A stretch of DNA of 64,000 nt from an uncultured Sphingomonadaceae bacterium (lineage in GTDB: Bacteria > Pseudomonadota > Alphaproteobacteria > Sphingomonadales > Sphingomonadaceae), in contig CANMGU010000002.1 in NCBI GenBank assembly GCA_947497455.1, positions 1,272,506 through 1,336,505 of the forward strand, given 5' to 3'. Position 1 is the first letter of the stretch, and each line of letters begins with the position of its first letter. Below the pieces are notes generated by a model. The model did not search any database. It had not been told where the DNA came from and was given only the letters and a program-made list of their open reading frames with translations. Of this stretch, positions 1 to 64,000 are shown one piece after another. The position numbers and the translations under genes were made by a program.

Positions 1-72
1 GAGGCGCGCCACCTTGCTCTCTGACAATGCAGGGACGGCCAGCCGTACTGGCAGCTTAACGGCTTGCTCCAT
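1..72 (-). CDS. Possible 5' fragment of an unidentified gene cut by the window edge
   Basis: Reading leftward from an ATG at 70-72, an open frame begins MEQAVKLPVRLAVP and runs off the left edge after 24 codons with no stop. The frame stays open upstream to a TAG near 164, so the true start is uncertain. An 11-base run of G on the coding strand (C at 78-88) lies five bases before the ATG and could serve as a Shine-Dalgarno-like tract. The fragment is too short to assign a family. It follows the leftward regulator gene at 241-2403 after about 170 bp. Confidence 0.25.
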   Translation of the reverse strand, partial: MEQAVKLPVRLAVPALSESKVARL

Positions 73-77
73 TTCAT

Positions 78-88
78 CCCCCCCCCCC
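78..88. repeat. 11-base poly(C)/poly(G) homopolymer tract
   Basis: Eleven consecutive C residues on the + strand, equal to G11 on the - strand. This is the longest homopolymer I noticed in the window. It lies directly in front of the possible leftward start codon at 72. Tracts of this kind are prone to slipped-strand length change. Confidence 0.8.
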
Positions 89-240
89 ATACAGCAGGCA
101 TAGCTCTCCTGCTGGCGGTCAAAGAGATTCTGGAACCGACCTGAACGATCAAACTTGTCTGCAATTTCAATGCACTACTGATGCACGCAAATGTAAATTT
201 CCGTCAACTGCGCTACCGTCAAAAAAGCGTCAATAATGGA

Positions 241-2403
241 CTATTTGATGGTTGAGGGCCTGGGAAGCAGGTCCGGCCAGCCATATTTTTCCCATGCGGC
301 GACCATGCCAATCCGTTCGGCGAAATCCATAAAGTCCGGATGCAGTCGAACCTGGTTTATCGGCTCTGCGTCGGTCCAGAGCGACATGAAAGAGAAGAAA
401 TTGGCAGTTGTTATCTGCTGGCCAAGGGTTTTGAAGACCATCTGCGCCTGGCCCATCCAGATCGCCGGTAATGTGATCGTGGTATCATAGGGATCGTGCA
501 ATGTCGCGTGGAGCATCTCCAGCACCATGCAGTAATTTTTGCGGTCCTGGTCTTCACCGCCCCAAAGCCCCTTCGCAGCCATCAGCCAATAGGCATCCAT
601 AGCGTCTGGGTCGAGCGGTGCACTGCCGGCCGGCGGAAATATTACGGTGTTCATCAGCTTCTTTGTCAACTGATATGCTTCCACAGCAGCATCATGGTCG
701 CCCGATACCGCCAATGCCGCTGCGAGCCACAGAGATGGAAAACCAAGATCCACCATCCTCTGTCCCGCATCAATGGCGGCATCGATATTCCCAAGGTTGA
801 GATGCACCCCGGAAAGCATAGCGTAGCTGCGGCCATTTACCGGATCTTGATCTATGCTGGCTTCAATGTAAGGCAAGGCGTCTCGGGAGCACCCGCAATA
901 GAGAAGAAAAGAACCGACACGGTTTAGAACATCAGGATTATTGGGTTCCAGCCGGTAAGCCTCGAAAGCCAAATCAAGCGCTCCGACAATATCATTTTGT
1001 GTCCAGGCATAAAAGGCTAGCACGATACGGGCATGCGCCTGCTGCGGCGATAATCGGAGTGCCTTTTCGGCATATCCGGCAGCCTTCTGACATCGTTCCA
1101 GCCGATCTAAGCACGGCGTATATACCGTCATGTTAATCTCTGCTTCGGCCAGCGCAGTCCAGCATTCGGCAAATTCGGGATCGATCCCCAGCGCCTTTTC
1201 AAGCAGTTCGATGGCCGTCGGCAACACCCCGTCGCCGATGGCTCTGATGGTTAGTGCCCGGCCTTGCAGATAAAGCCCGTAGGCTTCCCGATTGGTTGTC
1301 AGGGGTCGGGGCTTGGGTTCATGCTCTTGCAGATTGAGCGCTTCACTCAACCCGTTCGTGACCGCTTGCGCAACATCTGCGCGTGCCGCAAAAATATCAT
1401 CGAGGGTGCCATCATAACTATAGGACCACGATTCAAAACCAGTTTCGGTATCGGTCAAACCAACATCAATACGAACTTGCTCTCCCTGCCGTTGAACAGA
1501 ACCTTCCAGAAGGTACGACACATTCAGCGCGCTCGCGATTTCCGATGGGCTCTTATCGGATTTCTTGAACTGGAAGGAAGACGTTCGGCCCGCGACGAGA
1601 AGTTGAGGTACCTGACCGAAAGTTGTGATCAATTCGTCGACGATGCCATCTGCGAAAAAACCCTGATCATCCGGTTCGGCGATCGACTTAAATGGAAGCA
1701 CGGCAATGCGAACCTTGCCCTTCTTGCGGCCGGAAATCGTGTTGGGGGCGGGAGAGCGCACGGACAAAGCGCTAAGCAAACGAGCATGATCTGTTAAATT
1801 ATCACTATTCTCCAAAGCTGATAACGCGGTCGTAACTGCACTTTGCAGACGCTGCTCTGCTTGATGGCGATGCACTGAAAGCCAATCGTCAAACGCTTGG
1901 CCAAAATCCATCTGATCCATAAGTGGCTTGGCACCGATGGAAGTTAGCCTTTCGGTTGCTTCCAGATAATTGCCTTCGGTTAGGCACTGCTGAAGATCAG
2001 AGAGGTCAGTTCTAACAGTTCCATTTCTTAGGCCGACCCGTGACCGCGAAATATTCAAAAGGTCACAATTCGCCGATGCCAGCACTTTGCCCAGGTCCAA
2101 CAAACATTGCCGTAAGCTAGCCCGCGCCTGTGCTTCAAACCGGCCAGGCCACAGAAGCTTGCTCAAATAATCGCGATCAATAGGTTCATCCGGCGCCAGG
2201 CATAACATTGCCAACAAAGCGCGTGCACGGCGATTTGAGATAGGGATTTTGGTACCATTGTGCGCGGTGAGTTGAAAGGCCCCAAAAAGGGTGGCCAGCG
2301 CATGCCCATCAGCTTTAGTAAGAATATCTTGCCGCTTTAAAGAATCCAACAGGCCGTCCCCCACGAACACTTTGTAACATAATGCAAATTTGATGCAGCA
2401 CAA
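241..2403 (-). CDS. BTAD/SARP-type transcriptional regulator with TolB-like and TPR domains
   Basis: Probable cytoplasmic transcriptional regulator of 720 residues. Residues about 35-190 look like a winged-helix DNA-binding domain followed by a bacterial transcriptional activator (BTAD) helical domain, with NRRARALLAMLCL and WPGRFEAQARASLRQCLLDL as recognisable stretches. Residues about 230-350 match the TolB-like/FlgO-type domain (VRIAVLPFKSIAEPDDQGFFADGI) found in CadC- and adenylate-cyclase-like regulators. The rest is TPR-like helical repeats. The only starts are poor: TTG at 2403 or GTG at 2370 or 2364, so the N-terminus is uncertain. No target is evident; the left neighbour is cut off. 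Architecture is clear, but the signal and regulon are unknown. Confidence 0.75.
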   Translation of the reverse strand: MCCIKFALCYKVFVGDGLLDSLKRQDILTKADGHALATLFGAFQLTAHNGTKIPISNRRARALLAMLCLAPDEPIDRDYLSKLLWPGRFEAQARASLRQCLLDLGKVLASANCDLLNISRSRVGLRNGTVRTDLSDLQQCLTEGNYLEATERLTSIGAKPLMDQMDFGQAFDDWLSVHRHQAEQRLQSAVTTALSALENSDNLTDHARLLSALSVRSPAPNTISGRKKGKVRIAVLPFKSIAEPDDQGFFADGIVDELITTFGQVPQLLVAGRTSSFQFKKSDKSPSEIASALNVSYLLEGSVQRQGEQVRIDVGLTDTETGFESWSYSYDGTLDDIFAARADVAQAVTNGLSEALNLQEHEPKPRPLTTNREAYGLYLQGRALTIRAIGDGVLPTAIELLEKALGIDPEFAECWTALAEAEINMTVYTPCLDRLERCQKAAGYAEKALRLSPQQAHARIVLAFYAWTQNDIVGALDLAFEAYRLEPNNPDVLNRVGSFLLYCGCSRDALPYIEASIDQDPVNGRSYAMLSGVHLNLGNIDAAIDAGQRMVDLGFPSLWLAAALAVSGDHDAAVEAYQLTKKLMNTVIFPPAGSAPLDPDAMDAYWLMAAKGLWGGEDQDRKNYCMVLEMLHATLHDPYDTTITLPAIWMGQAQMVFKTLGQQITTANFFSFMSLWTDAEPINQVRLHPDFMDFAERIGMVAAWEKYGWPDLLPRPSTIK

Positions 2404-2447
2404 TCGCTAAATAAGCACGGACGGAGATCTTAATGGATAGGTGCTTG

Positions 2448-2477
2448 CGCTAACATCCGCTTTTGTGCCGATAGCAG
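2448..2477. repeat. Degenerate copy of the interspersed TGTCCGCTTT repeat
   Basis: The stretch GCTAACATCCGCTTTTGTGCC resembles the left arm of the repeat family seen better at 17085, 23729, 34100 and 39445. The right arm is eroded. It lies upstream of the leftward regulator gene. Confidence 0.35.
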
Positions 2478-2488
2478 AAATAACCGCC

Positions 2489-2529
2489 AAAAAAGAAAAG
2501 CCCCACTGACTTGAGGAGTCGAGCGGGGC
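2489..2529 (-). terminator. Rho-independent terminator, leftward
   Basis: On the - strand GCCCCGCT...AGTGGGGC with inner GACT/AGTC pairs forms a stem of about 11 bp around a CCTCA loop (2500-2529). It is followed by TTTTCTTTTTT (2489-2499). This is a textbook intrinsic terminator. It would end transcripts from the leftward gene at 2670-3008, or a small RNA encoded in 2530-2669, where no gene is visible. Confidence 0.8.
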
Positions 2530-2669
2530 GTCGGAACAGCGGGTCGCAATTACCGTTCCAAGAGCATTAATAGCGCAACACGCTTGAACTGCATTGTACG
2601 AAATGGACTCTCTGATTTGGCCTGTTCAACTTTACAAGATAAAACGGATGCCCCGCTGACGGCTTGCCA

Positions 2670-3008
2670 TCACCACAACCCGGTAATCTCCATCCCCAAA
2701 ACTACAAATGCATAACCCAGCGCGCCGTATAAAAGCGCGCGAAAAACAGGGTAGGGAATGCGGGCTTTTTCGGGATAGCCTTCAGGGTAGGTGATTTCGA
2801 TTATCTCCCCGATAACCGGCTTGGGGAAGGGCATGTAGACGGAGTCGCGGACCTCGACAAAGGCACCATGTTCATCCGCGAAGCGAAAGACCGGCTGGTA
2901 GACGGGGGCACCGTCTTCATAGCGGCGATCGTGGCGGACAATTTTGGCGGATGCACGGCGGACCGGATTGCGCAGAAACGGCAGATCACTGCGCAGCGTA
3001 AGCGCCAA
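2670..3008 (-). CDS. Small membrane protein, DUF3592-like, with damaged N-terminus
   Basis: The 112-residue product resembles DUF3592-type proteins: a soluble beta-rich centre (YQPVFRFADEHGAFVEVRDSVY, GEIIEITYPEGYPEKARI) and a C-terminal membrane helix (FRALLYGALGYAFVVLGMEI). The only in-frame near-cognate start is TTG at 3008. The frame stays open further upstream through codons for IFILWICLALAATGLALTL, a perfect first membrane helix, but meets a stop without any ATG or GTG. An ATG at 3071 in the neighbouring frame would lead into this helix after a one-base shift near 3058, so the gene may carry an indel or a sequencing error. It is followed by the terminator at 2489-2529. Confidence 0.6.
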   Translation of the reverse strand: MALTLRSDLPFLRNPVRRASAKIVRHDRRYEDGAPVYQPVFRFADEHGAFVEVRDSVYMPFPKPVIGEIIEITYPEGYPEKARIPYPVFRALLYGALGYAFVVLGMEITGLW

Positions 3009-3192
3009 TCCTGTTGCCGCCAGGGCCAGGCATATCCAGAGAATGAAGATTTCGATCGCGCGGGGCTAGCATTGTTTTTTTGGCTTGTTAAGATGATCGT
3101 TGTGTAGCTTTCTTCCCCTTGCCATTTCCACCGGCCTTGCTAAACAAGTTTCATATTGCAACTGAGATTGCAGCTTACAGGGGAGCATAGTC

Positions 3193-3567
3193 ATGACTTT
3201 ATTCCGCATTGCCATTTATATTTTTGGTCTGATCCCGCTCTATTTCGGGGTTACAGGCCTTGCGCTCGGCGCAGCGCAGCTCATGGGCGGGGAGCCCTTT
3301 ACCAATGCGATGGACAACCAGTTTCGCTATCTCTCGGGCGTCTATATCGGCATCGCGGCCATGCTATTCTATTCCGCTGGCGATATTGTCGGACGGGCGC
3401 TGGTGCTCCGACTGACTATCTTGGCGGTGTTTATTGGTGGTCTGGGCCGGGTGGTCTCTTACTTGAGTGTGGGCGCACCGCCAGCGGAGATGATCAGTGG
3501 CATGGTGCTGGAACTGATCGCACCAATATTTCTAGTTTGGCATGCCAAGGTGATCGGCAAGGCTTGA
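3193..3567 (+). CDS. DUF4345 family membrane protein
   Basis: The 124-residue protein has four predicted membrane helices (residues about 5-27, 45-65, 72-95, 98-118). It shows the DUF4345 pattern: GVTGLALG in the first helix, NQFRYLSGVYIG in the second and GRVVSYLSVGAPP in the third loop. The family is common in proteobacteria and has no assigned biochemical function. A GGGGAG Shine-Dalgarno sequence lies just before the ATG. The gene stands alone between the leftward DUF3592-like gene and dodecin. Confidence 0.8.
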   Translation: MTLFRIAIYIFGLIPLYFGVTGLALGAAQLMGGEPFTNAMDNQFRYLSGVYIGIAAMLFYSAGDIVGRALVLRLTILAVFIGGLGRVVSYLSVGAPPAEMISGMVLELIAPIFLVWHAKVIGKA

Positions 3568-3706
3568 TCAGGCGTTCCCCAGACACTCCGCCAAGACCCT
3601 GATTTGACGGCGGCGGCTGAAAAGCGCATTCTCCTTCTCGCCGCTGCAACAGGGATTGAGGCAGGGCGGCATTTTCCAAAGGGGGCGTAACCCAAAGGAG
3701 AGTGTA

Positions 3707-3910
3707 ATGGCTGTAGCAAGAGTGACCGAGATTATTTCGGCATCAACCAATTCGATCGAAGATGCGGTAAAAGAAGGCGTCGTCCGGGCATCGCAAACGC
3801 TGACCAATGTCCAGTCCGCCTGGGTCAAGGATATCAAGACCGTGGTAACCGATGGCCAGGTGACCGAATGGCGCACGACGCTGGCCGTGACTTTTTTACT
3901 GGAAGAATAG
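3707..3910 (+). CDS. Dodecin family flavin-binding protein
   Basis: Dodecins form hollow dodecamers that store or buffer flavins in the cytoplasm. The 67-residue product has the family layout in full: MAVARVTEIISAS, then SIEDAVKEGVVRASQTL, then NVQSAWVKDIKTVV and a terminal beta strand TLAVTFLLEE. The tryptophan in SAWVKD is the residue that stacks on the isoalloxazine ring. The ATG at 3707 is preferred over an upstream ATG at 3656 because AAAGGAG precedes it and family members start here. Confidence 0.92.
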   Translation: MAVARVTEIISASTNSIEDAVKEGVVRASQTLTNVQSAWVKDIKTVVTDGQVTEWRTTLAVTFLLEE

Positions 3911-3945
3911 GCCTGCTTGAAACTCAAAGCTGCCGATGGATGGGG

Positions 3946-4419
3946 CTAACCGACAATTCCGTCCTGATAGACGGTCGTGCGCCGGCCATTGCGGACGATG
4001 CGCTTGGCGGTCAGTTCCTGATTGCGATAGGGTTCACGGTAGGACACGTGAACCCAGCCGCTTGCCGGCACGCCGCGCTCGTAAAATTCCAGGATCAGCT
4101 GATCATAGTTGAGCCGCCGTTCCATCCACTGACAGATGCGCAGATTGTCGATACCGGCAATCTCGAAGTCAGCCGCTTCACCCTTGGCATGTTGTGACGT
4201 GCGCGAGCCGCGGATGGCACGATTGACCGCTGGGGAGCGATAGCCTGAGGAGACCAGTACCGGGCGACCATAATTTTGGCGCACCGGCTCCAGCACTTTT
4301 TCGCAGAGCAATTTCAGCGCCGCAATTGCCGTTGGTCCAGGCCTATTGTCCAGCATCAGCCGCGTTGCTGTTTGCGCCTGCGTAAATTCGCTGAGATGAA
4401 AATTAGGGCTGAGCTTCAT
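3946..4419 (-). CDS. Peptidase M15-type D,D-carboxypeptidase-like / endolysin-like protein
   Basis: The 157-residue protein matches the M15_3 zinc peptidase fold that cleaves D-Ala cross-links in peptidoglycan. The zinc and catalytic signature is visible: SGYRSPAVN, then SQHAKGEAADFE (His and Asp ligands) and WVHVSY (third His ligand). No signal peptide is present, so it may act in the cytoplasm or be a domesticated phage endolysin. No phage genes flank it. It is preceded on the same strand by a small secreted protein gene and a strong hairpin at 4456-4498. Confidence 0.8.
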   Translation of the reverse strand: MKLSPNFHLSEFTQAQTATRLMLDNRPGPTAIAALKLLCEKVLEPVRQNYGRPVLVSSGYRSPAVNRAIRGSRTSQHAKGEAADFEIAGIDNLRICQWMERRLNYDQLILEFYERGVPASGWVHVSYREPYRNQELTAKRIVRNGRRTTVYQDGIVG

Positions 4420-4455
4420 GGATCGGTCCTCTAGGTGCCGCGCTCGCCTCCTTAT

Positions 4456-4498
4456 GCTGCTAAGGCGGGATAGTCTTTATCCCGTGCCTTGGAGCAGC
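4456..4498 (-). terminator. Strong bulged hairpin downstream of the 4501-4860 gene
   Basis: GCTGCTAAGGCGGGATA pairs with TATCCCGTGCCTTGGAGCAGC across a 6-nt loop, leaving two small bulges. It lies two bases after the leftward stop codon at 4501 and before the M15 peptidase start at 4419. No U-tract follows on the - strand, so it could be an atypical terminator or an RNA-stabilising element between the two genes. Confidence 0.45.
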
Positions 4499-4500
4499 AG

Positions 4501-4860
4501 TCAATCGCTTCGGGGATTAACTGTGCTGGAATAGCCGCTGACATGCCAATAGACTCTGGCGCGCTGGTCGTTTGACATGTTGCGCAAGACTAAGGCCTGG
4601 TTTTCCGGGACAGATTGGTTGAAGCGCTCGCCGGGAGCGATGGAGCGAACTAGAATTCGCGACTTACCGTTTTGAAGCAGGATTTCGACTGTCACTTCGC
4701 CACGATTCTGACCATCAAAACTAATCGTTTCAGGCTGTGTACCGCCGAGCAATAATATATCGCCTTTTGCGATATAATTATTCTGGCTGGTGCCCGCGTG
4801 TGCAGCGCTTGCTATCATGCTGCCTGTAACGGCTATCGTAAGAGCATATCTAATCAACAT
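4501..4860 (-). CDS. Small secreted protein of unknown function
   Basis: The 119-residue protein has a clear Sec signal peptide (MLIRYALTIAVTGSMIASAAHA, cleavage after AHA near residue 22). The mature 97 residues are beta-rich and contain VTVEILLQNGKSRILVRSIAPGERF. A periplasmic role is likely. I do not recognise the family. A strong hairpin follows the stop codon. Confidence 0.65.
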   Translation of the reverse strand: MLIRYALTIAVTGSMIASAAHAGTSQNNYIAKGDILLLGGTQPETISFDGQNRGEVTVEILLQNGKSRILVRSIAPGERFNQSVPENQALVLRNMSNDQRARVYWHVSGYSSTVNPRSD

Positions 4861-4940
4861 GGCTTTCTCCTAATGTCGCGGTTTGTTCCGCTGAGAGGAG
4901 TTACGGAGCTTTGTCCGCATCGGATGCAGCCAGTGCCAAT

Positions 4941-7835
4941 TTACTTCGCCAGCATGTCCTTCAAATAGCCGCCGGTGAAACTGCCCTTGACCTTGGCTAC
5001 GTCCTCCGGCGTGCCCTCGGCGACAATCTGGCCGCCGCGCACGCCGCCTTCTGGGCCGAGGTCGAGTATGTGATCCGCGGTCTTGATGACATCGAGATTA
5101 TGCTCGATCACCACGACGCTATTGCCTTGTTCCACCAACTGATGAAGCACTTGCAGCAATTTGCGGACATCCTCGAAATGCAGGCCGGTGGTCGGTTCAT
5201 CCAATATGTAGAGCGTCTGTCCAGTCGAGCGTTTGGACAGTTCCTTGGCCAGTTTGACACGTTGGGCCTCACCGCCGGACAGGGTTGTCGCCTGCTGACC
5301 AACCTTGATGTAGCCGAGTCCAACCTCGTAGAGCATAGCCATCTTGTCGCGGATTGGCGGCACCGCCTTGAAAAAGCTCACGGCGTCTTCGACTGTCATG
5401 TCGAGTATGTCGGCAATCGACTTGCCCTTGAATTTCACTTCCAGCGTCTCGCGATTATAGCGCTTGCCGCCGCATTCCTCGCACGTCACATAGACATCAG
5501 GCAGGAAGTGCATCTCGATCTTGATCAGTCCATCACCGCGGCACACTTCGCAGCGCCCTCCCTTGACGTTGAAGGAGAAACGCCCCGGCTTGTAGCCGCG
5601 CGCCTCAGCCTCGGGCAGGCCGGCAAACCAGTCACGGATATTGGTGAAAGCTCCAGTATAGGTAGCCGGATTGGATCGCGGTGTCCGGCCGATGGGAGAC
5701 TGGTCAATGTCGATGACCTTGTCGCAATATTCAAGGCCGGTGATTTTGTCATGCTTGCCCGCAATCACCCGCGCGCCATTGAGCGTCCGGGCGGCCGATG
5801 CATAAAGCGTATCGATGGTCAATGATGACTTGCCCGAACCCGATAGGCCGGTAATGCACGTAAATGTACCGAGCGGGATGGAAGCAGTAACATTTTGCAA
5901 ATTATTTGCGGTCGCACCATGCACGGTCAGCTGCTTTCCATTGCCCTTGCGACGCTCGGCAGGCACCTCAATCTCCCGCGAACCATTTAGGTACGCTGCG
6001 GTGAGTGATTTTTTCGATTTCAAGATCTGCTTGAGCGTTCCAGCGGCGACAACATCACCGCCATGGACGCCCGCACCGGGCCCCATATCGACCACATGAT
6101 CCGCTGTACGTATAGCATCTTCGTCGTGTTCGACGACAATTACTGTATTGCCGAGATCGCGCAAGCGCTTCAACGTGGTCAGCAATCGGTCATTATCACG
6201 CTGATGCAAGCCAATGCTCGGCTCGTCCAATACGTAAAGAACACCGCTTAGTCCTGAACCTATTTGGCTCGCCAGGCGGATGCGCTGGCTCTCACCGCCG
6301 GACAATGTACCGCTGGTCCGGTCGAGATTGAGATAATCAAGGCCGACATTGTTCAAAAAGCCAAGCCGTTCGATAATTTCTTTCAGGATCGGTTCCGCAA
6401 TCTGCCGCTGGGTCTTGTCGAGTTGATCCGCCAGGCCGTTGAAAAAGTTGAGCGCGTCGCCGACACTGCGCCGGGTAGGGATACTGATATCTTCGCCAGC
6501 AATTTTAACCGCCAGCGCCTCCGGCTTGAGCCGGGCACCGTGACACACTTCGCAGGGCGCTGCGGCCTGAAACTTGGCGAGCTCTTCGCGCATCCAGGTG
6601 CTTTCGGTTTGCAGCATCCGGCGTGTCAGATTTCCGACCACGCCTTCAAACGGTTTCTTGACCTCATAGCTTTTGCGCCCGTCCTGAAAACGCAGCGTCA
6701 CTGGCAGGCCCTGTGTCCCATTGAGTACGATATCGCGGTGATGCTCCGACAGATCCTGCCAGGGCGTATCCAGTGAAAATTCAAAATGTTTCGCCAGACT
6801 ACCAAGCACTTGCATATAATAAGGGCTGGGTGGATTGGATTTGGCCCACGGCACGACCGCACCCTTTTTGATCGACAGTGCTGGATTGGGTACAACCAGT
6901 TGCGTGTCGAAATGCAGCTTCTCTCCCAGTCCGTCACAGGCGGGGCACGCGCCTTGCGGTGCGTTAAACGAGAAGAGCCGCGGCGCGATCTCTTCAATCG
7001 TGAAACCGCTGACTGGACAGGCAAAGCGCTCGGAAAACACTATGCGATTGTCGGGCAGGCCAGTGCCCTTCATCTTGGTTCCGGTTTCTGCTTCTTCGCG
7101 GCCTGGGACAACGCCATCGGCCAGATCGACAAAGGCCAGTCCGTCAGCCAGGCGCAAAGCCGTTTCGAAACTGTCTGCCAACCGGGTTTCCATGCCGTCC
7201 CGGACAACCAGCCGGTCGATCACCACTTCAATGTCATGTTTCAGCTTCTTATCAAGCTTCGGTGTTTCCTCGATATCGTAAAATTCACCGTCAACACGCA
7301 CACGTGTAAAGCCGGCCTTCTGCCATTCGGCGAGCTCCTTGCGATACTCACCCTTGCGTCCACGCACGACCGGTGCGAGCAGATAGAAGCGGGTTTTCTC
7401 CGGTAAGGTCATGACCCGATCGACCATCTGGCTGACAGTCTGGGCCGTAATGGGTTCACCTGTCGCGGGAGAATAAGGCACGCCCGCGCGAGCCCATAAC
7501 AACCGCATATAATCGTAAATTTCGGTGACCGTCGCAACGGTTGAACGCGGATTGCGCGAGGTTGTCTTCTGCTCGATCGAGATGGCAGGGGACAGGCCCT
7601 CAATATGCTCGACATCCGGTTTCTGCATCATCTCCAGAAACTGGCGCGCATAAGCGGAGAGGGATTCGACATAGCGCCGCTGTCCCTCGGCATAGATAGT
7701 GTCAAATGCGAGGCTTGACTTACCACTGCCGGAAAGGCCGGTAATGACGATCAGCTTATCGCGGGGAAGCTCGATATTCACGCCCTTGAGATTATGCTCC
7801 CGGGCGCCTTTGACTTTAATATGGGTAAGACTCAT
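4941..7835 (-). CDS. uvrA: Excinuclease ABC subunit A (UvrA)
   Basis: UvrA is the dimeric ATPase that finds helix-distorting lesions and loads UvrB in nucleotide excision repair. The 964-residue product has both ABC cassettes: Walker [10 protein letters not shown] at residues 33-41 and a second GLSGSGKSS near 655, signatures [12 protein letters not shown] and [12 protein letters not shown], and zinc-finger cysteines CPACDGLG and CEVCRGDG...CEECGGKRY. The ATG at 7835 is chosen because the conserved start is [17 protein letters not shown]; a GTG at 7889 would add 18 unconserved residues. A LexA box lies 58-72 bp upstream, so SOS induction is expected. Confidence 0.97.
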
Positions 7836-7892
7836 GCGCGTGCTTTGCCGAAGATGTTGAAGAGAGTCCAGCGGGTCATAGGGCCGCACTAT

Positions 7893-7907
7893 GTTCTATA
7901 TATGTTC
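7893..7907 (-). promoter_or_regulatory. LexA (SOS) box of uvrA
   Basis: GTTCTATATATGTTC is an exact match to the alphaproteobacterial LexA operator GTTC-N7-GTTC. It lies between the divergent uvrA and serine hydrolase genes, 58 bp from the uvrA ATG, where it would overlap the uvrA promoter. Confidence 0.85.
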
Positions 7908-8035
7908 TTTTGGCAAGTAGCATTGTTTACGGCGGTGTAATGGACTTGCTCCTGACCTGCGCCAACATCACATATTTCATTGCTTCTTAGTTGTAGTACT
8001 GTATTAATATAGCAATACAATAAAGGAGTCTGCCC

Positions 8036-9190
8036 GTGAAAAAGTTTCTGTCTATTGGTTCAACCTTATTCGCAATTGCGACAATGTCTGGACCGGCCAT
8101 AGCCGGTACGGGCCAGGAGCGCCCGTCCTCAGAAGCGCAAACCATCACCGCGAACGCGAGTGAAAGCGCCAGCGCACGAAAAAGTAACCTTGCTGCTAAG
8201 CTCCCACAATGGCTTGCGGAATATGATGTCCCAAGCGCGGCCATTGCTTATATTTCCGACGGTAAGGTTGCTTGGACCCATGTTGCGGGTGAGGCAGAGC
8301 CGGGCAAGGCCGCCTCGGCGGAGACGCTCTATAACATCGCCTCGATGACCAAGCCTTTGGTGGCTGAAACCGTCGTGCGGCTCGCGAATAACGGGGCCTT
8401 TACGCTGGACGAACCTATGGCCGGCAGCTGGGTCGATCCGGATATCAAGTTCGATCCGCGGCACAAGCTTCTGACACCGCACATGGCGCTGGTGCATCGC
8501 ACGGGTTTTCCCAATTGGCGATACCAGACCAAGGACGTGCTGACTTTCAAAAATGATCCGGACACCCAGTTCGGATATTCCGGCGAGGGGTTTCAATATA
8601 TGGCCCGCTTTGCCGAGAAGAAAATGAATCTGCCGCTGGAAACACTTGTCGCCCAGCAAATATTCGAACCAGCGGGCATGACCGAAAGCAGCTTTACAGA
8701 AAAACCTTGGTTTGCTGGGCGGATCGCCATGTCGCGCAATCGTAAGGGTGAGCATGCCCATGCCACCGTGCGCAAGGACTGGAATGCGGCGGATGACGTC
8801 TGGTCAACCATCGGTGACTATGCCCGCTTCCTGACCTGGGTGATGGCCAATCCGGTGGATGCCGGGTCCGAAGAGGCTTATTGGACAGCTAAGGAGAATC
8901 TTGGTGGTCAGATATGTGGCGAGGGGCGTTTGACGGCGGATGTCTGCCCCAAGATGCTGGGTTTTGTGGGTGGTTGGAATGTCTATCATACGGCGGACAA
9001 TGTCATTGTCATGCACGGCGGCGGCGATGTCGGGGAGCGGACTTTGGGGTTTTTTGACCCGGTCAACAAAACCGGTGCCGTGATCTTTACCAATGGTGCC
9101 AATGGTCAGAAGGTGATCCGCGAGACGGTGAAGATATTATATCCTGATCCCAGTTTCGTGGCTTTTATGAATCTGCAGGCCGGGGGCTAA
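8036..9190 (+). CDS. Secreted serine hydrolase, class C beta-lactamase fold
   Basis: The 384-residue protein has a signal peptide (cleavage after about residue 24, PAIAG). Its penicillin-binding/class C fold is marked by the nucleophile motif SMTK at 103-106, a Tyr motif YSGEGF near 186 and an HGGGD motif in the KTG position near 328. These features fit the large esterase/D-Ala peptidase family (EstB-like, PF00144). They do not show beta-lactam resistance. Translation starts with GTG at 8036 behind AAAGGAG. It diverges from uvrA. Confidence 0.88.
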   Translation: MKKFLSIGSTLFAIATMSGPAIAGTGQERPSSEAQTITANASESASARKSNLAAKLPQWLAEYDVPSAAIAYISDGKVAWTHVAGEAEPGKAASAETLYNIASMTKPLVAETVVRLANNGAFTLDEPMAGSWVDPDIKFDPRHKLLTPHMALVHRTGFPNWRYQTKDVLTFKNDPDTQFGYSGEGFQYMARFAEKKMNLPLETLVAQQIFEPAGMTESSFTEKPWFAGRIAMSRNRKGEHAHATVRKDWNAADDVWSTIGDYARFLTWVMANPVDAGSEEAYWTAKENLGGQICGEGRLTADVCPKMLGFVGGWNVYHTADNVIVMHGGGDVGERTLGFFDPVNKTGAVIFTNGANGQKVIRETVKILYPDPSFVAFMNLQAGG

Positions 9191-9197
9191 AGGTGGA

Positions 9198-10796
9198 TCA
9201 GCGGCCCGGGAAATCTTGTCCGGTTTGCACATCAATCGTGCCGCCGTCTTTTACGGGAACGACGCCACGACCAAACCAGACATAACGAGCGGTCGGTGTG
9301 CCCAGGATATTATCGTATTTTTCCTTCGCATAGTCCGCATCATAGCCCATCAGCGTGAGCGTGGTCGGGAACAGCTGGCTGAGACTGCGTCCTCCGTTCC
9401 CGGTTTTATAACTCTCTGCGACTTCCGGCGGCAGAAAGGCGACAAGCGGAACAGAAAATTCGGCTTTTACCGGATTTCCACTGCAATGGGGGGTGACGCC
9501 ATCCGTGATATTTTGACCGTGGTCGGACGTGTAGAATATTGCGACCTTGGAGCGATCGATACCGTCGAGTAGCGTGGCGAAAAAATCCTTCTTCGAATAG
9601 GTAATCGCCTTTTCATATTGCGCCTGCGTACTGCTGCTTTGGGGTAAGGCACCTTCGGGATAATGGTCTCGATACTGGAAATGCACGCCGCGCAGGATCG
9701 CATAGGTAAACTGCTTTCCCTCGCTTTTGAGGCTGGCGTTGATCGTGCGGGCGATGGTCAGATCGGTTTTCAGGCCGCTGGCAGCGTTTTGGTAGCTGTC
9801 AATCAACCCGCGTTCCGGTGGCTGTAACAGGTTTTGCGGCGGGCCAGTTACCTGTCCGTCAATCATGCTTGTCGTAAATCCGGCTTTGGCCGCATAGGCC
9901 CAGATGGATGGAGTTCGGCGCAGATCTGTGCGATTATCGACGGTACGGACGTTGACTCCTGATCGCATCGCGACATTGGATGGCGTGCTGCAATGCCCCA
10001 TGGATGCGGACTCACCAAAGTCGACATAGGCCGTGGTTGCCAGGTCGGGGCTGATGATTTGCTGAAAGGCGGAATAGGAGATGCTCTCGTCGATCAACCA
10101 TATGATTTTCTCGATGCCTTCGTCCTTGTTCGGCAGCGCCGTAACTGCTGCACGCTGCGGCGGTGGATCGGCGGTCAAGATGGTCGCTGCAAAGTTATAG
10201 AGATTGCGCTCGGCCGCCAGTGGATAGAAATTGAAGACCGGCCAAAGCAGAGATGGTGCGATGAGCAGCGCAAGGAACGCGGCGCTTCCCCTCTTGCCAG
10301 TCGAAGCGGCCTTCAGCTGACCGGGTAACGACTTTCTTATGGTCCGCGCGCCGAGCAGCAACAGCACACCGAAGATGAGTTTGCCTGTCGCAATGGCCAA
10401 TGGCTTCGTGAACTCACCCGCTGCTTCCCCGGCTTGCCGCGCTTCGGTGATGAGCCAGCCCGTTTTCTGCACATCGAGCATATTGCCGACAATTTGCCCA
10501 TAAACCATATTTACGCCGGCTGAGATGGTCACCGCGATGAGCAACACCGCAAACCAGCGGCGCGGCAAGAATATGACGGCGGTTAGCAGGACCACAGCCT
10601 GCAGCGCAAAGGATAAGGCGGCCCAAAAGGCACTGACAACGTCATGGGCCGCTGCGCGATACAGGATGGCGTGGGTGAGCGGCAGCTGATTGATCAATGC
10701 ATAGGCGGCACTGAACAGCAGAAAACCGGCAAGAAGCCGGCTGACATGCCATTTGTTGTCGGTGCTGTTGATCACGCGTTGTTTCTCACATCCCAT
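9198..10796 (-). CDS. Membrane sulfatase-fold enzyme, phosphoethanolamine-transferase-like
   Basis: The 532-residue inner-membrane protein has about five N-terminal membrane helices (to residue 190), then a periplasmic alkaline-phosphatase/sulfatase-fold domain. The metal-site motifs IIWLIDESISY, GHCSTPSN (Ser/Thr nucleophile region) and FYTSDHGQNI fit the EptA/CptA-like group that transfers phosphoethanolamine to lipid A or sugars. The exact acceptor cannot be told. Its stop lies eight bases from that of the serine hydrolase (convergent). Confidence 0.8.
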   Translation of the reverse strand: MGCEKQRVINSTDNKWHVSRLLAGFLLFSAAYALINQLPLTHAILYRAAAHDVVSAFWAALSFALQAVVLLTAVIFLPRRWFAVLLIAVTISAGVNMVYGQIVGNMLDVQKTGWLITEARQAGEAAGEFTKPLAIATGKLIFGVLLLLGARTIRKSLPGQLKAASTGKRGSAAFLALLIAPSLLWPVFNFYPLAAERNLYNFAATILTADPPPQRAAVTALPNKDEGIEKIIWLIDESISYSAFQQIISPDLATTAYVDFGESASMGHCSTPSNVAMRSGVNVRTVDNRTDLRRTPSIWAYAAKAGFTTSMIDGQVTGPPQNLLQPPERGLIDSYQNAASGLKTDLTIARTINASLKSEGKQFTYAILRGVHFQYRDHYPEGALPQSSSTQAQYEKAITYSKKDFFATLLDGIDRSKVAIFYTSDHGQNITDGVTPHCSGNPVKAEFSVPLVAFLPPEVAESYKTGNGGRSLSQLFPTTLTLMGYDADYAKEKYDNILGTPTARYVWFGRGVVPVKDGGTIDVQTGQDFPGR

Positions 10797-10854
10797 AACC
10801 GGGCAAAAGCCGGAAAAAGCTGGTAATTCGGGAATTTACCATGCCGTAAAGCCC

Positions 10855-11043
10855 TTAAGAAACGGTGACTGATGTCTGTTTTTGGACGTTTTTGCGGCCG
10901 TCTCGGTCCTTTTCTCCGCTTTTTGGCAATAGAGCCAAACGGTTGTCGAAGCGCATCATCTTTTCGTCGAAAGCGACTGCCTTCATAATCTCCTCTGGCA
11001 TAATTTGCTGGGGAGCCACATTGCGGTTTTGATTGTTACCCAT
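10855..11043 (-). CDS. Hypothetical small charged protein
   Basis: A 62-residue open frame starting MGNNQNRNVAPQQIMPEEIM, with a basic C-terminus (KSGEKDRDGRKNVQKQ). An internal ATG at 10986 is preceded by AGAGGAG at short spacing, so a 39-residue form starting there (10855-10986 incl. stop gives 43 residues) is also possible. No family is recognised. It lies between the sulfatase-like gene and the divergent secreted protein at 11085. It may not be a real gene. Confidence 0.3.
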   Translation of the reverse strand: MGNNQNRNVAPQQIMPEEIMKAVAFDEKMMRFDNRLALLPKSGEKDRDGRKNVQKQTSVTVS

Positions 11044-11084
11044 TCGGATCGCCACGCGGCTTTAAAAAAAGGGGGTGGTGCCAT

Positions 11085-11765
11085 ATGACAAACGTGGTTC
11101 GTAAATTGGTATTTCGGGAATTTTTGCCTACCGCATGGGCATGCTCCTTTTCCCGGCCCGGCAGCCCCGGTTCTGATACCCGAAGCGCCCTACCCCTAAT
11201 CTGCGCTTTGTTTGCGGCGTTATTGGCATCATCCCCTGTTTTTTCCACTTCCGCCTTCGCACAATCAGCAACCGCCACTCCGGCTGCAGCTCAAAAGCCA
11301 CCGCCGCCCTGTGCGAGTGCCGACCACCGTGCCTTTGATTTCTGGATCGGTGTCTGGGACGTCACGCCGGCAGGTAAAGACGCGCCTACCGCAATCAACA
11401 GCATCAGCGCGCAGCATGGCGGCTGTGTCATTCGCGAAGAATATAAGACGCAAGGTGGCTATACCGGAATGAGCATGAGCTTTTATGATGCGATCCGCAA
11501 AAACTGGCACCAGACCTGGATGGGTGCAGACGGCACTGCGTTGTTCATTGCTGGTGGACTCAACGCAAGCGGTGAAATGGTCCTGAGCAATGCCAACTGG
11601 CCTGGCTATGTTGCCGGTTCACCGATTAATCGGGTCACCTGGACGCCGACGCGCAACGGTGGTGTTGTCGAGAGCGTGCGCCAGCATTGGCAAAGCTCGT
11701 CAGATGGCGGAGAAAGCTGGTCAACCATATTTGACGGGACTTACGTCAAGCGCACAGAAAAGTGA
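11085..11765 (+). CDS. Secreted DUF1579-like protein
   Basis: The 226-residue product carries a hydrophobic export signal at about residues 35-58 (LPLICALFAALLASSPVFSTSAFAQ). The mature domain starts HRAFDFWIGVWDVTPAG, the typical opening of DUF1579-type lipocalin-like proteins, and continues with IREEYKTQGGYTGMSMSFYD and W-rich strands. The 30 residues before the signal look unconserved, so the real start may lie further in, although no ATG or GTG is available there. Function unknown. It converges on gmk. Confidence 0.7.
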   Translation: MTNVVRKLVFREFLPTAWACSFSRPGSPGSDTRSALPLICALFAALLASSPVFSTSAFAQSATATPAAAQKPPPPCASADHRAFDFWIGVWDVTPAGKDAPTAINSISAQHGGCVIREEYKTQGGYTGMSMSFYDAIRKNWHQTWMGADGTALFIAGGLNASGEMVLSNANWPGYVAGSPINRVTWTPTRNGGVVESVRQHWQSSSDGGESWSTIFDGTYVKRTEK

Positions 11766-11772
11766 CCAGGAT

Positions 11773-12438
11773 TTAGCTCCGCTCTTGCGCAACCAGATCC
11801 CGAACAAATCCGATCAATCCGGTCTGCCGCGATCGGCGCATCCGTTCGGTGGCGAGGATATTCTGAACCTTTGCGAAACAGGCTTGGAGATCGTCGTTGA
11901 TCAGGACATAGTCATAGCCGTCCCAATGGCTGATCTCGCTGGTGGCGCGCTGCATGCGGCTGTCGATAATTTCGTTGCTGTCCGTGGCCCGGGCCTCCAG
12001 CCGTTCCCGCAGCTCGGCGAGCGAGGGCGGCAGGATGAAGATGCGGACGACGTCTTCGCCTGCCCGTTGATAGAGTTGTTGGGTGCCTTGCCAGTCAATA
12101 TCGAACAGAACGTCCTGCCCATCCTCTAAATTTTTTTGAACTGGCGCTGCCGGCGTTGCATAACGATTGCCGAAGACGGTGGCATATTCGAGGAAGGAAT
12201 GGTCCGCGACCATCTCTTCAAACTCGTCGCCACTGACAAAATAATAGTCCTTGCCATGTTCTTCACCGGGGCGCTGTGGACGGGTCGTCACCGATACCGA
12301 CATCGCGATCTGATCATCGGCTTCTAACAGCATTCGTGCGAGCGTTGATTTGCCAGCACCAGAGGGTGAAGAGAGGACGAACAGCAGGCCGCGGCGGCTC
12401 AGTTCGTCATGCGGAAGGGAAGAAATATCGTCGGCCAT
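11773..12438 (-). CDS. gmk: Guanylate kinase
   Basis: Cytoplasmic enzyme that phosphorylates GMP to GDP with ATP in purine nucleotide synthesis. The 221-residue product has the P-loop SSPSGAGKST at 23-32, GMP-binding residues in SVSVTTRPQRPGEEHGKDYYFV, and the C-terminal helices with QRAxxEISHWDGYDYVLIN. Length and motif order are normal for the family. It is a single gene, convergent with the DUF1579-like gene eight bases away. Confidence 0.96.
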   Translation of the reverse strand: MADDISSLPHDELSRRGLLFVLSSPSGAGKSTLARMLLEADDQIAMSVSVTTRPQRPGEEHGKDYYFVSGDEFEEMVADHSFLEYATVFGNRYATPAAPVQKNLEDGQDVLFDIDWQGTQQLYQRAGEDVVRIFILPPSLAELRERLEARATDSNEIIDSRMQRATSEISHWDGYDYVLINDDLQACFAKVQNILATERMRRSRQTGLIGFVRDLVAQERS

Positions 12439-12605
12439 AGCGGCTATTGGCCGAGAAGGGTGCGCGCCGTCAAGATACTAGTCGCGATTGCTTGCAGATG
12501 TTACAGGACTGGCTGCTGCACTGTTCGGATGACAGGGTGGATTTTTATGTTTATCAACCGGTTGTAAGAGCTTTTGTCAGCAAAAAAATATGGTGATCTA
12601 GAATA

Positions 12606-13724
12606 ATGTTACAGGGCCGCGTCAGTACGATATTTTTCTCGGTCGGGATCACAATCATGATTGGCTGGCTGTTCTATGTCGGCAAGGATATTATCCTGCC
12701 GATCGTGACAGCGATCATCCTGCTTCAGATATTATATTCAGCCAGCGCAGCCGTTGCCCGCATCCCTGGCTTGGGGCGCTCACCCATGTGGGTGCGCGCG
12801 ACCTTGGCTTTGGTTGGCGTGATTCTTTTGCTATTCGCGATGTCGCGGATGCTGGTTGCCAGTTTGCAGACTTTGGTCCCTTCACTGCCGACCTATCAGA
12901 GCAATCTGGAAAACTTGTTTGCCACCTGGTTTCCCACGCCCACTGAGACAGCGGCGCTCCAGACCGATGTCGGTGATATGATGGCCTCGCCCGGCCGGAT
13001 GATCGATCGCGGCAGCGACGCGGTCGTAAAAGCGGTAAGCGAATTTGCCACCAAGTTGCTGACCGAAGTTGATATCGCGGCGATCGCACAATCGGTATTG
13101 TCATCACTGACCAGTTTTGGTGGTTTCGTCTTCATTACCATCCTCTACGCCTCTTTCATGCTCAGCGAGATTACCGGCTTTCCGGCAAAAGTGCAGCGGG
13201 CCTTTGGGAATGCCAGTGATTCCAAAGACACGATGAACATGATCGCGCGGATCAACCACGATATTGGCAGCTATCTGGCGACCAAGACGCTGATCAACAT
13301 CATGCTGGGGGTGATTTGCTGGGTCATCATGGTGACACTCGGTATCGAATATGCGGCGCTGTGGGCGATCATCATCGGCCTGCTCAACTATATTCCTTAT
13401 ATCGGTTCGATCGTCGGTGTTGCCTTTCCGGCGCTGTTCGCAGTCGCGCAATTTGGCACGCTGACCGTTCCATTGATCGCCACCGGCCTGATGACCGCAG
13501 CGCAGGTGATTATCGGCAATGTTGTGGAACCGCGCATGCTCAGCAAATCGGTTAATCTCAGTCCGATGGTGGTGCTGGTCGCGCTTTCCGTCTGGAGCAC
13601 GCTATGGGGTATTCCCGGTGCGATACTGGCGGTGCCGTTTACGACGATATTGATGATCATATTGGCCGGTCGCAAGGGCACCAAGCCAATTGCAGCTCTG
13701 CTGTCGAGCGACGGGAAAGTTTAA
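12606..13724 (+). CDS. AI-2E family transporter (PerM/YdiK-like)
   Basis: The 372-residue integral membrane protein has about eight helices. It shows the family hallmarks: an N-terminal helix pair, a soluble loop (about 85-150), and the C-terminal core LWAIIIGLLNYIPYIGSIVGVAFPALFA with the GxxxxIPyiG motif and GNVVEPRMLSKSVNLSPMVVLVAL. Substrates are unproven for most members. Its TAA overlaps the stop codon of the convergent MFS gene by four bases. Confidence 0.9.
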   Translation: MLQGRVSTIFFSVGITIMIGWLFYVGKDIILPIVTAIILLQILYSASAAVARIPGLGRSPMWVRATLALVGVILLLFAMSRMLVASLQTLVPSLPTYQSNLENLFATWFPTPTETAALQTDVGDMMASPGRMIDRGSDAVVKAVSEFATKLLTEVDIAAIAQSVLSSLTSFGGFVFITILYASFMLSEITGFPAKVQRAFGNASDSKDTMNMIARINHDIGSYLATKTLINIMLGVICWVIMVTLGIEYAALWAIIIGLLNYIPYIGSIVGVAFPALFAVAQFGTLTVPLIATGLMTAAQVIIGNVVEPRMLSKSVNLSPMVVLVALSVWSTLWGIPGAILAVPFTTILMIILAGRKGTKPIAALLSSDGKV

Positions 13725-15058
13725 GCGTCCTCGGACGCCGCTTTATGTTGTGGCGGCGTGAGACAAATGGCGGCGATCAGTGAGGCTCCCAGTAGTATCG
13801 CACCTATCAAGAACGCGAGATCATAGCTGCCAAATATATCGAAAATATAGCCTGCACCTGCCGGCGCCATAGCGACGAATGGTAAAAGCAGAGGTGCAAA
13901 TACCGAGTTGATTTTTGCAAAACTCTCCTGTCCGAAAAAATTGCTGGTGAGGGCAGGGGACAGAGCGAAAAATCCGCCATAACACAGTCCGAGCAGGAAG
14001 GCGGCAAAGCCAAGGCCGACCAGGCTGGTAAGAGTCCATAGCATGATGAAAGATGCCAGCATGGCGGCCATCATCGCGGCCATCAACCAGCGCAGTTCGA
14101 AACGGTCGCCAAGCCATCCTGCCGGTATGCGGCCCAGCCCGCTGCCGATGATGAAGACACTGACGATCGATGCAGTCTGGATTTTCGAGATACCGATGTC
14201 CGAAAGGTAGAGTGAGCCATGGGTGAGCAAGAAGGTCCCGATGCCCAGATAAGTAACGCTGATGGTCATGATGAAATAGACCGCGCGGGTTCGAAAAACC
14301 TCGCGGACGGTCCAGTTTCGGTCACTGCGATACGTGCGCGGCTTGGGCGCAGGCTTATGTGTGTCTGCGCGGGTCGCGAGCGGATCAAAATTATCAGGAT
14401 GCTGTCCGATATCTCCGGGCCGATTCACAATGAACTGAGTCAACAGCAACGCACCGACAACGGCTGCAGCGCTCACCAACCATCCTGATTGCCAGCTGCC
14501 AAATATCTCCATCACGCGAATCAGTATCGGCTGGGCAAAAAATCCGCCAAGGGCATTGCCGGTGAGGATGATTCCTAGGACTGTTGCCCGTTTGGCGCTG
14601 AACCAGTTGATGACCACGGTTTGTCCGCACAAGGGGCCGGCCAGTGCATTGGCCATGCCCATGAACAACCCCCAGATCAGCGTCCAGTGCCAGATCTGGG
14701 TGACGAAAAAGACAGTCATCAAAAGGCTAGCCAGCATCAGCACCAGACCGGTTGTCAAGGTGAACCTTACGCCTCTTTTCCCGATCATCCAGGCGGTCAG
14801 TGGATAGCTGAGGCCCAAGACCAGAAAACTGAGACTGTGCGCGAGGGATGCATCGCCGCGGTTCCAGTTCATATCCTCTACCATCGCCGGGAAAATGGCG
14901 GCATAGGCGAAATAGACGAACCCGGAGGCGGCAAACTGGATGAAGAATAAAAGCGCCGCGTTGTTCCAGCCATAGAATTTGCTGGCGGACTTTCCGTCAG
15001 ATGACGGGCGCTCTTCCTCGTTGGCTGGTGTTGCTGCCAAAGCCTTCTCCTGCGCCAT
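13721..15058 (-). CDS. MFS transporter, oxalate:formate-antiporter/monocarboxylate-like
   Basis: The 445-residue protein has the twelve-helix major facilitator layout with two six-helix halves and a long central loop around residues 205-235. The N-half has GLSYPLTAWMIGKRGVRFTL, a variant of the MFS loop 2-3 motif. GLGRIPAGWLGDRFELRWLM marks the same place in the C-half. The overall pattern fits the OFA/MCT branch; the substrate is not evident. The ATG at 15058 follows AGGAG; an upstream in-frame start at 15151 lacks support. Confidence 0.85.
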   Translation of the reverse strand: MAQEKALAATPANEEERPSSDGKSASKFYGWNNAALLFFIQFAASGFVYFAYAAIFPAMVEDMNWNRGDASLAHSLSFLVLGLSYPLTAWMIGKRGVRFTLTTGLVLMLASLLMTVFFVTQIWHWTLIWGLFMGMANALAGPLCGQTVVINWFSAKRATVLGIILTGNALGGFFAQPILIRVMEIFGSWQSGWLVSAAAVVGALLLTQFIVNRPGDIGQHPDNFDPLATRADTHKPAPKPRTYRSDRNWTVREVFRTRAVYFIMTISVTYLGIGTFLLTHGSLYLSDIGISKIQTASIVSVFIIGSGLGRIPAGWLGDRFELRWLMAAMMAAMLASFIMLWTLTSLVGLGFAAFLLGLCYGGFFALSPALTSNFFGQESFAKINSVFAPLLLPFVAMAPAGAGYIFDIFGSYDLAFLIGAILLGASLIAAICLTPPQHKAASEDA

Positions 15059-15210
15059 CTGTTCTCCTGACACCGGCGTTAGCAGCACAGGTGGCTGGTA
15101 GCAAAGCGGTTTGTGCAGAGAGCGATAATGGATTGGAAGCGGCGGGATCAATGGTTGCGTCGGACCGCATTGGTCGGTGGTGAATTTCGGATATCGTTGC
15201 TGTAGATTGA

Positions 15211-15240
15211 GTGCCTGCTTTGGGGGTGGAAGCGGACATT
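15211..15240. repeat. Degenerate interspersed repeat copy
   Basis: GTGCCTGCTTTGGGGGTGGAAGCGGACATT is an eroded form of the palindromic unit TGTCCGCTTT-GGGCGC-AAAAGCGGACA. It sits in the 218-bp gap between the MFS start and the small membrane protein gene. I see no other feature in that gap. Confidence 0.45.
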
Positions 15241-15276
15241 GGAACTGGACTTAGCCATAACGCAATGGCCAGTTGG

Positions 15277-15684
15277 TCACCGCTTATACGCTATATGCCC
15301 TTTCTTAAAGTAGGTCCGAAGCTCGATCACATCGATAATGCCACTTATCAGGGTCGTTACAACGACATAGCTGACAAACCAGAAAAGCGCTGGCGGGAGA
15401 TTATTCGTCATCAATTCATATAGCAAATATGGGACGATGAAGATCCAGTGCGCGTGCCCGGCAGGACCCATTAATTTGGAGAAAGGAGATCGTTTGTGGA
15501 TTTGACTGGCCACAATGCCCGATAAAATTCTCCCGAGCAGGATAACCACACCCGGCAATGTCTGAATAAAGATCAATCCACCGATGATCTGTGGCAATGG
15601 ATAGAAGCAAGCCCATAGCCTGATCGTCCAGGGCAAAGTGCCCATCGCATTGAACCAAACCCGCAGATCTTTAAATATCGTCAT
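15277..15684 (-). CDS. Hypothetical membrane protein
   Basis: The 135-residue protein has three to four hydrophobic segments: PQIIGGLIFIQTLPGVVILLGRIL, HWIFIVPYLLYEL and FWFVSYVVVTTLISGIIDVI. They are separated by a short basic loop (HKRSPFSKLMGPAGHAH). I do not recognise the family. It lies 29 bp after the PfpI-type gene on the same strand and may be cotranscribed with it. Confidence 0.65.
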   Translation of the reverse strand: MTIFKDLRVWFNAMGTLPWTIRLWACFYPLPQIIGGLIFIQTLPGVVILLGRILSGIVASQIHKRSPFSKLMGPAGHAHWIFIVPYLLYELMTNNLPPALFWFVSYVVVTTLISGIIDVIELRTYFKKGHIAYKR

Positions 15685-15713
15685 ATTATCAGACGTCCTG
15701 GTTTTTCTGACGA

Positions 15714-16394
15714 TCAGCCTATCGCAATCTGACGAATGCGGTCAGGTTGCATGACCGCTTCTGCACCAGCTTTGGCCATTTCCAGTGTTTTCGCATCCGC
15801 TAAGGTTGGATGACCGGTTCCAAATGGCGGCGCTGGATTATATTCAAGGATAAGTTCGATAACCCGGCCCATTTCTTCTCCAGCAAGCTGCCCTGCGATG
15901 GTCAATCCGATATCAACGCCAGCCGTCACACCGCCGCCAGTACAGCGATTGCGATCAACGACAACGCGCTCATGGACCGGGGTCGCGCCGAACGCCTCAA
16001 GCGTATCGATCACGGCCCAATGGCTAGCAGCTTTGTATCCCTTCAGAAGACCGGCTTTCCCCAGCAAAAGGGCTCCCGTGCAAACAGATACGATCCAACT
16101 GGCTGATTCTCCTTGCTTGGCCAGAAAATCCATTGTGGCCTGATCCTCCAGTATATCGATAGAAGGTGTGCCTCCACCCGGAACAAGGATGACGTCCGGT
16201 GCATTGGAAGCAGTCTCGAAGGTCGCGTCCACCATGATCGATGCACCTGTATCTGTTGGGTTTGCACCTGCCTCGCCAGCGACGATCTCGGTTTTGGCTC
16301 CTGAAATTTGCGCCAGTGGCTGTAAGGCGCCGATAAGATCCAATGTCGTGAATCCGGGATAGATAAGGGACTGAATCAGCATGATGTGCTCCAT
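15714..16394 (-). CDS. DJ-1/PfpI family protein (isonitrile hydratase-like)
   Basis: The 226-residue cytoplasmic protein of the class I glutamine-amidotransferase-like superfamily has its nucleophile Cys105 in SVCTGALLLGKAGLLKG. It also has the PGGG turn (VPGGGTPSID) and the C-terminal YNPAPPFGTGHP typical of isonitrile-hydratase-like members. Other members are chaperones, glyoxalases or regulator domains, so the reaction is unproven. Two starts compete: ATG 16394 and ATG 16382, the latter preceded by GGAG at good spacing. It diverges from a TetR gene across an inverted-repeat operator. Confidence 0.85.
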   Translation of the reverse strand: MEHIMLIQSLIYPGFTTLDLIGALQPLAQISGAKTEIVAGEAGANPTDTGASIMVDATFETASNAPDVILVPGGGTPSIDILEDQATMDFLAKQGESASWIVSVCTGALLLGKAGLLKGYKAASHWAVIDTLEAFGATPVHERVVVDRNRCTGGGVTAGVDIGLTIAGQLAGEEMGRVIELILEYNPAPPFGTGHPTLADAKTLEMAKAGAEAVMQPDRIRQIAIG

Positions 16395-16404
16395 AGGGTT
16401 GCAA

Positions 16405-16466
16405 TTTTGTACCGTTTCGTACATTTTTATCGAAACGTCAATAATTAAATGCGAAACAGTACAAAA
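16405..16466. promoter_or_regulatory. Inverted-repeat operator between PfpI-type and TetR genes
   Basis: TTTTGTACCGTTTCG (16405-16419) and CGAAACAGTACAAAA (16452-16466) are inverted copies with one mismatch in 15 bp. A third half-site, CGAAACG, lies at 16431-16437 and pairs with CGTTTCG at 16413-16419. The right arm reaches the A of the TetR start codon and the left arm lies 11 bp before the PfpI-type start. This fits autoregulation of the divergent pair by the TetR protein. Confidence 0.75.
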
Positions 16467-17077
16467 TGCCAGATTTAAAACCCAAACGGGGGCGCCCCGC
16501 GACAATCGACACGGACGCTGCGATGCAGTCTGTAGTGGAACTGTTCAGGTCAAAAGGCTTTGATGCCGTCTCTCTTGATGACTTGTCCGAAGCAACCGGA
16601 CTAAGTAGGCCCAGCCTATATCGCGCCTTTGGCAACAAGCTCTCGATGTATATTGCAGCAATGGATACATTTGGGGTGCAGGTCATGCAAAATGCTGTGC
16701 CACGGCTACATGCCACGAACGACCTCGAAACAGCACTAACCGATTTCTACACCGCCATGCTGTCCATTTACTATCGCGATAGTCAGGTGGCACCAGGATG
16801 TCTGGTCTTTGGCACAGCCCCTTCGAGTGCCGATGAGGTCAAAATTCAATCGCGACTGAAATTCGGGTTGGAGCAACTCGATGATCTGATGCGTTTGCGG
16901 ATTTTGGAATCGGCCCCGAACGGTAGCGCATCTCAGATCGAAACGGCAGTGTATCTCGCCTCCAATACTCTTGTCGCTTTCTCAGCAAGAGCCAAATCCG
17001 GCGCAACGGAAAGCGATCTTGTCGCGATGGGCGCGCAGACTGCCAAATCAATCGCATCCCTGCTGAAGCGGACTTAG
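16466..17077 (+). CDS. TetR/AcrR family transcriptional regulator
   Basis: The 203-residue repressor-type protein has an N-terminal helix-turn-helix (residues about 14-57: MQSVVELFRSKGFDAVSLDDLSEATGLSRPSLYRAFGNK) and an all-helical ligand domain. The ligand domain resembles the TetR_C_16/AcrR group with SQVAPGCLVFG. The start overlaps the last base of the inverted repeat at 16405-16466, so it probably controls itself and the divergent PfpI-type gene. The ligand is unknown. A repeat element begins eight bases after the stop. Confidence 0.92.
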   Translation: MPDLKPKRGRPATIDTDAAMQSVVELFRSKGFDAVSLDDLSEATGLSRPSLYRAFGNKLSMYIAAMDTFGVQVMQNAVPRLHATNDLETALTDFYTAMLSIYYRDSQVAPGCLVFGTAPSSADEVKIQSRLKFGLEQLDDLMRLRILESAPNGSASQIETAVYLASNTLVAFSARAKSGATESDLVAMGAQTAKSIASLLKRT

Positions 17078-17084
17078 CGACTGG

Positions 17085-17203
17085 CTAATGTCCGCTTTGG
17101 GCGCAAAAGCGGACACTAGGAATGCAGAAGTTGTCGGTCCGCAATGCGCCCCAATATCGGACGTTCCGATAAATTCCGCTTTCTCCCAAAAGCCGACCTT
17201 AGA
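17085..17203. repeat. Interspersed palindromic repeat, two modules
   Basis: Module one (17085-17119) is a near-perfect palindrome: CTAATGTCCGCTTT, spacer GGGCGCA, AAAGCGGACACTAG. Module two (about 17131-17203) contains GCGCCCCAATATCGGACGTTCCGAT and then TTCCGCTTTCTCCCAAAAGCCGAC. It matches the block at 29772-29840 closely. Open frames that cross it translate to a shared CAPISDVP string in both places, which marks them as spurious. Confidence 0.8.
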
Positions 17204-17204
17204 A

Positions 17205-17369
17205 TTAGAGTGCAGACTGCATACGGTTTTTAATCCGGCTAAGGCCGACAGGTGTGATTCCGAGATAAAGTGCAATCTCGTTTTGCGTAACGAGATTAGC
17301 AATGTCGGGCTTATTTTCTATTGGAAGCCGGTAGCCCGCTATTTCTTGTTCTTCGCACTTAGCACGTTG
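17205..17369 (-). pseudogene. C-terminal remnant of a Crp/Fnr-family regulator
   Basis: The - strand frame between stops encodes about 54 residues. It includes ANLVTQNEIALYLGITPVG and LSRIKNRMQSAL before a TAA. This is the helix-turn-helix end of a small Crp/Fnr-type regulator (compare the family pattern of Q-x-x-IASYLGITPExLSRIRK). The cyclic-nucleotide-binding domain is absent, an in-frame TGA lies upstream at 17370-17372, and there is no start codon. The remnant ends two bases before the repeat block at 17085-17203, and a different open frame overlaps it on the + strand. Confidence 0.6.
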
Positions 17370-17528
17370 TCATATGTTGTCGTGGCCGCATTTGCAGGAT
17401 CAATAAGCTCAGTCGAAAGTCCACAACCAGCCATCTATGCCACATTTTTCCTCTATGCAGTGCTATGGATTGGTTGGTTCCTATTTAGACGCTCTAGAAA
17501 GCAATCTCAAAAATCGACAGTTTCCTAA
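17283..17528 (+). CDS. Possible small membrane protein or fragment
   Basis: From a TTG at 17283 the frame encodes 81 residues with two strong hydrophobic segments: ARYFLFFALSTLSYVVVAAFAG and AIYATFFLYAVLWIGWFLF. A basic tail FRRSRKQSQK follows. No Shine-Dalgarno sequence or ATG is present, and the frame continues back into the repeat block, so this may be a gene that lost its 5' end. It overlaps the Crp-like remnant on the other strand. Confidence 0.3.
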   Translation: MRNEISNVGLIFYWKPVARYFLFFALSTLSYVVVAAFAGSISSVESPQPAIYATFFLYAVLWIGWFLFRRSRKQSQKSTVS

Positions 17529-17592
17529 GACCCGGATTGTCATATAAAGTACCAATCTAAATATTGGAACGGACAGGCTGGAGTATAAATCG

Positions 17593-18282
17593 ATGCAGAA
17601 AATCATTCTTATCACAGGAGCATCTTCCGGTATTGGCGCAGAATGCGCACGGGCAGCGGTAGCAACCGGCCACAAGGTAGCGTTGGCCGCAAGGTCCAAA
17701 GACAAGCTTTCAGACCTTGTTCAAAAACTGGGTCCGGAAAACGCTATTGCCATCGAATGCGATGTGACTAATCCCGATGCGCAGCGGGCGATGTATGATC
17801 AGGCAGTGGATCACTATGGCGTTATTGATGTTGTATTTGCCAATGCCGGTTTGGGAGCGACTGCCACCGGTACGGAGCTTGGCGATATCGATAATTTCAG
17901 GGAAATGATCTTGGTCAACAATTTCGCGGTAACACTGACCTGTAAATTCGGAATCCCTCACTTGAGGAAAAGCAAAGGACATCTTGTACTTACTGGCTCA
18001 CAGGCGGGACATGTTGCTCTGTCCGGTTCGGTATATAGTGCGACCAAATGGTTCATCCGTGGCTATGCCAAAAATCTGACCAATGAACTTAGCGAGCATG
18101 GCGTCAGGGTTACAAGCATTGATCCGGGTATGGTCGAAACGCCATTTTTCGACAGCCCCCAACCTCAGGCGCTGCGTCCTGAAGATATCTCGCAGGCATT
18201 TCTCTACGCTGTTGATGCACCGCCACATGCGCGGATCGGAGAGATTGAAATCAATCCGATGATTGGTGCTCACCGAGCTTGA
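17593..18282 (+). CDS. Short-chain dehydrogenase/reductase
   Basis: The 229-residue NAD(P)-dependent oxidoreductase has a Rossmann fold. The cofactor motif TGASSGIG is at 8-15, the NAG motif FANAGLG near 83, catalytic Ser136 in LTGSQAG, and Tyr148/Lys152 in YSATK. It fits classical SDRs of the YdfG/serine-dehydrogenase-like type, but the substrate is not clear. GGAG precedes the ATG. It is followed after 39 bp by two isochorismatase-fold genes on the same strand, which suggests a small operon. Confidence 0.92.
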   Translation: MQKIILITGASSGIGAECARAAVATGHKVALAARSKDKLSDLVQKLGPENAIAIECDVTNPDAQRAMYDQAVDHYGVIDVVFANAGLGATATGTELGDIDNFREMILVNNFAVTLTCKFGIPHLRKSKGHLVLTGSQAGHVALSGSVYSATKWFIRGYAKNLTNELSEHGVRVTSIDPGMVETPFFDSPQPQALRPEDISQAFLYAVDAPPHARIGEIEINPMIGAHRA

Positions 18283-18321
18283 GATGACCATCTGCCCATA
18301 CTTCAAAAGCTCATCCAATCG

Positions 18322-18945
18322 ATGACCGAGGAAAAGATCAAGCGCGACAAGACCGCTCTGGTGGTGATTGATCCCTATAATGATTTCCTATCATTCGGTG
18401 GAAAGTCCTGGTTGCTCAATCGCGCTACTCTGCGTGCGCTGGACACCAACAAGCATCTTGAACAATTACTCGGTGCAGCCCGTTCTGCAGGCATGACCAT
18501 ATGCTTCGCGCCGCATGCCCGCTATCGAGCCGGAGTTTTCGATGGTCGCCAGTTCCTGAATCCCTCCATCTATCTGGCCCGCTTTTTCCAAACCTTCAGC
18601 GATGGTAAATGGGGTGGCCGGTTCCGCAAGGACTGTTCGCCTCTGCCATCCGAGTTTGTGGCGAGCGAGCACCTGGTGTCCAGCGGCTTTGTGAATACGG
18701 ATTTGGATGAACATTTACGGAAAAATGGCATAGATAGGCTGGTGCTTTGCGGCTGTCTTTCCAACACCTGCATTGAGTCGACAGCACGAAGCGCCATAGA
18801 GCTTGGCTATCGCGTGACTATTATGTCCGATGCGCTGGCCGCGATGAGCATGGCAGATCACCAAGCTGCAACGCAGACCGGTTTTCCGATGTGCGCGCAT
18901 GAGGTGATTTCAACCAGCAGCTTTATCGGCAGACTCGAGCCATGA
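18322..18945 (+). CDS. Isochorismatase-family cysteine hydrolase
   Basis: The 207-residue protein has the isochorismatase/RutB-type alpha/beta fold. Catalytic Asp17 sits in VVIDPYNDF and nucleophile Cys150 in CLSNTCIESTARSAIELGYRV. The catalytic Lys of RutB (in K-x-x-x-SGFxNT) is replaced here by His117 (EHLVSSGFVNTDLD). It may be an amidase or other hydrolase with a changed triad. Its stop overlaps the start of the next gene by four bases (ATGA), so the two products are probably made together. No substrate can be named. Confidence 0.85.
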   Translation: MTEEKIKRDKTALVVIDPYNDFLSFGGKSWLLNRATLRALDTNKHLEQLLGAARSAGMTICFAPHARYRAGVFDGRQFLNPSIYLARFFQTFSDGKWGGRFRKDCSPLPSEFVASEHLVSSGFVNTDLDEHLRKNGIDRLVLCGCLSNTCIESTARSAIELGYRVTIMSDALAAMSMADHQAATQTGFPMCAHEVISTSSFIGRLEP

Positions 18946-19598
18946 TCGCACGCGCCGTCAATCGGTTCGGGCATTGGCTCACTCGGCGTCACGCGGAGAG
19001 CTATGGGCGTTTGGAAGGCAAGAATGTTGCCGTTCTGATGCTCTCACCCCAGATGGATGTTTTTTCCGAAGCAAGCCCATGGTCGAAACACTTTGCAATC
19101 CAGGCTGACCGAGATAACGTTACGAGCTTTCTCGGTTCAGCCCGAAATCGCGATTGGAAGATTATCCAAGCACCGCTGGTGTGGACTGATAACACACCTT
19201 CAACCGCAATGTCGGAAACTGGATATTTTCGCCTGGTCCGTGAGAACAGCCTCCTGGAGGCGGGAACAACGGGAGCCAAGCTGATGACGGATATGGTGTC
19301 AGACGGAGACATCATATTGACTGAACGCGCAGGCCTTAACGCATTTTATGGAACGGAGCTTCAGAAAACATTGGTCAAACATGGAATCGAAAGATTAGTC
19401 ATACTAGGCGGCGTAGCCAATGCAGATCTGGATTCCACATCCCGCATGGCAGTGGAGCTTGACTATGATGTTACTGTGGCAAGCGATCTCGTTTCGGCTG
19501 TTTCAAAGCAAGATCTCGACAATATTATGGAGGTCACTTTGCCCCGGATTGTGAGTCGAGTATTGACTGGAGACAAAATACTACTTGAACCAACCTGA
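18942..19598 (+). CDS. Isochorismatase-fold protein, probable pseudoenzyme
   Basis: The 218-residue paralogue of the preceding protein keeps the fold (LVKHGIERLVILGG, STSRMAVELDYDVTVASDLV) but lacks the active site. Aligned by motif, the catalytic Asp is Ser35 (VLMLSPQMDVF), the Lys is Arg129 and the nucleophile Cys is Asp162 (GGVANADLDSTSR). It may serve as a non-catalytic subunit of a hetero-oligomer with its neighbour, to which it is translationally coupled, or have a new activity. It converges on the hydrolase at 19606. Confidence 0.8.
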   Translation: MIARAVNRFGHWLTRRHAESYGRLEGKNVAVLMLSPQMDVFSEASPWSKHFAIQADRDNVTSFLGSARNRDWKIIQAPLVWTDNTPSTAMSETGYFRLVRENSLLEAGTTGAKLMTDMVSDGDIILTERAGLNAFYGTELQKTLVKHGIERLVILGGVANADLDSTSRMAVELDYDVTVASDLVSAVSKQDLDNIMEVTLPRIVSRVLTGDKILLEPT

Positions 19599-19605
19599 CA
19601 CAATT

Positions 19606-20505
19606 CTAGATTTCCGAAAAATGAGATGCGAGTGTTGCAAAACCCTTAGTATCTTCCAACTCCGGGAAATGACCGACATGTTTCAGCGTCAACAGCTTGA
19701 CGTTTTTCGCCAACATCCTTGAAGACTCCTTATCGGTTGCGACATGAGACTCATCCTGCTCGCCCCAAATTGCCAAAGTTGGTTGCTCCGCCTGATCAAA
19801 AGGCGCTTCTTCGCCAGTGAGATATTTCTGGAATAAAGTAGGCAGTGCAAAATTGGCACCGTGATCAAAGGCTTCTTGGGTGCATCGACAGAAGTGCCCA
19901 ACCAATGGCGTGTCGGCCATGCTCATTTGATACCACAAAGGCGCGCGTGGCTTCATCATTCGCGGAAACAATAATTGGCCGATGATCGGCATGGACACGA
20001 TGCCTTTTGGATCACGGCGCTTTTTCCACTCCATTTCCTGATGCCAGGAAGGGGCCTGAATTGTAATAAGCTTCTTGCACAAATACGGATGTCGAACCGC
20101 GATATCGATGGCCGCGTAGGCACCGCCGCAGGAAAAAGCCAGGATGGCTCCTTCGCCCGCCACTTCCTTTAAAAAACGTGCAACGACATCATTCGTTGGC
20201 GCAAATTCAAAATTGTAGGATGATTTCGGAATGGAAAAACCGTTCGCTGGTGTTTCGAATATGATAACGGTGAATGCGTTGCTCAGTTTGTCGATCAAAT
20301 CGTCATAGACTTCGAGCGTCGCAGGTCCATCGCACAAAAATACAATTGCTGACCCCGTTCCAGATTTGCGATAGCGGATCAGACAGTCATCATCTTCGTA
20401 GAACCGGATGTCTGGGCGACTAAACGACGGCCAATTTTTCCGCGTCCATTCGATCCGTTCTCGCCAACGACGCGATTCCAGTTTGGCTGCCAAGTTTTCG
20501 AGCAT
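19606..20505 (-). CDS. Alpha/beta hydrolase with cysteine nucleophile
   Basis: The 299-residue cytoplasmic alpha/beta-hydrolase-fold protein has its nucleophile elbow as AFSCGGAYA, so Cys126 sits where most members have Ser. The acid is in LAIWGEQDESH and the histidine in LKHVGHFPELED. Cys nucleophiles are known in dienelactone hydrolases, although the rest looks more like a haloperoxidase/epoxide-hydrolase-type family. The substrate is unknown. The thioesterase-like gene lies 18 bp upstream on the same strand, which suggests a two-gene operon. Confidence 0.85.
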   Translation of the reverse strand: MLENLAAKLESRRWRERIEWTRKNWPSFSRPDIRFYEDDDCLIRYRKSGTGSAIVFLCDGPATLEVYDDLIDKLSNAFTVIIFETPANGFSIPKSSYNFEFAPTNDVVARFLKEVAGEGAILAFSCGGAYAAIDIAVRHPYLCKKLITIQAPSWHQEMEWKKRRDPKGIVSMPIIGQLLFPRMMKPRAPLWYQMSMADTPLVGHFCRCTQEAFDHGANFALPTLFQKYLTGEEAPFDQAEQPTLAIWGEQDESHVATDKESSRMLAKNVKLLTLKHVGHFPELEDTKGFATLASHFSEI

Positions 20506-20523
20506 TGCAAAAGTCCTTTCGGT

Positions 20524-21267
20524 CTATTCAAACGGTGTCAGCGCAACCGACATCATCACTCGGCCACACGCACCGCTCACATCGAAAATCTCTCCTCCAC
20601 CCATCCCGATGCCGCTGGGCATCCATGTCGTCCTTGGCAATATCCCGATAAACTCCCCTTCCGGATGGCGTGACAAACTCATCTGGATGTTCACATTCGG
20701 GTCGGCCATTTTTGGTGATGCCGGGCGGCCCAGTCCATGAGTCCAATCGGCTGGGACCAGGACTCTGGCCAAAGGCGTGATGCCATTCACAATCTCTCCG
20801 GTAAAACGGAACCAGACAATGCCTTCGGGTGATAACCGAACTTCAAAATTATCCATCATCCAGGGGCTACCATGTGGCGCTTCTCGGGGCGGCAATACGG
20901 GCAGTTCGGTTGGATCATGGGTTGCGCTTGGCGGTGCTTTCAAACCGTGCAGCTCTGCTGGCATGATGAAGCACACCGTCGATCTCGCAGTTTGAATATC
21001 ATTTTCAAATATCTCGTTGGTCAATATGCTAACTCGGCGACCTATCCGAAGCCGGTGTGGATTGGTTCGCAGCCAGCCGGATCCAGTAGGCCGCAAAAAT
21101 TCGACGGAAGCAGAAGTCGCCATCCCGAGATTCTCATTATCAGCAATTCTCTCGAGCTCTGTAACCATAAGGGCCGCAAGGCCACCCCCCTGCAGGCCGC
21201 GAAAAGGACCTCCGGCTTTGGGATGAGATATCCATGAATTACCTTCACTTTTTTGAAATACCGTCAT
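20524..21267 (-). CDS. Acyl-CoA thioesterase-like protein (double hotdog)
   Basis: The 247-residue protein has the layout of TesB-like/thioesterase-superfamily members with two hotdog repeats. The first starts GPFRGLQGGGLAALMVTELERIA and SASVEFLRP; the second includes MDNFEVRL, PADWTHGLGRPASPK and a C-terminal GEIFDVSGACGRVMMSVAL. Such proteins hydrolyse acyl-CoA esters. It diverges from a LysR gene, which may regulate it, and leads into the Cys-type hydrolase gene. Confidence 0.82.
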   Translation of the reverse strand: MTVFQKSEGNSWISHPKAGGPFRGLQGGGLAALMVTELERIADNENLGMATSASVEFLRPTGSGWLRTNPHRLRIGRRVSILTNEIFENDIQTARSTVCFIMPAELHGLKAPPSATHDPTELPVLPPREAPHGSPWMMDNFEVRLSPEGIVWFRFTGEIVNGITPLARVLVPADWTHGLGRPASPKMADPNVNIQMSLSRHPEGEFIGILPRTTWMPSGIGMGGGEIFDVSGACGRVMMSVALTPFE

Positions 21268-21305
21268 AGGTTGTCATTCTCCAAATACCAAGGTAATTGA
21301 GGCAT

Positions 21306-21317
21306 ATTGAGATCAAT
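21306..21317. promoter_or_regulatory. Short dyad ATTGA-GA-TCAAT in the thioesterase/LysR intergenic region
   Basis: A 5-bp inverted repeat with a two-base centre between the thioesterase start (21267) and the LysR ATG (21336). LysR regulators usually bind such dyads between divergent genes. The match is short and could be chance. Confidence 0.3.
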
Positions 21318-21335
21318 GCCAAGCGAGTTCGATTC

Positions 21336-22271
21336 ATGAAAGATGAAATATATTCAACTAAAGACGAGGTTCCTCATCTGCCTTCTATGGCGGCATTGCA
21401 GACCTTTGAGAAAGCGGCGACACTGGGCACTTTTGCCGCTGCGGCCGCAGAACTGGATCGCACTCCATCAGCCGTCTCGCATGCTATTAAGGAATTAGAG
21501 GAGCAATTGGGCGTACCCTTGTTCGACCGCAAAGGTCGATCCATTGAGCTAACTCCTGCCGGCATCCAGTATCTCGAAACCGTCAGTCGGACACTGGCCG
21601 AACTGCGGATTGCGACGGGCAATTTAAAGCGCCATCGCGATACAAATGTCGTTCGCATCAGTGCGCTTCCCTTTTTCACAAGTACGGTGTTGCTCCCCAA
21701 TCTAAATCGATTCGAAGCGAAATATCCGGATTTGGATCTCAGGATCGAAACCTCAAACAGTTATGCTGACATTTTGAACGGTGAGGCGGATATCGCCATT
21801 CGTTTTGGTGAAGCGCACAGCAAGGGATTGGCTAATATACCGCTTATTAAAGTCTGCGGACAGCCTGTCGCCTCACCGAAATATTTAGGTGAAGCTCCTA
21901 TCCTTGAAAGTCCAGAAGACCTGAAAAACCATACCCTGATTCACGTTCGGCAAAATCCATCAGCTTGGTCAAACTGGTATGCGAGCAGGGCGGATGACAA
22001 ATTGCATGGGAAGCGTGAATTGACTTTTGACTCTATTTTGGGAGCATTGGATGCTGTTCAACGCGGCGTTGGCATTGCTTTAGCGATGCATCCGTTGATT
22101 CAGAATTACCCTGGCTATGGGCATTTAGTTATACCTGTCTTGAAGATGACATCCGATCAATCGGTCCACTACAATTTCATTTGTCAAAAACCAGCCCTGG
22201 GAGATGGCAAGATTCATCGGACGCTGCAATGGCTCAAAGAGTCTGTCGATTTTGGACCGAACGATAAATGA
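21336..22271 (+). CDS. LysR family transcriptional regulator (GcvA-like)
   Basis: The 311-residue regulator has the winged helix-turn-helix at residues about 14-75 (MAALQTFEKAATLGTFAAAAAELDRTPSAVSHAIKELEEQLG, then LFDRKGRSIELTPAG). A periplasmic-binding-like effector domain follows, with GEADIAIRFGEAH of the GcvA group. ATG at 21336 is preferred over an upstream TTG at 21297. It diverges from the thioesterase and hydrolase genes, its probable targets. The stop codon is one base from that of the convergent transglutaminase-like gene. Confidence 0.92.
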   Translation: MKDEIYSTKDEVPHLPSMAALQTFEKAATLGTFAAAAAELDRTPSAVSHAIKELEEQLGVPLFDRKGRSIELTPAGIQYLETVSRTLAELRIATGNLKRHRDTNVVRISALPFFTSTVLLPNLNRFEAKYPDLDLRIETSNSYADILNGEADIAIRFGEAHSKGLANIPLIKVCGQPVASPKYLGEAPILESPEDLKNHTLIHVRQNPSAWSNWYASRADDKLHGKRELTFDSILGALDAVQRGVGIALAMHPLIQNYPGYGHLVIPVLKMTSDQSVHYNFICQKPALGDGKIHRTLQWLKESVDFGPNDK

Positions 22272-22272
22272 A

Positions 22273-22968
22273 TTAATAACGATGCAAGGCTGCGCCGCTG
22301 CGCAGTGCGTTTGCACGTCTATTCAGAGAGGCCATCGCTAGCGAAGGCAGTATTCGGCCCGGCGCAAACATCAGGTTATAGCTCAATGGCCCCATGCGAT
22401 GCTTGTAAGCATCTGACCGGTAAAAGCTTTCGATATCTTCAACTGGATCATGCAATTCCACAATCATATCCGGATCTGCAATTTGGCTAAAGGCGTCATG
22501 GGTGCCGTCCCACTCCCCAGTTGCAGTTCGATGGCAACCAAGTCCATAATCTAGATTGTCTTGCTCAAGCTTTTCAATCGCTGCTCGCCTAAGCGGTGGG
22601 TCGGCAATATAGCTGTCGAGACGCACCCAGTTATCGCCCATGCGCACCTCGGTGAAGATGTGTGAAAGCTGCGGTGGGGTAATTGCAACACCATTTAAGA
22701 TATCATTGGTTATTGTAGAAGGCCGGAAACGCGCCTCAAACCCGGCGGCTTTAAAAAGCTCGACCATAAGTCTGGCTTGTGGATTACAATGACCGGCACC
22801 GAGTTTAAGAGTCATCTCGGAAGAGGCGGCATCAAAATATGGTGTGAAACCAAAAGCAACTTCATCCCGCACATAATCGTGCAAAGCTATCGCAAGTGGC
22901 TTGCCGGTGCCGACGCGCGCACGCGCGTCATCTACAATCTTCTCCAATTTCGTATGTTTGGGTTTCAT
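22273..22968 (-). CDS. Transglutaminase-like cysteine protease-fold protein
   Basis: The 231-residue cytoplasmic protein has a transglutaminase-like core. A Cys-His-Asp triad is readable as Cys61 (KLGAGHCNPQARLMVELFKAAGFEAR), His103 (LSHIFTEV) and Asp118 (WVRLDSYI). Bacterial members are usually proteases or amidases rather than cross-linkers. No signal peptide is present. It diverges from a TetR gene across a 19-bp inverted repeat, which suggests repression by that protein. Confidence 0.85.
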   Translation of the reverse strand: MKPKHTKLEKIVDDARARVGTGKPLAIALHDYVRDEVAFGFTPYFDAASSEMTLKLGAGHCNPQARLMVELFKAAGFEARFRPSTITNDILNGVAITPPQLSHIFTEVRMGDNWVRLDSYIADPPLRRAAIEKLEQDNLDYGLGCHRTATGEWDGTHDAFSQIADPDMIVELHDPVEDIESFYRSDAYKHRMGPLSYNLMFAPGRILPSLAMASLNRRANALRSGAALHRY

Positions 22969-23016
22969 ATACTTGTTCCTTGGAATTTGGCTTCACATTG
23001 CATCACTCAAGAATCA

Positions 23017-23089
23017 TTACTGAACAATATTCATTAGTAAGTATCAGTTGGACTTGGCTCTGACAACAAAAATGAATATGGTTCAGTAA
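23017..23089. promoter_or_regulatory. 19-bp inverted-repeat operator between transglutaminase and TetR genes
   Basis: TTACTGAACAATATTCATT (23017-23035) and AATGAATATGGTTCAGTAA (23071-23089) are inverted copies with a single mismatch, 35 bp apart. The right arm ends on the A of the TetR ATG. The left arm lies 49 bp before the transglutaminase-like start. This is the layout of a TetR operator that blocks both promoters. Confidence 0.8.
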
Positions 23090-23685
23090 TGAGTGAACTT
23101 AAAAAGCCAAAGCGGACCCGAAATCCCGACGCTAAATTTCTCGCCATCATCGAGGCAGGTGAGTATCTGTTCTCCACCAAAGGCTTTGAGCGCACGAAGA
23201 TGAGCGATATTGCCAACCGAGCAGAAGTTTCGGTAGGAACGCTCTATCGTCTATTTCCTGACAAGCCTTCATTGCTGGCCGCCTTGCACAAGCAAATGGA
23301 AGATGGTTTTATCAGCGCCATGCGGACCGGCTGGTCGCTTGGGGATACTTATCCTGATCGCTTTGACTATCTTATCGAAAGTCTGCTTGATGAACTTATT
23401 CGCGTTCGCGACCAGATGCCTCTCTATATGATGACTAAGAATATTGTTGGCGCTGCGAACCATCAGCCGGGAAAACGCGTCATTGAGTCAATTCAGTCGC
23501 TTTATCAGGACGCAGTTGACCAAGATGCGGCTCGTGCGTTTCCAGCAGGCTACCAGGCCGCTATTGGACACGCGATCATTGAGGGAGCTTTCCGCGCTTG
23601 GTTGATGGAACCAACGGAAGCGCGAAGACTACTTGTTCAGCAAGAGACTCAAGATCTGCTAAAACGCGCGTTCCAGATAGTTTGA
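23089..23685 (+). CDS. TetR/AcrR family transcriptional regulator
   Basis: The 198-residue protein has the N-terminal TetR helix-turn-helix (residues about 17-62, with EYLFSTKGFERTKMSDIANRAEVSVGTLYRLFPDK) and an all-helical C-terminal ligand domain. Its start codon is part of a 19-bp inverted repeat shared with the divergent transglutaminase-like gene, so autoregulation is likely. The ligand is unknown. A repeat block follows after about 45 bp. Confidence 0.92.
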   Translation: MSELKKPKRTRNPDAKFLAIIEAGEYLFSTKGFERTKMSDIANRAEVSVGTLYRLFPDKPSLLAALHKQMEDGFISAMRTGWSLGDTYPDRFDYLIESLLDELIRVRDQMPLYMMTKNIVGAANHQPGKRVIESIQSLYQDAVDQDAARAFPAGYQAAIGHAIIEGAFRAWLMEPTEARRLLVQQETQDLLKRAFQIV

Positions 23686-23728
23686 ATGCTCTACAACGCA
23701 TAATTTTGAACTAGCTAGGTCGCAATCA

Positions 23729-23885
23729 TAGAGTCCGCTTTTGCGCTCAAAGCGGCCAGAAGCCGACTTTCCGCAAACGGCCCAGTTGCTGCCAATGGAA
23801 ACGGCCTAAGCTAATGTCCGCTTTCGGGATATTGCGGACACAACTCTAGCGTCCGCTATGGGCGCAAAAGCGGACGTTGGAATGT
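23729..23885. repeat. Interspersed palindromic repeat block
   Basis: This block holds three linked units: GAGTCCGCTTTTGCGCTCAAAGCGGCC, then CAGTTGCTGCCAATGGAAACGGCCTAAGCTAATGTCCGCTTTCGGGATATTGCGGACA, then CTAGCGTCCGCTATGGGCGCAAAAGCGGACGTT. The last two units recur in the same order at 34140-34203 and in part at 39447-39515. The block fills the 207-bp gap between the TetR gene and the histidine kinase stop codon; nothing else is seen there. Confidence 0.85.
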
Positions 23886-23892
23886 CAGTTGT

Positions 23893-25305
23893 TTATGCGG
23901 TTGGGCGCGGACCAAAAGGTAGTTGAATAACAGCCTTCAAGCCCTTTGGTTCATTCGGCTCAAGATTTAGGGTGCCATCGTGTCCATCAACAATAGCCTT
24001 AGTGATGGCGAGACCAAGGCCAAGCCCTCCTTGTTCACTTTCTCGCGCCTCTGAAAGACGGGTAAAGGGATCAAAGACGTGGGCCAGCTTGTCATCAGGA
24101 ATACCGGGTCCATCGTCCATGACCCTGATTTGGACATACTGATCTCCATTGATCAGTTCCACATCCGCGCTGCCTCCATATTTTATCGCATTGTCAATCA
24201 GGTTACGGATCGCGCGCGCAAGAGCGATGGGACGGCAGTGATAGTGTAAGTTGTCTTCACCTGTGAAACGAACCTCTTTTCCAAGCTCGTCGAATTCACT
24301 GCACTCGCTCTCAATAAGAGCTCGTAAATCAACATTTTGCATTGCTTCAGATCTGGATTCTCCGCGCACATAGTCAAGCGCGGATGCGGTGATGCGTTCC
24401 ATCTTCTCAATGCTGGCGATTATTTCTTCGCGCACTTCATCATTTTCAATGAGTTCGGCCTTAACCCGAAGAGCCGTGAGCGGAGTACGGATATCATGTC
24501 CAACCGATGCCAGCATTTGGGTGCGCCGTTTCACTTCATCTCGCACCTCGCGCTGCATTGCATTAAATCTTCTAATGGCAAGTTTGATGTCGGCTGCCCC
24601 GCTTTCTTCAACCTCTTCTACTTCCAGATTGGTGCCAAATCTCGACACCGCTTTCGTCAAGTTGGAAAGGGGGCGTGTAAGGCGACGAATGAAAAAAAGC
24701 GCAATTATTCCGACCAAAAGGAAAAACAGATCAATTCGCATTGCAGAAAAAATTGTCTCACCACCAAATTCAAACTTTTTCTCAGAGACACTTAGATTTA
24801 GCCATTCTCCAGTCTTAAGGCGGGTACTGATCACAATTCCATCGATCGGGAAGTCAATCTCTCCCGGCGCACATTTGTCAAAAGCAAAGTCATGTTCAGC
24901 AAAGGTGGCATGTGCAACAGATATGTCGTCCATCGACTTGTCCAAAGACATATCCGCCAAGGTCGTTTCCAAGCTAGTTACAATGAAGCGCTGAATATCG
25001 TTTGCAATCTTTGTTCCGGCTGGCGGCGCGTACGGTTTGTCCGTCACCGTGAGTCCCTCTTTGCAGGACGAATATGTTTCCACAAATCCTTGCATTTCTT
25101 CGGGTCTCATTCGATCCAGACTAAGAAGTCTGATTGCGATTGTCTTTGCTATGTACTCGCTTTTCGCCCACTCCTCAGCGGTGCGGTTTTGCGTAACCTG
25201 ATAGACCGCTGAGCCAAATAACAGGACGACGAACGCCAAAACAAGAATTACAAAAATCTGGTTCTCCGCCGAGCTCAACGAAAACCGTGATCGTTTCTCG
25301 CTCAT
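23893..25305 (-). CDS. Two-component sensor histidine kinase
   Basis: The 470-residue membrane kinase has two transmembrane helices (about 16-38 and 190-208) around a periplasmic sensor region, then a HAMP-type linker. The phospho-acceptor His270 is in SVGHDIRTPLTALR. The ATPase has its N box RNLIDNAIKYGG, G1 DDGPGIPDD and G2 GLGLGLAI. The ATG at 25305 overlaps the response-regulator stop (ATGA), so the pair is translationally coupled. The signal is not apparent. Confidence 0.93.
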   Translation of the reverse strand: MSEKRSRFSLSSAENQIFVILVLAFVVLLFGSAVYQVTQNRTAEEWAKSEYIAKTIAIRLLSLDRMRPEEMQGFVETYSSCKEGLTVTDKPYAPPAGTKIANDIQRFIVTSLETTLADMSLDKSMDDISVAHATFAEHDFAFDKCAPGEIDFPIDGIVISTRLKTGEWLNLSVSEKKFEFGGETIFSAMRIDLFFLLVGIIALFFIRRLTRPLSNLTKAVSRFGTNLEVEEVEESGAADIKLAIRRFNAMQREVRDEVKRRTQMLASVGHDIRTPLTALRVKAELIENDEVREEIIASIEKMERITASALDYVRGESRSEAMQNVDLRALIESECSEFDELGKEVRFTGEDNLHYHCRPIALARAIRNLIDNAIKYGGSADVELINGDQYVQIRVMDDGPGIPDDKLAHVFDPFTRLSEARESEQGGLGLGLAITKAIVDGHDGTLNLEPNEPKGLKAVIQLPFGPRPTA

Positions 25306-26024
25306 GACCAGACAAGCTCCGCCGCAAACACATAACCACCACCCCATTTCGTCTGGATAATTGTCGGTTTCTTGGCGTCGTTTTCAAGCTTCCGCCGCAA
25401 GCGACTGATCTGATTGTCAATCCGGCGATCAAATACAGGCGCACTAACACCTCGCGTCAGATCCATCAGTTGATCTCTGGTAAGAACGGTGCCTGCATGC
25501 TCAATGAGAGCCATAAGAAGGGCATGTTCCCCCGAGCTTAGCGGTACAACTAGATTACGCGGACCGACAATCTGTTTTTGCGAAAGATCAAACCGCCAAT
25601 GATCAAAATTTACTTTTCCATTAAGGCGCTCGGAGCGCGGCGGTAGCATCAGGGTGCGCCGAAGTACGGTTTTGATGCGAGCCTTGAGTTCCCTGGGATT
25701 AAAGGGCTTTGAGACATAGTCATCAGCGCCAAGCTCCAATCCAACAATTCGATCAGTGTCATCTTTTAATGCCGTCAGCAAAATTATCGGTATGCGAGTG
25801 GTGGCCTGCAATCGCTTGCAAATTGAAAATCCGTCTTCTCCAGGCATCATCACATCGAGCACAACCAGGTCAATACTCGCTTTAGAGAGTATTTTATCCA
25901 TCTCACGTCCGTTCTCGGCAACGCTAACTCGATACCCGCGTTCACCGAGATACTTTGCAAGCGGGCGGCGGATGTCGCGCTCGTCATCAATGATTAGGAT
26001 ATGAGGGCTCTGTGTCTTCGTCAT
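25302..26024 (-). CDS. OmpR/PhoB family response regulator
   Basis: The 240-residue cytoplasmic regulator has an N-terminal receiver (acidic pocket IIDDERD, phospho-acceptor Asp57 in LVVLDVMMPGED, Lys near 106 in YVSKPFNPRE) and a C-terminal winged helix (LTRDQLMDLTRG, RRIDNQISRLRRKLE, WGGGYVFA). It is the first gene of a two-gene operon with the overlapping kinase. It diverges from the secreted esterase gene at 26178, a possible target. Confidence 0.95.
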   Translation of the reverse strand: MTKTQSPHILIIDDERDIRRPLAKYLGERGYRVSVAENGREMDKILSKASIDLVVLDVMMPGEDGFSICKRLQATTRIPIILLTALKDDTDRIVGLELGADDYVSKPFNPRELKARIKTVLRRTLMLPPRSERLNGKVNFDHWRFDLSQKQIVGPRNLVVPLSSGEHALLMALIEHAGTVLTRDQLMDLTRGVSAPVFDRRIDNQISRLRRKLENDAKKPTIIQTKWGGGYVFAAELVWS

Positions 26025-26177
26025 GGTTTTCAGCTTCGCAATTTTCCGCGATACTAGTTGATTGAACCGTTACACCCACAGTTTTTTTGTATCAAAATGT
26101 CTCAAAATTGATTTTCAAGATATCTTGATACAATGTTGGCATTGGAACCGCTGTGTTGATTGTATAGCCTTTTCAAA

Positions 26178-27047
26178 ATGAGCTATATCACAATCAGGTC
26201 AATTCAGATTTTTCTTATTTGCGGTCTACTGCTGCCTTTTGTCAGTGTGCAGGCTAGCGAGTCTAAGCCGTACGGTATGCCGCGGACGCATGTGCTGCCG
26301 ATACAGGAAAGTGGTACCGATCGACAATATGAACTTTATGTCAAACTACCCGAAGACTATGCGGAAAACACCGACACCAAATATCCGGTGATTTACACAA
26401 CCGATGCGGAGGTGCACATGGATATGCTGTCGGGTGCCACCGAATTTCTGATGCCAAAGGTAATTTTGGTCGGCATATCATATCAGAAGAATCACGCTCT
26501 TGCCGATGAACGGGCAAATGCAAGCAGGTTTCGTGATTATTCGGTGACGGCATTCAACAATGCGGAAGCTCAGGCTCGATTTCAAGGCGGACAGGCCAGC
26601 AACCATCTCTCTTTCATTCGCGACGAAATCATTCCGTATATCGAAGAAAACTATCGAACAGACCCAGCTGAACGCACCTATTTCGGCTATTCGCTGGGCG
26701 CCACATTTGGCGCCTACGTTTTATTGGCGCAACCGGACACATTTAGGCATTATATCCTTGGCAGTCCCGCTTTTGGCACGACTGGCCTTCCATATATTGA
26801 TGAACTGGAAGCAAAAACCGCCATTCGGCAACACGAGATGAACGTAAGTGTTTTTGTATCACTCGGCGGACTAGAAGCGGAGCAATTAGAAAAGGTCGAA
26901 CATTTCATAACGGTGCTACGGCGGAGAAACCAGCCAGACATGTCTCTCACCGGGCTCGAGATTATTGAGAATTCGGATCACGGCACAGCCTTTCCCGAAA
27001 CCGTAATCCGCGGCGTCAGATGGGTGTTGCAGTTGAATAGCGAATGA
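26178..27047 (+). CDS. Secreted alpha/beta hydrolase, Fes/IroE-like esterase
   Basis: The 289-residue protein has a signal peptide (about residues 1-26, IFLICGLLLPFVSVQAS) and the putative-esterase fold of enterochelin-esterase and esterase D relatives. Seen are YPVIYTTDAEVHMD, then LSFIRDEIIPYIEENYRTDPAERTYFGYSLGA with nucleophile GYSLG, and a late SDHG histidine. The reaction could be hydrolysis of a siderophore, acyl ester or glycan ester. The ATG at 26178 is used; a TTG at 26160 lies upstream. A serine hydrolase gene follows after 50 bp. Confidence 0.85.
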   Translation: MSYITIRSIQIFLICGLLLPFVSVQASESKPYGMPRTHVLPIQESGTDRQYELYVKLPEDYAENTDTKYPVIYTTDAEVHMDMLSGATEFLMPKVILVGISYQKNHALADERANASRFRDYSVTAFNNAEAQARFQGGQASNHLSFIRDEIIPYIEENYRTDPAERTYFGYSLGATFGAYVLLAQPDTFRHYILGSPAFGTTGLPYIDELEAKTAIRQHEMNVSVFVSLGGLEAEQLEKVEHFITVLRRRNQPDMSLTGLEIIENSDHGTAFPETVIRGVRWVLQLNSE

Positions 27048-27097
27048 TGCCCGCGCTTACTGAATGAGAACATAGTGAAATAGTCCAGGAGAATGAG

Positions 27098-29110
27098 ATG
27101 ACCATCAGCACGAAGTTCAAAACTTTATTGGCCATCACTTTGTTAGGTAGCTCTAGTGCAGCAAGCGCCGAAGAAAGCAATGGCCTCGCACCTGAGGCAA
27201 CGGCCGCTCAGACAGAACTCTCGTTCAGAGATATTCCACTTCTTGAGAACGCTTTTATCGATACCGCGCCAACAGATAGAAACGATGGTATTTCGGTGGG
27301 CGAGTTGGGCATTGATGGCGGTAGTAAAGATAGGGTCGTCGCTCTGGCACGGGAGATTGCTGACGGCAAGCACGGTAAATATGACAGCCTGCTTGTCGCC
27401 CACAAGGACAAGCTTCTGTTTGAATCCTACTATCTGCGTGGTCGGATCAATCTGGCACACGGACAAGCGTCAGCCACGAAAGCCTACACCAGTCTGGCCT
27501 TGGGTCGCGCCATTCAACTGGGTTACCTGACTATGGCTGATCTGAACAAGCCGCTCATCAGTTTCCTCGACGAATTGGACCACTCAAAGCTTGTCGAGGG
27601 CGCAGAGAAAATTACACTCCACAAGGCGCTCACCATGCATGGTGGGCTTAATGTGGATCGTGAGCGCTGGGAAGAGCTTGAAAAGAATCCCGCGCCGCTG
27701 CAGGGCCAAGGCCTGGTTCAGACACTACTTGAGCACTCGGGACCCATTATCGACGAATCCCAGATCTATAGGTATGGCAACTTCAATCCGAATTTGGTGA
27801 TGGCCGTCATTGATGCTGTCGTGCCCGGCACCGCTAAGGATTTCATCAAGAAAGAAATTTTGGATAAATTGGGCATCGCCAATTACAGTTGGGACACGCA
27901 TGTTAGCGGTCTGCCACAAGCGGGGTGGATGGTGAGCATGACATCGCGTGACATGCTCAAATGGGGCAGTGTTGTGCTCAACGAGGGCAAATGGAACGGC
28001 GAGCAATTTGTTCCTGCCGACTATCTTGCCAAAGCCACCAGCGGTCTTGTAAAACCTACGGAAGACTGGATGCCCGACACCTATCGCTACGGCTATTTCT
28101 TCTATCAGGCACCTATGGTGGTCGGTGACAAGAGCTACAACGCAACCTTTGCCTGGGGTGGCGGCGGACAACGTATCATCGTTGTAGATGAGCTTGATCT
28201 AACCATTGTGATCACTGGCCATGACAGAGAAGATCAAATCATGGCTCAGATATCAAATGCTGTCCTACCGGTTTTTGCCAAAGTGAGCAGCGGAAGCGAT
28301 GTCAGGGATGAAATATCAAAACTCAAGGGCCCCTATCTCGGTCAAAAGCCTCCCGGTTTAACGCCTGAAGCTTTTGCGCCTGGTATCGTTTCATTGAAGG
28401 GCTGGGAATATGGCGGCGTCTTCACACCTGATACAAACGAATTCTACTTTCTCAGACGAAATGAGGTTAGTAGCAAACAAGAATTCGTGCTTTTTCAACA
28501 TGAAAACAATCAGTGGCGTGAGTCGGTTGTTTCTCCGAGAGTTGGGCAAGCTTTCATCTCTCCAGATGGCAAGATCATGCATTTGGGAAAACGATATAAG
28601 GAGCGCAGACTGTCTGGATGGTCAGAGATCAAAGGCCTTGGTTCTCCTTTCGAAGAAATATCCATTATGCGCCTTACCTCTTCAGCTAAAGGTACTTTAG
28701 TTTTTGACGAATTCGCTAGAGATGGAAATGCCGTTCTGCGATATTCACGGCTGATCGAAGGTAAGCGCGAAGCACCAAAACCGCTTAGCAAAGAGATCAA
28801 TACCGGAAGATCGAATGCCCACCCCTTCATTGCTCCGGACGAGTCCTATATTCTATGGGATAGCAAACGGGAGGGCGGATATGGCAATTCCGATATTTAT
28901 CTCAGTTTCAGGCAGCAGGACGGTTCATGGGGAGAAGCTATCAACCTGGGCGACAAGATAAACACAGACGCATGGGAGGCAGCTGCAAGTGTAACGCCCG
29001 ATGGTAAATACCTTTTTTTCAACAGGAATATGGGCTCAGACAAATACGAAAATGTGGATATATTTTGGGTGGACGCTCAAGTTATCGAGAATCTCAGACC
29101 TAAAATGTAA
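27098..29110 (+). CDS. Secreted serine hydrolase fused to a TolB/PD40-type beta-propeller
   Basis: The 670-residue exported protein (signal about residues 1-24, ending SAASA) joins two parts. Residues about 85-395 are a class C beta-lactamase-fold hydrolase with nucleophile SATK (125-128), YGN near 226 and WGGGGQ near 358. Residues about 405-670 carry PD40-like blades such as EYGGVFTPDTNEFYFLRR, HPFIAPDESYILWDSKR and ASVTPDGKYLFFNRN. The first part may cleave an ester or D-amino-acid peptide while the propeller binds a partner. AGGAG precedes the ATG. Confidence 0.85.
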   Translation: MTISTKFKTLLAITLLGSSSAASAEESNGLAPEATAAQTELSFRDIPLLENAFIDTAPTDRNDGISVGELGIDGGSKDRVVALAREIADGKHGKYDSLLVAHKDKLLFESYYLRGRINLAHGQASATKAYTSLALGRAIQLGYLTMADLNKPLISFLDELDHSKLVEGAEKITLHKALTMHGGLNVDRERWEELEKNPAPLQGQGLVQTLLEHSGPIIDESQIYRYGNFNPNLVMAVIDAVVPGTAKDFIKKEILDKLGIANYSWDTHVSGLPQAGWMVSMTSRDMLKWGSVVLNEGKWNGEQFVPADYLAKATSGLVKPTEDWMPDTYRYGYFFYQAPMVVGDKSYNATFAWGGGGQRIIVVDELDLTIVITGHDREDQIMAQISNAVLPVFAKVSSGSDVRDEISKLKGPYLGQKPPGLTPEAFAPGIVSLKGWEYGGVFTPDTNEFYFLRRNEVSSKQEFVLFQHENNQWRESVVSPRVGQAFISPDGKIMHLGKRYKERRLSGWSEIKGLGSPFEEISIMRLTSSAKGTLVFDEFARDGNAVLRYSRLIEGKREAPKPLSKEINTGRSNAHPFIAPDESYILWDSKREGGYGNSDIYLSFRQQDGSWGEAINLGDKINTDAWEAAASVTPDGKYLFFNRNMGSDKYENVDIFWVDAQVIENLRPKM

Positions 29111-29218
29111 ACCAAGTAACAGGGCCGTTGGAGCAGAAATAATAGGTGTTCCATGAAGCAAAATTAGACTTACGACAGCAAAGTTCTTGTGAGGCCCATT
29201 CGTAGTTGGAGAAAAACA

Positions 29219-29680
29219 ATGCGATTCATAATAATACTGACGATGGCACTGACCTTAGCTAGCTGCTCTCAAACAAAAAATGACACTGCCTCAGAGGCGA
29301 AGGCTGCATTTGGTGTGTATGTCGACGCACTGAACAACGGAGATACCGACGTCGCGGCCGCAATGTACGACGATGAAATGGGGTTCCACTGGATCGAACG
29401 CGGCGGGGTCCAGTATGATAACGGAGCAGATGCTGCGGCGTCTCTAAAAGCGCTATCACAATCGGGCGGCATAGCTCGGATGACGGCGGATAATATTCGA
29501 GTTGCGAAAATGGGAGACAGAAGTGCGCTGGTCTCTGCACATTTTGATTATGCGATGCTAAGCGAAGATGGAGAAAAGCAATTTGCTTTTGATGGCTGGA
29601 TGACTGTCGGCATGGTCAAACGCCCCGGTGGCTGGAAAATTGCTGGAGGCCAAACCGGCCCGGGAAAGGCGGTGAAGTAA
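29219..29680 (+). CDS. Putative lipoprotein with SnoaL/NTF2-like domain
   Basis: The 153-residue product has a lipoprotein signal (residues 1-16, lipobox TLASC) and a cone-shaped NTF2-like domain of the DUF4440/SnoaL type (FGVYVDALNNGDTDVAAAMYDDEMGFHWI, then DGWMTVGMVKRPGGWKIAGGQ). Members bind small ligands or act as hydrolase accessories. GGAG precedes ATG 29219; an in-frame start at 29189 would mask the signal. Confidence 0.8.
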   Translation: MRFIIILTMALTLASCSQTKNDTASEAKAAFGVYVDALNNGDTDVAAAMYDDEMGFHWIERGGVQYDNGADAAASLKALSQSGGIARMTADNIRVAKMGDRSALVSAHFDYAMLSEDGEKQFAFDGWMTVGMVKRPGGWKIAGGQTGPGKAVK

Positions 29681-29708
29681 TCGGAGATCATTTCTCGCGT
29701 TCTGTTAC

Positions 29709-29840
29709 TATGTCCGCTCTCAGGAACTAAGAAATTGAGAACCTACGTCTTGGATGGGGCGCTATGTAGACAGTCCGCTTTGCGCCCCAATATCGGACGT
29801 TCCGATGGTTTCTGCTTCATCCCGAAAGCGGATGTTGGCA
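29709..29840. repeat. Interspersed palindromic repeat block
   Basis: CTATGTCCGCTCTCAGG is followed by CAGTCCGCTTTGCGCCCCAATATCGGACGTTCCGATGGTTTC and CCCGAAAGCGGATGTTGG. The second part is nearly the same as module two at 17131-17203. It sits in the 308-bp gap between the lipoprotein and GNAT genes. I see nothing recognisable in the remaining 29841-29988. Confidence 0.75.
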
Positions 29841-29988
29841 AACCGGTTAGGGCGGATCGGCAAAATTGATGATGGCATTCAAAATCGCCGAATAGCATGG
29901 CTATGTGAACCAGTCGATTTGTTCAATACCTTCGCAGAACAGCTGCATATATCCAAACATCCCGCAAATTTAAAAATCTTGGATCATC

Positions 29989-30495
29989 ATGGAAATTGAA
30001 ACAGAACGGTTACTGCTACGTTATCTTCGTCAGGACGACTTCGAGATATACGCAGACTATTATGCAAACCCCGAAACAGCTCGATTTGTTGGCGGTCAGA
30101 AAGACCGTGCATCCGCTTGGAGACATATGGCCGCTGTAGCAGGGCATTGGTTGTTAAAGGGATTTGGACAGTGGGCTGTGGAAGAGAAGTCTTCCGGTAA
30201 AATGATAGGCTTGATCGGGCTATGGGAACCGGAAGGCTGGCCGGAACTGGAAGTCGGCTATTGGCTTGTCAATGCCGCGCATGGCAAAGGCTATGCCACC
30301 GAGGCGACGGAGCGTGCTCGGAAATATGCCTATGAAGAACTGGGAGCGACAACGCTTGTCAGCTACATTGATCCAGCAAATGAACCATCCAAACGCGTCG
30401 CTGAAAGAGTGGGGGCAAGACTTGATGAGACAATTGAGCTTTTGGATCTCGGGCCACATTGTGTTTATCGCCATCCAAGCCCCGGGCTATCGTAG
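29989..30495 (+). CDS. GNAT acetyltransferase, RimJ/RimL-like
   Basis: The 168-residue acetyl-CoA-dependent N-acetyltransferase starts METERLLLRYLRQDDF, the usual opening of the RimJ/RimL group. The acetyl-CoA loop is HGKGYATEATERARKYAYEELG, followed by SYIDPANEPSKRVAERVGA. A paralogue with the same layout lies at 32294-32797. The substrate may be a ribosomal protein, an antibiotic or another amine; the sequence does not tell. Confidence 0.9.
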   Translation: MEIETERLLLRYLRQDDFEIYADYYANPETARFVGGQKDRASAWRHMAAVAGHWLLKGFGQWAVEEKSSGKMIGLIGLWEPEGWPELEVGYWLVNAAHGKGYATEATERARKYAYEELGATTLVSYIDPANEPSKRVAERVGARLDETIELLDLGPHCVYRHPSPGLS

Positions 30496-30595
30496 ACAGA
30501 TAAAACATATTTTTCGTTACGAGCGGCTTTCGCGCAAATCAGTGGCTGACCGTTTTGTTCAAGACGCAAAGCCGAGATTGCGGTAGTATCCAACA

Positions 30596-31309
30596 ATGGG
30601 ATGGTCTGGAGAAATAGTTTTTGGCGACACATATGTCGCGTATTTTGGTGCTCCGGATCAGAATTGTATCCATGCGCACGCTGTCTATCAAATCGTCCTT
30701 AGTGCGAACAAACCAGCCACGGTGGTTGATAAAAATGGAGTCCATTACAAGGGATCGGCATTGCTCATCCATCCGCTTGTACCCCATGCAATTTTGGGGA
30801 GCGACCCGGTCACGTTGATCTATCTAGATCCTCAATCTGCGTTCGCCTTAGATCTTGTCAGTAATATTAATATTGGTGAGATAGTTGAGATATCGCCGGA
30901 CGCATTTCCACTAAGGCTTTCCGATACGCCTGACAAAATTGCAAATAAACTCAAATCTTATACAGATTTCTCGTCAAATCACATCGATGCACGTTTGAAG
31001 AATGCCCTTAACAAGTTAAGCGCAGAACCAGGAGAAATCTCCGTCGCTCACGCTGCTAATCTTTCAAATATATCGCAATCGCGGCTTCGTACTCTGGCAC
31101 GAGAACAAATTGGCGTTCCCTTGTCGACCTGGCTCCTTTGGCGCAAACTTGAAAGAGCGGCGCGTGAAGTGGCAAAAGGAGAAAGCCTTGCCGAAGCGGC
31201 GTTAGCGGGCGGGTTTTCGGATCAGGCTCATTTCACCAGATGTATGCGCAGAATGTTTGGAGTATCCCCTACAGAAACAATAGACAGCCTGTCTCGCTCC
31301 AAAAAATAG
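30596..31309 (+). CDS. AraC family transcriptional regulator
   Basis: The 237-residue protein has an N-terminal cupin-like sensor region (residues 1-135) and a C-terminal AraC DNA-binding domain with two helix-turn-helix units: ISVAHAANLSNISQSRLRTLAREQIGVPLSTWLLWRKLERA and SLAEAALAGGFSDQAHFTRCMRRMFGVSPTE. It is followed after 74 bp by the fatty-acid-hydroxylase-family gene whose leader holds a perfect hairpin, a possible regulatory target. Confidence 0.9.
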   Translation: MGWSGEIVFGDTYVAYFGAPDQNCIHAHAVYQIVLSANKPATVVDKNGVHYKGSALLIHPLVPHAILGSDPVTLIYLDPQSAFALDLVSNINIGEIVEISPDAFPLRLSDTPDKIANKLKSYTDFSSNHIDARLKNALNKLSAEPGEISVAHAANLSNISQSRLRTLAREQIGVPLSTWLLWRKLERAAREVAKGESLAEAALAGGFSDQAHFTRCMRRMFGVSPTETIDSLSRSKK

Positions 31310-31357
31310 ACTGATGGATAGTCAATTCGTTCAAGAATGGCCCTGCCCAAATCCGCT

Positions 31358-31391
31358 ACAGACATATTCACGAAGGAGTGAATATGTCTGT
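31358..31391 (+). promoter_or_regulatory. Perfect 14-bp hairpin enclosing the Shine-Dalgarno and start codon
   Basis: ACAGACATATTCAC (31358-31371) and GTGAATATGTCTGT (31378-31391) are exact inverted repeats around the six-base loop GAAGGA. The Shine-Dalgarno AGGAG spans the loop and stem edge, and the ATG of the next gene (31384-31386) lies inside the right arm. In the mRNA this would block ribosome access; as DNA it is also a perfect dyad that a dimeric regulator could bind. Confidence 0.8.
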
Positions 31392-32232
31392 CGTAAATAT
31401 TATTCTGCGCTATCTTTACGCACCATTATTCTTCTTGGGCTTTGTCGGTTGCGGTCTGGAGATTATCGGAACGGGCCATACCAAGCTCTGGTTCTTACCC
31501 TTGCTTGCAGGAGCTGTTCTGATTTCATTTATCGCAGAACGAGTTACTCCATACGAACCGGTGTGGAACCTTCCACAAGCAGATCAAAGGCGTGACTGGA
31601 TTCATGCGGTAGTAAATGAGCTTTCGAACGTATCGGCCATCGCTTTGATACCATTCATAGCGATGCTAGATTTGGGGATAGACAAGTGGCCAGCGCAATG
31701 GCCGCTTTGGGGACAACTTTTATTTGCAATCCTGATAGCGGATTTAGGCATCACTCTGAGCCATTATGCGAGCCACAAGATAAACAGTCTTTGGAAATTG
31801 CATGCCGTTCATCACAGTGTTGATCGCTTATATGGTTTCAATGGATTGATGAAACACCCGCTTCATCAGGCTATAGAATTGATGGCAGGAACAACGCCAT
31901 TGCTTTTGCTTGGTATCCCGATGGATGTTGCGTCGTTATTGGGCTTTGCCGTCGCCATTCAATTACTCTTGCAGCATTCGAATGTGGATATGCGGATTGG
32001 CCCGTTTATAATATTTTGGGCAGTCGCGCCCGGACATCGGCATCATCATCGTGCCTCAAGCACAGACGGGGACGTCAATTTTGGTTTCTTTACAATGACT
32101 TGGGACCACATCCTGGGGACATATGTCGGTCGCGGCGATCAACCACGTGCGGGAGAGTTGGGCATAGCAGGTCGAACCGACTATCCGGTCACCTATGTCC
32201 GCCAGATAATTGAACCATTTCGAGCTGGATAA
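31384..32232 (+). CDS. Fatty acid hydroxylase / sterol desaturase family protein
   Basis: The 282-residue integral membrane di-iron oxygenase has four or more helices and the eight-histidine signature: HYASH, then HAVHHSVDRLYGFNGLMKHPLHQ, then HRHHH near residue 219. Family members hydroxylate or desaturate lipids, sterols or carotenoids. The ATG at 31384 is preferred (AGGAG five bases before); the GTG at 31378 is in frame. Start and ribosome site lie in a perfect hairpin, so translation is likely controlled. Confidence 0.9.
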   Translation: MSVVNIILRYLYAPLFFLGFVGCGLEIIGTGHTKLWFLPLLAGAVLISFIAERVTPYEPVWNLPQADQRRDWIHAVVNELSNVSAIALIPFIAMLDLGIDKWPAQWPLWGQLLFAILIADLGITLSHYASHKINSLWKLHAVHHSVDRLYGFNGLMKHPLHQAIELMAGTTPLLLLGIPMDVASLLGFAVAIQLLLQHSNVDMRIGPFIIFWAVAPGHRHHHRASSTDGDVNFGFFTMTWDHILGTYVGRGDQPRAGELGIAGRTDYPVTYVRQIIEPFRAG

Positions 32233-32293
32233 CTTGCAAAGGGAAATCGATTAAAATGTTCAGATGTGTTTTCACGTCACTGCGGCAATATAT

Positions 32294-32797
32294 ATGATCC
32301 CGATCATAGAAACCGAACGCCTTGTTTTGCGAGCGCCCGGCGCAGAAGATTTCTCTGTTTACAGAGATTTTTTTGCTGATGCAGGGGCTTCAATAGCCTA
32401 TAATGGCCCATTGTCGGCCGGGGATAGCTGGAGGATGCTGGCGACTGACATAGGGCATTGGGCCCTGCGCGGTTATGGCAGGTGGGCGGTGACAATAAAG
32501 AAGACCGGCGAAATGGTAGGGGGATGCGGTTTATGGTGGCCCGAAGCCTATCCGAGGTCAGAATTGACGTGGTGGATCATCGCTTCAGCGCGGCGACAAG
32601 GGTATGCCCGCGAAGCGTCGGTTGCAGCGATAAAATTTGGATATGAAACGCTGGGTTGGCCGATAGTTGAGACTCATATAAATGACGAAAATCTTGCTGC
32701 GCGTCATTTAGTCAAATCGCTAGGCGGAGTTTTCATGCTTCGGGAAAAATTCCCGGATGGATTGTCGAGAGATATATTCCAATTGCCAAAAGGTTAG
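32294..32797 (+). CDS. GNAT acetyltransferase, RimJ/RimL-like paralogue
   Basis: The 167-residue product begins MIPIIETERLVLRAPGAEDF and keeps the acetyl-CoA loop as ARRQGYAREASVAAIKFGYETLG. It resembles the protein at 29989-30495 along its length, including GHWALRGYGRWAV versus GHWLLKGFGQWAV. The two therefore look like a diverged duplication flanking the AraC and hydroxylase genes. A start at 32264 is possible but adds residues not seen in the paralogue. Confidence 0.88.
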   Translation: MIPIIETERLVLRAPGAEDFSVYRDFFADAGASIAYNGPLSAGDSWRMLATDIGHWALRGYGRWAVTIKKTGEMVGGCGLWWPEAYPRSELTWWIIASARRQGYAREASVAAIKFGYETLGWPIVETHINDENLAARHLVKSLGGVFMLREKFPDGLSRDIFQLPKG

Positions 32798-32803
32798 TAC
32801 CGT

Positions 32804-33530
32804 ATGGCGTTGGAAACTTGGGTCACATTCGCATTGGTGAGTTTTGCACTGCTGGTGATGCCTGGGCCGCTTACACTCTATATCGGTAACAGTGTCATTC
32901 TACATGGCCGGGCCAAAGCGGTAAAATCATTCCGGGGGCGATTTTGGGAGACCTTTTGGCAATCACCGCTTCACTTCTGGGAGTAGGTTTGATTTTCGCT
33001 CAATTGCGGCATTTGCAATCGGCGCGAAGCTTATAGGTGCGATCATTCTTCTAATAATCGGTGCGCGGGCGATATTGCAGGGCCAGCGCCGGAAAAGCCG
33101 CGATATTCAGCCCAATCCTGCAAGGTTGTTTATCGGCGGTTTTACTTTGGCAGCACTTCACCCCAGCAGTTTAGCTTTTTTTGTGGCTTTTACTCCGCAG
33201 TTTATTGACCTCGGTCAGTCCTTTGCCAAACAAGCGATGGTCATGACCGCAACATTTCTTTTGATCGGTGTTGTGACCGGCATTACGTGGTTGTTTGTTT
33301 TCGACAGTATCCGAAGCAGACTATTGAAACCGGAGCAGCTGAAGAAAGCTCAACTGGTAAACGGTTATTTGGTTCTGGTGCTTGCCCTTATTTTTGGATC
33401 GGTTGCTATATACGATCTGTCATCGCAACCTTCGCGGACGTTCAGCTACGCACCCATGGGAGTGATGTCGAGCACGGTTATCACCACGGGACCTGCCGAT
33501 GTCTCAAGAGTCAGTACATCGCCCGATTGA
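32804..33530 (+). pseudogene. LysE/RhtB family exporter broken by two frameshifts
   Basis: The first frame encodes the typical N-terminus (FALVSFALLVMPGPLTLYIGNSVILHGRAKAVKS). Near 32932 the homology moves to the next frame (IPGAILGDLLAITASLLGVGLIF). Near 33005 it moves again to the frame that encodes AAFAIGAKLIGAIILLIIGARAIL and the C-terminal helices to 33530. Both steps are in the same direction, as expected from two one-base deletions about 75 bp apart. An intact gene would make an amino-acid exporter of about 210 residues or slightly more. Sequencing error is the alternative. Confidence 0.8.
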
Positions 33531-33958
33531 TCAAGCATAGCATTGTTGAAAACAAATTCGGCCCTTTGTGAAGCCTGCCCCATCGGCGCTACAGTCTTTA
33601 TCAATCTGTTTTCCTTTGATGACAGTATGAACATAAACGTCCGATTCATCATGTCATCATCACTGGTTTTAAAATAGAATATGCCGTGTTCGCCTGCCGA
33701 TATCGCCGAGGCGACAGTGCCAAGGTTGGCCCGGGCGGATTTCGTATCTTCAAATTCCACACTTAAATCAATTTCGGGTAGGCCGCCGTGTTCGCCTTCA
33801 TTAAGTGATATTTCGGTCGGAAGGTTTGGTTCTTGCGTAGAACTGAGCCGGGAATAACGATCGGTCTGATCACAGCTTGTCAAAAAAATAGGCGTAATCA
33901 GAATCGTCAATGCGCTTACAAAAGATCTGACCATGAGGGCGAAATCGATTTTTTGCAT
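33446..33958 (-). CDS. Putative lipoprotein of unknown function
   Basis: The 170-residue product (start ATG 33958) has a membrane-export signal with a lipobox-like ILITPIFLTSC; an internal ATG at 33934 would give a tighter signal. The mature part is beta-rich (LSVEFEDTKSARANLGTVASAIS, VVITVLDITPMGA). I do not recognise the family. Its last 85 bases overlap the 3' end of the broken LysE gene on the other strand. Confidence 0.6.
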   Translation of the reverse strand: MQKIDFALMVRSFVSALTILITPIFLTSCDQTDRYSRLSSTQEPNLPTEISLNEGEHGGLPEIDLSVEFEDTKSARANLGTVASAISAGEHGIFYFKTSDDDMMNRTFMFILSSKENRLIKTVAPMGQASQRAEFVFNNAMLDQSGDVLTLETSAGPVVITVLDITPMGA

Positions 33959-34099
33959 ATTATAACGAACCAACATTAAATTAGTCAAAAGGCGTCCACC
34001 TACCGTAACTTTGTAAGCCTCGCTCTTTCTATAGCATGGCAGTTTAAACACAGCCTAGTATTGAATAATGTGATCATGCCGTTCAAATTTTATCTGTTC

Positions 34100-34204
34100 G
34101 CTAACGTCCGATTTTGCGCCCAAAGCAGCCAAAAACGGTCAGTCCGCTTTCGGGATATAGCCGCCACAACGCTAGCATCCGCTATGGGCGCAAAAGCGGA
34201 CATC
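34100..34204. repeat. Interspersed palindromic repeat block
   Basis: CTAACGTCCGATTTTGCGCCCAAAGC, then GTCAGTCCGCTTTCGGGATATAGCCGCCACAACGCTAGC, then ATCCGCTATGGGCGCAAAAGCGGACAT. The order of units and the internal CACAAC(T/G)CTAGC joint match 23840-23880. It fills the gap between the lipoprotein start and the HAD phosphatase gene. Confidence 0.8.
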
Positions 34205-34256
34205 AATCGAATTATCATTTTCGGGCTGCGGCTGTAATGCTATGCATGGCGTAAGT

Positions 34257-35093
34257 ATGCCAAAACCACCCAACAACATTTTGATTTTTACTGATCTTGA
34301 TGGAACGTTATTGGATCATCACAACTATTCAGCCAGACCTGCAGCCCGTTTGATCGAACGGCTGTACGACCAGCGAACAGTGGATATCATTCCGGTCACC
34401 AGTAAGACGCAATCCGAATTGCTGTGGTTGCGGAACTCGATACCGCTCCAGAATATAATAAGCGTCACGGAAAATGGATCTGTGATCCATGCGTGCGGAA
34501 GCTCGCCACTAGACGATGATGATCGCGCGCACTGCATTATTTTGGGGATCAGATATTGTGCGATATTAGAGCAAATCGCTAAGCTCCCGCAGCGTTTGCG
34601 CAAGCATATTACCGGCTTTGCCGATATGTCTGTCGAACAAGTCATGGCCGCAACTGGCCTCGTAATGGACGATGCCCGGCGGGCTCAAGAACGTGAAGCG
34701 ACAGAACCATTTTTATGGTCGGGATCGGATACAGAATTGTCGGCTTTGCGCGAGATACTGATCGAAGAGAATATTCAGGTTCAACGCGGCGGGCGGTTTT
34801 TCCACCTTACGGGTCAGGCGACCAAAGAGCATGCCATGGCCAAGATCAAAGGCGCTTTTGTTAAAAAAAATCCGGATTTTGAAATCATCTCAATTGCACT
34901 TGGTGACGGCCCGAATGATCTTGCGATGATTGAGGCGGCGGATTTCGGTGTCATCATCCCCAATCCCGATGGCGTGACAATTGAAACTGCAATGCCCAAT
35001 GTCCGCACGGCCCCTGTTCCAGGTCCAAAGGGTTGGGTCATGGCTGTTCAAGAGATTTTGGCAGAATTGGGTTTAAACCTGCCGGAAAGCTGA
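34257..35093 (+). CDS. Glucosyl/mannosyl-3-phosphoglycerate phosphatase (HAD-IIB)
   Basis: The 278-residue cytoplasmic HAD phosphatase of the mannosyl-3-phosphoglycerate phosphatase type has motif I DLDGT at 13-17 and motif IV GDGPNDLAMIEAAD near 222-235, with a type IIB cap between them. Together with the downstream GT81-like synthase it is expected to dephosphorylate glucosyl-3-phosphoglycerate to glucosylglycerate, a compatible solute. A start at 34242 would add five residues. The gap to the next gene is 33 bp. Confidence 0.88.
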   Translation: MPKPPNNILIFTDLDGTLLDHHNYSARPAARLIERLYDQRTVDIIPVTSKTQSELLWLRNSIPLQNIISVTENGSVIHACGSSPLDDDDRAHCIILGIRYCAILEQIAKLPQRLRKHITGFADMSVEQVMAATGLVMDDARRAQEREATEPFLWSGSDTELSALREILIEENIQVQRGGRFFHLTGQATKEHAMAKIKGAFVKKNPDFEIISIALGDGPNDLAMIEAADFGVIIPNPDGVTIETAMPNVRTAPVPGPKGWVMAVQEILAELGLNLPES

Positions 35094-35126
35094 TTAGGCT
35101 TGTTGCTTCGCAAAACAAGGGCGCTC

Positions 35127-36341
35127 ATGGCTGATTTTCATCAAAACGGGACTATTTCTACTCTCCACAATCTGTCCAATCGTTCGATCGAATCGCTGGA
35201 GGCCGATTTAATGAACTTTCGTGAAGCCAATCCGATGGCATTGGTCCTACCCAGTCTGTTTTCCGAGCTGGAAGGCCCCGCGCTAGAAAATATAATCGAT
35301 GAACTCTGTGAAGTGCCTTATCTGAACGATGTAATTATTGGCCTGGACCGCGCGGACAAAGAACAGTTTGAATATGCAAAACACTATTTTTCGCGCCTGC
35401 CGCAACGCCATCATATCTTGTGGAATAGTGGTCCGCGGCTGACGGCATTGGATGCAGAATTGAAAGAACGCGGTCTGTCACCGGCGCAACCGGGAAAGGG
35501 ACGCAACGTCTGGTTTTGCTTCGGCTATTTTCTGTCAGCGACGGATGCACAGATGGTGGGCCTGCATGATTGCGATATCTTGACCTATGATCGGGCGATG
35601 CTGGCACGACTTATGTATCCGGTTGCCAATCCCACCTTCCCCTATGTCTTTTCCAAAGGCTATTATGCACGAACAACCGAACAGAAATTTAACGGCCGCG
35701 TCGTGCGATTATTGATCGGGCCGTTGCTAGCTGCGCTCAAAAAAGTCTGTGAGCCCAATGACTATATTACCTACCTGAATAGCTTCCGTTACGCGCTCGC
35801 TGGTGAGTTTGCGATGGGCCGGCAGGTTGTTAAAAACATCCGTATCCCATCAGACTGGGGGCTGGAAGTTGGTGTCTTATCGGAAGTTTGGAGGAACCAT
35901 TCGACCCAGTCGATATGCCAGGTCGAGATAGCGGACAATTATGATCACAAGCATCAATCGGTGTCACATGACAATCCCGATGACGGTCTGTCGAAAATGA
36001 GCATCGACATTACCAAATCCCTCTTCCGCAAGCTCGCGACCGATGGACAGGTTTTTTCGGCGGGTACTTTTCGTACGCTCAAGGCAACCTATTTCCGGAT
36101 CGCGTTGGATCGGATCGAAACCTTCTACAATGACGCCGTAATGAACGGTCTCACGCTGGACCGGCACGAAGAAGAAACCACCGTAGAGCTGTTCGCACAA
36201 AATATAATGACGGCAGGTGAAGTATTTCTGGAATCGCCTAATGAAACGCCCTTCATGGCCAACTGGAACCGGATAAACAGCGCTATCCCGGACTTTACCG
36301 ACCGGTTTCAGGAAGCGGTGCGGTTGGATAATGAGGACTAG
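35127..36341 (+). CDS. gpgS: Glucosyl-3-phosphoglycerate synthase-like glycosyltransferase
   Basis: The 404-residue GT-A fold enzyme resembles GpgS/mannosyl-3-phosphoglycerate-synthase-like enzymes (GT81). It joins NDP-glucose to 3-phosphoglycerate. The divalent-metal motif DCD is at 148-150 in VGLHDCDILTYDRAML, with an early LPSLFSELEGPALENIIDEL and the acceptor region PSDWGLEVGVLSEV. It follows the phosphatase in the same direction. Its TAG overlaps the stop codon of the convergent phosphorylase. The sugar (glucose versus mannose) is inferred from the cluster. Confidence 0.85.
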   Translation: MADFHQNGTISTLHNLSNRSIESLEADLMNFREANPMALVLPSLFSELEGPALENIIDELCEVPYLNDVIIGLDRADKEQFEYAKHYFSRLPQRHHILWNSGPRLTALDAELKERGLSPAQPGKGRNVWFCFGYFLSATDAQMVGLHDCDILTYDRAMLARLMYPVANPTFPYVFSKGYYARTTEQKFNGRVVRLLIGPLLAALKKVCEPNDYITYLNSFRYALAGEFAMGRQVVKNIRIPSDWGLEVGVLSEVWRNHSTQSICQVEIADNYDHKHQSVSHDNPDDGLSKMSIDITKSLFRKLATDGQVFSAGTFRTLKATYFRIALDRIETFYNDAVMNGLTLDRHEEETTVELFAQNIMTAGEVFLESPNETPFMANWNRINSAIPDFTDRFQEAVRLDNED

Positions 36342-38101
36342 GCGGAACTCTGTTTCACGTTGCTGATCCAAACGGTTTGATAGGGTGACAACGAAAAGCG
36401 CCCTTCTATATCAGTAATAGATTGGCCCGAAATGAGATCCCACCACAGGTCTCCTGCGATCAAATTTATATCTGCAAGCGATAGCGATTTTATCTCTTTG
36501 GTTACGTTGGTGATGGCAAAGATACTTTGCTTTCTGTCCAGGCTTTGTCGCCAGATACCGAATAATCCCTCGGGCAATGCCAACGTAAACTGCACTGCAT
36601 TGGGATGGAATGCCGGCTGCTTTTTTCGAATGTCGATGAGGTTGAGAAGACCTGTAAAAACCTGCGTCTCGACCATTTCCGGATTGGCGAGTTTCTCACT
36701 AATTTCATCATAATCGAGGTGACGGCGGTTGATGGATCGATTGTGGCCAGTGCGGTTGACCTCCTCATATCCATTGGGCGTTGCGAGCAGGCTATGAATA
36801 TAGAAGGCGGGAATACCTTCCAGCGCCAGCATGATTGCCATTGCGGCCATGAAACGATCGATTTGATGCGCGTCCGGCCCTTCCAACGTGCCCTGCATTG
36901 CCTCGAAAAAGGAGATATTCATTTCATACGGCTTTTCCGTGCCGCCCGGTCCACGTCGCATGGAGAGCCTTCCTCCAAAGCCTTGAATTGTCGCCATCAT
37001 CTGATCGACTTCGCCCTGTGGCAATACGCCTTCGGTAGGCCGCAATCCGATGCCATCATGACTCGCGGTGAAATTGAGATAGGTGCAACCGGTCAGAGCT
37101 GGCGGATTGCTGCGCGTCAAGCGCTTCAGATAGAGCGCATTACCGGTCAGCAACGCATGGACAAGTAGCGGCGGCAATGAAAAATTGTAAATGATATGCG
37201 CTTCATTTTGATTGCCGAAATAGGTCAAATTTTCATGATTGGGGATATTGGTTTCGGTAATGATAATCAGGGTCTCGGCATGATGATCCATTAATGTTCT
37301 CAGCAGCCGGACGATCTCATGAGTCTCGTCAAGGTTGATTGACGCTGTACCAGCTTTTTTCCAGAGGAATGCCACCGCATCCAGCCGGAAAATCCGAACG
37401 CCGTGATCGATATAGGCGGCGATGATCTGTATGAACTCAAGCAACACATCCGGGTTGGTAAAATCGAAATCAAGCTGGTCGGCGCTAAAGGTACTCCAGA
37501 CATGGCGATCGCCGGCCACCGTACGAAAGGGCGTCAGCAAGGGATGGGATCGTGGACGAACAACCTGCCCCAGATCGGCGGAAGGATCGGCCGTATAGTA
37601 ATAATCCTTGCCCGGCGTTTCGTCGGACAGAAATTGCTGGAACCATCTGGACTTACTAGACCCATGATTGATAACAAGGTCACCCATTAATCGATAGTCC
37701 CCGGCAATAGCCTCTATGTCCGACCAATCACCCAGATTTTCATCCACCTGAAGATAGTCGATCACTGAAAAGCCGTCGTCCGAGCTATAGGGAAAAAACG
37801 GCAAAATATGCACGGCGCCAATGGTTTGGCCGATATGCTCTTTCAAAAAGCGGTGCAGGGTCTTTAAGCTATGCTGACCTTCTGACTGGATCGTACTCCC
37901 ATAGGTGATAAGCACAATATCACTCTCATCCCACAGGTGTTTTTCGGCAATTTCCTGTCGTTCGATTACCTGAGCCTTGTCGGACCAAAACAAATCTATG
38001 ATACGCTTCGTCAGCGCATCACAATCATGTTCGGGATAAAGTAGCTTCAGTTGCGCGGACAGGCGGTGCATCAGATGGTCGATGGTCGCACGATCATTCA
38101 T
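36338..38101 (-). CDS. GH13_18 glucosylglycerate (sucrose-type) phosphorylase
   Basis: The 587-residue cytoplasmic enzyme of the sucrose-phosphorylase subfamily has catalytic nucleophile Asp241 (IFRLDAVAFLW), acid/base Glu283 (ITETNIPNHENLTYFG) and Asp349 (TASHDGIGLRPTEG). Members release glucose 1-phosphate from sucrose, glucosylglycerol or glucosylglycerate. Its location beside glucosylglycerate synthesis genes and a glycerate kinase argues for glucosylglycerate, as in E. coli YcjM-type enzymes. It diverges from the kinase within about 65 bp. Confidence 0.85.
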   Translation of the reverse strand: MNDRATIDHLMHRLSAQLKLLYPEHDCDALTKRIIDLFWSDKAQVIERQEIAEKHLWDESDIVLITYGSTIQSEGQHSLKTLHRFLKEHIGQTIGAVHILPFFPYSSDDGFSVIDYLQVDENLGDWSDIEAIAGDYRLMGDLVINHGSSKSRWFQQFLSDETPGKDYYYTADPSADLGQVVRPRSHPLLTPFRTVAGDRHVWSTFSADQLDFDFTNPDVLLEFIQIIAAYIDHGVRIFRLDAVAFLWKKAGTASINLDETHEIVRLLRTLMDHHAETLIIITETNIPNHENLTYFGNQNEAHIIYNFSLPPLLVHALLTGNALYLKRLTRSNPPALTGCTYLNFTASHDGIGLRPTEGVLPQGEVDQMMATIQGFGGRLSMRRGPGGTEKPYEMNISFFEAMQGTLEGPDAHQIDRFMAAMAIMLALEGIPAFYIHSLLATPNGYEEVNRTGHNRSINRRHLDYDEISEKLANPEMVETQVFTGLLNLIDIRKKQPAFHPNAVQFTLALPEGLFGIWRQSLDRKQSIFAITNVTKEIKSLSLADINLIAGDLWWDLISGQSITDIEGRFSLSPYQTVWISNVKQSSA

Positions 38102-38165
38102 ATTATGGTCCGTTACTCCGAAAAGCTGCTTGACGCCGATAGGACAATCGGGCCTTTATTGGGCA

Positions 38166-39446
38166 GTGCATAAAACAGCAAATCCCGATTCAATAAAAGC
38201 TTTTTTAAAAGACCTTTATCTGACGGCACTGCAACCGGCATTGCCAGAAAATGCGATGCGCAATGTCCAATGGCCGGAGGTACCGGGACGGACCTATTTG
38301 CTCTCTGTTGGTAAGGCAGCAACGCAGATGGCCGCTGCGATTCATGCTCGCTTGCCCGAAGACGCAGAGGGCCTGATCGTCACGAGACAAGGCTATGCTC
38401 AGCCAGGGTTCGCGCCAGATAATTTGCGAATTGTAGAGGCATCGCATCCTGTGCCGGATGCCACCGGGTTGCAAGCCGCGCAAACCGTATTGGCGGCGGT
38501 TGAAGCACTTGGGAAAGACGATCTGCTTCTGGTGCTTATGTCTGGGGGTGCTAGCGCTCTGCTTCCTGCGCCTGCTGATGGGATATCCCTCGCTGAAAAA
38601 CAGGCAATTACCCGATCGTTGCTCCACTGCGGCGCGCCGATAAGTGAAATGAATATCGTCCGCAAGCACCTCTCGGCGATAAAAGGCGGGCGATTGGCCG
38701 CTAGAGCCTGGCCAGCTGCAACCCATATGATCGCGATTTCAGATATTCCCGGTGATGATATCGCACTAATTGGTTCAGGACCGACCGTTGCGGATAGCTC
38801 AACCTGTGCAGAATCGCTTGCAATTATAGAAAAATATGAAATCTCGTTGCCGCCAGCGATACGAACGCTGCTAAAGACGGGCACGCTTGAAACGCCAAAA
38901 TTTGACAATCCAAAAATGCAACGCACAAATGCCCGACTGTGCGCCCGTCCGGCCGACATGTGTGCTGCCGCAGCAGATGCGGCTCAAATTTTAGGCTATG
39001 AACCGCTTCTGCTTGGCGATGCATTGGAAGGAGATGCTCTGGCACTAGGTCAAGCCCACGCTCTGCAAGCGCGTAAACTCAAAGCCGAAGGCCGGAAGGT
39101 CGCTTTGATTTCGGGAGGGGAAGCCACCGTTACCATTCGCAATCGAGATGGACGGGGCGGTCGTTGTACTGCTTATTTGCTGGCCTGTGCATTAGCGCTG
39201 GAAGGGGAAGCAGGCATTAGCGGCTTTGCCGCTGATAGCGATGGCATAGACGGCTCGGAAGACAATGCCGGAGCTTTTTTATGGCCGGGCATCTTGGATC
39301 TTATGGCCGGCGCCAAACAGGCCCGCCATCTGCTCGCATGCGACAATAGCTATCTCGCCTTCAAAGATGCTGATGCCCTCCTGATGACCGGACCTTCCGG
39401 CACGAATGTCAATGATTTAAGAGTGCTTCTCGTTGAACAGCCGTAA
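38166..39446 (+). CDS. Glycerate kinase (GckA/MOFRL family)
   Basis: The 426-residue type of glycerate kinase makes 2-phosphoglycerate from D-glycerate and ATP. The DUF4147 N-domain is visible (LLSVGKAATQMAAAI, MSGGASALLPAPADGISLAEKQ, LSAIKGGRLAA, ISDIPGDDIALIGSGPTVAD). So is the MOFRL C-domain (GGRCTAYLLACALALEG, AADSDGIDGSEDNAGAF, TGPSGTNVNDLRVLLV). GTG at 38166 is the likely start; earlier in-frame starts overlap the divergent phosphorylase. It would use glycerate freed by that enzyme. Its stop codon lies at the edge of a repeat. Confidence 0.92.
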   Translation: MHKTANPDSIKAFLKDLYLTALQPALPENAMRNVQWPEVPGRTYLLSVGKAATQMAAAIHARLPEDAEGLIVTRQGYAQPGFAPDNLRIVEASHPVPDATGLQAAQTVLAAVEALGKDDLLLVLMSGGASALLPAPADGISLAEKQAITRSLLHCGAPISEMNIVRKHLSAIKGGRLAARAWPAATHMIAISDIPGDDIALIGSGPTVADSSTCAESLAIIEKYEISLPPAIRTLLKTGTLETPKFDNPKMQRTNARLCARPADMCAAAADAAQILGYEPLLLGDALEGDALALGQAHALQARKLKAEGRKVALISGGEATVTIRNRDGRGGRCTAYLLACALALEGEAGISGFAADSDGIDGSEDNAGAFLWPGILDLMAGAKQARHLLACDNSYLAFKDADALLMTGPSGTNVNDLRVLLVEQP

Positions 39447-39520
39447 TGTCCGCTTTCGGCTCAGTTGCTGTCGTTAAAAACGACCTAAGCTAGTGTCCGC
39501 TTTCGGGATAATGCGGGCAT
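39445..39520. repeat. Interspersed palindromic repeat block
   Basis: AATGTCCGCTTTCGGCTCAGTTGCTGTCGTTAAAAACGACCTAAGCTAGTGTCCGCTTTCGGGATAATGCGGGCAT matches the middle units at 23780-23840. The repeat starts within the TAA stop codon of the glycerate kinase. The remaining gap to 39613 shows nothing else. Confidence 0.8.
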
Positions 39521-39612
39521 CGGGATCAGTACCAGATATAGCCGTGATTGTTGCCACAGGGATTTGGCTTCATCATCGCTGAAAGGTTATGGGGTTGTTT
39601 CGATCCGGCTCG

Positions 39613-40350
39613 CTACGACCAATTCGCAACAACCAAGCGATAACCGATATCCAGACTCTCTTCCTGCATCAGGTCCCCGTAGCGCGCGTCCCAAGCACCC
39701 GAGGCGAGATCGTCTTCCAGTTGTTTCAATGCGCCAGATATGTCATCCAGCTTGGCAAAGGTCGATATCGCAGATCGCACGTCCGGATTGAGATAAGCTT
39801 CTGGCCTCCGCCAGTAGGCGCCGAGGAAGCCGTCAGAGCAATCATGAGGGACCGGGACTGCCTCTACATTTGTTTCTCCGAGGATCGCTTGGAATGCATC
39901 CATTTTTGGCATGATCGGCTGGTCGAGTGCGATGATCTCCGGAATATAGTCGGCTAGCCAGAAATAGTCGGCCGCCGGGTCGAAGGTCAGTATGACTACA
40001 CGGTCTTTGGCGACGCGCCGCATCTCGCGCAGCCCGGCATTCAGATCGCTCCAATGGTGAACCGTAAGGACGGCCATGGCTGCGTCAAACTGTTGATCCG
40101 CAAAAGGCAGGTTTTCGGCAGCTCCCTGATGCGCTGTTGCTGATCCTGGAGGGCGCTGCTGAATCATTTCGGCAGAGGGCTCCAGCGCCGTGACATCGCG
40201 ATCACTCGGTTCATATGACCCGGTTCCCGCTCCGATATTCAAAACCGAATGCGCGTCACCCAGTGCTTGCTGGATTGCACGGGCAATTCGCGGGTCCGGC
40301 TGTCGGCGCTGCGCATAGCCAACACCGATTTTGTCATAGAGCGGTTTCAT
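39613..40350 (-). CDS. SAM-dependent class I methyltransferase
   Basis: The 245-residue cytoplasmic enzyme has a Rossmann-like SAM-binding fold: motif I VLNIGAGTGSYEP near residue 38, acidic motif ALEPSAEM, then NLPFADQQFDAAMAVLTVHHW. These fit the UbiE/methyltransferase_11 group. The substrate is unknown. It is a single gene; the 298 bp between it and the RND operon hold no clear gene, only a short open frame at 40579 that overlaps the RND start. Confidence 0.88.
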   Translation of the reverse strand: MKPLYDKIGVGYAQRRQPDPRIARAIQQALGDAHSVLNIGAGTGSYEPSDRDVTALEPSAEMIQQRPPGSATAHQGAAENLPFADQQFDAAMAVLTVHHWSDLNAGLREMRRVAKDRVVILTFDPAADYFWLADYIPEIIALDQPIMPKMDAFQAILGETNVEAVPVPHDCSDGFLGAYWRRPEAYLNPDVRSAISTFAKLDDISGALKQLEDDLASGAWDARYGDLMQEESLDIGYRLVVANWS

Positions 40351-40648
40351 GGGAACCGTTTAAACCGGGAAAAGCGATTGTGCCAGTATACTGCGCTCCC
40401 GATCGGCGAGATACCCTGCGCACGGTGCCATGATATTGCATTGGAGAGCGGTTTTCGTGCGTCCAATACTATGTTGAAATCCAATGCCGTTAATCGAAAT
40501 CACCATAGTTTTGGTCGAAATCGCCTGAGCAAGTTTCGTTTGTTACGATAATCCGGAAGCAGAAGTCGTCGGAGGGATATGGACGACGGGAGGGTGCTTG
40601 CATGCGGAAGCCGAACACAATTTCAGATTTTTGCATTGGTGATTGGTC

Positions 40649-43600
40649 ATGAACCTCACCAATATTGCGTTGAGATATCCGGCGGCTATTGCTGCGGCAC
40701 TGGCATTGATCACCCTGATCGGAATCGTGTCGGCGTTCAGCACACCGATCCAGCTTTTCCCCAATATTGAACGTCCCAGCCTTACCGTACAGGCCGGTTG
40801 GCGCGCCGCCAGCCCCAAGGAAATCGAGTCCGAGATCACGATTCCGATCGAAGATGAACTGCGCGGCCTACCGGGGCTCACTCGCGTCCAGTCCTGGTCA
40901 AACAATGGCAATGTTTGGCTCAATCTGGAATTTGCGCTCGGTACGAATATGGACAAGGCCTTTGCTCAGGTGTCCAGCCGTGTCCAGCGTGTCCGCAATT
41001 GGCCGCTCGATGCAGACCGGCCTTCGGTCGGAGGTGCCAACGGTGATCAAGGTGAATCGCTAATTTATCTGTTTCTTCAGGCATTGCCGGACAGCAATCT
41101 CGATTCTGAAGCACTCGCGACCTTTGCCCGCGATACTATTGCGCCAGAACTGGAGTCGATCGAGGGGGTCCAAGGTGTCAGCGTCGAGGCACCAACCGGA
41201 GAGCGAATATTACGCATCCGGTTCGATCCGTGGCGACTGGCCCAGCTGAACCTCACCATAGAGCAGCTTTCGGCGGCTGTAGGACGTTTTCAGGATGTCG
41301 GAGGCGGTACAGTCGATGTCGGCCGGCGCGGCTACGCACTGCGCTTTGAAGGCAATTTTTCGGCTGAGCAGATTGGCGATCTGACAGTCGCTCAACGGGG
41401 GTCGACCGTGATCCGGATGCGTGATGTCGCCGACATCAATGTCGGTCCCGACAAGGCCTTTGGTGTCACCTATCAGAACGGCAATCCAGCCATCGGCATG
41501 CGCGTCGTCCGTCAGCCTGGCAGCAACACCCTCGATGCTATTGATGGCGTGCTTTCGACGATCGATACCTTTAACGAGAATGAATTGCAGCGCATGGGTG
41601 CCAGGATCGAGAAAAGCTTCGATCCGTCGGTATTTATCAAGCGCGCGCTGTCGTTCCTGAGCGGCAATCTGCTGCTGGGAACTTTGCTGGCCATCGGTCT
41701 GCTATGGCTTTTCGTTCGGCGCTGGAGGGCGACGTTCATTATTGCGGCCACTGTACCGGTATGCTTGCTGGCAACGCTCGCTGTGATCGGCATGACCGGG
41801 CGGACGATCAATGTGATCTCACTAGCCGGTCTCGCCTTCGCCACCGGCATGGTTCTCGATGCCGCTATCGTTGTGATGGAAAATTTCGTGCGGCTGCGCA
41901 ATCATGGACGATCTCCGGGCGAGGCCGCCTTGGAAGCCGTGTCTCAAGTCTGGCCGGCTCTATTTGCGTCGACCGCCACCACAGTCGCGATCTTCATCCC
42001 GATCATGTTCATTGAGGATGTCGAGGGCCAGCTATTCGCTGACCTTGCCTTAACAATCGCGATTTCCGTTGTCGCTAGCCTGATTGTCGCGGTTACCCTT
42101 CTCCCTGCGGCGGCACGGCATTATGGCGAGCTGGATATGGAGGATAATGAAAGTCGCTGGGACGGATATGCTGATCGTATATTCGCTTTAATCGACAGCG
42201 ACAAGAAACGGAAAATCTGGATACCGTCTCTGATCCTTGCGCCTTTGGTGATCTCCTATTTTCTCTGGCCGCAAACAGACTATCTGCCCGACGTGAAGCG
42301 TGATGCTGTCGATGCTTGGGTCGGTCTTCCATCCGGCGCAACACTGGAATCGGCGCGAACCGAAATTGCTGAAGAAGTGGTCGAGCGGCTAGATCCCTAT
42401 CTGACGGGCGAGAAACAGCCCGAGCTGCTTAACTATTATTTGTTCGTTAATCCATGGGGCATCAACACGGGTATCCGGATCAAGGACCAGTCGCGTATCG
42501 ACGAGATGACGGGTATTGTGAATGGGGAAATCTTAGCTGGCTTCCCGGATGTGCAAGCTTTTGCACAGCAAGGCAGCCTGTTTGGTAATTTCGGCGGTGG
42601 TGGTTCGATTGAACTCTATTTACAGTCGGAAAATGACGAGGATTTGCGGGAGGCAGCGTTGGTCGCAACGGATGCTATTCAGGCCGCCTTACCTGGCGGT
42701 ATGGTCCGGCCTAATCCCGATCCAAATGTGGTCGTACCAGAACTTCGTCTGACACCCAATGACCGCCGCATTGCGGAACTGGGCATGACCCGGGATCAGG
42801 TCGGGCGCGCAGTCCGAGCTCTGGGTGACGGCCTGTATCTGGGCGAATATGTTTCCGATGGAGAACGGATGCGCGTCATCATGCGCGGTTCGGAAGCGTC
42901 AGACCCGGAAGCGATTGAAAGCGCACCATTGGTCACGCCCAATGCCGGCACGGTGCCGATGGGCGAGGTGGCAACCTTGCTGCGCGGTGTCGGCCCGACA
43001 CAGATTAGTCATGTGGACGGGCGTAAAACGGTGACGCTCAATATCAACCCGCCACCAGGCATGGCTCTTGGCGAAGCATTGGAGATTATCCGGGCGACTG
43101 CCGAACCAGCCATCCGCGATGCGCTCCAGACTAGCGGTACCCTGCGTTATGGCGGAGACGCAGATGCGCTTGTCAAGGCAATCACATCGCTCAGCACCAA
43201 CTTCATATTGGCGGCAGCATTGTTATTCGTGATTATGGCCTCGGTATTTCGGTCTGCCCGCGATGCGGCATTGGTCATCATCGCCCTGCCGTTGGCCACT
43301 GTGGGCGGGGTTATCGCCATCCAGATCGTAAACCTATTCAAACCAACGCCGCTCGACCTGCTAGGCATGATCGGGTTCGTGATCCTGCTTGGCATCGTCG
43401 TGAACAATGCGATCCTGCTGATGGCGCAAGCACGCGAAAGCGAGCGAGACGGGATGAACCGGGCAGAGGCGGCCCGCACGGCGCTGCGTCTGCGGCTGAG
43501 GCCTATTTTGATGACGACTGGTACGTCGGTCATGGGCATGCTTCCACTGGCTTTGGTGCCCGGACCGGGCAGTGCAATATATCGCGGCCTGGCTGTTATA

Positions 43601-43786
43601 ATCGTTGGCGGGGTGTTGGTATCGACGATCTTCACCTTGGTCTTGCTGCCCGCTCTCATCCAATTGGGATCGGCCAAAAAAGACAGGCCGACCAAGCCTG
43701 ATAATCCAGACAAACCTGAAAAATCCCCCGCCCCCGACCCTGAACCGGGTTTTGGCGGTGGACTATTGCCGGAGCCTGCTGAATGA
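40649..43786 (+). CDS. RND efflux transporter permease subunit
   Basis: The 1045-residue inner-membrane pump of the AcrB/HAE1 superfamily has two repeats of six helices with large periplasmic loops. TM4 reads GMVLDAAIVVMENF, so one of the two AcrB-type aspartates is Ala. TM10 reads GIVVNNAILL, with Asn at the AcrB lysine position. LRLRLRPILMTT is kept. It starts at ATG 40649 or TTG 40643, without a clear Shine-Dalgarno. It is the first gene of a three-gene operon with ATGA overlaps. Substrates unknown. Confidence 0.93.
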   Translation: MNLTNIALRYPAAIAAALALITLIGIVSAFSTPIQLFPNIERPSLTVQAGWRAASPKEIESEITIPIEDELRGLPGLTRVQSWSNNGNVWLNLEFALGTNMDKAFAQVSSRVQRVRNWPLDADRPSVGGANGDQGESLIYLFLQALPDSNLDSEALATFARDTIAPELESIEGVQGVSVEAPTGERILRIRFDPWRLAQLNLTIEQLSAAVGRFQDVGGGTVDVGRRGYALRFEGNFSAEQIGDLTVAQRGSTVIRMRDVADINVGPDKAFGVTYQNGNPAIGMRVVRQPGSNTLDAIDGVLSTIDTFNENELQRMGARIEKSFDPSVFIKRALSFLSGNLLLGTLLAIGLLWLFVRRWRATFIIAATVPVCLLATLAVIGMTGRTINVISLAGLAFATGMVLDAAIVVMENFVRLRNHGRSPGEAALEAVSQVWPALFASTATTVAIFIPIMFIEDVEGQLFADLALTIAISVVASLIVAVTLLPAAARHYGELDMEDNESRWDGYADRIFALIDSDKKRKIWIPSLILAPLVISYFLWPQTDYLPDVKRDAVDAWVGLPSGATLESARTEIAEEVVERLDPYLTGEKQPELLNYYLFVNPWGINTGIRIKDQSRIDEMTGIVNGEILAGFPDVQAFAQQGSLFGNFGGGGSIELYLQSENDEDLREAALVATDAIQAALPGGMVRPNPDPNVVVPELRLTPNDRRIAELGMTRDQVGRAVRALGDGLYLGEYVSDGERMRVIMRGSEASDPEAIESAPLVTPNAGTVPMGEVATLLRGVGPTQISHVDGRKTVTLNINPPPGMALGEALEIIRATAEPAIRDALQTSGTLRYGGDADALVKAITSLSTNFILAAALLFVIMASVFRSARDAALVIIALPLATVGGVIAIQIVNLFKPTPLDLLGMIGFVILLGIVVNNAILLMAQARESERDGMNRAEAARTALRLRLRPILMTTGTSVMGMLPLALVPGPGSAIYRGLAVIIVGGVLVSTIFTLVLLPALIQLGSAKKDRPTKPDNPDKPEKSPAPDPEPGFGGGLLPEPAE

Positions 43787-44937
43787 GTTTTGCATTGCCT
43801 GATATGATCCGCACCAATATTCGGTGGATAGCGATTGGCGGAACAGTGCTTGTCATCGCGCTCGTCTATTATCTGTTTTTTGCCTCAAATGCGGCCGAAG
43901 GACAGGGTGGTCCGGGCCAAGGCGGGCCACCGCCTGCGATTGTGACGCTCGCTAAGATCGAGAAGCTGGCGCTTACGCCGAATTTCACCGCCCCCGGCGA
44001 TATTGTCGCCAACCGGGACTCCGTTGTCGCAGCTGAAGTGGCAGGGCGCATCCAAACGACATTGAATATCGGAGCGCGGGTCCGCCGCGGCACGGTTATC
44101 GCGGTGATTGACGATCGGACCATCCGTTTGGCCAGAGATCAGGCTCGTGCGGAAGTCGCCCGCCTGCAATCAGACCTGACTTATCAAGACCGGCTGGTCG
44201 GCAGATTGCAGCAATTGCTGAAAGAAGAGGCCGAGTCAGAAGCCTCTCTGGATGAAGCCATTTCCACGCGGGACCAGACCCGCGCGCGTCTCGCCGCGGC
44301 AAAGGTCGCACTGGAAACCGCACAGGTCGATCTCGCCCGGACCCGCATCCGGGCGCCCTTTGCGGGGCAAATGGTCGAGCGCCGGATTGAGGTTGGTGAA
44401 TATGCGACGCCCGGACGGGAAATTGGCCGGATCGTCGGTAGAGAAGGTTCTGAAGCCCGTGTTCGTGTCCCTATTGCCGTCGCCGGATCGCTGTCGACAG
44501 GGCAAGAGGTCACAATCCTCGCTAATGGTGAGGAACGCTCCTCTCGTGTGCGCACGGTTATCGAAGCGGGTGACGAGGTCAGCCGCACCGTTGAAGTGCG
44601 CGCACCGATGGGCAGTCATGGCCTGAAAATGGGCAGCGCGATTTCGATCACTGTACCCACTGGGATTGAACGCGATGTTCTTACCGCGCCGCGCGATGCA
44701 TTGGTCCTCAGGGACAGCGGGATTTTCGTCTATGTGGTCAATACCAAGGACAAGACCGCAAAACGCGTCGATGTGCAGGTTGGTGAGCCCGCCGGCGACC
44801 GCGTTGCCATTTCCGGACAGATTGCAGCCGGTGACATGATCGTGGTCCGTGGCGGTGAGCGGCTGCGCGATGGACAAAATGTAACCTGGGACGATGGCAA
44901 GAAACCTGATGCCGAGCCGAAGCAGTCGGCAGGATGA
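43783..44937 (+). CDS. RND periplasmic adaptor (membrane fusion protein)
   Basis: The 384-residue adaptor has an N-terminal membrane anchor (about 13-30), a biotinyl-lipoyl-like half (VVAAEVAGRIQTTLNIGARVRRGTVIAVID), an alpha-helical hairpin (about 105-175) and its return strand TRIRAPFAGQMVERRIEVGEY. Beta-barrel and membrane-proximal domains follow (APRDALVLRDSGIFVYVV). It links the permease to the outer-membrane channel encoded next. It overlaps both neighbours by four bases. Confidence 0.93.
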   Translation: MSFALPDMIRTNIRWIAIGGTVLVIALVYYLFFASNAAEGQGGPGQGGPPPAIVTLAKIEKLALTPNFTAPGDIVANRDSVVAAEVAGRIQTTLNIGARVRRGTVIAVIDDRTIRLARDQARAEVARLQSDLTYQDRLVGRLQQLLKEEAESEASLDEAISTRDQTRARLAAAKVALETAQVDLARTRIRAPFAGQMVERRIEVGEYATPGREIGRIVGREGSEARVRVPIAVAGSLSTGQEVTILANGEERSSRVRTVIEAGDEVSRTVEVRAPMGSHGLKMGSAISITVPTGIERDVLTAPRDALVLRDSGIFVYVVNTKDKTAKRVDVQVGEPAGDRVAISGQIAAGDMIVVRGGERLRDGQNVTWDDGKKPDAEPKQSAG

Positions 44938-46325
44938 CCAGCGTGAGCTTGCGTGTATTTCCGCTATTCTGTCTGATTGCTTTGTCCGCCTGCGCGATCC
45001 GTGGCGGCCCGGACCTGGACCTCACCACTATACCCACTGCACCTGACGGTTGGGCGTCACGCCCCGATTTGCCGCTGACCAATGCTGATGCCGAGCAACC
45101 AACCGCTATCACAAACGGTTGGCTGAATGAGTTTGGTGATGAAGATCTGCGCGATGCGGTGAACGAAGCATTTGCCAATAATCGCAATCTGCAATCTGTA
45201 CTGGCGCAACTGCGCGCCTCTCGGGCTGCCATGCGGGTGGCCAGGGCCGATCTTTTTCCGAGGGTCGATCTATCCGGGACAGCCACGGATGCCGAAAATG
45301 CCGCTGCCGTCTATGACGGTTCTCTGGAGGCGAGCTGGGAAGTGGATATCTGGGGCCGTAACCTTTCCCTAGCACGGGCAGGCAATGCGGAGGCCAGAGC
45401 TGCGGCCGCCGACTTTGCTGCTGCCCGTCAGGCGCTGGCCGCCGCCGTTGCCCAGGCCTGGTATGACCGCAGTGCTGCTCGCATCTCTTTCGATCTGGCA
45501 ACCAGCGACCTTGAGCGGCGCAAGGACACATTGCGGATTACCAACGCCCGCTTCCGTGCTGGCTTGGGTTCCCGGCTTGATGTCCGATTGGCACAAGTTG
45601 CCGTTTCCAATAGCGAAGACCGACTGGAAACCGCGCTGCGCACGTCAACAAATGCGGCCCGGGCGCTGGAGGTCCTGACCGGGCGCTATCCATCCGGCGA
45701 GGCCGTGGGCGCCAATGATCTTGTTATGCCCAAGCCGCTGCCCGGAATCACAGCACCGGTGTCTGTTCTGGCTGGCCGACCGGATTTGATCGCCGCCGAA
45801 GCAAGAGTCGATGCTGCGGGTCTGCGCGCTGTCGATGCCCGGCATGCTATGTTCCCGCAACTCACCTTGCGTTTTGACGCCACAACTCGGAGCGGCAATT
45901 TTGGGGACCTGTTTGATCCCGGAACCTATATCAACGCCATTTCGGCCGGACTGTTGCAACCATTATTCAGAGGCGGCGCGCTGCTGGCCGAAGCCGATCG
46001 CCAAGGCGAACTCGCAAAATCGGCTTTGTTTGAATATGCGCAGTCCACCTTGACCGCTTTTCAGGAAGTGGAGGATCGGCTCGACGCGGAAGCCACTCTC
46101 GAAAGGCAGGTTTCCTCGACCAATACAGCCGCTGAGGAGGCGCGTGCTGCCGTTGGCCTGACCCGGAGCCGCTATATCAATGGCCGCTCGACCATCTTTG
46201 ATCTGATTGATGCGCAAACGACCGCCATTGCTTCGGAAACGCGCGCTATTGAGACACGCCGTGCACAAATTGAAAACCGGATTAATCTTCATCTGGCGCT
46301 GGGCGATGAGCCGCTAGAGCGATAA
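44934..46325 (+). CDS. TolC/NodT-type outer membrane efflux lipoprotein
   Basis: The 463-residue outer-membrane channel of the NodT family has a lipobox-like signal (LIALSACAIRGG, Cys near 20). Two OEP repeats follow, containing NRNLQSVLAQLRASRAAMRVARADLFPRVD and LAGRPDLIAAEARVDAAGLRAVDARHAMFPQLTL. It completes the tripartite pump with the permease and adaptor upstream. The order permease-adaptor-channel differs from the common adaptor-first order. It converges on the SulP gene. Confidence 0.92.
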   Translation: MTSVSLRVFPLFCLIALSACAIRGGPDLDLTTIPTAPDGWASRPDLPLTNADAEQPTAITNGWLNEFGDEDLRDAVNEAFANNRNLQSVLAQLRASRAAMRVARADLFPRVDLSGTATDAENAAAVYDGSLEASWEVDIWGRNLSLARAGNAEARAAAADFAAARQALAAAVAQAWYDRSAARISFDLATSDLERRKDTLRITNARFRAGLGSRLDVRLAQVAVSNSEDRLETALRTSTNAARALEVLTGRYPSGEAVGANDLVMPKPLPGITAPVSVLAGRPDLIAAEARVDAAGLRAVDARHAMFPQLTLRFDATTRSGNFGDLFDPGTYINAISAGLLQPLFRGGALLAEADRQGELAKSALFEYAQSTLTAFQEVEDRLDAEATLERQVSSTNTAAEEARAAVGLTRSRYINGRSTIFDLIDAQTTAIASETRAIETRRAQIENRINLHLALGDEPLER

Positions 46326-46344
46326 TATTTAAGCCAGATAATTG

Positions 46345-46371
46345 GGGGTATAGTCAGTCATATCATACCCC
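46345..46371. terminator. Candidate bidirectional terminator hairpin
   Basis: GGGGTAT (46345-46351) pairs with ATACCCC (46365-46371) around a 13-base loop, between the convergent efflux and SulP operons. It overlaps the last SulP codons. On the + strand it is followed by GTTCTTT, a weak U-tract. Confidence 0.45.
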
Positions 46372-48127
46372 GTTCTTTCCATAAGTCTTTGTTGTTTTTG
46401 GCCTCTTCGTGGTGATTGCTGGCCTCGATCAGTTTAGTGTACGCCGTGTTTTGCGACAGGAAGACTTGTCCGGATAGCTCGTCAAGAAAATGGGATCTTT
46501 TCAGACGATCCATGACCGGTCCCTTCACTTCGGAAAAATGCAAGCGGATATGGGCATCATCAAGCCGGTGATTGACTGCTTCGATGCTCTCCAGTGCAGA
46601 GGCATCAATCGCGTTGACAGCCGAACACATCAGGATCACGTGGCGGACATCTTTATGGTCTGCGACCTGTTCCAGGATAAATTCCTCCAGCCAGCGGGCG
46701 TTGAGATAGGTCAGACTTTCATCGATCCGGATCGTCAAAATGCGAGGATCCGTAAACACCTGATGGCGGTCAATATTTCGGAAATGCTCGGTTTCAGGCA
46801 CGCGCCCGACAATCGCGGCGTGAGGCCGCGAACTGCGCCACAAAAATAGCGCAAGGCTAAGGGCAACGCCCGCAATAACGCCCGGTTCAACGCCAGCGAG
46901 AAGAGTAATACCAATGGTCGCAGCCATCGCGGCAAAATCGGTCTTGGAATAGAGCCAGATCGTGCGTGGGGTTTTCAGATCAACCAGGCTGAGCACCGCG
47001 ACAATGATGGTTGCGGCGAGGGTAGCGATCGGGAGTGAAGCCAGAAATGGTGTCAGAAACAGCGCGGCGATAGCGATGCCAATGGCGGTAAAAGCACCGG
47101 CGGCTGGCGTTTCAGCACCGGCGTCAAAATTGACCACTGATCGCGCAAACCCACCAGTCACCGGATAACCGCTGGAAAATGCTGCGGACAAATTGGCTGC
47201 GCCCAAACCGACAAGTTCCTGATCCGGGTCGATACGCTGGCGCCGTTTGGCGGCCAAGGTTTGCCCGACCGATACCGATTCAACAAAGCCGATAATACTG
47301 AGCAGCAACGCCGGAACGGCAAGCTTCTGCCAAAGATCGAGATCGATCAACGGTACCGAGAAGGGCGGCAAGCTTTGGGGAATATCGCCAACAACCTGTA
47401 CACCCTTGGCTTCCAGTCCAAAAAATATAGTGGCAATCGTTGATACTGCAACGGCAGCGATAGGACCTGTTTTGGCAGTCAAATCTGCAGCGCGTGCCTT
47501 CAGACCAAGACGCATGAGAAGCGGCTTCAATCCTTTTCGCACCCAGAACAGAAACGCGGTGGCAAGCACACCGATGACCAGCGTTGGGATATTCACGGTG
47601 CCAATCGCCGAGTATAGGCTTGTTACCAGCTCCGGCATGGCAGCACCGCTGGCTTTGATGCCAAATATGGACTTTAACTGGCTGGTTGCGATGATGATAC
47701 CGCTTGCGGTTATGAACCCTGATACCACTGGATGCGATAACAGATTAGCGAGAAAACCAAGCTTGAATAGCCCCATCAGCAACAGGAACAAACCCGAAAG
47801 CAAGGCCAGTACCAGAGCGGCTGCGATAAATTGAGCGCTTCCCGGCGGGGCGATGGTGCTCGCGGCGGTCAATGTCATGAGCGATACAACTGCAACCGGA
47901 CCAACTGCCAATGTTCGGCTGGTTCCAAATATGGCATAGGCGATCAGCGGCATGATCGATGCATAAAGCCCGATCTGAGCTGGCAGCCCTGCGAGCATGG
48001 CATAAGCCAGACTTTGTGGGATCAGCATGATCGTAACGATAATGGCAGCAACCCCGTCGTTGGTCAGGGTGGTCCTGTTATAGGTTTGTCCCCATTCGAG
48101 GATCGGGAAATATCTCGAGATCTTCAT
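46358..48127 (-). CDS. SulP family inorganic anion transporter with STAS domain
   Basis: The 589-residue protein has about 12-14 membrane helices and a cytoplasmic C-terminal STAS domain. Seen are the SulP signature region VAAIIVTIMLIPQSLAYAMLAGLPAQIGLYAS, LVGLGAANLSAAFSSGYPVTGGFARS, and a STAS motif VILMCSAVNAIDASALESIEAVN. Members carry sulfate, bicarbonate or other anions. It starts eight bases after the sulfide:quinone-reductase stop codon on the same strand, so export or uptake of a sulfur oxyanion is plausible here. Confidence 0.92.
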   Translation of the reverse strand: MKISRYFPILEWGQTYNRTTLTNDGVAAIIVTIMLIPQSLAYAMLAGLPAQIGLYASIMPLIAYAIFGTSRTLAVGPVAVVSLMTLTAASTIAPPGSAQFIAAALVLALLSGLFLLLMGLFKLGFLANLLSHPVVSGFITASGIIIATSQLKSIFGIKASGAAMPELVTSLYSAIGTVNIPTLVIGVLATAFLFWVRKGLKPLLMRLGLKARAADLTAKTGPIAAVAVSTIATIFFGLEAKGVQVVGDIPQSLPPFSVPLIDLDLWQKLAVPALLLSIIGFVESVSVGQTLAAKRRQRIDPDQELVGLGAANLSAAFSSGYPVTGGFARSVVNFDAGAETPAAGAFTAIGIAIAALFLTPFLASLPIATLAATIIVAVLSLVDLKTPRTIWLYSKTDFAAMAATIGITLLAGVEPGVIAGVALSLALFLWRSSRPHAAIVGRVPETEHFRNIDRHQVFTDPRILTIRIDESLTYLNARWLEEFILEQVADHKDVRHVILMCSAVNAIDASALESIEAVNHRLDDAHIRLHFSEVKGPVMDRLKRSHFLDELSGQVFLSQNTAYTKLIEASNHHEEAKNNKDLWKERGMI

Positions 48128-48134
48128 CAGCGCG

Positions 48135-49379
48135 TCAGTCCGCTCCGATATGATGTGGCCTGACCATCCATTCGCGTCCTTTTAGCATGCCGTGCCAATA
48201 GACTGGTGGCAAAATCGTATCCTTCAACAACCATGCCAGCCGGGACGGGCGCGTACCGTCGATCAGCCACGTCGGAAAGCTGGGTAACAGTTTTCCGCCA
48301 TAACCGAACTCAGCGAGAATGATCTTGCCGCTTTCCACTGTCAGCGGGCAGCTGCCATAACCGTCATAGTCGGCGACTGGCGGCTTCCCTTGCAACGCGG
48401 CCAGCGCATTGACAGCGACCACCGGTGCTTGCTTGCGTGCTGCCGCCATGGTTTTGGCATTGGGAGCGCTACAGGCATCACCGAGCGAGAAAATATTCGG
48501 GTATTTCATATGTTGCAATGTCGTCTGGTCAACATCGACAAACCCGTTTTCTGCGGCGAGCGGACTTGATCGAACGAAATCGGGAGCCTCCTGAGGCGGC
48601 ACCACATGGATCATATCAAAGGCTTCCTGTACGCGCTTTGTCTCGTCGCCGTTCTTTTGTTCGAAAGTCGCGATTTTGGCCTCGCCATCAACGGCGACAA
48701 GCGTGGATTCAAAGTTCAGATGTGCATTATAGCGTTCTACATATTCCATCAGGGCCGGGACATAGTCCTTCACGCCAAACAGCACCGCGCCGGCATTGTG
48801 AAATTGCACATCAATATTGTGCAAAATGCCCGCCTTCTCCCACCGGCTGCAGGACAGATACATCGCCTTTTGCGGTGCACCGGCACATTTGATCGGCATT
48901 GGTGGTTGCGTGAACAGCGCGCGGCCCTTCGCCAAATCCCGGACCAGACGATTTGTATAAGGCGCGAGATCATAGCGGTAGTTGGAGGTGACACCGTTCT
49001 TTCCAAGCGTCTCGGGCAAGCCTTCTATAGCGTCCCAGTTCAACTTGATCCCGGGGCAGACGATAAGCACATCATATCCGATTTTTTGCCCGTCTGCCGT
49101 GAGAACCAGCCGGCTTTCCGGGTCGAATGTTTCTGCTGCGGCCTTGACCCATGTTGCGCGACTGGGGATCAGGCGTTTTTCCTCGCGCCGGGTGAAGTCG
49201 AGAGAGAACACACCGCCGCCCACCATTGTCCAGCCCGGCTGATAATAGTGAACATCCGACGGTTCAATGATGGCGAGAGTTACATTCTGGTCGCGCTTGA
49301 ATATACTTGCGGCTGTCGCAATGCCGGCCGAGCCGCCGCCGACAATGACAATGTCATATTTGCTTTGCTCACTTGCCAT
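48135..49379 (-). CDS. Sulfide:quinone oxidoreductase-like flavoprotein
   Basis: The 414-residue FAD enzyme of the SQR/FCSD family oxidises sulfide to persulfide or polysulfide and passes electrons to quinone. The FAD motif IVIVGGGSAGIATAAS is near residue 9. The segment PIKCAGAPQKAMYLSC matches the active-site Cys region of human-type SQOR, and SLGDACSAPNAKT carries a second redox Cys, displaced one place from the usual GDC. ATG 49379 follows AAGGA. It is the fourth gene of the leftward sulfur operon. Confidence 0.9.
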   Translation of the reverse strand: MASEQSKYDIVIVGGGSAGIATAASIFKRDQNVTLAIIEPSDVHYYQPGWTMVGGGVFSLDFTRREEKRLIPSRATWVKAAAETFDPESRLVLTADGQKIGYDVLIVCPGIKLNWDAIEGLPETLGKNGVTSNYRYDLAPYTNRLVRDLAKGRALFTQPPMPIKCAGAPQKAMYLSCSRWEKAGILHNIDVQFHNAGAVLFGVKDYVPALMEYVERYNAHLNFESTLVAVDGEAKIATFEQKNGDETKRVQEAFDMIHVVPPQEAPDFVRSSPLAAENGFVDVDQTTLQHMKYPNIFSLGDACSAPNAKTMAAARKQAPVVAVNALAALQGKPPVADYDGYGSCPLTVESGKIILAEFGYGGKLLPSFPTWLIDGTRPSRLAWLLKDTILPPVYWHGMLKGREWMVRPHHIGAD

Positions 49380-49408
49380 TGAACATCCTTCCCGATGACT
49401 ATCATGGA

Positions 49409-49816
49409 TCAATTGGTAACGCGGTGGACGAGCATTCCGGCCAACATGGCTGCGACGAACACCAAAGCGGGCAGCGGATTGATCGCCAGATCAGCCAGTC
49501 CCGGTCCAGGGCAAAGGCCGCTAATGCCCCAGCCAGCACCAAACAAAACCGCTCCGATCGCCAGTTTGCGATCTATAATCTGTGTTCCCGGCAAGGAAAA
49601 TTGAGTGTCCGCAAATGGTTTTTCGATCCGCCGCTGAACGAGCCATGCAATTGCCATTGGAATGATCGCCCCACCCATCACAAAGGCAAGCGTGGGATCC
49701 CAATAGCCAAACAGATCAAGAAACCCCTGAACCCGCGCTGGATCGGACATGCCGGAATAGGCAAGGCCAGCACCGAATATGCTGCCAGCGACCAGAGCAA
49801 TGACAAGGCGGATCAT
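49409..49816 (-). CDS. YeeE/YedE family half-size sulfur transporter, second copy (PmpB-like)
   Basis: The 135-residue membrane protein has four helices and the conserved [15 protein letters not shown] motif, whose Cys is thought to guide thiosulfate or sulfide in TsuA/YeeE proteins. It starts at ATG 49816, overlapping the stop of the other half-size copy by four bases. The two together probably equal one full-length YeeE. A longer in-frame start at 49939 would run into the neighbour and is rejected. Confidence 0.88.
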
Positions 49817-50253
49817 AGCAAACCACCCAAGCGCATCAGCGCTACCGTCGCAAAACCACTCGCCATAAAAATTGCGGTTGCAATGAGCGAACGCCGTGAG
49901 AGCCTCGACATGCCGCAGACACCGTGCCCACTGGTGCATCCCGAACCGAGCCGTGTGCCGAACCCGACGAGCAAGCCGCCCAAGATCATCGGGATCACTG
50001 ATGGCGGAAAGCGCGTTACGACGCCGCCTGTTGCAAGGGACATTAGAAAAGCGCCGAGGGGCAGGCCGATAATGAAAGCTATGGCTACACTTCGCGGTGC
50101 ACCGCCGTCGGCAATGCCTGTCGCCCGTGCGGCAAGTCCGCTGACACCGGCGATACGACCCAGGCCAAGCAGCATCAATGCCGCAGCAACACCGATCATC
50201 AATCCGCCAATAAGGCCTTCAAATGGCATCGCATGAGGAAAAGCGGCGAGCAT
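49813..50253 (-). CDS. YeeE/YedE family half-size sulfur transporter, first copy (PmpA-like)
   Basis: The 146-residue membrane protein has four helices and the family motif [21 protein letters not shown], with two cysteines that mark the substrate path of YeeE/TsuA-type transporters. It begins at ATG 50253, sharing one base with the dioxygenase stop codon (TGATG), so translation is coupled. It likely takes up or moves reduced sulfur species such as thiosulfate, together with the copy downstream. Confidence 0.9.
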
Positions 50254-51170
50254 CAGACGCCGTTCAGCGGAAGTTTGAGATAGCGGACGCCGTTATCCTC
50301 GGCCGGCGGGAGATGGCCCGCCCGCATGTTGATCTGAACTGATGGCAGGATCAGGCGCGGCATATCAAGTGTCTTGTCACGCGTGGTTCGCATCTTGACG
50401 AAGTCATCCTCGCTTATCCCATCATGAGCGTGAATATTGCCCTCCCGCTGCGCCGCGACGGTGGTTTCCCAGACATATTGGTCACGCCCTTCTGGTAGAT
50501 AGTCATGGCACATGAAGAGGCGGGTGGTTTTGGGAAGCTCCAATATCCGGCGTAGCGAGCGATATAGCTGGCGCGCGTCACCGCCCGGAAAGTCGGCCCG
50601 GGCAGAGCCGTAATCAGGCATGAACATGGTGTCGCCGACAAACACCGCGTCGCCTATCACATAGGCTATGTCAGCTGGCGTGTGACCGGGCACATGCATG
50701 ACGGTCACATTGATATTACCAATGGTGAACGTGTCGCCATCTGCAAAAAGATGGTCAAAGTCTGACCCGTCGCGTTGAAATTCTGTGCCTGCATTAAACA
50801 GTTTGCCGAACACCTGTTGGACTTCGACAATATGCTCGCCAATGGCAATTTTCCCACCCAGTTTTTCCTGCAGATAGGGCGCGGCCGAAAGATGATCGGC
50901 ATGCGCATGAGTTTCCAGAAGCCATTCAACCTTCAGGCCCTGATCTTTTACATATCGGACTACTTGATCAGCGGAGTCGAACGATGTCCGTCCTGATGCG
51001 GGATCAAAGTCAAAGACACTGTCTACAACCGCTGCTTTCTTGGTTTCTTCATCGTGGACGACATAGGTGACGGTGAATGTCGGTTGGTCAAAAAATGCCT
51101 TGATAATGGGGATGTTCCGCTGCGCCGAAGACACTTGATTCGACGCAAGGGTAACTACTGAGTCGGTCAT
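50253..51170 (-). CDS. Metallo-beta-lactamase-fold persulfide dioxygenase (ETHE1/Blh-like)
   Basis: The 305-residue cytoplasmic iron enzyme converts glutathione persulfide to sulfite. The metal motif [16 protein letters not shown] (HxHxDH), [27 protein letters not shown] and the ligand [11 protein letters not shown] are all present. This is the type found in BigR/SqrR operons (Blh). ATG 51170 is chosen because AGAGGA precedes it; an upstream ATG at 51215 would overlap the operator. It is the first gene of the sulfur operon. Confidence 0.9.
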
Positions 51171-51193
51171 GGGATATCCTCTTATATTCATAT

Positions 51194-51225
51194 TTACATA
51201 AAATATGTAATACACTATATGTGTT
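51194..51225. promoter_or_regulatory. AT-rich inverted repeats between sulfur operon and Prx-ArsR genes
   Basis: TTACATA-AAA-TATGTAA (51194-51210) is a perfect 7-bp dyad. ACAC-TATAT-GTGT (51213-51225) is a second one beside it. AT-rich dyads of this kind are the operators of BigR/SqrR-type ArsR proteins. The site lies 24 bp upstream of the dioxygenase ATG and about 50 bp before the peroxiredoxin ATG, so one regulator could control both directions. Confidence 0.7.
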
Positions 51226-51271
51226 GCGTCAATGGGGCGGCGATGTCAAACCGGTGCCAGAGGAAGATTTG

Positions 51272-51904
51272 ATGACGGAAGAACAATCCAATACCCCTGC
51301 AATGCTGCGCGTTGGCGATGTGATTCCGGACTTTGAGGCCCGTACGACACATGGTCCGATCAAGCTGTCCGATTATCGTGGTCGTTGGTTGATTTTCTTC
51401 TCCCATCCGGCTGATTTCACACCTGTTTGCACCACCGAATTTGTCGCACTTGCACGCAACGCAGAAGTCTTTGAGCAGCTGGACTGCGCGCTGGTTGGCC
51501 TATCGGTTGACAGTCTCTATTCGCATCTCGCATGGGCCCGCGCCATTCAGGAACAATACGGGGCGGAGATATCCTTTCCGATCGTCGAAGATCCCAGCAT
51601 GGCTGTCGGCAAGGCCTTTGGGATGATCGACGAGAACGCAACGGATTCCACAGCCATGCGGACAAGCTATTTCATTGATCCGCAGGGAATCATTCGAGCA
51701 ACAACCTGCTATCCCTATAATGTGGGGCGATCGGTCGATGAAATGATCCGTCTGCTCACCGCTTTGCAAACCGTTGCGGACGGGGAAGCCCTCACGCCGG
51801 AGGGATGGCAGCCGGGTGATGATCTGCTTGCTGTGCCGCCGATCTCGATTGCTGATATTGACGATGGTGAGGACTGGTTCTGCCGGAAAGTGAAACCGGC
51901 ATGA
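51272..51904 (+). CDS. 1-Cys peroxiredoxin (Prx6 type)
   Basis: The 210-residue thiol peroxidase has peroxidatic Cys53 in HPADFTPVCTTEF and the Prx6-like C-terminal extension with RTSYFIDPQGIIRATTCYPYNVGRSVDEMIRLL. It reduces peroxides and may also act on hydropersulfides. ATG 51272 follows AGAGGAAG; an earlier ATG at 51221 lies inside the operator region. The stop overlaps the ArsR start (ATGA), so enzyme and regulator are made together, divergent from the sulfide operon. Confidence 0.92.
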   Translation: MTEEQSNTPAMLRVGDVIPDFEARTTHGPIKLSDYRGRWLIFFSHPADFTPVCTTEFVALARNAEVFEQLDCALVGLSVDSLYSHLAWARAIQEQYGAEISFPIVEDPSMAVGKAFGMIDENATDSTAMRTSYFIDPQGIIRATTCYPYNVGRSVDEMIRLLTALQTVADGEALTPEGWQPGDDLLAVPPISIADIDDGEDWFCRKVKPA

Positions 51905-52299
51905 CTGCGCTCTTCGAAAGCCGGGAATTGGCCGATCGGGCTACCGAGAAACTGAAAGTCTATGCGCAGCCCCAGCGGCTGATGATCCTGTCATTTCTTG
52001 CTAGCGGAGAAAGTACGGTCAGTGACATCGACAATGCAACGAGCATCGGGCAACCGGCGTTAAGTCAGCAACTGGCGGCGCTCAGGCGGGCGGAAATTGT
52101 CAAGACACGCCGGGATGGAAAACAAATCTGGTATGAACTGGCGGACGACACTGCACGGCTGTGCGTCAAAACCATGGAAGTGATATTGAAGGATCAGCCG
52201 GACAAGCAGCAACTGCTCGAAGCCGCAACGCCCGGCGCATCGGTCAAAAAACAAAAGGCTGCAACCGCTGGCACGGCTGGTTTCGCTAAAATTCTCTAG
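51901..52299 (+). CDS. ArsR family regulator, BigR/SqrR-like but without the Cys pair
   Basis: The 132-residue winged-helix protein has AQPQRLMILSFLASGES, then the recognition region ATSIGQPALSQQLAALRRAEIVKTRRDGKQIWYEL. The fold and gene context match BigR/SqrR persulfide sensors, which sense through two cysteines. Here Ser31 sits where the first Cys is expected and the only Cys in the protein is Cys88 (ARLCVKT). An Ala- and Lys-rich tail (about 108-132) extends beyond the usual end. It probably represses the divergent sulfur operon, but through a different trigger. Confidence 0.88.
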   Translation: MTALFESRELADRATEKLKVYAQPQRLMILSFLASGESTVSDIDNATSIGQPALSQQLAALRRAEIVKTRRDGKQIWYELADDTARLCVKTMEVILKDQPDKQQLLEAATPGASVKKQKAATAGTAGFAKIL

Positions 52300-52362
52300 G
52301 CGCTGCCGGAATTATCTAGCTCTTTATTGTGACACAAACCGGGTCCTGCTGCGATTTTCGGA

Positions 52363-52809
52363 TCAGGCCTCGACAAGTTCGGTATGACCGAACCCTTTGC
52401 TGTAATCAAGAAGTGACACGATCACGAGATCGACGCGAATGAACGCGACTTCGGCCTGTTCATCCATAGTAAGGCCCTCAATTTGCGGGAATTTCTGATA
52501 GATTAGCTGCCCGATCTTTTCCTGTTCGGTTTGGCCGGTCACTATGGTGGCGTGGCCAGCCGCCGAAAGGCTTTTGATATCGTCCCAATCTTCATACGGG
52601 TGATCAACCGTTAATGACACTCTTCCATCTCGCGCAATATTTCGGGCTTTTTGCGAGGCTGCTGATGTCCCGAAATAGATGGTGAGATCATCATTTACGA
52701 AGCTTACTGTGGTCGCTTGCGGAAACCCGTTTTCACGAACAGTTGCAATGGTCATGTCATTGACGTCGGTCAGGATGGAATTGATCGTCTCATGTTGTAT
52801 CTGGTTCAT
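52363..52809 (-). CDS. Pyridoxamine 5'-phosphate oxidase-like FMN-binding protein
   Basis: The 148-residue split-barrel protein has IATVRENGFPQATTVSFVNDDLTIYFGTSAASQKARNIARDGRVSLTVD, the usual layout of the PNPOx-like/Rv1155 family that binds FMN or F420. True pyridoxamine oxidases are longer, so a general flavin reductase-like role is more likely. It is convergent with the ArsR gene and is followed upstream by an alcohol dehydrogenase on the same strand, 180 bp away with no feature seen between. Confidence 0.85.
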   Translation of the reverse strand: MNQIQHETINSILTDVNDMTIATVRENGFPQATTVSFVNDDLTIYFGTSAASQKARNIARDGRVSLTVDHPYEDWDDIKSLSAAGHATIVTGQTEQEKIGQLIYQKFPQIEGLTMDEQAEVAFIRVDLVIVSLLDYSKGFGHTELVEA

Positions 52810-52988
52810 AATATTTTCTCCGTAGATAGCTCGCCTACTTCCGCGCTACCAACACGGAGAGTGAATTAGGTGGTTCGGCGACTGCTATGCTCATCGCGGC
52901 ATGAGATCCTGACGAGATATCAGCTTCGGCTTTGTTTGCGCTAGTCAGCCTAGCTGCATATTGTTCCTCGAAGCCCATCGAACAGCAA

Positions 52989-54053
52989 TCATGGCTGGAC
53001 GGCGATTTTTAGGACCCCGTCACGCTGATTGGCAAACAGGTCATAGGCTGTTTCGATATCATCCAGCGCAAAATGATGGGTGACCAAGGGCCGGGCATCT
53101 ACCCGACCGGATCCGATCACATCCATTAACCTGCGCATCCGTTCCTTGCCTCCAGGACACAGCGTGCTGACAATCTTATTGTCGCCCAAACCCGCGGAAA
53201 AAGCGTCTAGCGGAATGGTCAGGTCTTCAGAATAGACGCCTAGCGATGACAATGTTCCCCCGGGGCGTAAAACCCGTAAGGCGGCCTCAAATGTCTGCGT
53301 CTTGCCCAAAGCTTCGATCGATACGTCTACCCCGCGATCATCGGTGATCCGCATAATTTCGTCCACAGGATCAACCTTGCTGAAATCTACAACATGATCG
53401 GCCCCCATGCTGCGCGACATTTCCATCCGTTCGGGAATTGACTCCACTGCAATGATGGTCGTCGCACCCATCATTTTGGCTCCGGCTGTTGCACAAAGTC
53501 CAATCGGTCCCTGAGCGAACACGGCCACCGTATCGCCAATTTGAATCTTACCGGATTCCGCTCCGCTAAACCCGGTCGACAGGATATCGGGACACATCAA
53601 CACCTGTTCGTCGGTCAGTCCATCCGGAACCGGAGCAAGATTGGCCATTGCATCGGGCACCTTGAGATATTCGGCTTGAGCCCCGTCAATTGTGTTGCCA
53701 AAGCGCCAGCCGCCAATGGCTTTCCAACCGTGTCCCGCCTGACCTCCGCACTGGGCATGAAAACCGCACAGCGACGCATAGGACGTCCCGGCCGGTGTTA
53801 TTGCACCTGCGATTACGCGTTGCCCTTCGGTAAAGCCTTCAACAGCCGACCCAAGTTTTTCGATCACTCCCACCGGTTCATGGCCAACGGTGAGGCCGCT
53901 TTCCACCGGATACTCACCCTTCAATATGTGAACATCGGTTCCGCAAATGGTGGTCGTGGTAATCCGGATCAGTGCATCTAAGGGGCCGATATCGGGAATT
54001 GGTTTTTCTCCCAATATGATCCTGCCGGGCTCGATAAAAATCGCTGCTTTCAT
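52989..54053 (-). CDS. Zinc-dependent alcohol dehydrogenase family protein
   Basis: The 354-residue medium-chain dehydrogenase has catalytic zinc ligands in TICGTDVHILKGEYP and VGHEPVGVIE, and a Rossmann domain starting VAVFAQGPIGLCATAGAKMMGA. The structural zinc loop is not the usual four-cysteine one (CGFHAQCGG), as in NADP-dependent secondary-alcohol dehydrogenases such as that of Clostridium beijerinckii. The substrate is open. ATG 54053 is used; 54065 is four codons upstream. It diverges from an ABC exporter operon. Confidence 0.9.
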   Translation of the reverse strand: MKAAIFIEPGRIILGEKPIPDIGPLDALIRITTTTICGTDVHILKGEYPVESGLTVGHEPVGVIEKLGSAVEGFTEGQRVIAGAITPAGTSYASLCGFHAQCGGQAGHGWKAIGGWRFGNTIDGAQAEYLKVPDAMANLAPVPDGLTDEQVLMCPDILSTGFSGAESGKIQIGDTVAVFAQGPIGLCATAGAKMMGATTIIAVESIPERMEMSRSMGADHVVDFSKVDPVDEIMRITDDRGVDVSIEALGKTQTFEAALRVLRPGGTLSSLGVYSEDLTIPLDAFSAGLGDNKIVSTLCPGGKERMRRLMDVIGSGRVDARPLVTHHFALDDIETAYDLFANQRDGVLKIAVQP

Positions 54054-54132
54054 ATGATTTTCCATAGGGGGAAGACTCCGTTGAAACGTCTGATCCTTCC
54101 GCGAGATTTATGAAAAACGGGCAGTTCCGTCT

Positions 54133-54150
54133 CTACGCAATTGCGCGTAG
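54133..54150. promoter_or_regulatory. Nested dyad CTACGCAATTGCGCGTAG in the ADH/ABC intergenic region
   Basis: A perfect GCAATTGC core (54137-54144) is nested in a wider CTACG...CGTAG dyad, 80 bp upstream of the dehydrogenase start and 177 bp upstream of the ABC ATPase start. The rest of the 260-bp gap holds no gene. It could be a regulator site; none is assigned. Confidence 0.35.
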
Positions 54151-54326
54151 TCACAGCCGAGCACCGCCTGTCTTATTCCGTAATAATACCTATCGCCTGC
54201 ACGGCGACAGCAGCCTAAATTCTCTTTTCTCACAATTAATTATGGGAAGATCGGCGTGCTGAAGCATCGAGAGAATATGTTGCTTATCGGTATTGGCGTC
54301 AAATGGCTGACCGATAGGGACCGGTG

Positions 54327-55064
54327 ATGTCGCAGCCATTGAAATCAGCAACGGTAGAGCGTGATAGCCTCTATTCTATACGTGGGCTGACAAAAATCTA
54401 CGGTGAAGGGCCTACCGCTGTGTCTGCGCTGCGCGGCGTTGATCTGGATCTGCCCAAATCTGCCATGGTAGTACTGCTGGGAGCTAGCGGATCAGGGAAG
54501 TCTACCTTCTTAAATATAATTGGTGGACTGGACGACGCAACTGCGGGAACAGTGATGTTCGAGGATCAGGAGCTAACTGCGCTTGATCCATCTGCACTAA
54601 CCGAATATCGACGTAATTCTGTCAGTTTCGTGTTCCAGTTTTACAACCTTGTCGCTTCCCTGACTGCACGGGAAAATGTCGCGTTGATCACCGAGATTGC
54701 CGAAGATCCGATGACCGCCGAAGATGCGCTGGCCATGGTTGGTTTGGAAGAACGGATTGATCATTTCCCATCGCAACTTTCAGGCGGTGAACAGCAGCGG
54801 GTTGCCATTGCTCGCGCTATCGCCAAGCGGCCCAAAGTAATGCTGTGTGACGAACCTACGGGCGCCCTTGATAGTCAAACGGGAGTCCGGGTTTTGGAGG
54901 CACTTGATCAGGTCAATCGGGAGCTTGGCACCACGACACTCCTCATAACCCACAATGTGGTGATTGCCGAGATGGCTGACAGGCTGTTGCGGTTTGCCGA
55001 TGGCGCTCTGGTGGAAGATCGTGACAATCCAAAGCGCGTGGCGCCCTCCGCGATGCAATGGTAA
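54327..55064 (+). CDS. ABC transporter ATP-binding protein (LolD/MacB/DevA-like)
   Basis: The 245-residue ATPase has Walker [11 protein letters not shown] at about 51-60, Q-loop [13 protein letters not shown], signature [16 protein letters not shown] and Walker [13 protein letters not shown]. It belongs to the LolD/MacB/DevA group that powers FtsX-type permeases rather than classic importers. It overlaps the permease gene by seven bases and is part of a three-gene exporter operon. ATG 54327 is chosen over GTG 54324. Confidence 0.93.
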
Positions 55065-57442
55065 GTCTACCCGCCTGGTTGGGGTCCCTGGACCGTAAAC
55101 TTCTCCGCGATATCTGGCGGTTGCGATCGCAGGCGCTGGCCATCGCGCTGGTAATTGCCGCCGGGATCGGGATGGTTGTGATGTCATTCGGGATGATGCG
55201 GTCTCTGGAGGCCAGCCGCGACGCCTATTATGACCGTTACCGCTTCGCTGATATTTTCGCATCAGCTGTACGTGTTCCGGATAGCCTGCTTGACGACATT
55301 CGCGCCATTGAAGGTGTCAGTGTTGTTGAGGGCCGGCTAACCAGCGGTGCGACACTTGATATTCCTGGCATATCGGAACCGATAACGGCGCGCATCCATT
55401 CCCTGCCAGCCTCTGGTATGCCCGCGGTCAACGCCCTGGTACTGCGTAGTGGCCGACTGCCCGATCCCGGCCGTCCGGACGAAGTGCTAGCCAGTGAGAA
55501 ATTTGCAGACGCTGCTCGCATCGGTATTGGCGATGATATTGATGGGTTGCTCTACGGGACGAGACAAAACTTTCGTATTGTCGGGACGGTGCTGTCCCCG
55601 GAATATGTTTATGCGATCGGGCCCGGCCAGATTTTTCCAGATAATCGCCGCTTTGGTGTGCTGTGGATGGGGCAGGAGCATCTTTCCGCCGCGCTTAATT
55701 CTACCAACAGTTTCAACGAAGCTCTGATCCGGCTGGAACGCGGCGGCAATGTGCAGGATGTGATCGATCAGGTCGATGTCTTCCTGGAACGCTATGGTGG
55801 TCGGGGGGCAACGCCCAGAAAAGATCAGCTTTCCGACCGCTTTCTGGAGAATGAGCTGACCCAGCTTAGCAGCATGACGGCCATATTGCCGCCGATATTC
55901 CTCGGCGTTGCAGCATTTCTCATAAACATGGTCCTGTCACGGCTGGTAGAATCAGAGCGAGAGATTATTGGCTTACTGACCGCCTTTGGCTATCGCAGTC
56001 GAACCATCATGTTACACTATGCCAAGCTTGCTTTGGTGCTATCGCTCCCTGGGCTGGCGCTTGGTATCTTTTTGGGTTCATGGATGGGACGGGGTTTGGC
56101 CGGCCTGTATCAGGAGTTTTTTGTCTTCCCGTTCCTCACCTATCGGGCGGGTTTTGATGTATTTTTCATATCCTGCCTGGTTGCTGTTCTCGTTGTGTTA
56201 CTGGGTGCAGCACAGACCGTTCGACGGATTGGTAAACTGACAGCGGCCGAAGCGATGCGCCCGCCCGTACCACCTAATTATTCCGGAGGCTTCGCGCGAT
56301 TGGTCGGACGGATCAAGGGACTGGATGAGCCCACGCGGATTATTCTGCGCGGAGTGGCCCGTCGGCCATTGCGATCAATGCTCGGGTCCGTCGGTATCGC
56401 AGCTGCCCTTGGACTATATATCACTTCCGCGGGGTCGACTGATAATGTCCGTATGATGATAGATCTGATGTTCAACCAGGCGAACCGGGCTGACGTCAAT
56501 GTGGTTTTTTCAGAGGATCGCGACGATCGCGCCTTGTTTGAGCTCGCCCGGCTGCCTGGTGTCATGCGTGTCGAACCTGTGCGCTATATTGGTGCGAAGC
56601 TGAGCGCGGGGCATCGTTCCAAATCAGAGACAATCACGGGATTGAAACCGGCGGGGGATCTCAACCGCTTGGTCGATCTCGACTATGGCATTGTTGAACC
56701 GCCAATACAGGGCCTGATGATTTCCTATGGCTTGTCAAAGGAATTGGAGGTTGGTCCCGGGGATATGGTGGACATCCAGGTCACCGATGGTCGGCGGCCG
56801 CAAGTCAGCATGCCAGTGACCAGCGTTCTCAGCAGTCCGGTGAGTAACCCTGCCTATGTTGATTTCAAGAATCTTGGGCCGATAATGCGAGAAGCGGATC
56901 TTTCCTCAGGCGCTTATCTGAGCGTCGACGCAACCCAGACTGACAAGCTCTATCGGCGCCTGAAAGATATGCCAATGATCGCCGGTTTTTCTCAACGCGC
57001 TGCGGCTCTTCGCGGCATTGAAGAAACAATCGGCGAAACCATGGGCATCGTCCGATTGTTCAATGTTGCTTTTTCCGGCCTCATTGTATTTGGCGTGGTC
57101 TATAATAACGCCAGGATCAGCTTGGCTGAGCGCGCCCGGGATCTCGTTTCACTGCGTGTTCTGGGCTATCGCCGATCCGAAGTCTCCTACATTTTACTGG
57201 GTGAGCTTGCGTTGATCGTAATGGCGGGACTGCCGCTCGGCATGATGTTCGGATATTATTTATCCAAGCAGATCAGCGAGGCTGTCAGCGGCGACCTGTT
57301 CATCATCCCCTTTGCGCTCTCGGTAGCGACTGTCGCTATTGCCATATTGATCGTTCTCACAACCGCCGCATTGTCCGCCCTTTTTGTCCGTGGGCGACTG
57401 GATCGGCTTAACCTTGTCAGCGTATTGAAAACGAGGGAGTAA
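55058..57442 (+). CDS. ABC transporter permease, FtsX family, duplicated type
   Basis: The 794-residue inner-membrane protein has an N-terminal helix (about 25-47), a periplasmic MacB-like domain, three helices about 275-405 (including [33 protein letters not shown]), and then a second domain plus a C-terminal three-helix set ([43 protein letters not shown]). This two-unit layout is common in lipoprotein or lipid exporters of the ABC3 type. It starts within the ATPase gene and leads into a HlyD-like adaptor. Confidence 0.9.
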
Positions 57443-57446
57443 GACA

Positions 57447-58661
57447 ATGGCTAAGAAACATTTCAGCCGCCCCGGACCAAGAATTCTTATCGGATTGCTT
57501 ATATTGCTTATATTGGTCGCGATCTTTTTGGCGGTTCGCACGCCGCCGATTGATGTCGATATAGCAGAAGTTGCCGAGGCTCCCTTGCTCGTCACAATTG
57601 ACGATGAAGGAGAAACCCGAGTGCGCGACATGTTCATCGTTGCTGCGCCGATAAATGGGCGTCTGCTGCGGGTCGATCTGGAAGCGGGAGATCACGTCGT
57701 TGCTGGCAAAACCGTGGTGGCACGGATGGTGCCAGCTCAGCCCGATTTTCAGAACCCACGTAGCGAGGCCGAAATTCGGGCGCATATCCGAGCGCTGCAA
57801 GCCAATGTGCGATCATCCGCCGCGAGGATCAGCCAAGCCAAAGCCGACAGGCAGTTGGCAGCAGCAAATTTTGACCGCACTGATGCGATATTCAAACGAG
57901 GTTTTGCAACAAAAACTGCCCATGATGCGGCCCGAGCGGCTCGCGACAGCAGTGCGGCTCATGTTGCGGAAGTCTTGCAAGCGCACGAGACCGCGCAGTT
58001 TGATCTCAAAGCCGCTCAAGCCAGCCTGATGGGTCCTTCCTTTGAAGGTAGCAGGGAGAATGCATTGAATATCACCTCCCCTGAGAGTGGATCGGTATTG
58101 CGGGTGGCTCAAGAGAGTGAAACTTTGCTAACGGCCGGGTCAGCAATCATGGAGTTGGGTAACCCCGCAGATATCGAGATTGTGACGGATCTTCTGTCGA
58201 GTGATGCGGTCAAAATAAAACCGGGTAGCGATGTGCTAATCGACAATTGGGGCGGTGATCGCCCACTTAAGGGAAAGGTCCAGCGGATAGAGCCATATGG
58301 TTTCACCAAAATATCTGCGTTGGGGGTGGAGGAACAGCGCGTAAATGTCGTGATTGACTTTGTCGCGCCACAATCCGCACGAGCGCGCCTTGGTCATGGG
58401 TTTCGCGTGATTGCTCGACTGGTTGAATGGTCTGGTAAAAATGTCTTGCAAGTGCCGATCAGCGCGTTGTTTCGTGATGCCGGCAACTGGTCAGTTTTCG
58501 CCAAGCGCGACGGCAAAGCAAGGCTGGTTCGGGTAAAGATTGGCAGGATGAATGATCAGCGCGCGCAAATATTGGAGGGACTGGAATCAGGGGACTCCGT
58601 CATTCTCCATCCCAGTGAGAAGATTGAAGATGGAACTTCAGTGCGCTTGCGGAACTCATAA
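57447..58661 (+). CDS. HlyD/RND-type periplasmic adaptor subunit
   Basis: The 404-residue adaptor has an N-terminal membrane helix (about 11-29), lipoyl-like strands (VAAPINGRLLRVDLEAGDHVVAGKTVVARM), a long alpha-helical hairpin (about 108-190) and a return segment INITSPESGSVLRVAQESE-like strand (begins LNITSPESGSVLRV). A beta barrel with EEQRVNVVIDFV follows. Third gene of the ABC exporter operon, four bases after the permease stop, with GGGAG before the ATG. It would join the ABC permease to an outer-membrane factor not encoded here. Confidence 0.9.
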   Translation: MAKKHFSRPGPRILIGLLILLILVAIFLAVRTPPIDVDIAEVAEAPLLVTIDDEGETRVRDMFIVAAPINGRLLRVDLEAGDHVVAGKTVVARMVPAQPDFQNPRSEAEIRAHIRALQANVRSSAARISQAKADRQLAAANFDRTDAIFKRGFATKTAHDAARAARDSSAAHVAEVLQAHETAQFDLKAAQASLMGPSFEGSRENALNITSPESGSVLRVAQESETLLTAGSAIMELGNPADIEIVTDLLSSDAVKIKPGSDVLIDNWGGDRPLKGKVQRIEPYGFTKISALGVEEQRVNVVIDFVAPQSARARLGHGFRVIARLVEWSGKNVLQVPISALFRDAGNWSVFAKRDGKARLVRVKIGRMNDQRAQILEGLESGDSVILHPSEKIEDGTSVRLRNS

Positions 58662-58667
58662 TCATGA

Positions 58668-60182
58668 TCAACCTAAAAAGTGGCTATGCTTTTCAAAGTT
58701 GATGGCGCAGCGTTGCAGAAAACGCTCAATTTCTTCCATGTCATGAAGGATGATGTCATTGCCGGGCGGGGTTATTTTTGCATCATCAGGAAATATGCCA
58801 TAACCGGCAAGCAGACTGTGCCAGCTAATCGCGCTATAATATTTCGCGATATCCAGTCGGGAAATTTCTGCGCTCAGATCAGCGCCGGTGAACCAGCTGG
58901 TTAGCACAGCCTTCAGTTGATCGGATAGATTTTGATTGTTCCGGCTGGCGGTCCAATAGTCTATGCCAGCGAAATCGTCGCGGCGGTTCACCTTGTAGTG
59001 GCAGACGATATAATCACGAATGCCCTCATATCGGGCTGCGATATCGGCGTTGAAGCGATCACGATGTTGCGGCGTGAATGCACCGGCCTCGAAAGATCCG
59101 ATAAACTGCTCTACCGTTGCCATCACGATATGCAGTGCGGTTGCTTCCAGCGGTTCAAGGAAGCCCTGAGACAAGCCAATGGCAAGAGCGTTATACGACC
59201 AGCTGTTGCGCACCCGCCCGACCCGCATTTTCAGATGCCGAGCGTCGCCATGGTCTCCGATACCCAGATGCTGGCGTAATTCTCGTTCGGCTGTATCGGC
59301 ATCAATATGGGAAGAGGAATAGACATAGCCATTGCCACGGCGTGAGGTCAGGGGAATATCCCAGATCCAACCGGCGGATAACGCTGTCGCTTTGGTCTGG
59401 CTTGGTAGTGAGGCCTGGTCTGCACGAGCTGTCGGCATGACGACCGCGCTGTCATTGAACAGATTATCCGAAAAGGGAAGAAAGGGTTCTTCCAAAGCGC
59501 CATTGAATAGGATCGCACGAAAACCGCTGCAATCGAGGAAAAAATCTCCTGCAATGCGGGTGCCATTGTCAGCAACAAGCGCTTTGATGTCGCCGTTGTC
59601 CTGACGTTCGACCCGTTCTATCTTGCCTTCGACATGCCTTACGCCGAGCTTTCCTGTCGCATGGTCAGCCAAAAAGGCGCCAACTTGGTGCGCATCGAAA
59701 TGATATCCATAGCTTGGCTCTAACGGGAAGTTCTCCGGTGCAATCGGTGCTTTGTCTGTTGCGGCCAAAAGAGCAGGCAGGAAGAATTGATCAGGGTGGG
59801 CGGCAACGTCTCGTCCGGTTCGCCGGGCCTGTGTGTTGTAGAAAAACTTGGCGGCCGTGTGGCTATCAAGCGGCGTCGGAAAGGGGTGAAAATAGCTTTC
59901 ATGGCCCGGCCGATTGGACCAGCCGTGAAAGCTAATGCCGTTTTTATAGGTAGCGTCGCAGGCGGGCATCCACTCATTTTCTGCAATATCAAGCTTGTCA
60001 AAAAAAGCTCTTAACTGCGGCGTAGAGCCTTCGCCGACACCGATGATGCCGATATCCCTGCTTTCAACAAGAGTGACCTTCGCACCCCGATCACGCCATT
60101 GGTCAGCCAAAAGGCAAGCCGCCATCCAGCCCGCCGTCCCGCCGCCCAATATGACAAAATCTTTGGCTGCGGGATCGGTCAT
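58668..60182 (-). CDS. Flavin-dependent tryptophan halogenase family protein
   Basis: The 504-residue FADH2-dependent halogenase-fold protein has FAD motif GGGTAGWMAACLLA at 13-26, the halogenase signature WIWDIP at 272-277, active-site Lys80 (CDATYKNGISF) and Glu346 (FLEPLEATALHI). Thus both residues essential in PrnA/RebH are present. The real substrate is unknown. It is the last gene of an alpha-glucan operon, 18 bp after the GH97 gene, a context common in sphingomonads and caulobacters where the role of these proteins is not understood. Confidence 0.9.
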   Translation of the reverse strand: MTDPAAKDFVILGGGTAGWMAACLLADQWRDRGAKVTLVESRDIGIIGVGEGSTPQLRAFFDKLDIAENEWMPACDATYKNGISFHGWSNRPGHESYFHPFPTPLDSHTAAKFFYNTQARRTGRDVAAHPDQFFLPALLAATDKAPIAPENFPLEPSYGYHFDAHQVGAFLADHATGKLGVRHVEGKIERVERQDNGDIKALVADNGTRIAGDFFLDCSGFRAILFNGALEEPFLPFSDNLFNDSAVVMPTARADQASLPSQTKATALSAGWIWDIPLTSRRGNGYVYSSSHIDADTAERELRQHLGIGDHGDARHLKMRVGRVRNSWSYNALAIGLSQGFLEPLEATALHIVMATVEQFIGSFEAGAFTPQHRDRFNADIAARYEGIRDYIVCHYKVNRRDDFAGIDYWTASRNNQNLSDQLKAVLTSWFTGADLSAEISRLDIAKYYSAISWHSLLAGYGIFPDDAKITPPGNDIILHDMEEIERFLQRCAINFEKHSHFLG

Positions 60183-60200
60183 GTCATCCTGATGCTATGC

Positions 60201-62261
60201 TCAATTGGCTGGCGTCAAGCGAATTGCAAAGCCGCCACCCGGAGCGATGCGCAAAGGCAATTTGTCCTTGGCCGTCACGTTGCGACTTTCGATTTTGATA
60301 TCATGGCGTGCAGTGGTGCGATAATCAGCCTTGTCGCCATCACGCCAGAGCGTTGCAATATAGTCTTTCCCTTCAGGCAAGAAGGACATGTCGACGGCTA
60401 TGGTCCGTGCCTCTTCATCGGTCACGCCGCCAACATACCAGTTTTCGCTGGCCTTGTCCTTACGAGCGATAACCGCATAATCACCGACTTCGCCAGCCAG
60501 TGTTTTGGTTTCCGCCCAATCTACCGGGACCAGTTCGAGGAAGTTCAGTTCTTCCGGATATTTTGCGAGATTTTCGGGCAGGTCGGCTGCCATTTGGATG
60601 GGTGAATAGAGCACCACATAGAGTGCCAGTTGCCGTGCCAGCGTTGATTCCAGATCCCGGCCATCCCGTCCCTTTAGGGAGAATACGCCCGGCGTATAAT
60701 CCATTGGCCCCGACAACATCCGGGTGAATATCATGGTCGGAACATGGCTTGGACCATTGCCCGGCTCTCCCCACGCTTGATATTCCATCCCGCGCGCGCC
60801 TTCGCGGCTAACCCAATTGGGATAAGTGCGTCGAAGGCCTGTATCTTTTATGGGTTCATGCGGATTGACAGCTACTTTGTGTTTGGCGGCGGTCTCAACG
60901 ACTTTCAGATGATGGCGGACCATGGTCTGTCCATCATGCCACTCAAAGCGCTCGCCATCCGGATCGTCGCCCGGTGCAATGATCCCGCCAGCATCGGCTA
61001 CATAGCCAGTTTTTACCGCGTCAATGCCCAGCTTTTCATAAAGCGCCATGGCATCGTCGAGCTGTGCTTCATAGACTTTGATATTTCCGCCTGTCTCATG
61101 ATGACCGATCAAGCGAACACCTTTCTTGCGTGCATAGTTGGAAAGCCAATCAATATCGAAGTCGGGATAGGTTTCGGTGAAGGAATATTTACGGCCATTG
61201 CCAAACCAGTCTCCATCCCAGCCCTTGTTCCAGCCCTCCACCAGCACGCCGCGGAAGCCGTGTTCAGCGGCAAAGTCGATATAGCGTTTGGTATTGGCTG
61301 TCGTCGCACCATGCTTTTCGCCAGAGGCCCAGCTAGCTGTATCCAGATGCATTTCCCACCAAACACCGATATATTTGAATGGTTTTACCCAGCTGACATC
61401 GCCGAGCTTATTGGGTTCGTTGAGGTTCAATTCCAGGTCACTGTCATACAGCATTGGTGCTTGGGCTGCGATCCGAATAGTACGCCATGGCGTATTGAAA
61501 GCGCCTTCCCGGGTGACCCGCGCGTCGCGACTGGATGGTGCCAAAGTCGAACGGAAACGCCGTCCCTCGACCCGTTTTAACCACATGCCTGCATAGTCGA
61601 CCAGCGCTGCTTCATGAAAAGACAGGTGAGTACCATCCTCCAGTTTCATCGTAATCGGCGTGTGGGCTGATGACACACTATCAATTGAAGTTTCGTGATA
61701 GAGATATTCGTAGCGGTTCCAGTCGCCCGCTGGCGTCCACCAGGATAAACCCTTTTGCGCGATCACAAATTCGGTGTTCTCGTCCGCAATATTCCATGGT
61801 TTTCCGTCGGCTCGTTCTGGCAGCTCGTAACGGAAACCAATGCCGTCATCAAAGACCCGGAAGCGCACTGTTAACGAGCGTTTCGTTGTTCCTTTATTGC
61901 CGCCCATATCATGGACCTTGACAGCCAATTCATTATGACGATCTGCCACCGTTGTGCGCTCGCCCCAGGGCAAATCCCATTGCGTATCCACGGCTTTGGT
62001 TTCGGCGTCATCAAACGCAAAACCTCGGGCCATGGGGATGGCATCGGTGAACTGAAAACCAAGTTGCGAGGGTGCAATGATTGCGTTGCCGCCCTTTGTA
62101 ACCGCATATTGCAGACGGCCTTCACCATTAATCTCCAATGAAACCTCGATCTGACCATTTGGTGAGGTCACCGAGGCGATATCTTCTGCCAAGGCCGGTG
62201 CGGAAAGAAACGCTATGACTAGCAGCAAGAAATTGCGGACAGGGGCGTTGACCACGGTCAT
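60201..62261 (-). CDS. GH97 alpha-glucosidase (SusB-like)
   Basis: The 686-residue exported enzyme (signal about residues 1-25, LLLVIAFLSAPALA) splits alpha-glucosidic bonds of malto-oligosaccharides in the periplasm. An N-terminal beta-sandwich is followed by a TIM barrel and a C-terminal sheet. Family motifs are GVLVEGWNKGWDGDW, GHHETGGN, VNPHEPIKDTGLRRTYPN and EGARGMEYQAW; the paired glutamates fit the inverting alpha-glucosidase type. The start overlaps the GH13 stop codon (ATGA). Confidence 0.94.
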   Translation of the reverse strand: MTVVNAPVRNFLLLVIAFLSAPALAEDIASVTSPNGQIEVSLEINGEGRLQYAVTKGGNAIIAPSQLGFQFTDAIPMARGFAFDDAETKAVDTQWDLPWGERTTVADRHNELAVKVHDMGGNKGTTKRSLTVRFRVFDDGIGFRYELPERADGKPWNIADENTEFVIAQKGLSWWTPAGDWNRYEYLYHETSIDSVSSAHTPITMKLEDGTHLSFHEAALVDYAGMWLKRVEGRRFRSTLAPSSRDARVTREGAFNTPWRTIRIAAQAPMLYDSDLELNLNEPNKLGDVSWVKPFKYIGVWWEMHLDTASWASGEKHGATTANTKRYIDFAAEHGFRGVLVEGWNKGWDGDWFGNGRKYSFTETYPDFDIDWLSNYARKKGVRLIGHHETGGNIKVYEAQLDDAMALYEKLGIDAVKTGYVADAGGIIAPGDDPDGERFEWHDGQTMVRHHLKVVETAAKHKVAVNPHEPIKDTGLRRTYPNWVSREGARGMEYQAWGEPGNGPSHVPTMIFTRMLSGPMDYTPGVFSLKGRDGRDLESTLARQLALYVVLYSPIQMAADLPENLAKYPEELNFLELVPVDWAETKTLAGEVGDYAVIARKDKASENWYVGGVTDEEARTIAVDMSFLPEGKDYIATLWRDGDKADYRTTARHDIKIESRNVTAKDKLPLRIAPGGGFAIRLTPAN

Positions 62262-63868
62262 TCTCCTTGGTTCTTGGACAGTATAATGCCAGAATATCCT
62301 GGAAGATTGCCGCTTGTGGCATCATTCACTGAATGGATAAGTGCGCCGCCATCCGTGACCCAGATCAGATCATTCGGACCCATATTAAACGCGCAGATCA
62401 GTTTTTCGTTTTCGGCCTCACGTTCAAAGACCAGCAGATCGCCGTCGGCTTGCAGGATGTTCAATCGACCAGACCGCATGGCTTCGTGGTTTTTGCGCAG
62501 CAAGACCAACGTTCGGGTCAGATTTAGCAGCGATGACGGATCAGTTTGCTGCTTGTCCACTGCAAGAGCATGATGATCGTCAGATACCGGTAACCACGGC
62601 TGCGCTTCCGAAAAGCCGCCATTGAGCGCACCGGATTGCCATGGCATCGGGGTCCGTGCACCATCGCGGCTCAGCGTCAACGGCCAGTTCGCAATCGCCT
62701 CAGGATCCTGGAGGTCTTCAAAGGCGATATCAACCTGTGTGAGACCCAGTTCTTCGCCTTGATAGATGATGATCGTGCCGCGCAGTGCGACCAGCAATAA
62801 CATCTTCATCCGGGCAAAAGCATCAGCATATTCCGGAGCGACCCAACGTGAAACGGCGCGCGGGGCATCGTGGTTTTCGAATGCCCAGCTTGGCCAGCCC
62901 ACGCCCGGAATATCTGGCCATTGCTCGACCGCCTCTCGCACAAGGCGAGGAGTCAGAGCATCGGCGTAGAGAAAATTAAAACCATAGGCGCTGTTGAGAT
63001 GGGTTTCTCCGGCGGTGAACAATTTCATCTCCCGCTCGGCATCATCACCGCCAACTTCGGCGACGGTAAAACAGCCTTCATATTCGTCGGTAAGCGCTCG
63101 GATACGCTCGACAAATGTTGGAATATCCGGATGTGACTGATTGTAGAGTCGCTTCTGAAAATCAAAAGAGCGCGTACGTTTTTTGTTGGATGGTGTCGCT
63201 GGAGGGTTGTCCCGCAATTCGGGATCATGCATCGCAAAATTCAGAGCATCAATGCGAAAACCATCAACGCCGCGATCAAGCCAGAACCGACCCACGCCAA
63301 GCAATGCTTCCTGCAATGTTGCATTATGTCCGTTAAGTTGCGGCTGGCTCGACAGGAAATTGTGCAGATAATATTGCCCGCGCCGCGCATCCCAGGTCCA
63401 GGCCGGACCGCCAAAGACGGACTGCCAGTTGGAAGGTGGTGAACCATCGGGTTTGGCATCGGCCCAGACATACCAGTCGGCTTTGGGGTTATCCCTGCTG
63501 CTGCGGCTCTCGGCAAACCAAGCATGTTGGTCAGAGGTATGAGAGTAAACCTGATCAATGGTTACGCGCAGGTTCAGTTCGTGGGCGCGCTTTATCAACG
63601 CATCAAAATCGGCCAGCGTGCCAAAAATTGGATCAACATCACAATAATCGGCGACGTCATAGCCGAAATCTTTCATTGGTGATTTAAAAAAGGGCGACAA
63701 CCAGATCGCATCGACACCCAGTTTGGCAACATAATCCAGATGAGCAGTGATGCCAGCAAGATCACCGATACCGTCGCCGTTGCTGTCGGCAAAGCTGCGT
63801 GGGTAAATTTGATAAATTGTGGCGCCCTTCCACCATGGTGCGGCGGTTTCGGGATTTATATCAGTCAT
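62258..63868 (-). CDS. GH13 alpha-glucosidase (oligo-1,6-/maltose-type)
   Basis: The 536-residue alpha-amylase-superfamily hydrolase opens with ATIYQIYPRSFADSNGDGIGDLAGI. The nucleophile is Asp207 (GFRIDALNF), the acid/base Glu271 (TVAEVGGDD), and the third carboxylate is in FENHDAPRAVSRW. The type is that of GH13_23 alpha-glucosidases, common in maltose operons of sphingomonads and caulobacters. There is no signal peptide from ATG 63868, so cytoplasmic action is likely. A longer start at 63937 would overlap the upstream gene. Confidence 0.94.
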   Translation of the reverse strand: MTDINPETAAPWWKGATIYQIYPRSFADSNGDGIGDLAGITAHLDYVAKLGVDAIWLSPFFKSPMKDFGYDVADYCDVDPIFGTLADFDALIKRAHELNLRVTIDQVYSHTSDQHAWFAESRSSRDNPKADWYVWADAKPDGSPPSNWQSVFGGPAWTWDARRGQYYLHNFLSSQPQLNGHNATLQEALLGVGRFWLDRGVDGFRIDALNFAMHDPELRDNPPATPSNKKRTRSFDFQKRLYNQSHPDIPTFVERIRALTDEYEGCFTVAEVGGDDAEREMKLFTAGETHLNSAYGFNFLYADALTPRLVREAVEQWPDIPGVGWPSWAFENHDAPRAVSRWVAPEYADAFARMKMLLLVALRGTIIIYQGEELGLTQVDIAFEDLQDPEAIANWPLTLSRDGARTPMPWQSGALNGGFSEAQPWLPVSDDHHALAVDKQQTDPSSLLNLTRTLVLLRKNHEAMRSGRLNILQADGDLLVFEREAENEKLICAFNMGPNDLIWVTDGGALIHSVNDATSGNLPGYSGIILSKNQGE

Positions 63869-63893
63869 GTTCTGCAGTTTGTGGAGCACGTGT

Positions 63894-64000
63894 TCACTTC
63901 TTATCCTGGGGAGCAGCCTGGCAGATGGCATAGCCAAGCGGTGGGAGGTTGACGGAAACCGATCCGGGCGCCGAAACGGTTGCGGCGCATTGACCGGCCA
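63894..64000 (-). CDS. 3' end of a probable GH13 glycosidase, cut by the window edge
   Basis: The frame runs from the right edge to TGA at 63894-63896 and encodes GQCAATVSAPGSVSVNLPPLGYAICQ and a short tail. VSVNLPPLGYAI is typical of the last beta strand of the C-terminal domain of alpha-amylase-family enzymes. It lies 25 bp upstream of the GH13 alpha-glucosidase start on the same strand, as expected in a maltodextrin operon. Only about 35 residues are visible. Confidence 0.6.
   Translation of the reverse strand, partial: AGQCAATVSAPGSVSVNLPPLGYAICQAAPQDKK

Follow-up and report, generated by a model that had tools for sequence, protein, structure and literature searches.

A hairpin over the start codon of an AraC-linked hydroxylase gene as a possible start-site-dependent translational lock

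In the window, as we call the whole 64,000-nucleotide stretch of DNA from an uncultured Sphingomonadaceae bacterium analysed here, the start codon of a membrane hydroxylase gene lies inside a perfect 14-bp hairpin, and we tentatively interpret this palindrome as a start-site-dependent translational lock. The hairpin, the araC and hydroxylase genes, the predicted promoter and the two AraC-type boxes described below lie on the + strand of the window. The left arm is proposed to hold the -10 element and start region of an AraC-activated promoter, and the right arm holds the hydroxylase start codon. A transcript begun upstream, most plainly by read-through from araC, would contain both arms, fold into the 14-bp hairpin and remain untranslated. 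A transcript from the gene's own promoter would begin late in the left arm, form no hairpin and be translated; the enzyme would thus be made only on activation of its promoter by AraC. Binding and activation by AraC, the point of transcription start and the silence of the long transcripts are what we infer from the features described here. The hairpin noticed in an earlier note on this DNA is confirmed, and its interpretation shifts from an RNA thermometer or an AraC-binding dyad to a lock of this kind.

The left arm, ACAGACATATTCAC (31358–31371), is the exact complement of the right arm, GTGAATATGTCTGT (31378–31391), from which it is separated by a 6-nt loop, GAAGGA (31372–31377); it overlaps the -10 hexamer and the transcription start that are predicted below. 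The loop includes the first five of the six bases of the Shine-Dalgarno (SD) sequence AAGGAG (31373–31378), and the right arm takes in its final G, the spacer, the ATG (31384) and the initial codons. The earlier statement that the hairpin hides both ribosome site and start codon is therefore correct for the start codon, which lies in the stem with its flanks, and not for the ribosome site, which is unpaired save for its last G. Among perfect hairpins with loops of 3–12, this was the only one in the 64 kb of the window with arms longer than 10 bp, the runner-up having 10 bp, and the longest in 400 kb of stretches sampled from the same genome as background was 13 bp. By our own arithmetic, approximately 0.002 such hairpins are expected per 64 kb of random sequence. 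The folding z-score was -3.96 for a 111-nt stretch compared with dinucleotide shuffles, and -6.3 for positions -40 to +20, the lowest among the 66 homologous leaders scored.

A repeat family or recombination site was rejected, as the genome contains the whole dyad only once and the half-site matches are scattered, few of them at plausible gene starts and none forming a second dyad. An intrinsic terminator was likewise rejected, only five of the 14 stem pairs being G-C; CGTAAATATTAT follows with no T run, and the site was absent from the terminator scan. An out-of-frame open reading frame (31314–31595) starts 5 nt past the araC stop and runs through the hairpin. Its translation would melt the stem; it probably occurs by chance.

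Among 193 gene starts from the window and the sampled stretches of the genome, that of the hydroxylase was the costliest to open, at 21.3 kcal/mol for the region from SD to AUG (median 7.3) and 10.7 kcal/mol for the AUG alone (median 1.4). These calculations support occlusion of translation initiation by the modelled hairpin. The stem alone was calculated at -20.6 kcal/mol at 37 C, and the computed fraction of open AUG was 0.02% at 25 C, 0.06% at 37 C, 0.1% at 42 C and 1.6% at 70 C. The folding-energy check proposed for the RNA thermometer thus spoke against it; a stem this stable would stay shut over the physiological temperature range, and a thermometer of the ROSE or FourU type was rejected. 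A search of the window stretch against Rfam gave no match even at E 10, bar one chance miRNA.

The hydroxylase gene (31384–32232) encodes a 282 amino acid membrane enzyme of the FA_hydroxylase family (Pfam PF04116, E 7e-19). Its nearest NCBIfam model is the ornithine-lipid hydroxylase OlsE (NF052566), but the score of 147.9 bits is far under the curated cut-off of 475, and identity with OlsE was rejected although the PF04116 assignment holds. The AraC-family regulator (30596–31309; Pfam HTH_18) ends 74 bp before the hydroxylase ATG, with no terminator-like site between the two genes in the scan. It is a conserved partner: an AraC homologue flanks the hydroxylase in 88 homologue loci, 42 codirectional upstream, 41 convergent downstream and 5 divergent. 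The link drawn earlier between the two genes is borne out by this conserved module, which occurs in Proteobacteria and Actinobacteria. Within the window's genus, a close hydroxylase homologue was found in only one other sampled species (L004, 54% identity). Two genes for GNAT acetyltransferases (29989–30495 and 32264–32797), mutually 38% identical, flank the araC-hydroxylase pair; homologues of either were not found in the other hydroxylase loci searched. Positions 27098–29110 encode one protein fusing a serine beta-lactamase-like domain (PF00144) with a PD40 beta-propeller repeat.

An asymmetric box lies upstream of the hydroxylase gene in every clade examined, Actinobacteria included, with a consensus near AGYCGATTCGTTCAAG, also written AGYCnnTTCGTTCAAG; the version in the Pseudomonadaceae group is TTGCGCCGTTTGTTCAAGC. 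In the window the predicted AraC box is AGTCAATTCGTTCAAG (31320–31335), with its TTCAAG at 31330–31335, -54 from the ATG, and it is the sole zero-mismatch match to AGYCNNTTCGTTCAAG in the genome. Since both the sequence of the box and the regulator that it accompanies are conserved, the box is best read as the binding site of AraC. The dyad had itself been put forward as a site for AraC, but the linked AraC family has this separate TTCAAG-containing box, and the sequence of the dyad is not conserved. A second AraC-type box, AGTCGATTTGTTCAAT (29912–29927), occurs 67 nt before the GNAT acetyltransferase gene at 29989–30495 and suggests that the same AraC protein may also control this GNAT gene. 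Apart from these two boxes, nothing in the window matches AGYC-N6-TTCAA[GT].

When 100 leaders were aligned on TTCAAG, a NANNNT pattern began 26–27 nt past the start of this motif in 54 of 55 leaders from the Pseudomonadaceae group and in 25 of 45 others. In an alignment anchored on the ATG the pattern was scattered; its spacing is fixed to the box and not to the start codon. The A and T of NANNNT are the strongest positions of -10 elements. Together with the fixed spacing, this points to NANNNT as the -10 element. In the window the predicted -10 hexamer is TACAGA (31357–31362), which begins 27 nt after the start of TTCAAG, overlaps the left arm and is without the usual final T. The start region predicted from the aligned leaders for the AraC-dependent promoter is 31366–31371, approximately 7 nt past the -10; in the window that distance would put the start near 31369, or more broadly near 31368–31371.

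The cost of opening the SD-AUG region, modelled at 30 C, was approximately 21 kcal/mol for transcripts starting anywhere from 31250 to 31358 and 5.4–6.2 kcal/mol for those starting at 31368–31370. Long transcripts with both arms would hide the start in the manner expected of a lock. Because starts at or before 31358 are costly, whereas those late in the left arm are cheap, the hairpin belongs to those transcripts that begin upstream. The earlier note had set against its own reading a start that keeps the left arm out of the RNA; comparative evidence predicts such a start for the gene's own promoter, and the hairpin would then matter only in transcripts begun upstream of it.

Relatives do not share the perfect arms, and the closest homologues (~60% identity) lack a perfect match. 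Nevertheless, hydroxylase leaders folded better than control gene starts of the same loci (mean z -1.01 versus +0.11, p 2e-5), an effect driven by the convergent, mostly Pseudomonas loci (mean z -1.74) and by the window. In the Pseudomonadaceae group, the SD pairs with the segment that directly follows the -10. Four SD positions set the register, and the five pairs beyond them were Watson-Crick more often than with permuted partners, with all four pair types occurring at each. When 23 leaders were aligned independently, 91.8% of cells were paired, compared with 85.5% on shuffling (0/500) and 38–50% on sliding, and changes on both sides numbered 10 against 2.8; when a leader's own promoter-start and ribosome-site segments were compared with swapped ones, z was -10.8 in the Pseudomonadaceae group (0 of 2000 swaps as low), -2.8 in the other loci with the window left out (6 of 2000) and -3.5 in the non-codirectional others, these swap and shuffle counts not being strict probabilities because the sequences are related. 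Pairing that is conserved while the sequence is not argues for a structure in a nucleic acid strand over a protein operator. Counts of G-U and A-C mismatches (23 versus 5; permuted 24.5 versus 7.3) did not separate RNA from DNA.

The compensatory changes sought in homologous leaders were thus present in the Pseudomonas group, but the nearest codirectional relatives did not follow. In the codirectional non-Pseudomonas loci without the window (n = 11), pairing was not significant (704 of 2000 swaps as low) and the starts were no more occluded than controls, so that a hairpin over the start in all homologues was rejected. The window consequently stands out from its own group, which keeps a mutational accident in consideration. 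The topology also differs: the SD takes part in the pairing in Pseudomonas, but the window has it in the loop. The upstream gene of the P. fluorescens-type group seems to run divergently; read-through is accordingly an incomplete account there, and is doubtful as the sole explanation in every clade.

In loci L046-L235 (Pseudomonadaceae and similar), the promoter start region and the SD form a covarying 9-bp hairpin; eight homologue loci scanned with Rfam gave no match at gathering scores. This hairpin is a candidate for a separate, new family of RNAs or leaders. That the related Pseudomonas hairpins vary in sequence and keep their pairing suggests genuine regulation by such an element, and no sensing of temperature. 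We further propose, with less assurance than for the lock in the window, that in part of the range of this AraC-regulated lipid-hydroxylase module in Proteobacteria and Actinobacteria covariation preserves the complementarity between the -10/start segment and the ribosome site. Translation would then depend on the position of the transcription start, and the module would be sealed against all transcription but that from its own promoter. This is best shown in the Pseudomonadaceae group.

For the window, the lock is favoured by the fixed distance from box to NANNNT, the fall in opening cost with start position, the locus-specific pairing with its five covarying pairs and the lack of a terminator-like site before the gene. 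Against it stand the missing final T of TACAGA, the nearest codirectional relatives, the apparently divergent upstream gene of the P. fluorescens-type group and the different placing of the SD in Pseudomonas. One alternative is the accident, in which a recent template-switch (palindrome-perfecting) event copied the right arm to the left, with no regulatory role or as a tolerated burden. Only this genome has the perfect match; it is missing from the closest homologues, whose group has no significant pairing; yet homologues elsewhere have a covarying hairpin at the same promoter-to-ribosome-site position, and the gene seems intact. We regard such an accident as unlikely. Rather improbable, too, is start-site switching similar to that of pyrC, by which the regulated promoter would start at several positions in the left arm according to nucleotide pools or growth, the upstream starts hiding the start codon and the downstream ones leaving it free. 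The steep dependence of opening cost on start position (21 to 5.6 kcal/mol between 31358 and 31369) fits this, and as switching is independent of the upstream neighbour it suits the divergent Pseudomonas group. However, heterogeneity of starts is not known here, and the window would need starts only ~0–4 nt past the predicted -10.

The two readings of the earlier note now appear far less probable than these. A thermometer, or a hairpin at the mRNA 5' end opened by a ligand or sRNA, would suit a product that acts on membrane lipids, and the Pseudomonas stems have G-U pairs and do pair the SD. We nevertheless consider it very unlikely, given the stability of the window stem and the scarcely open AUG at 42 C, the lack of any Rfam thermometer or riboswitch match, and a predicted start that strips away most of the left arm. 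An operator in the DNA, bound by AraC or by some other dimeric regulator, would account for a symmetric dyad that overlaps promoter and start codon and adjoins araC. The AraC family has its own asymmetric box, however; the arms vary freely among relatives yet stay complementary, the dyad is single-copy and its half-site is scattered, so that this reading is also highly improbable.

If the lock is real, an ordinary chromosomal enzyme gene shares with transposons and phages a means of sealing against stray transcription, and the sealing persists through covariation while the sequence drifts. The analysis also provides a transferable prediction of the AraC box, -10 and transcription start for an uncharacterised AraC-hydroxylase module, on which word searches of the literature found no paper beyond two incidental hits. 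Several known systems invite comparison. In IS200, as cited in PMC3196728, a stem-loop occludes the ribosome site just before the start codon, a block of translation similar to that proposed for the window; unlike the window, the IS200 element also carries a transcription-terminating stem. RNA thermometers such as ROSE and FourU share with the window a hairpin over the translation start, but the perfect 14-bp stem, the SD in the loop, the excessive stability and the lack of an Rfam match set the window apart. The transposase genes of IS10 and IS50 are reportedly shielded from read-through transcription, with a promoter in or beside the left arm and ribosome site and start codon in the right, such that long external transcripts fold and go untranslated. 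Here, unlike IS10 and IS50, the gene is that of a chromosomal AraC-regulated enzyme with an activator box, and there is no mobile element. The ribosome site of genes e, soc and 49 of phage T4 is said to be hidden in long transcripts, and the short ones begun at promoters within the stem to be translated, a similar arrangement with late promoters in place of an AraC-type promoter. In pyrC of enteric bacteria, the start site is switched, and the exact nucleotide at which transcription begins governs a hairpin at the 5' end; there is no evidence in the present case of nucleotide sensing or multiple starts. The principle of the lock is thus already known from IS10/IS50, phage T4 and pyrC.
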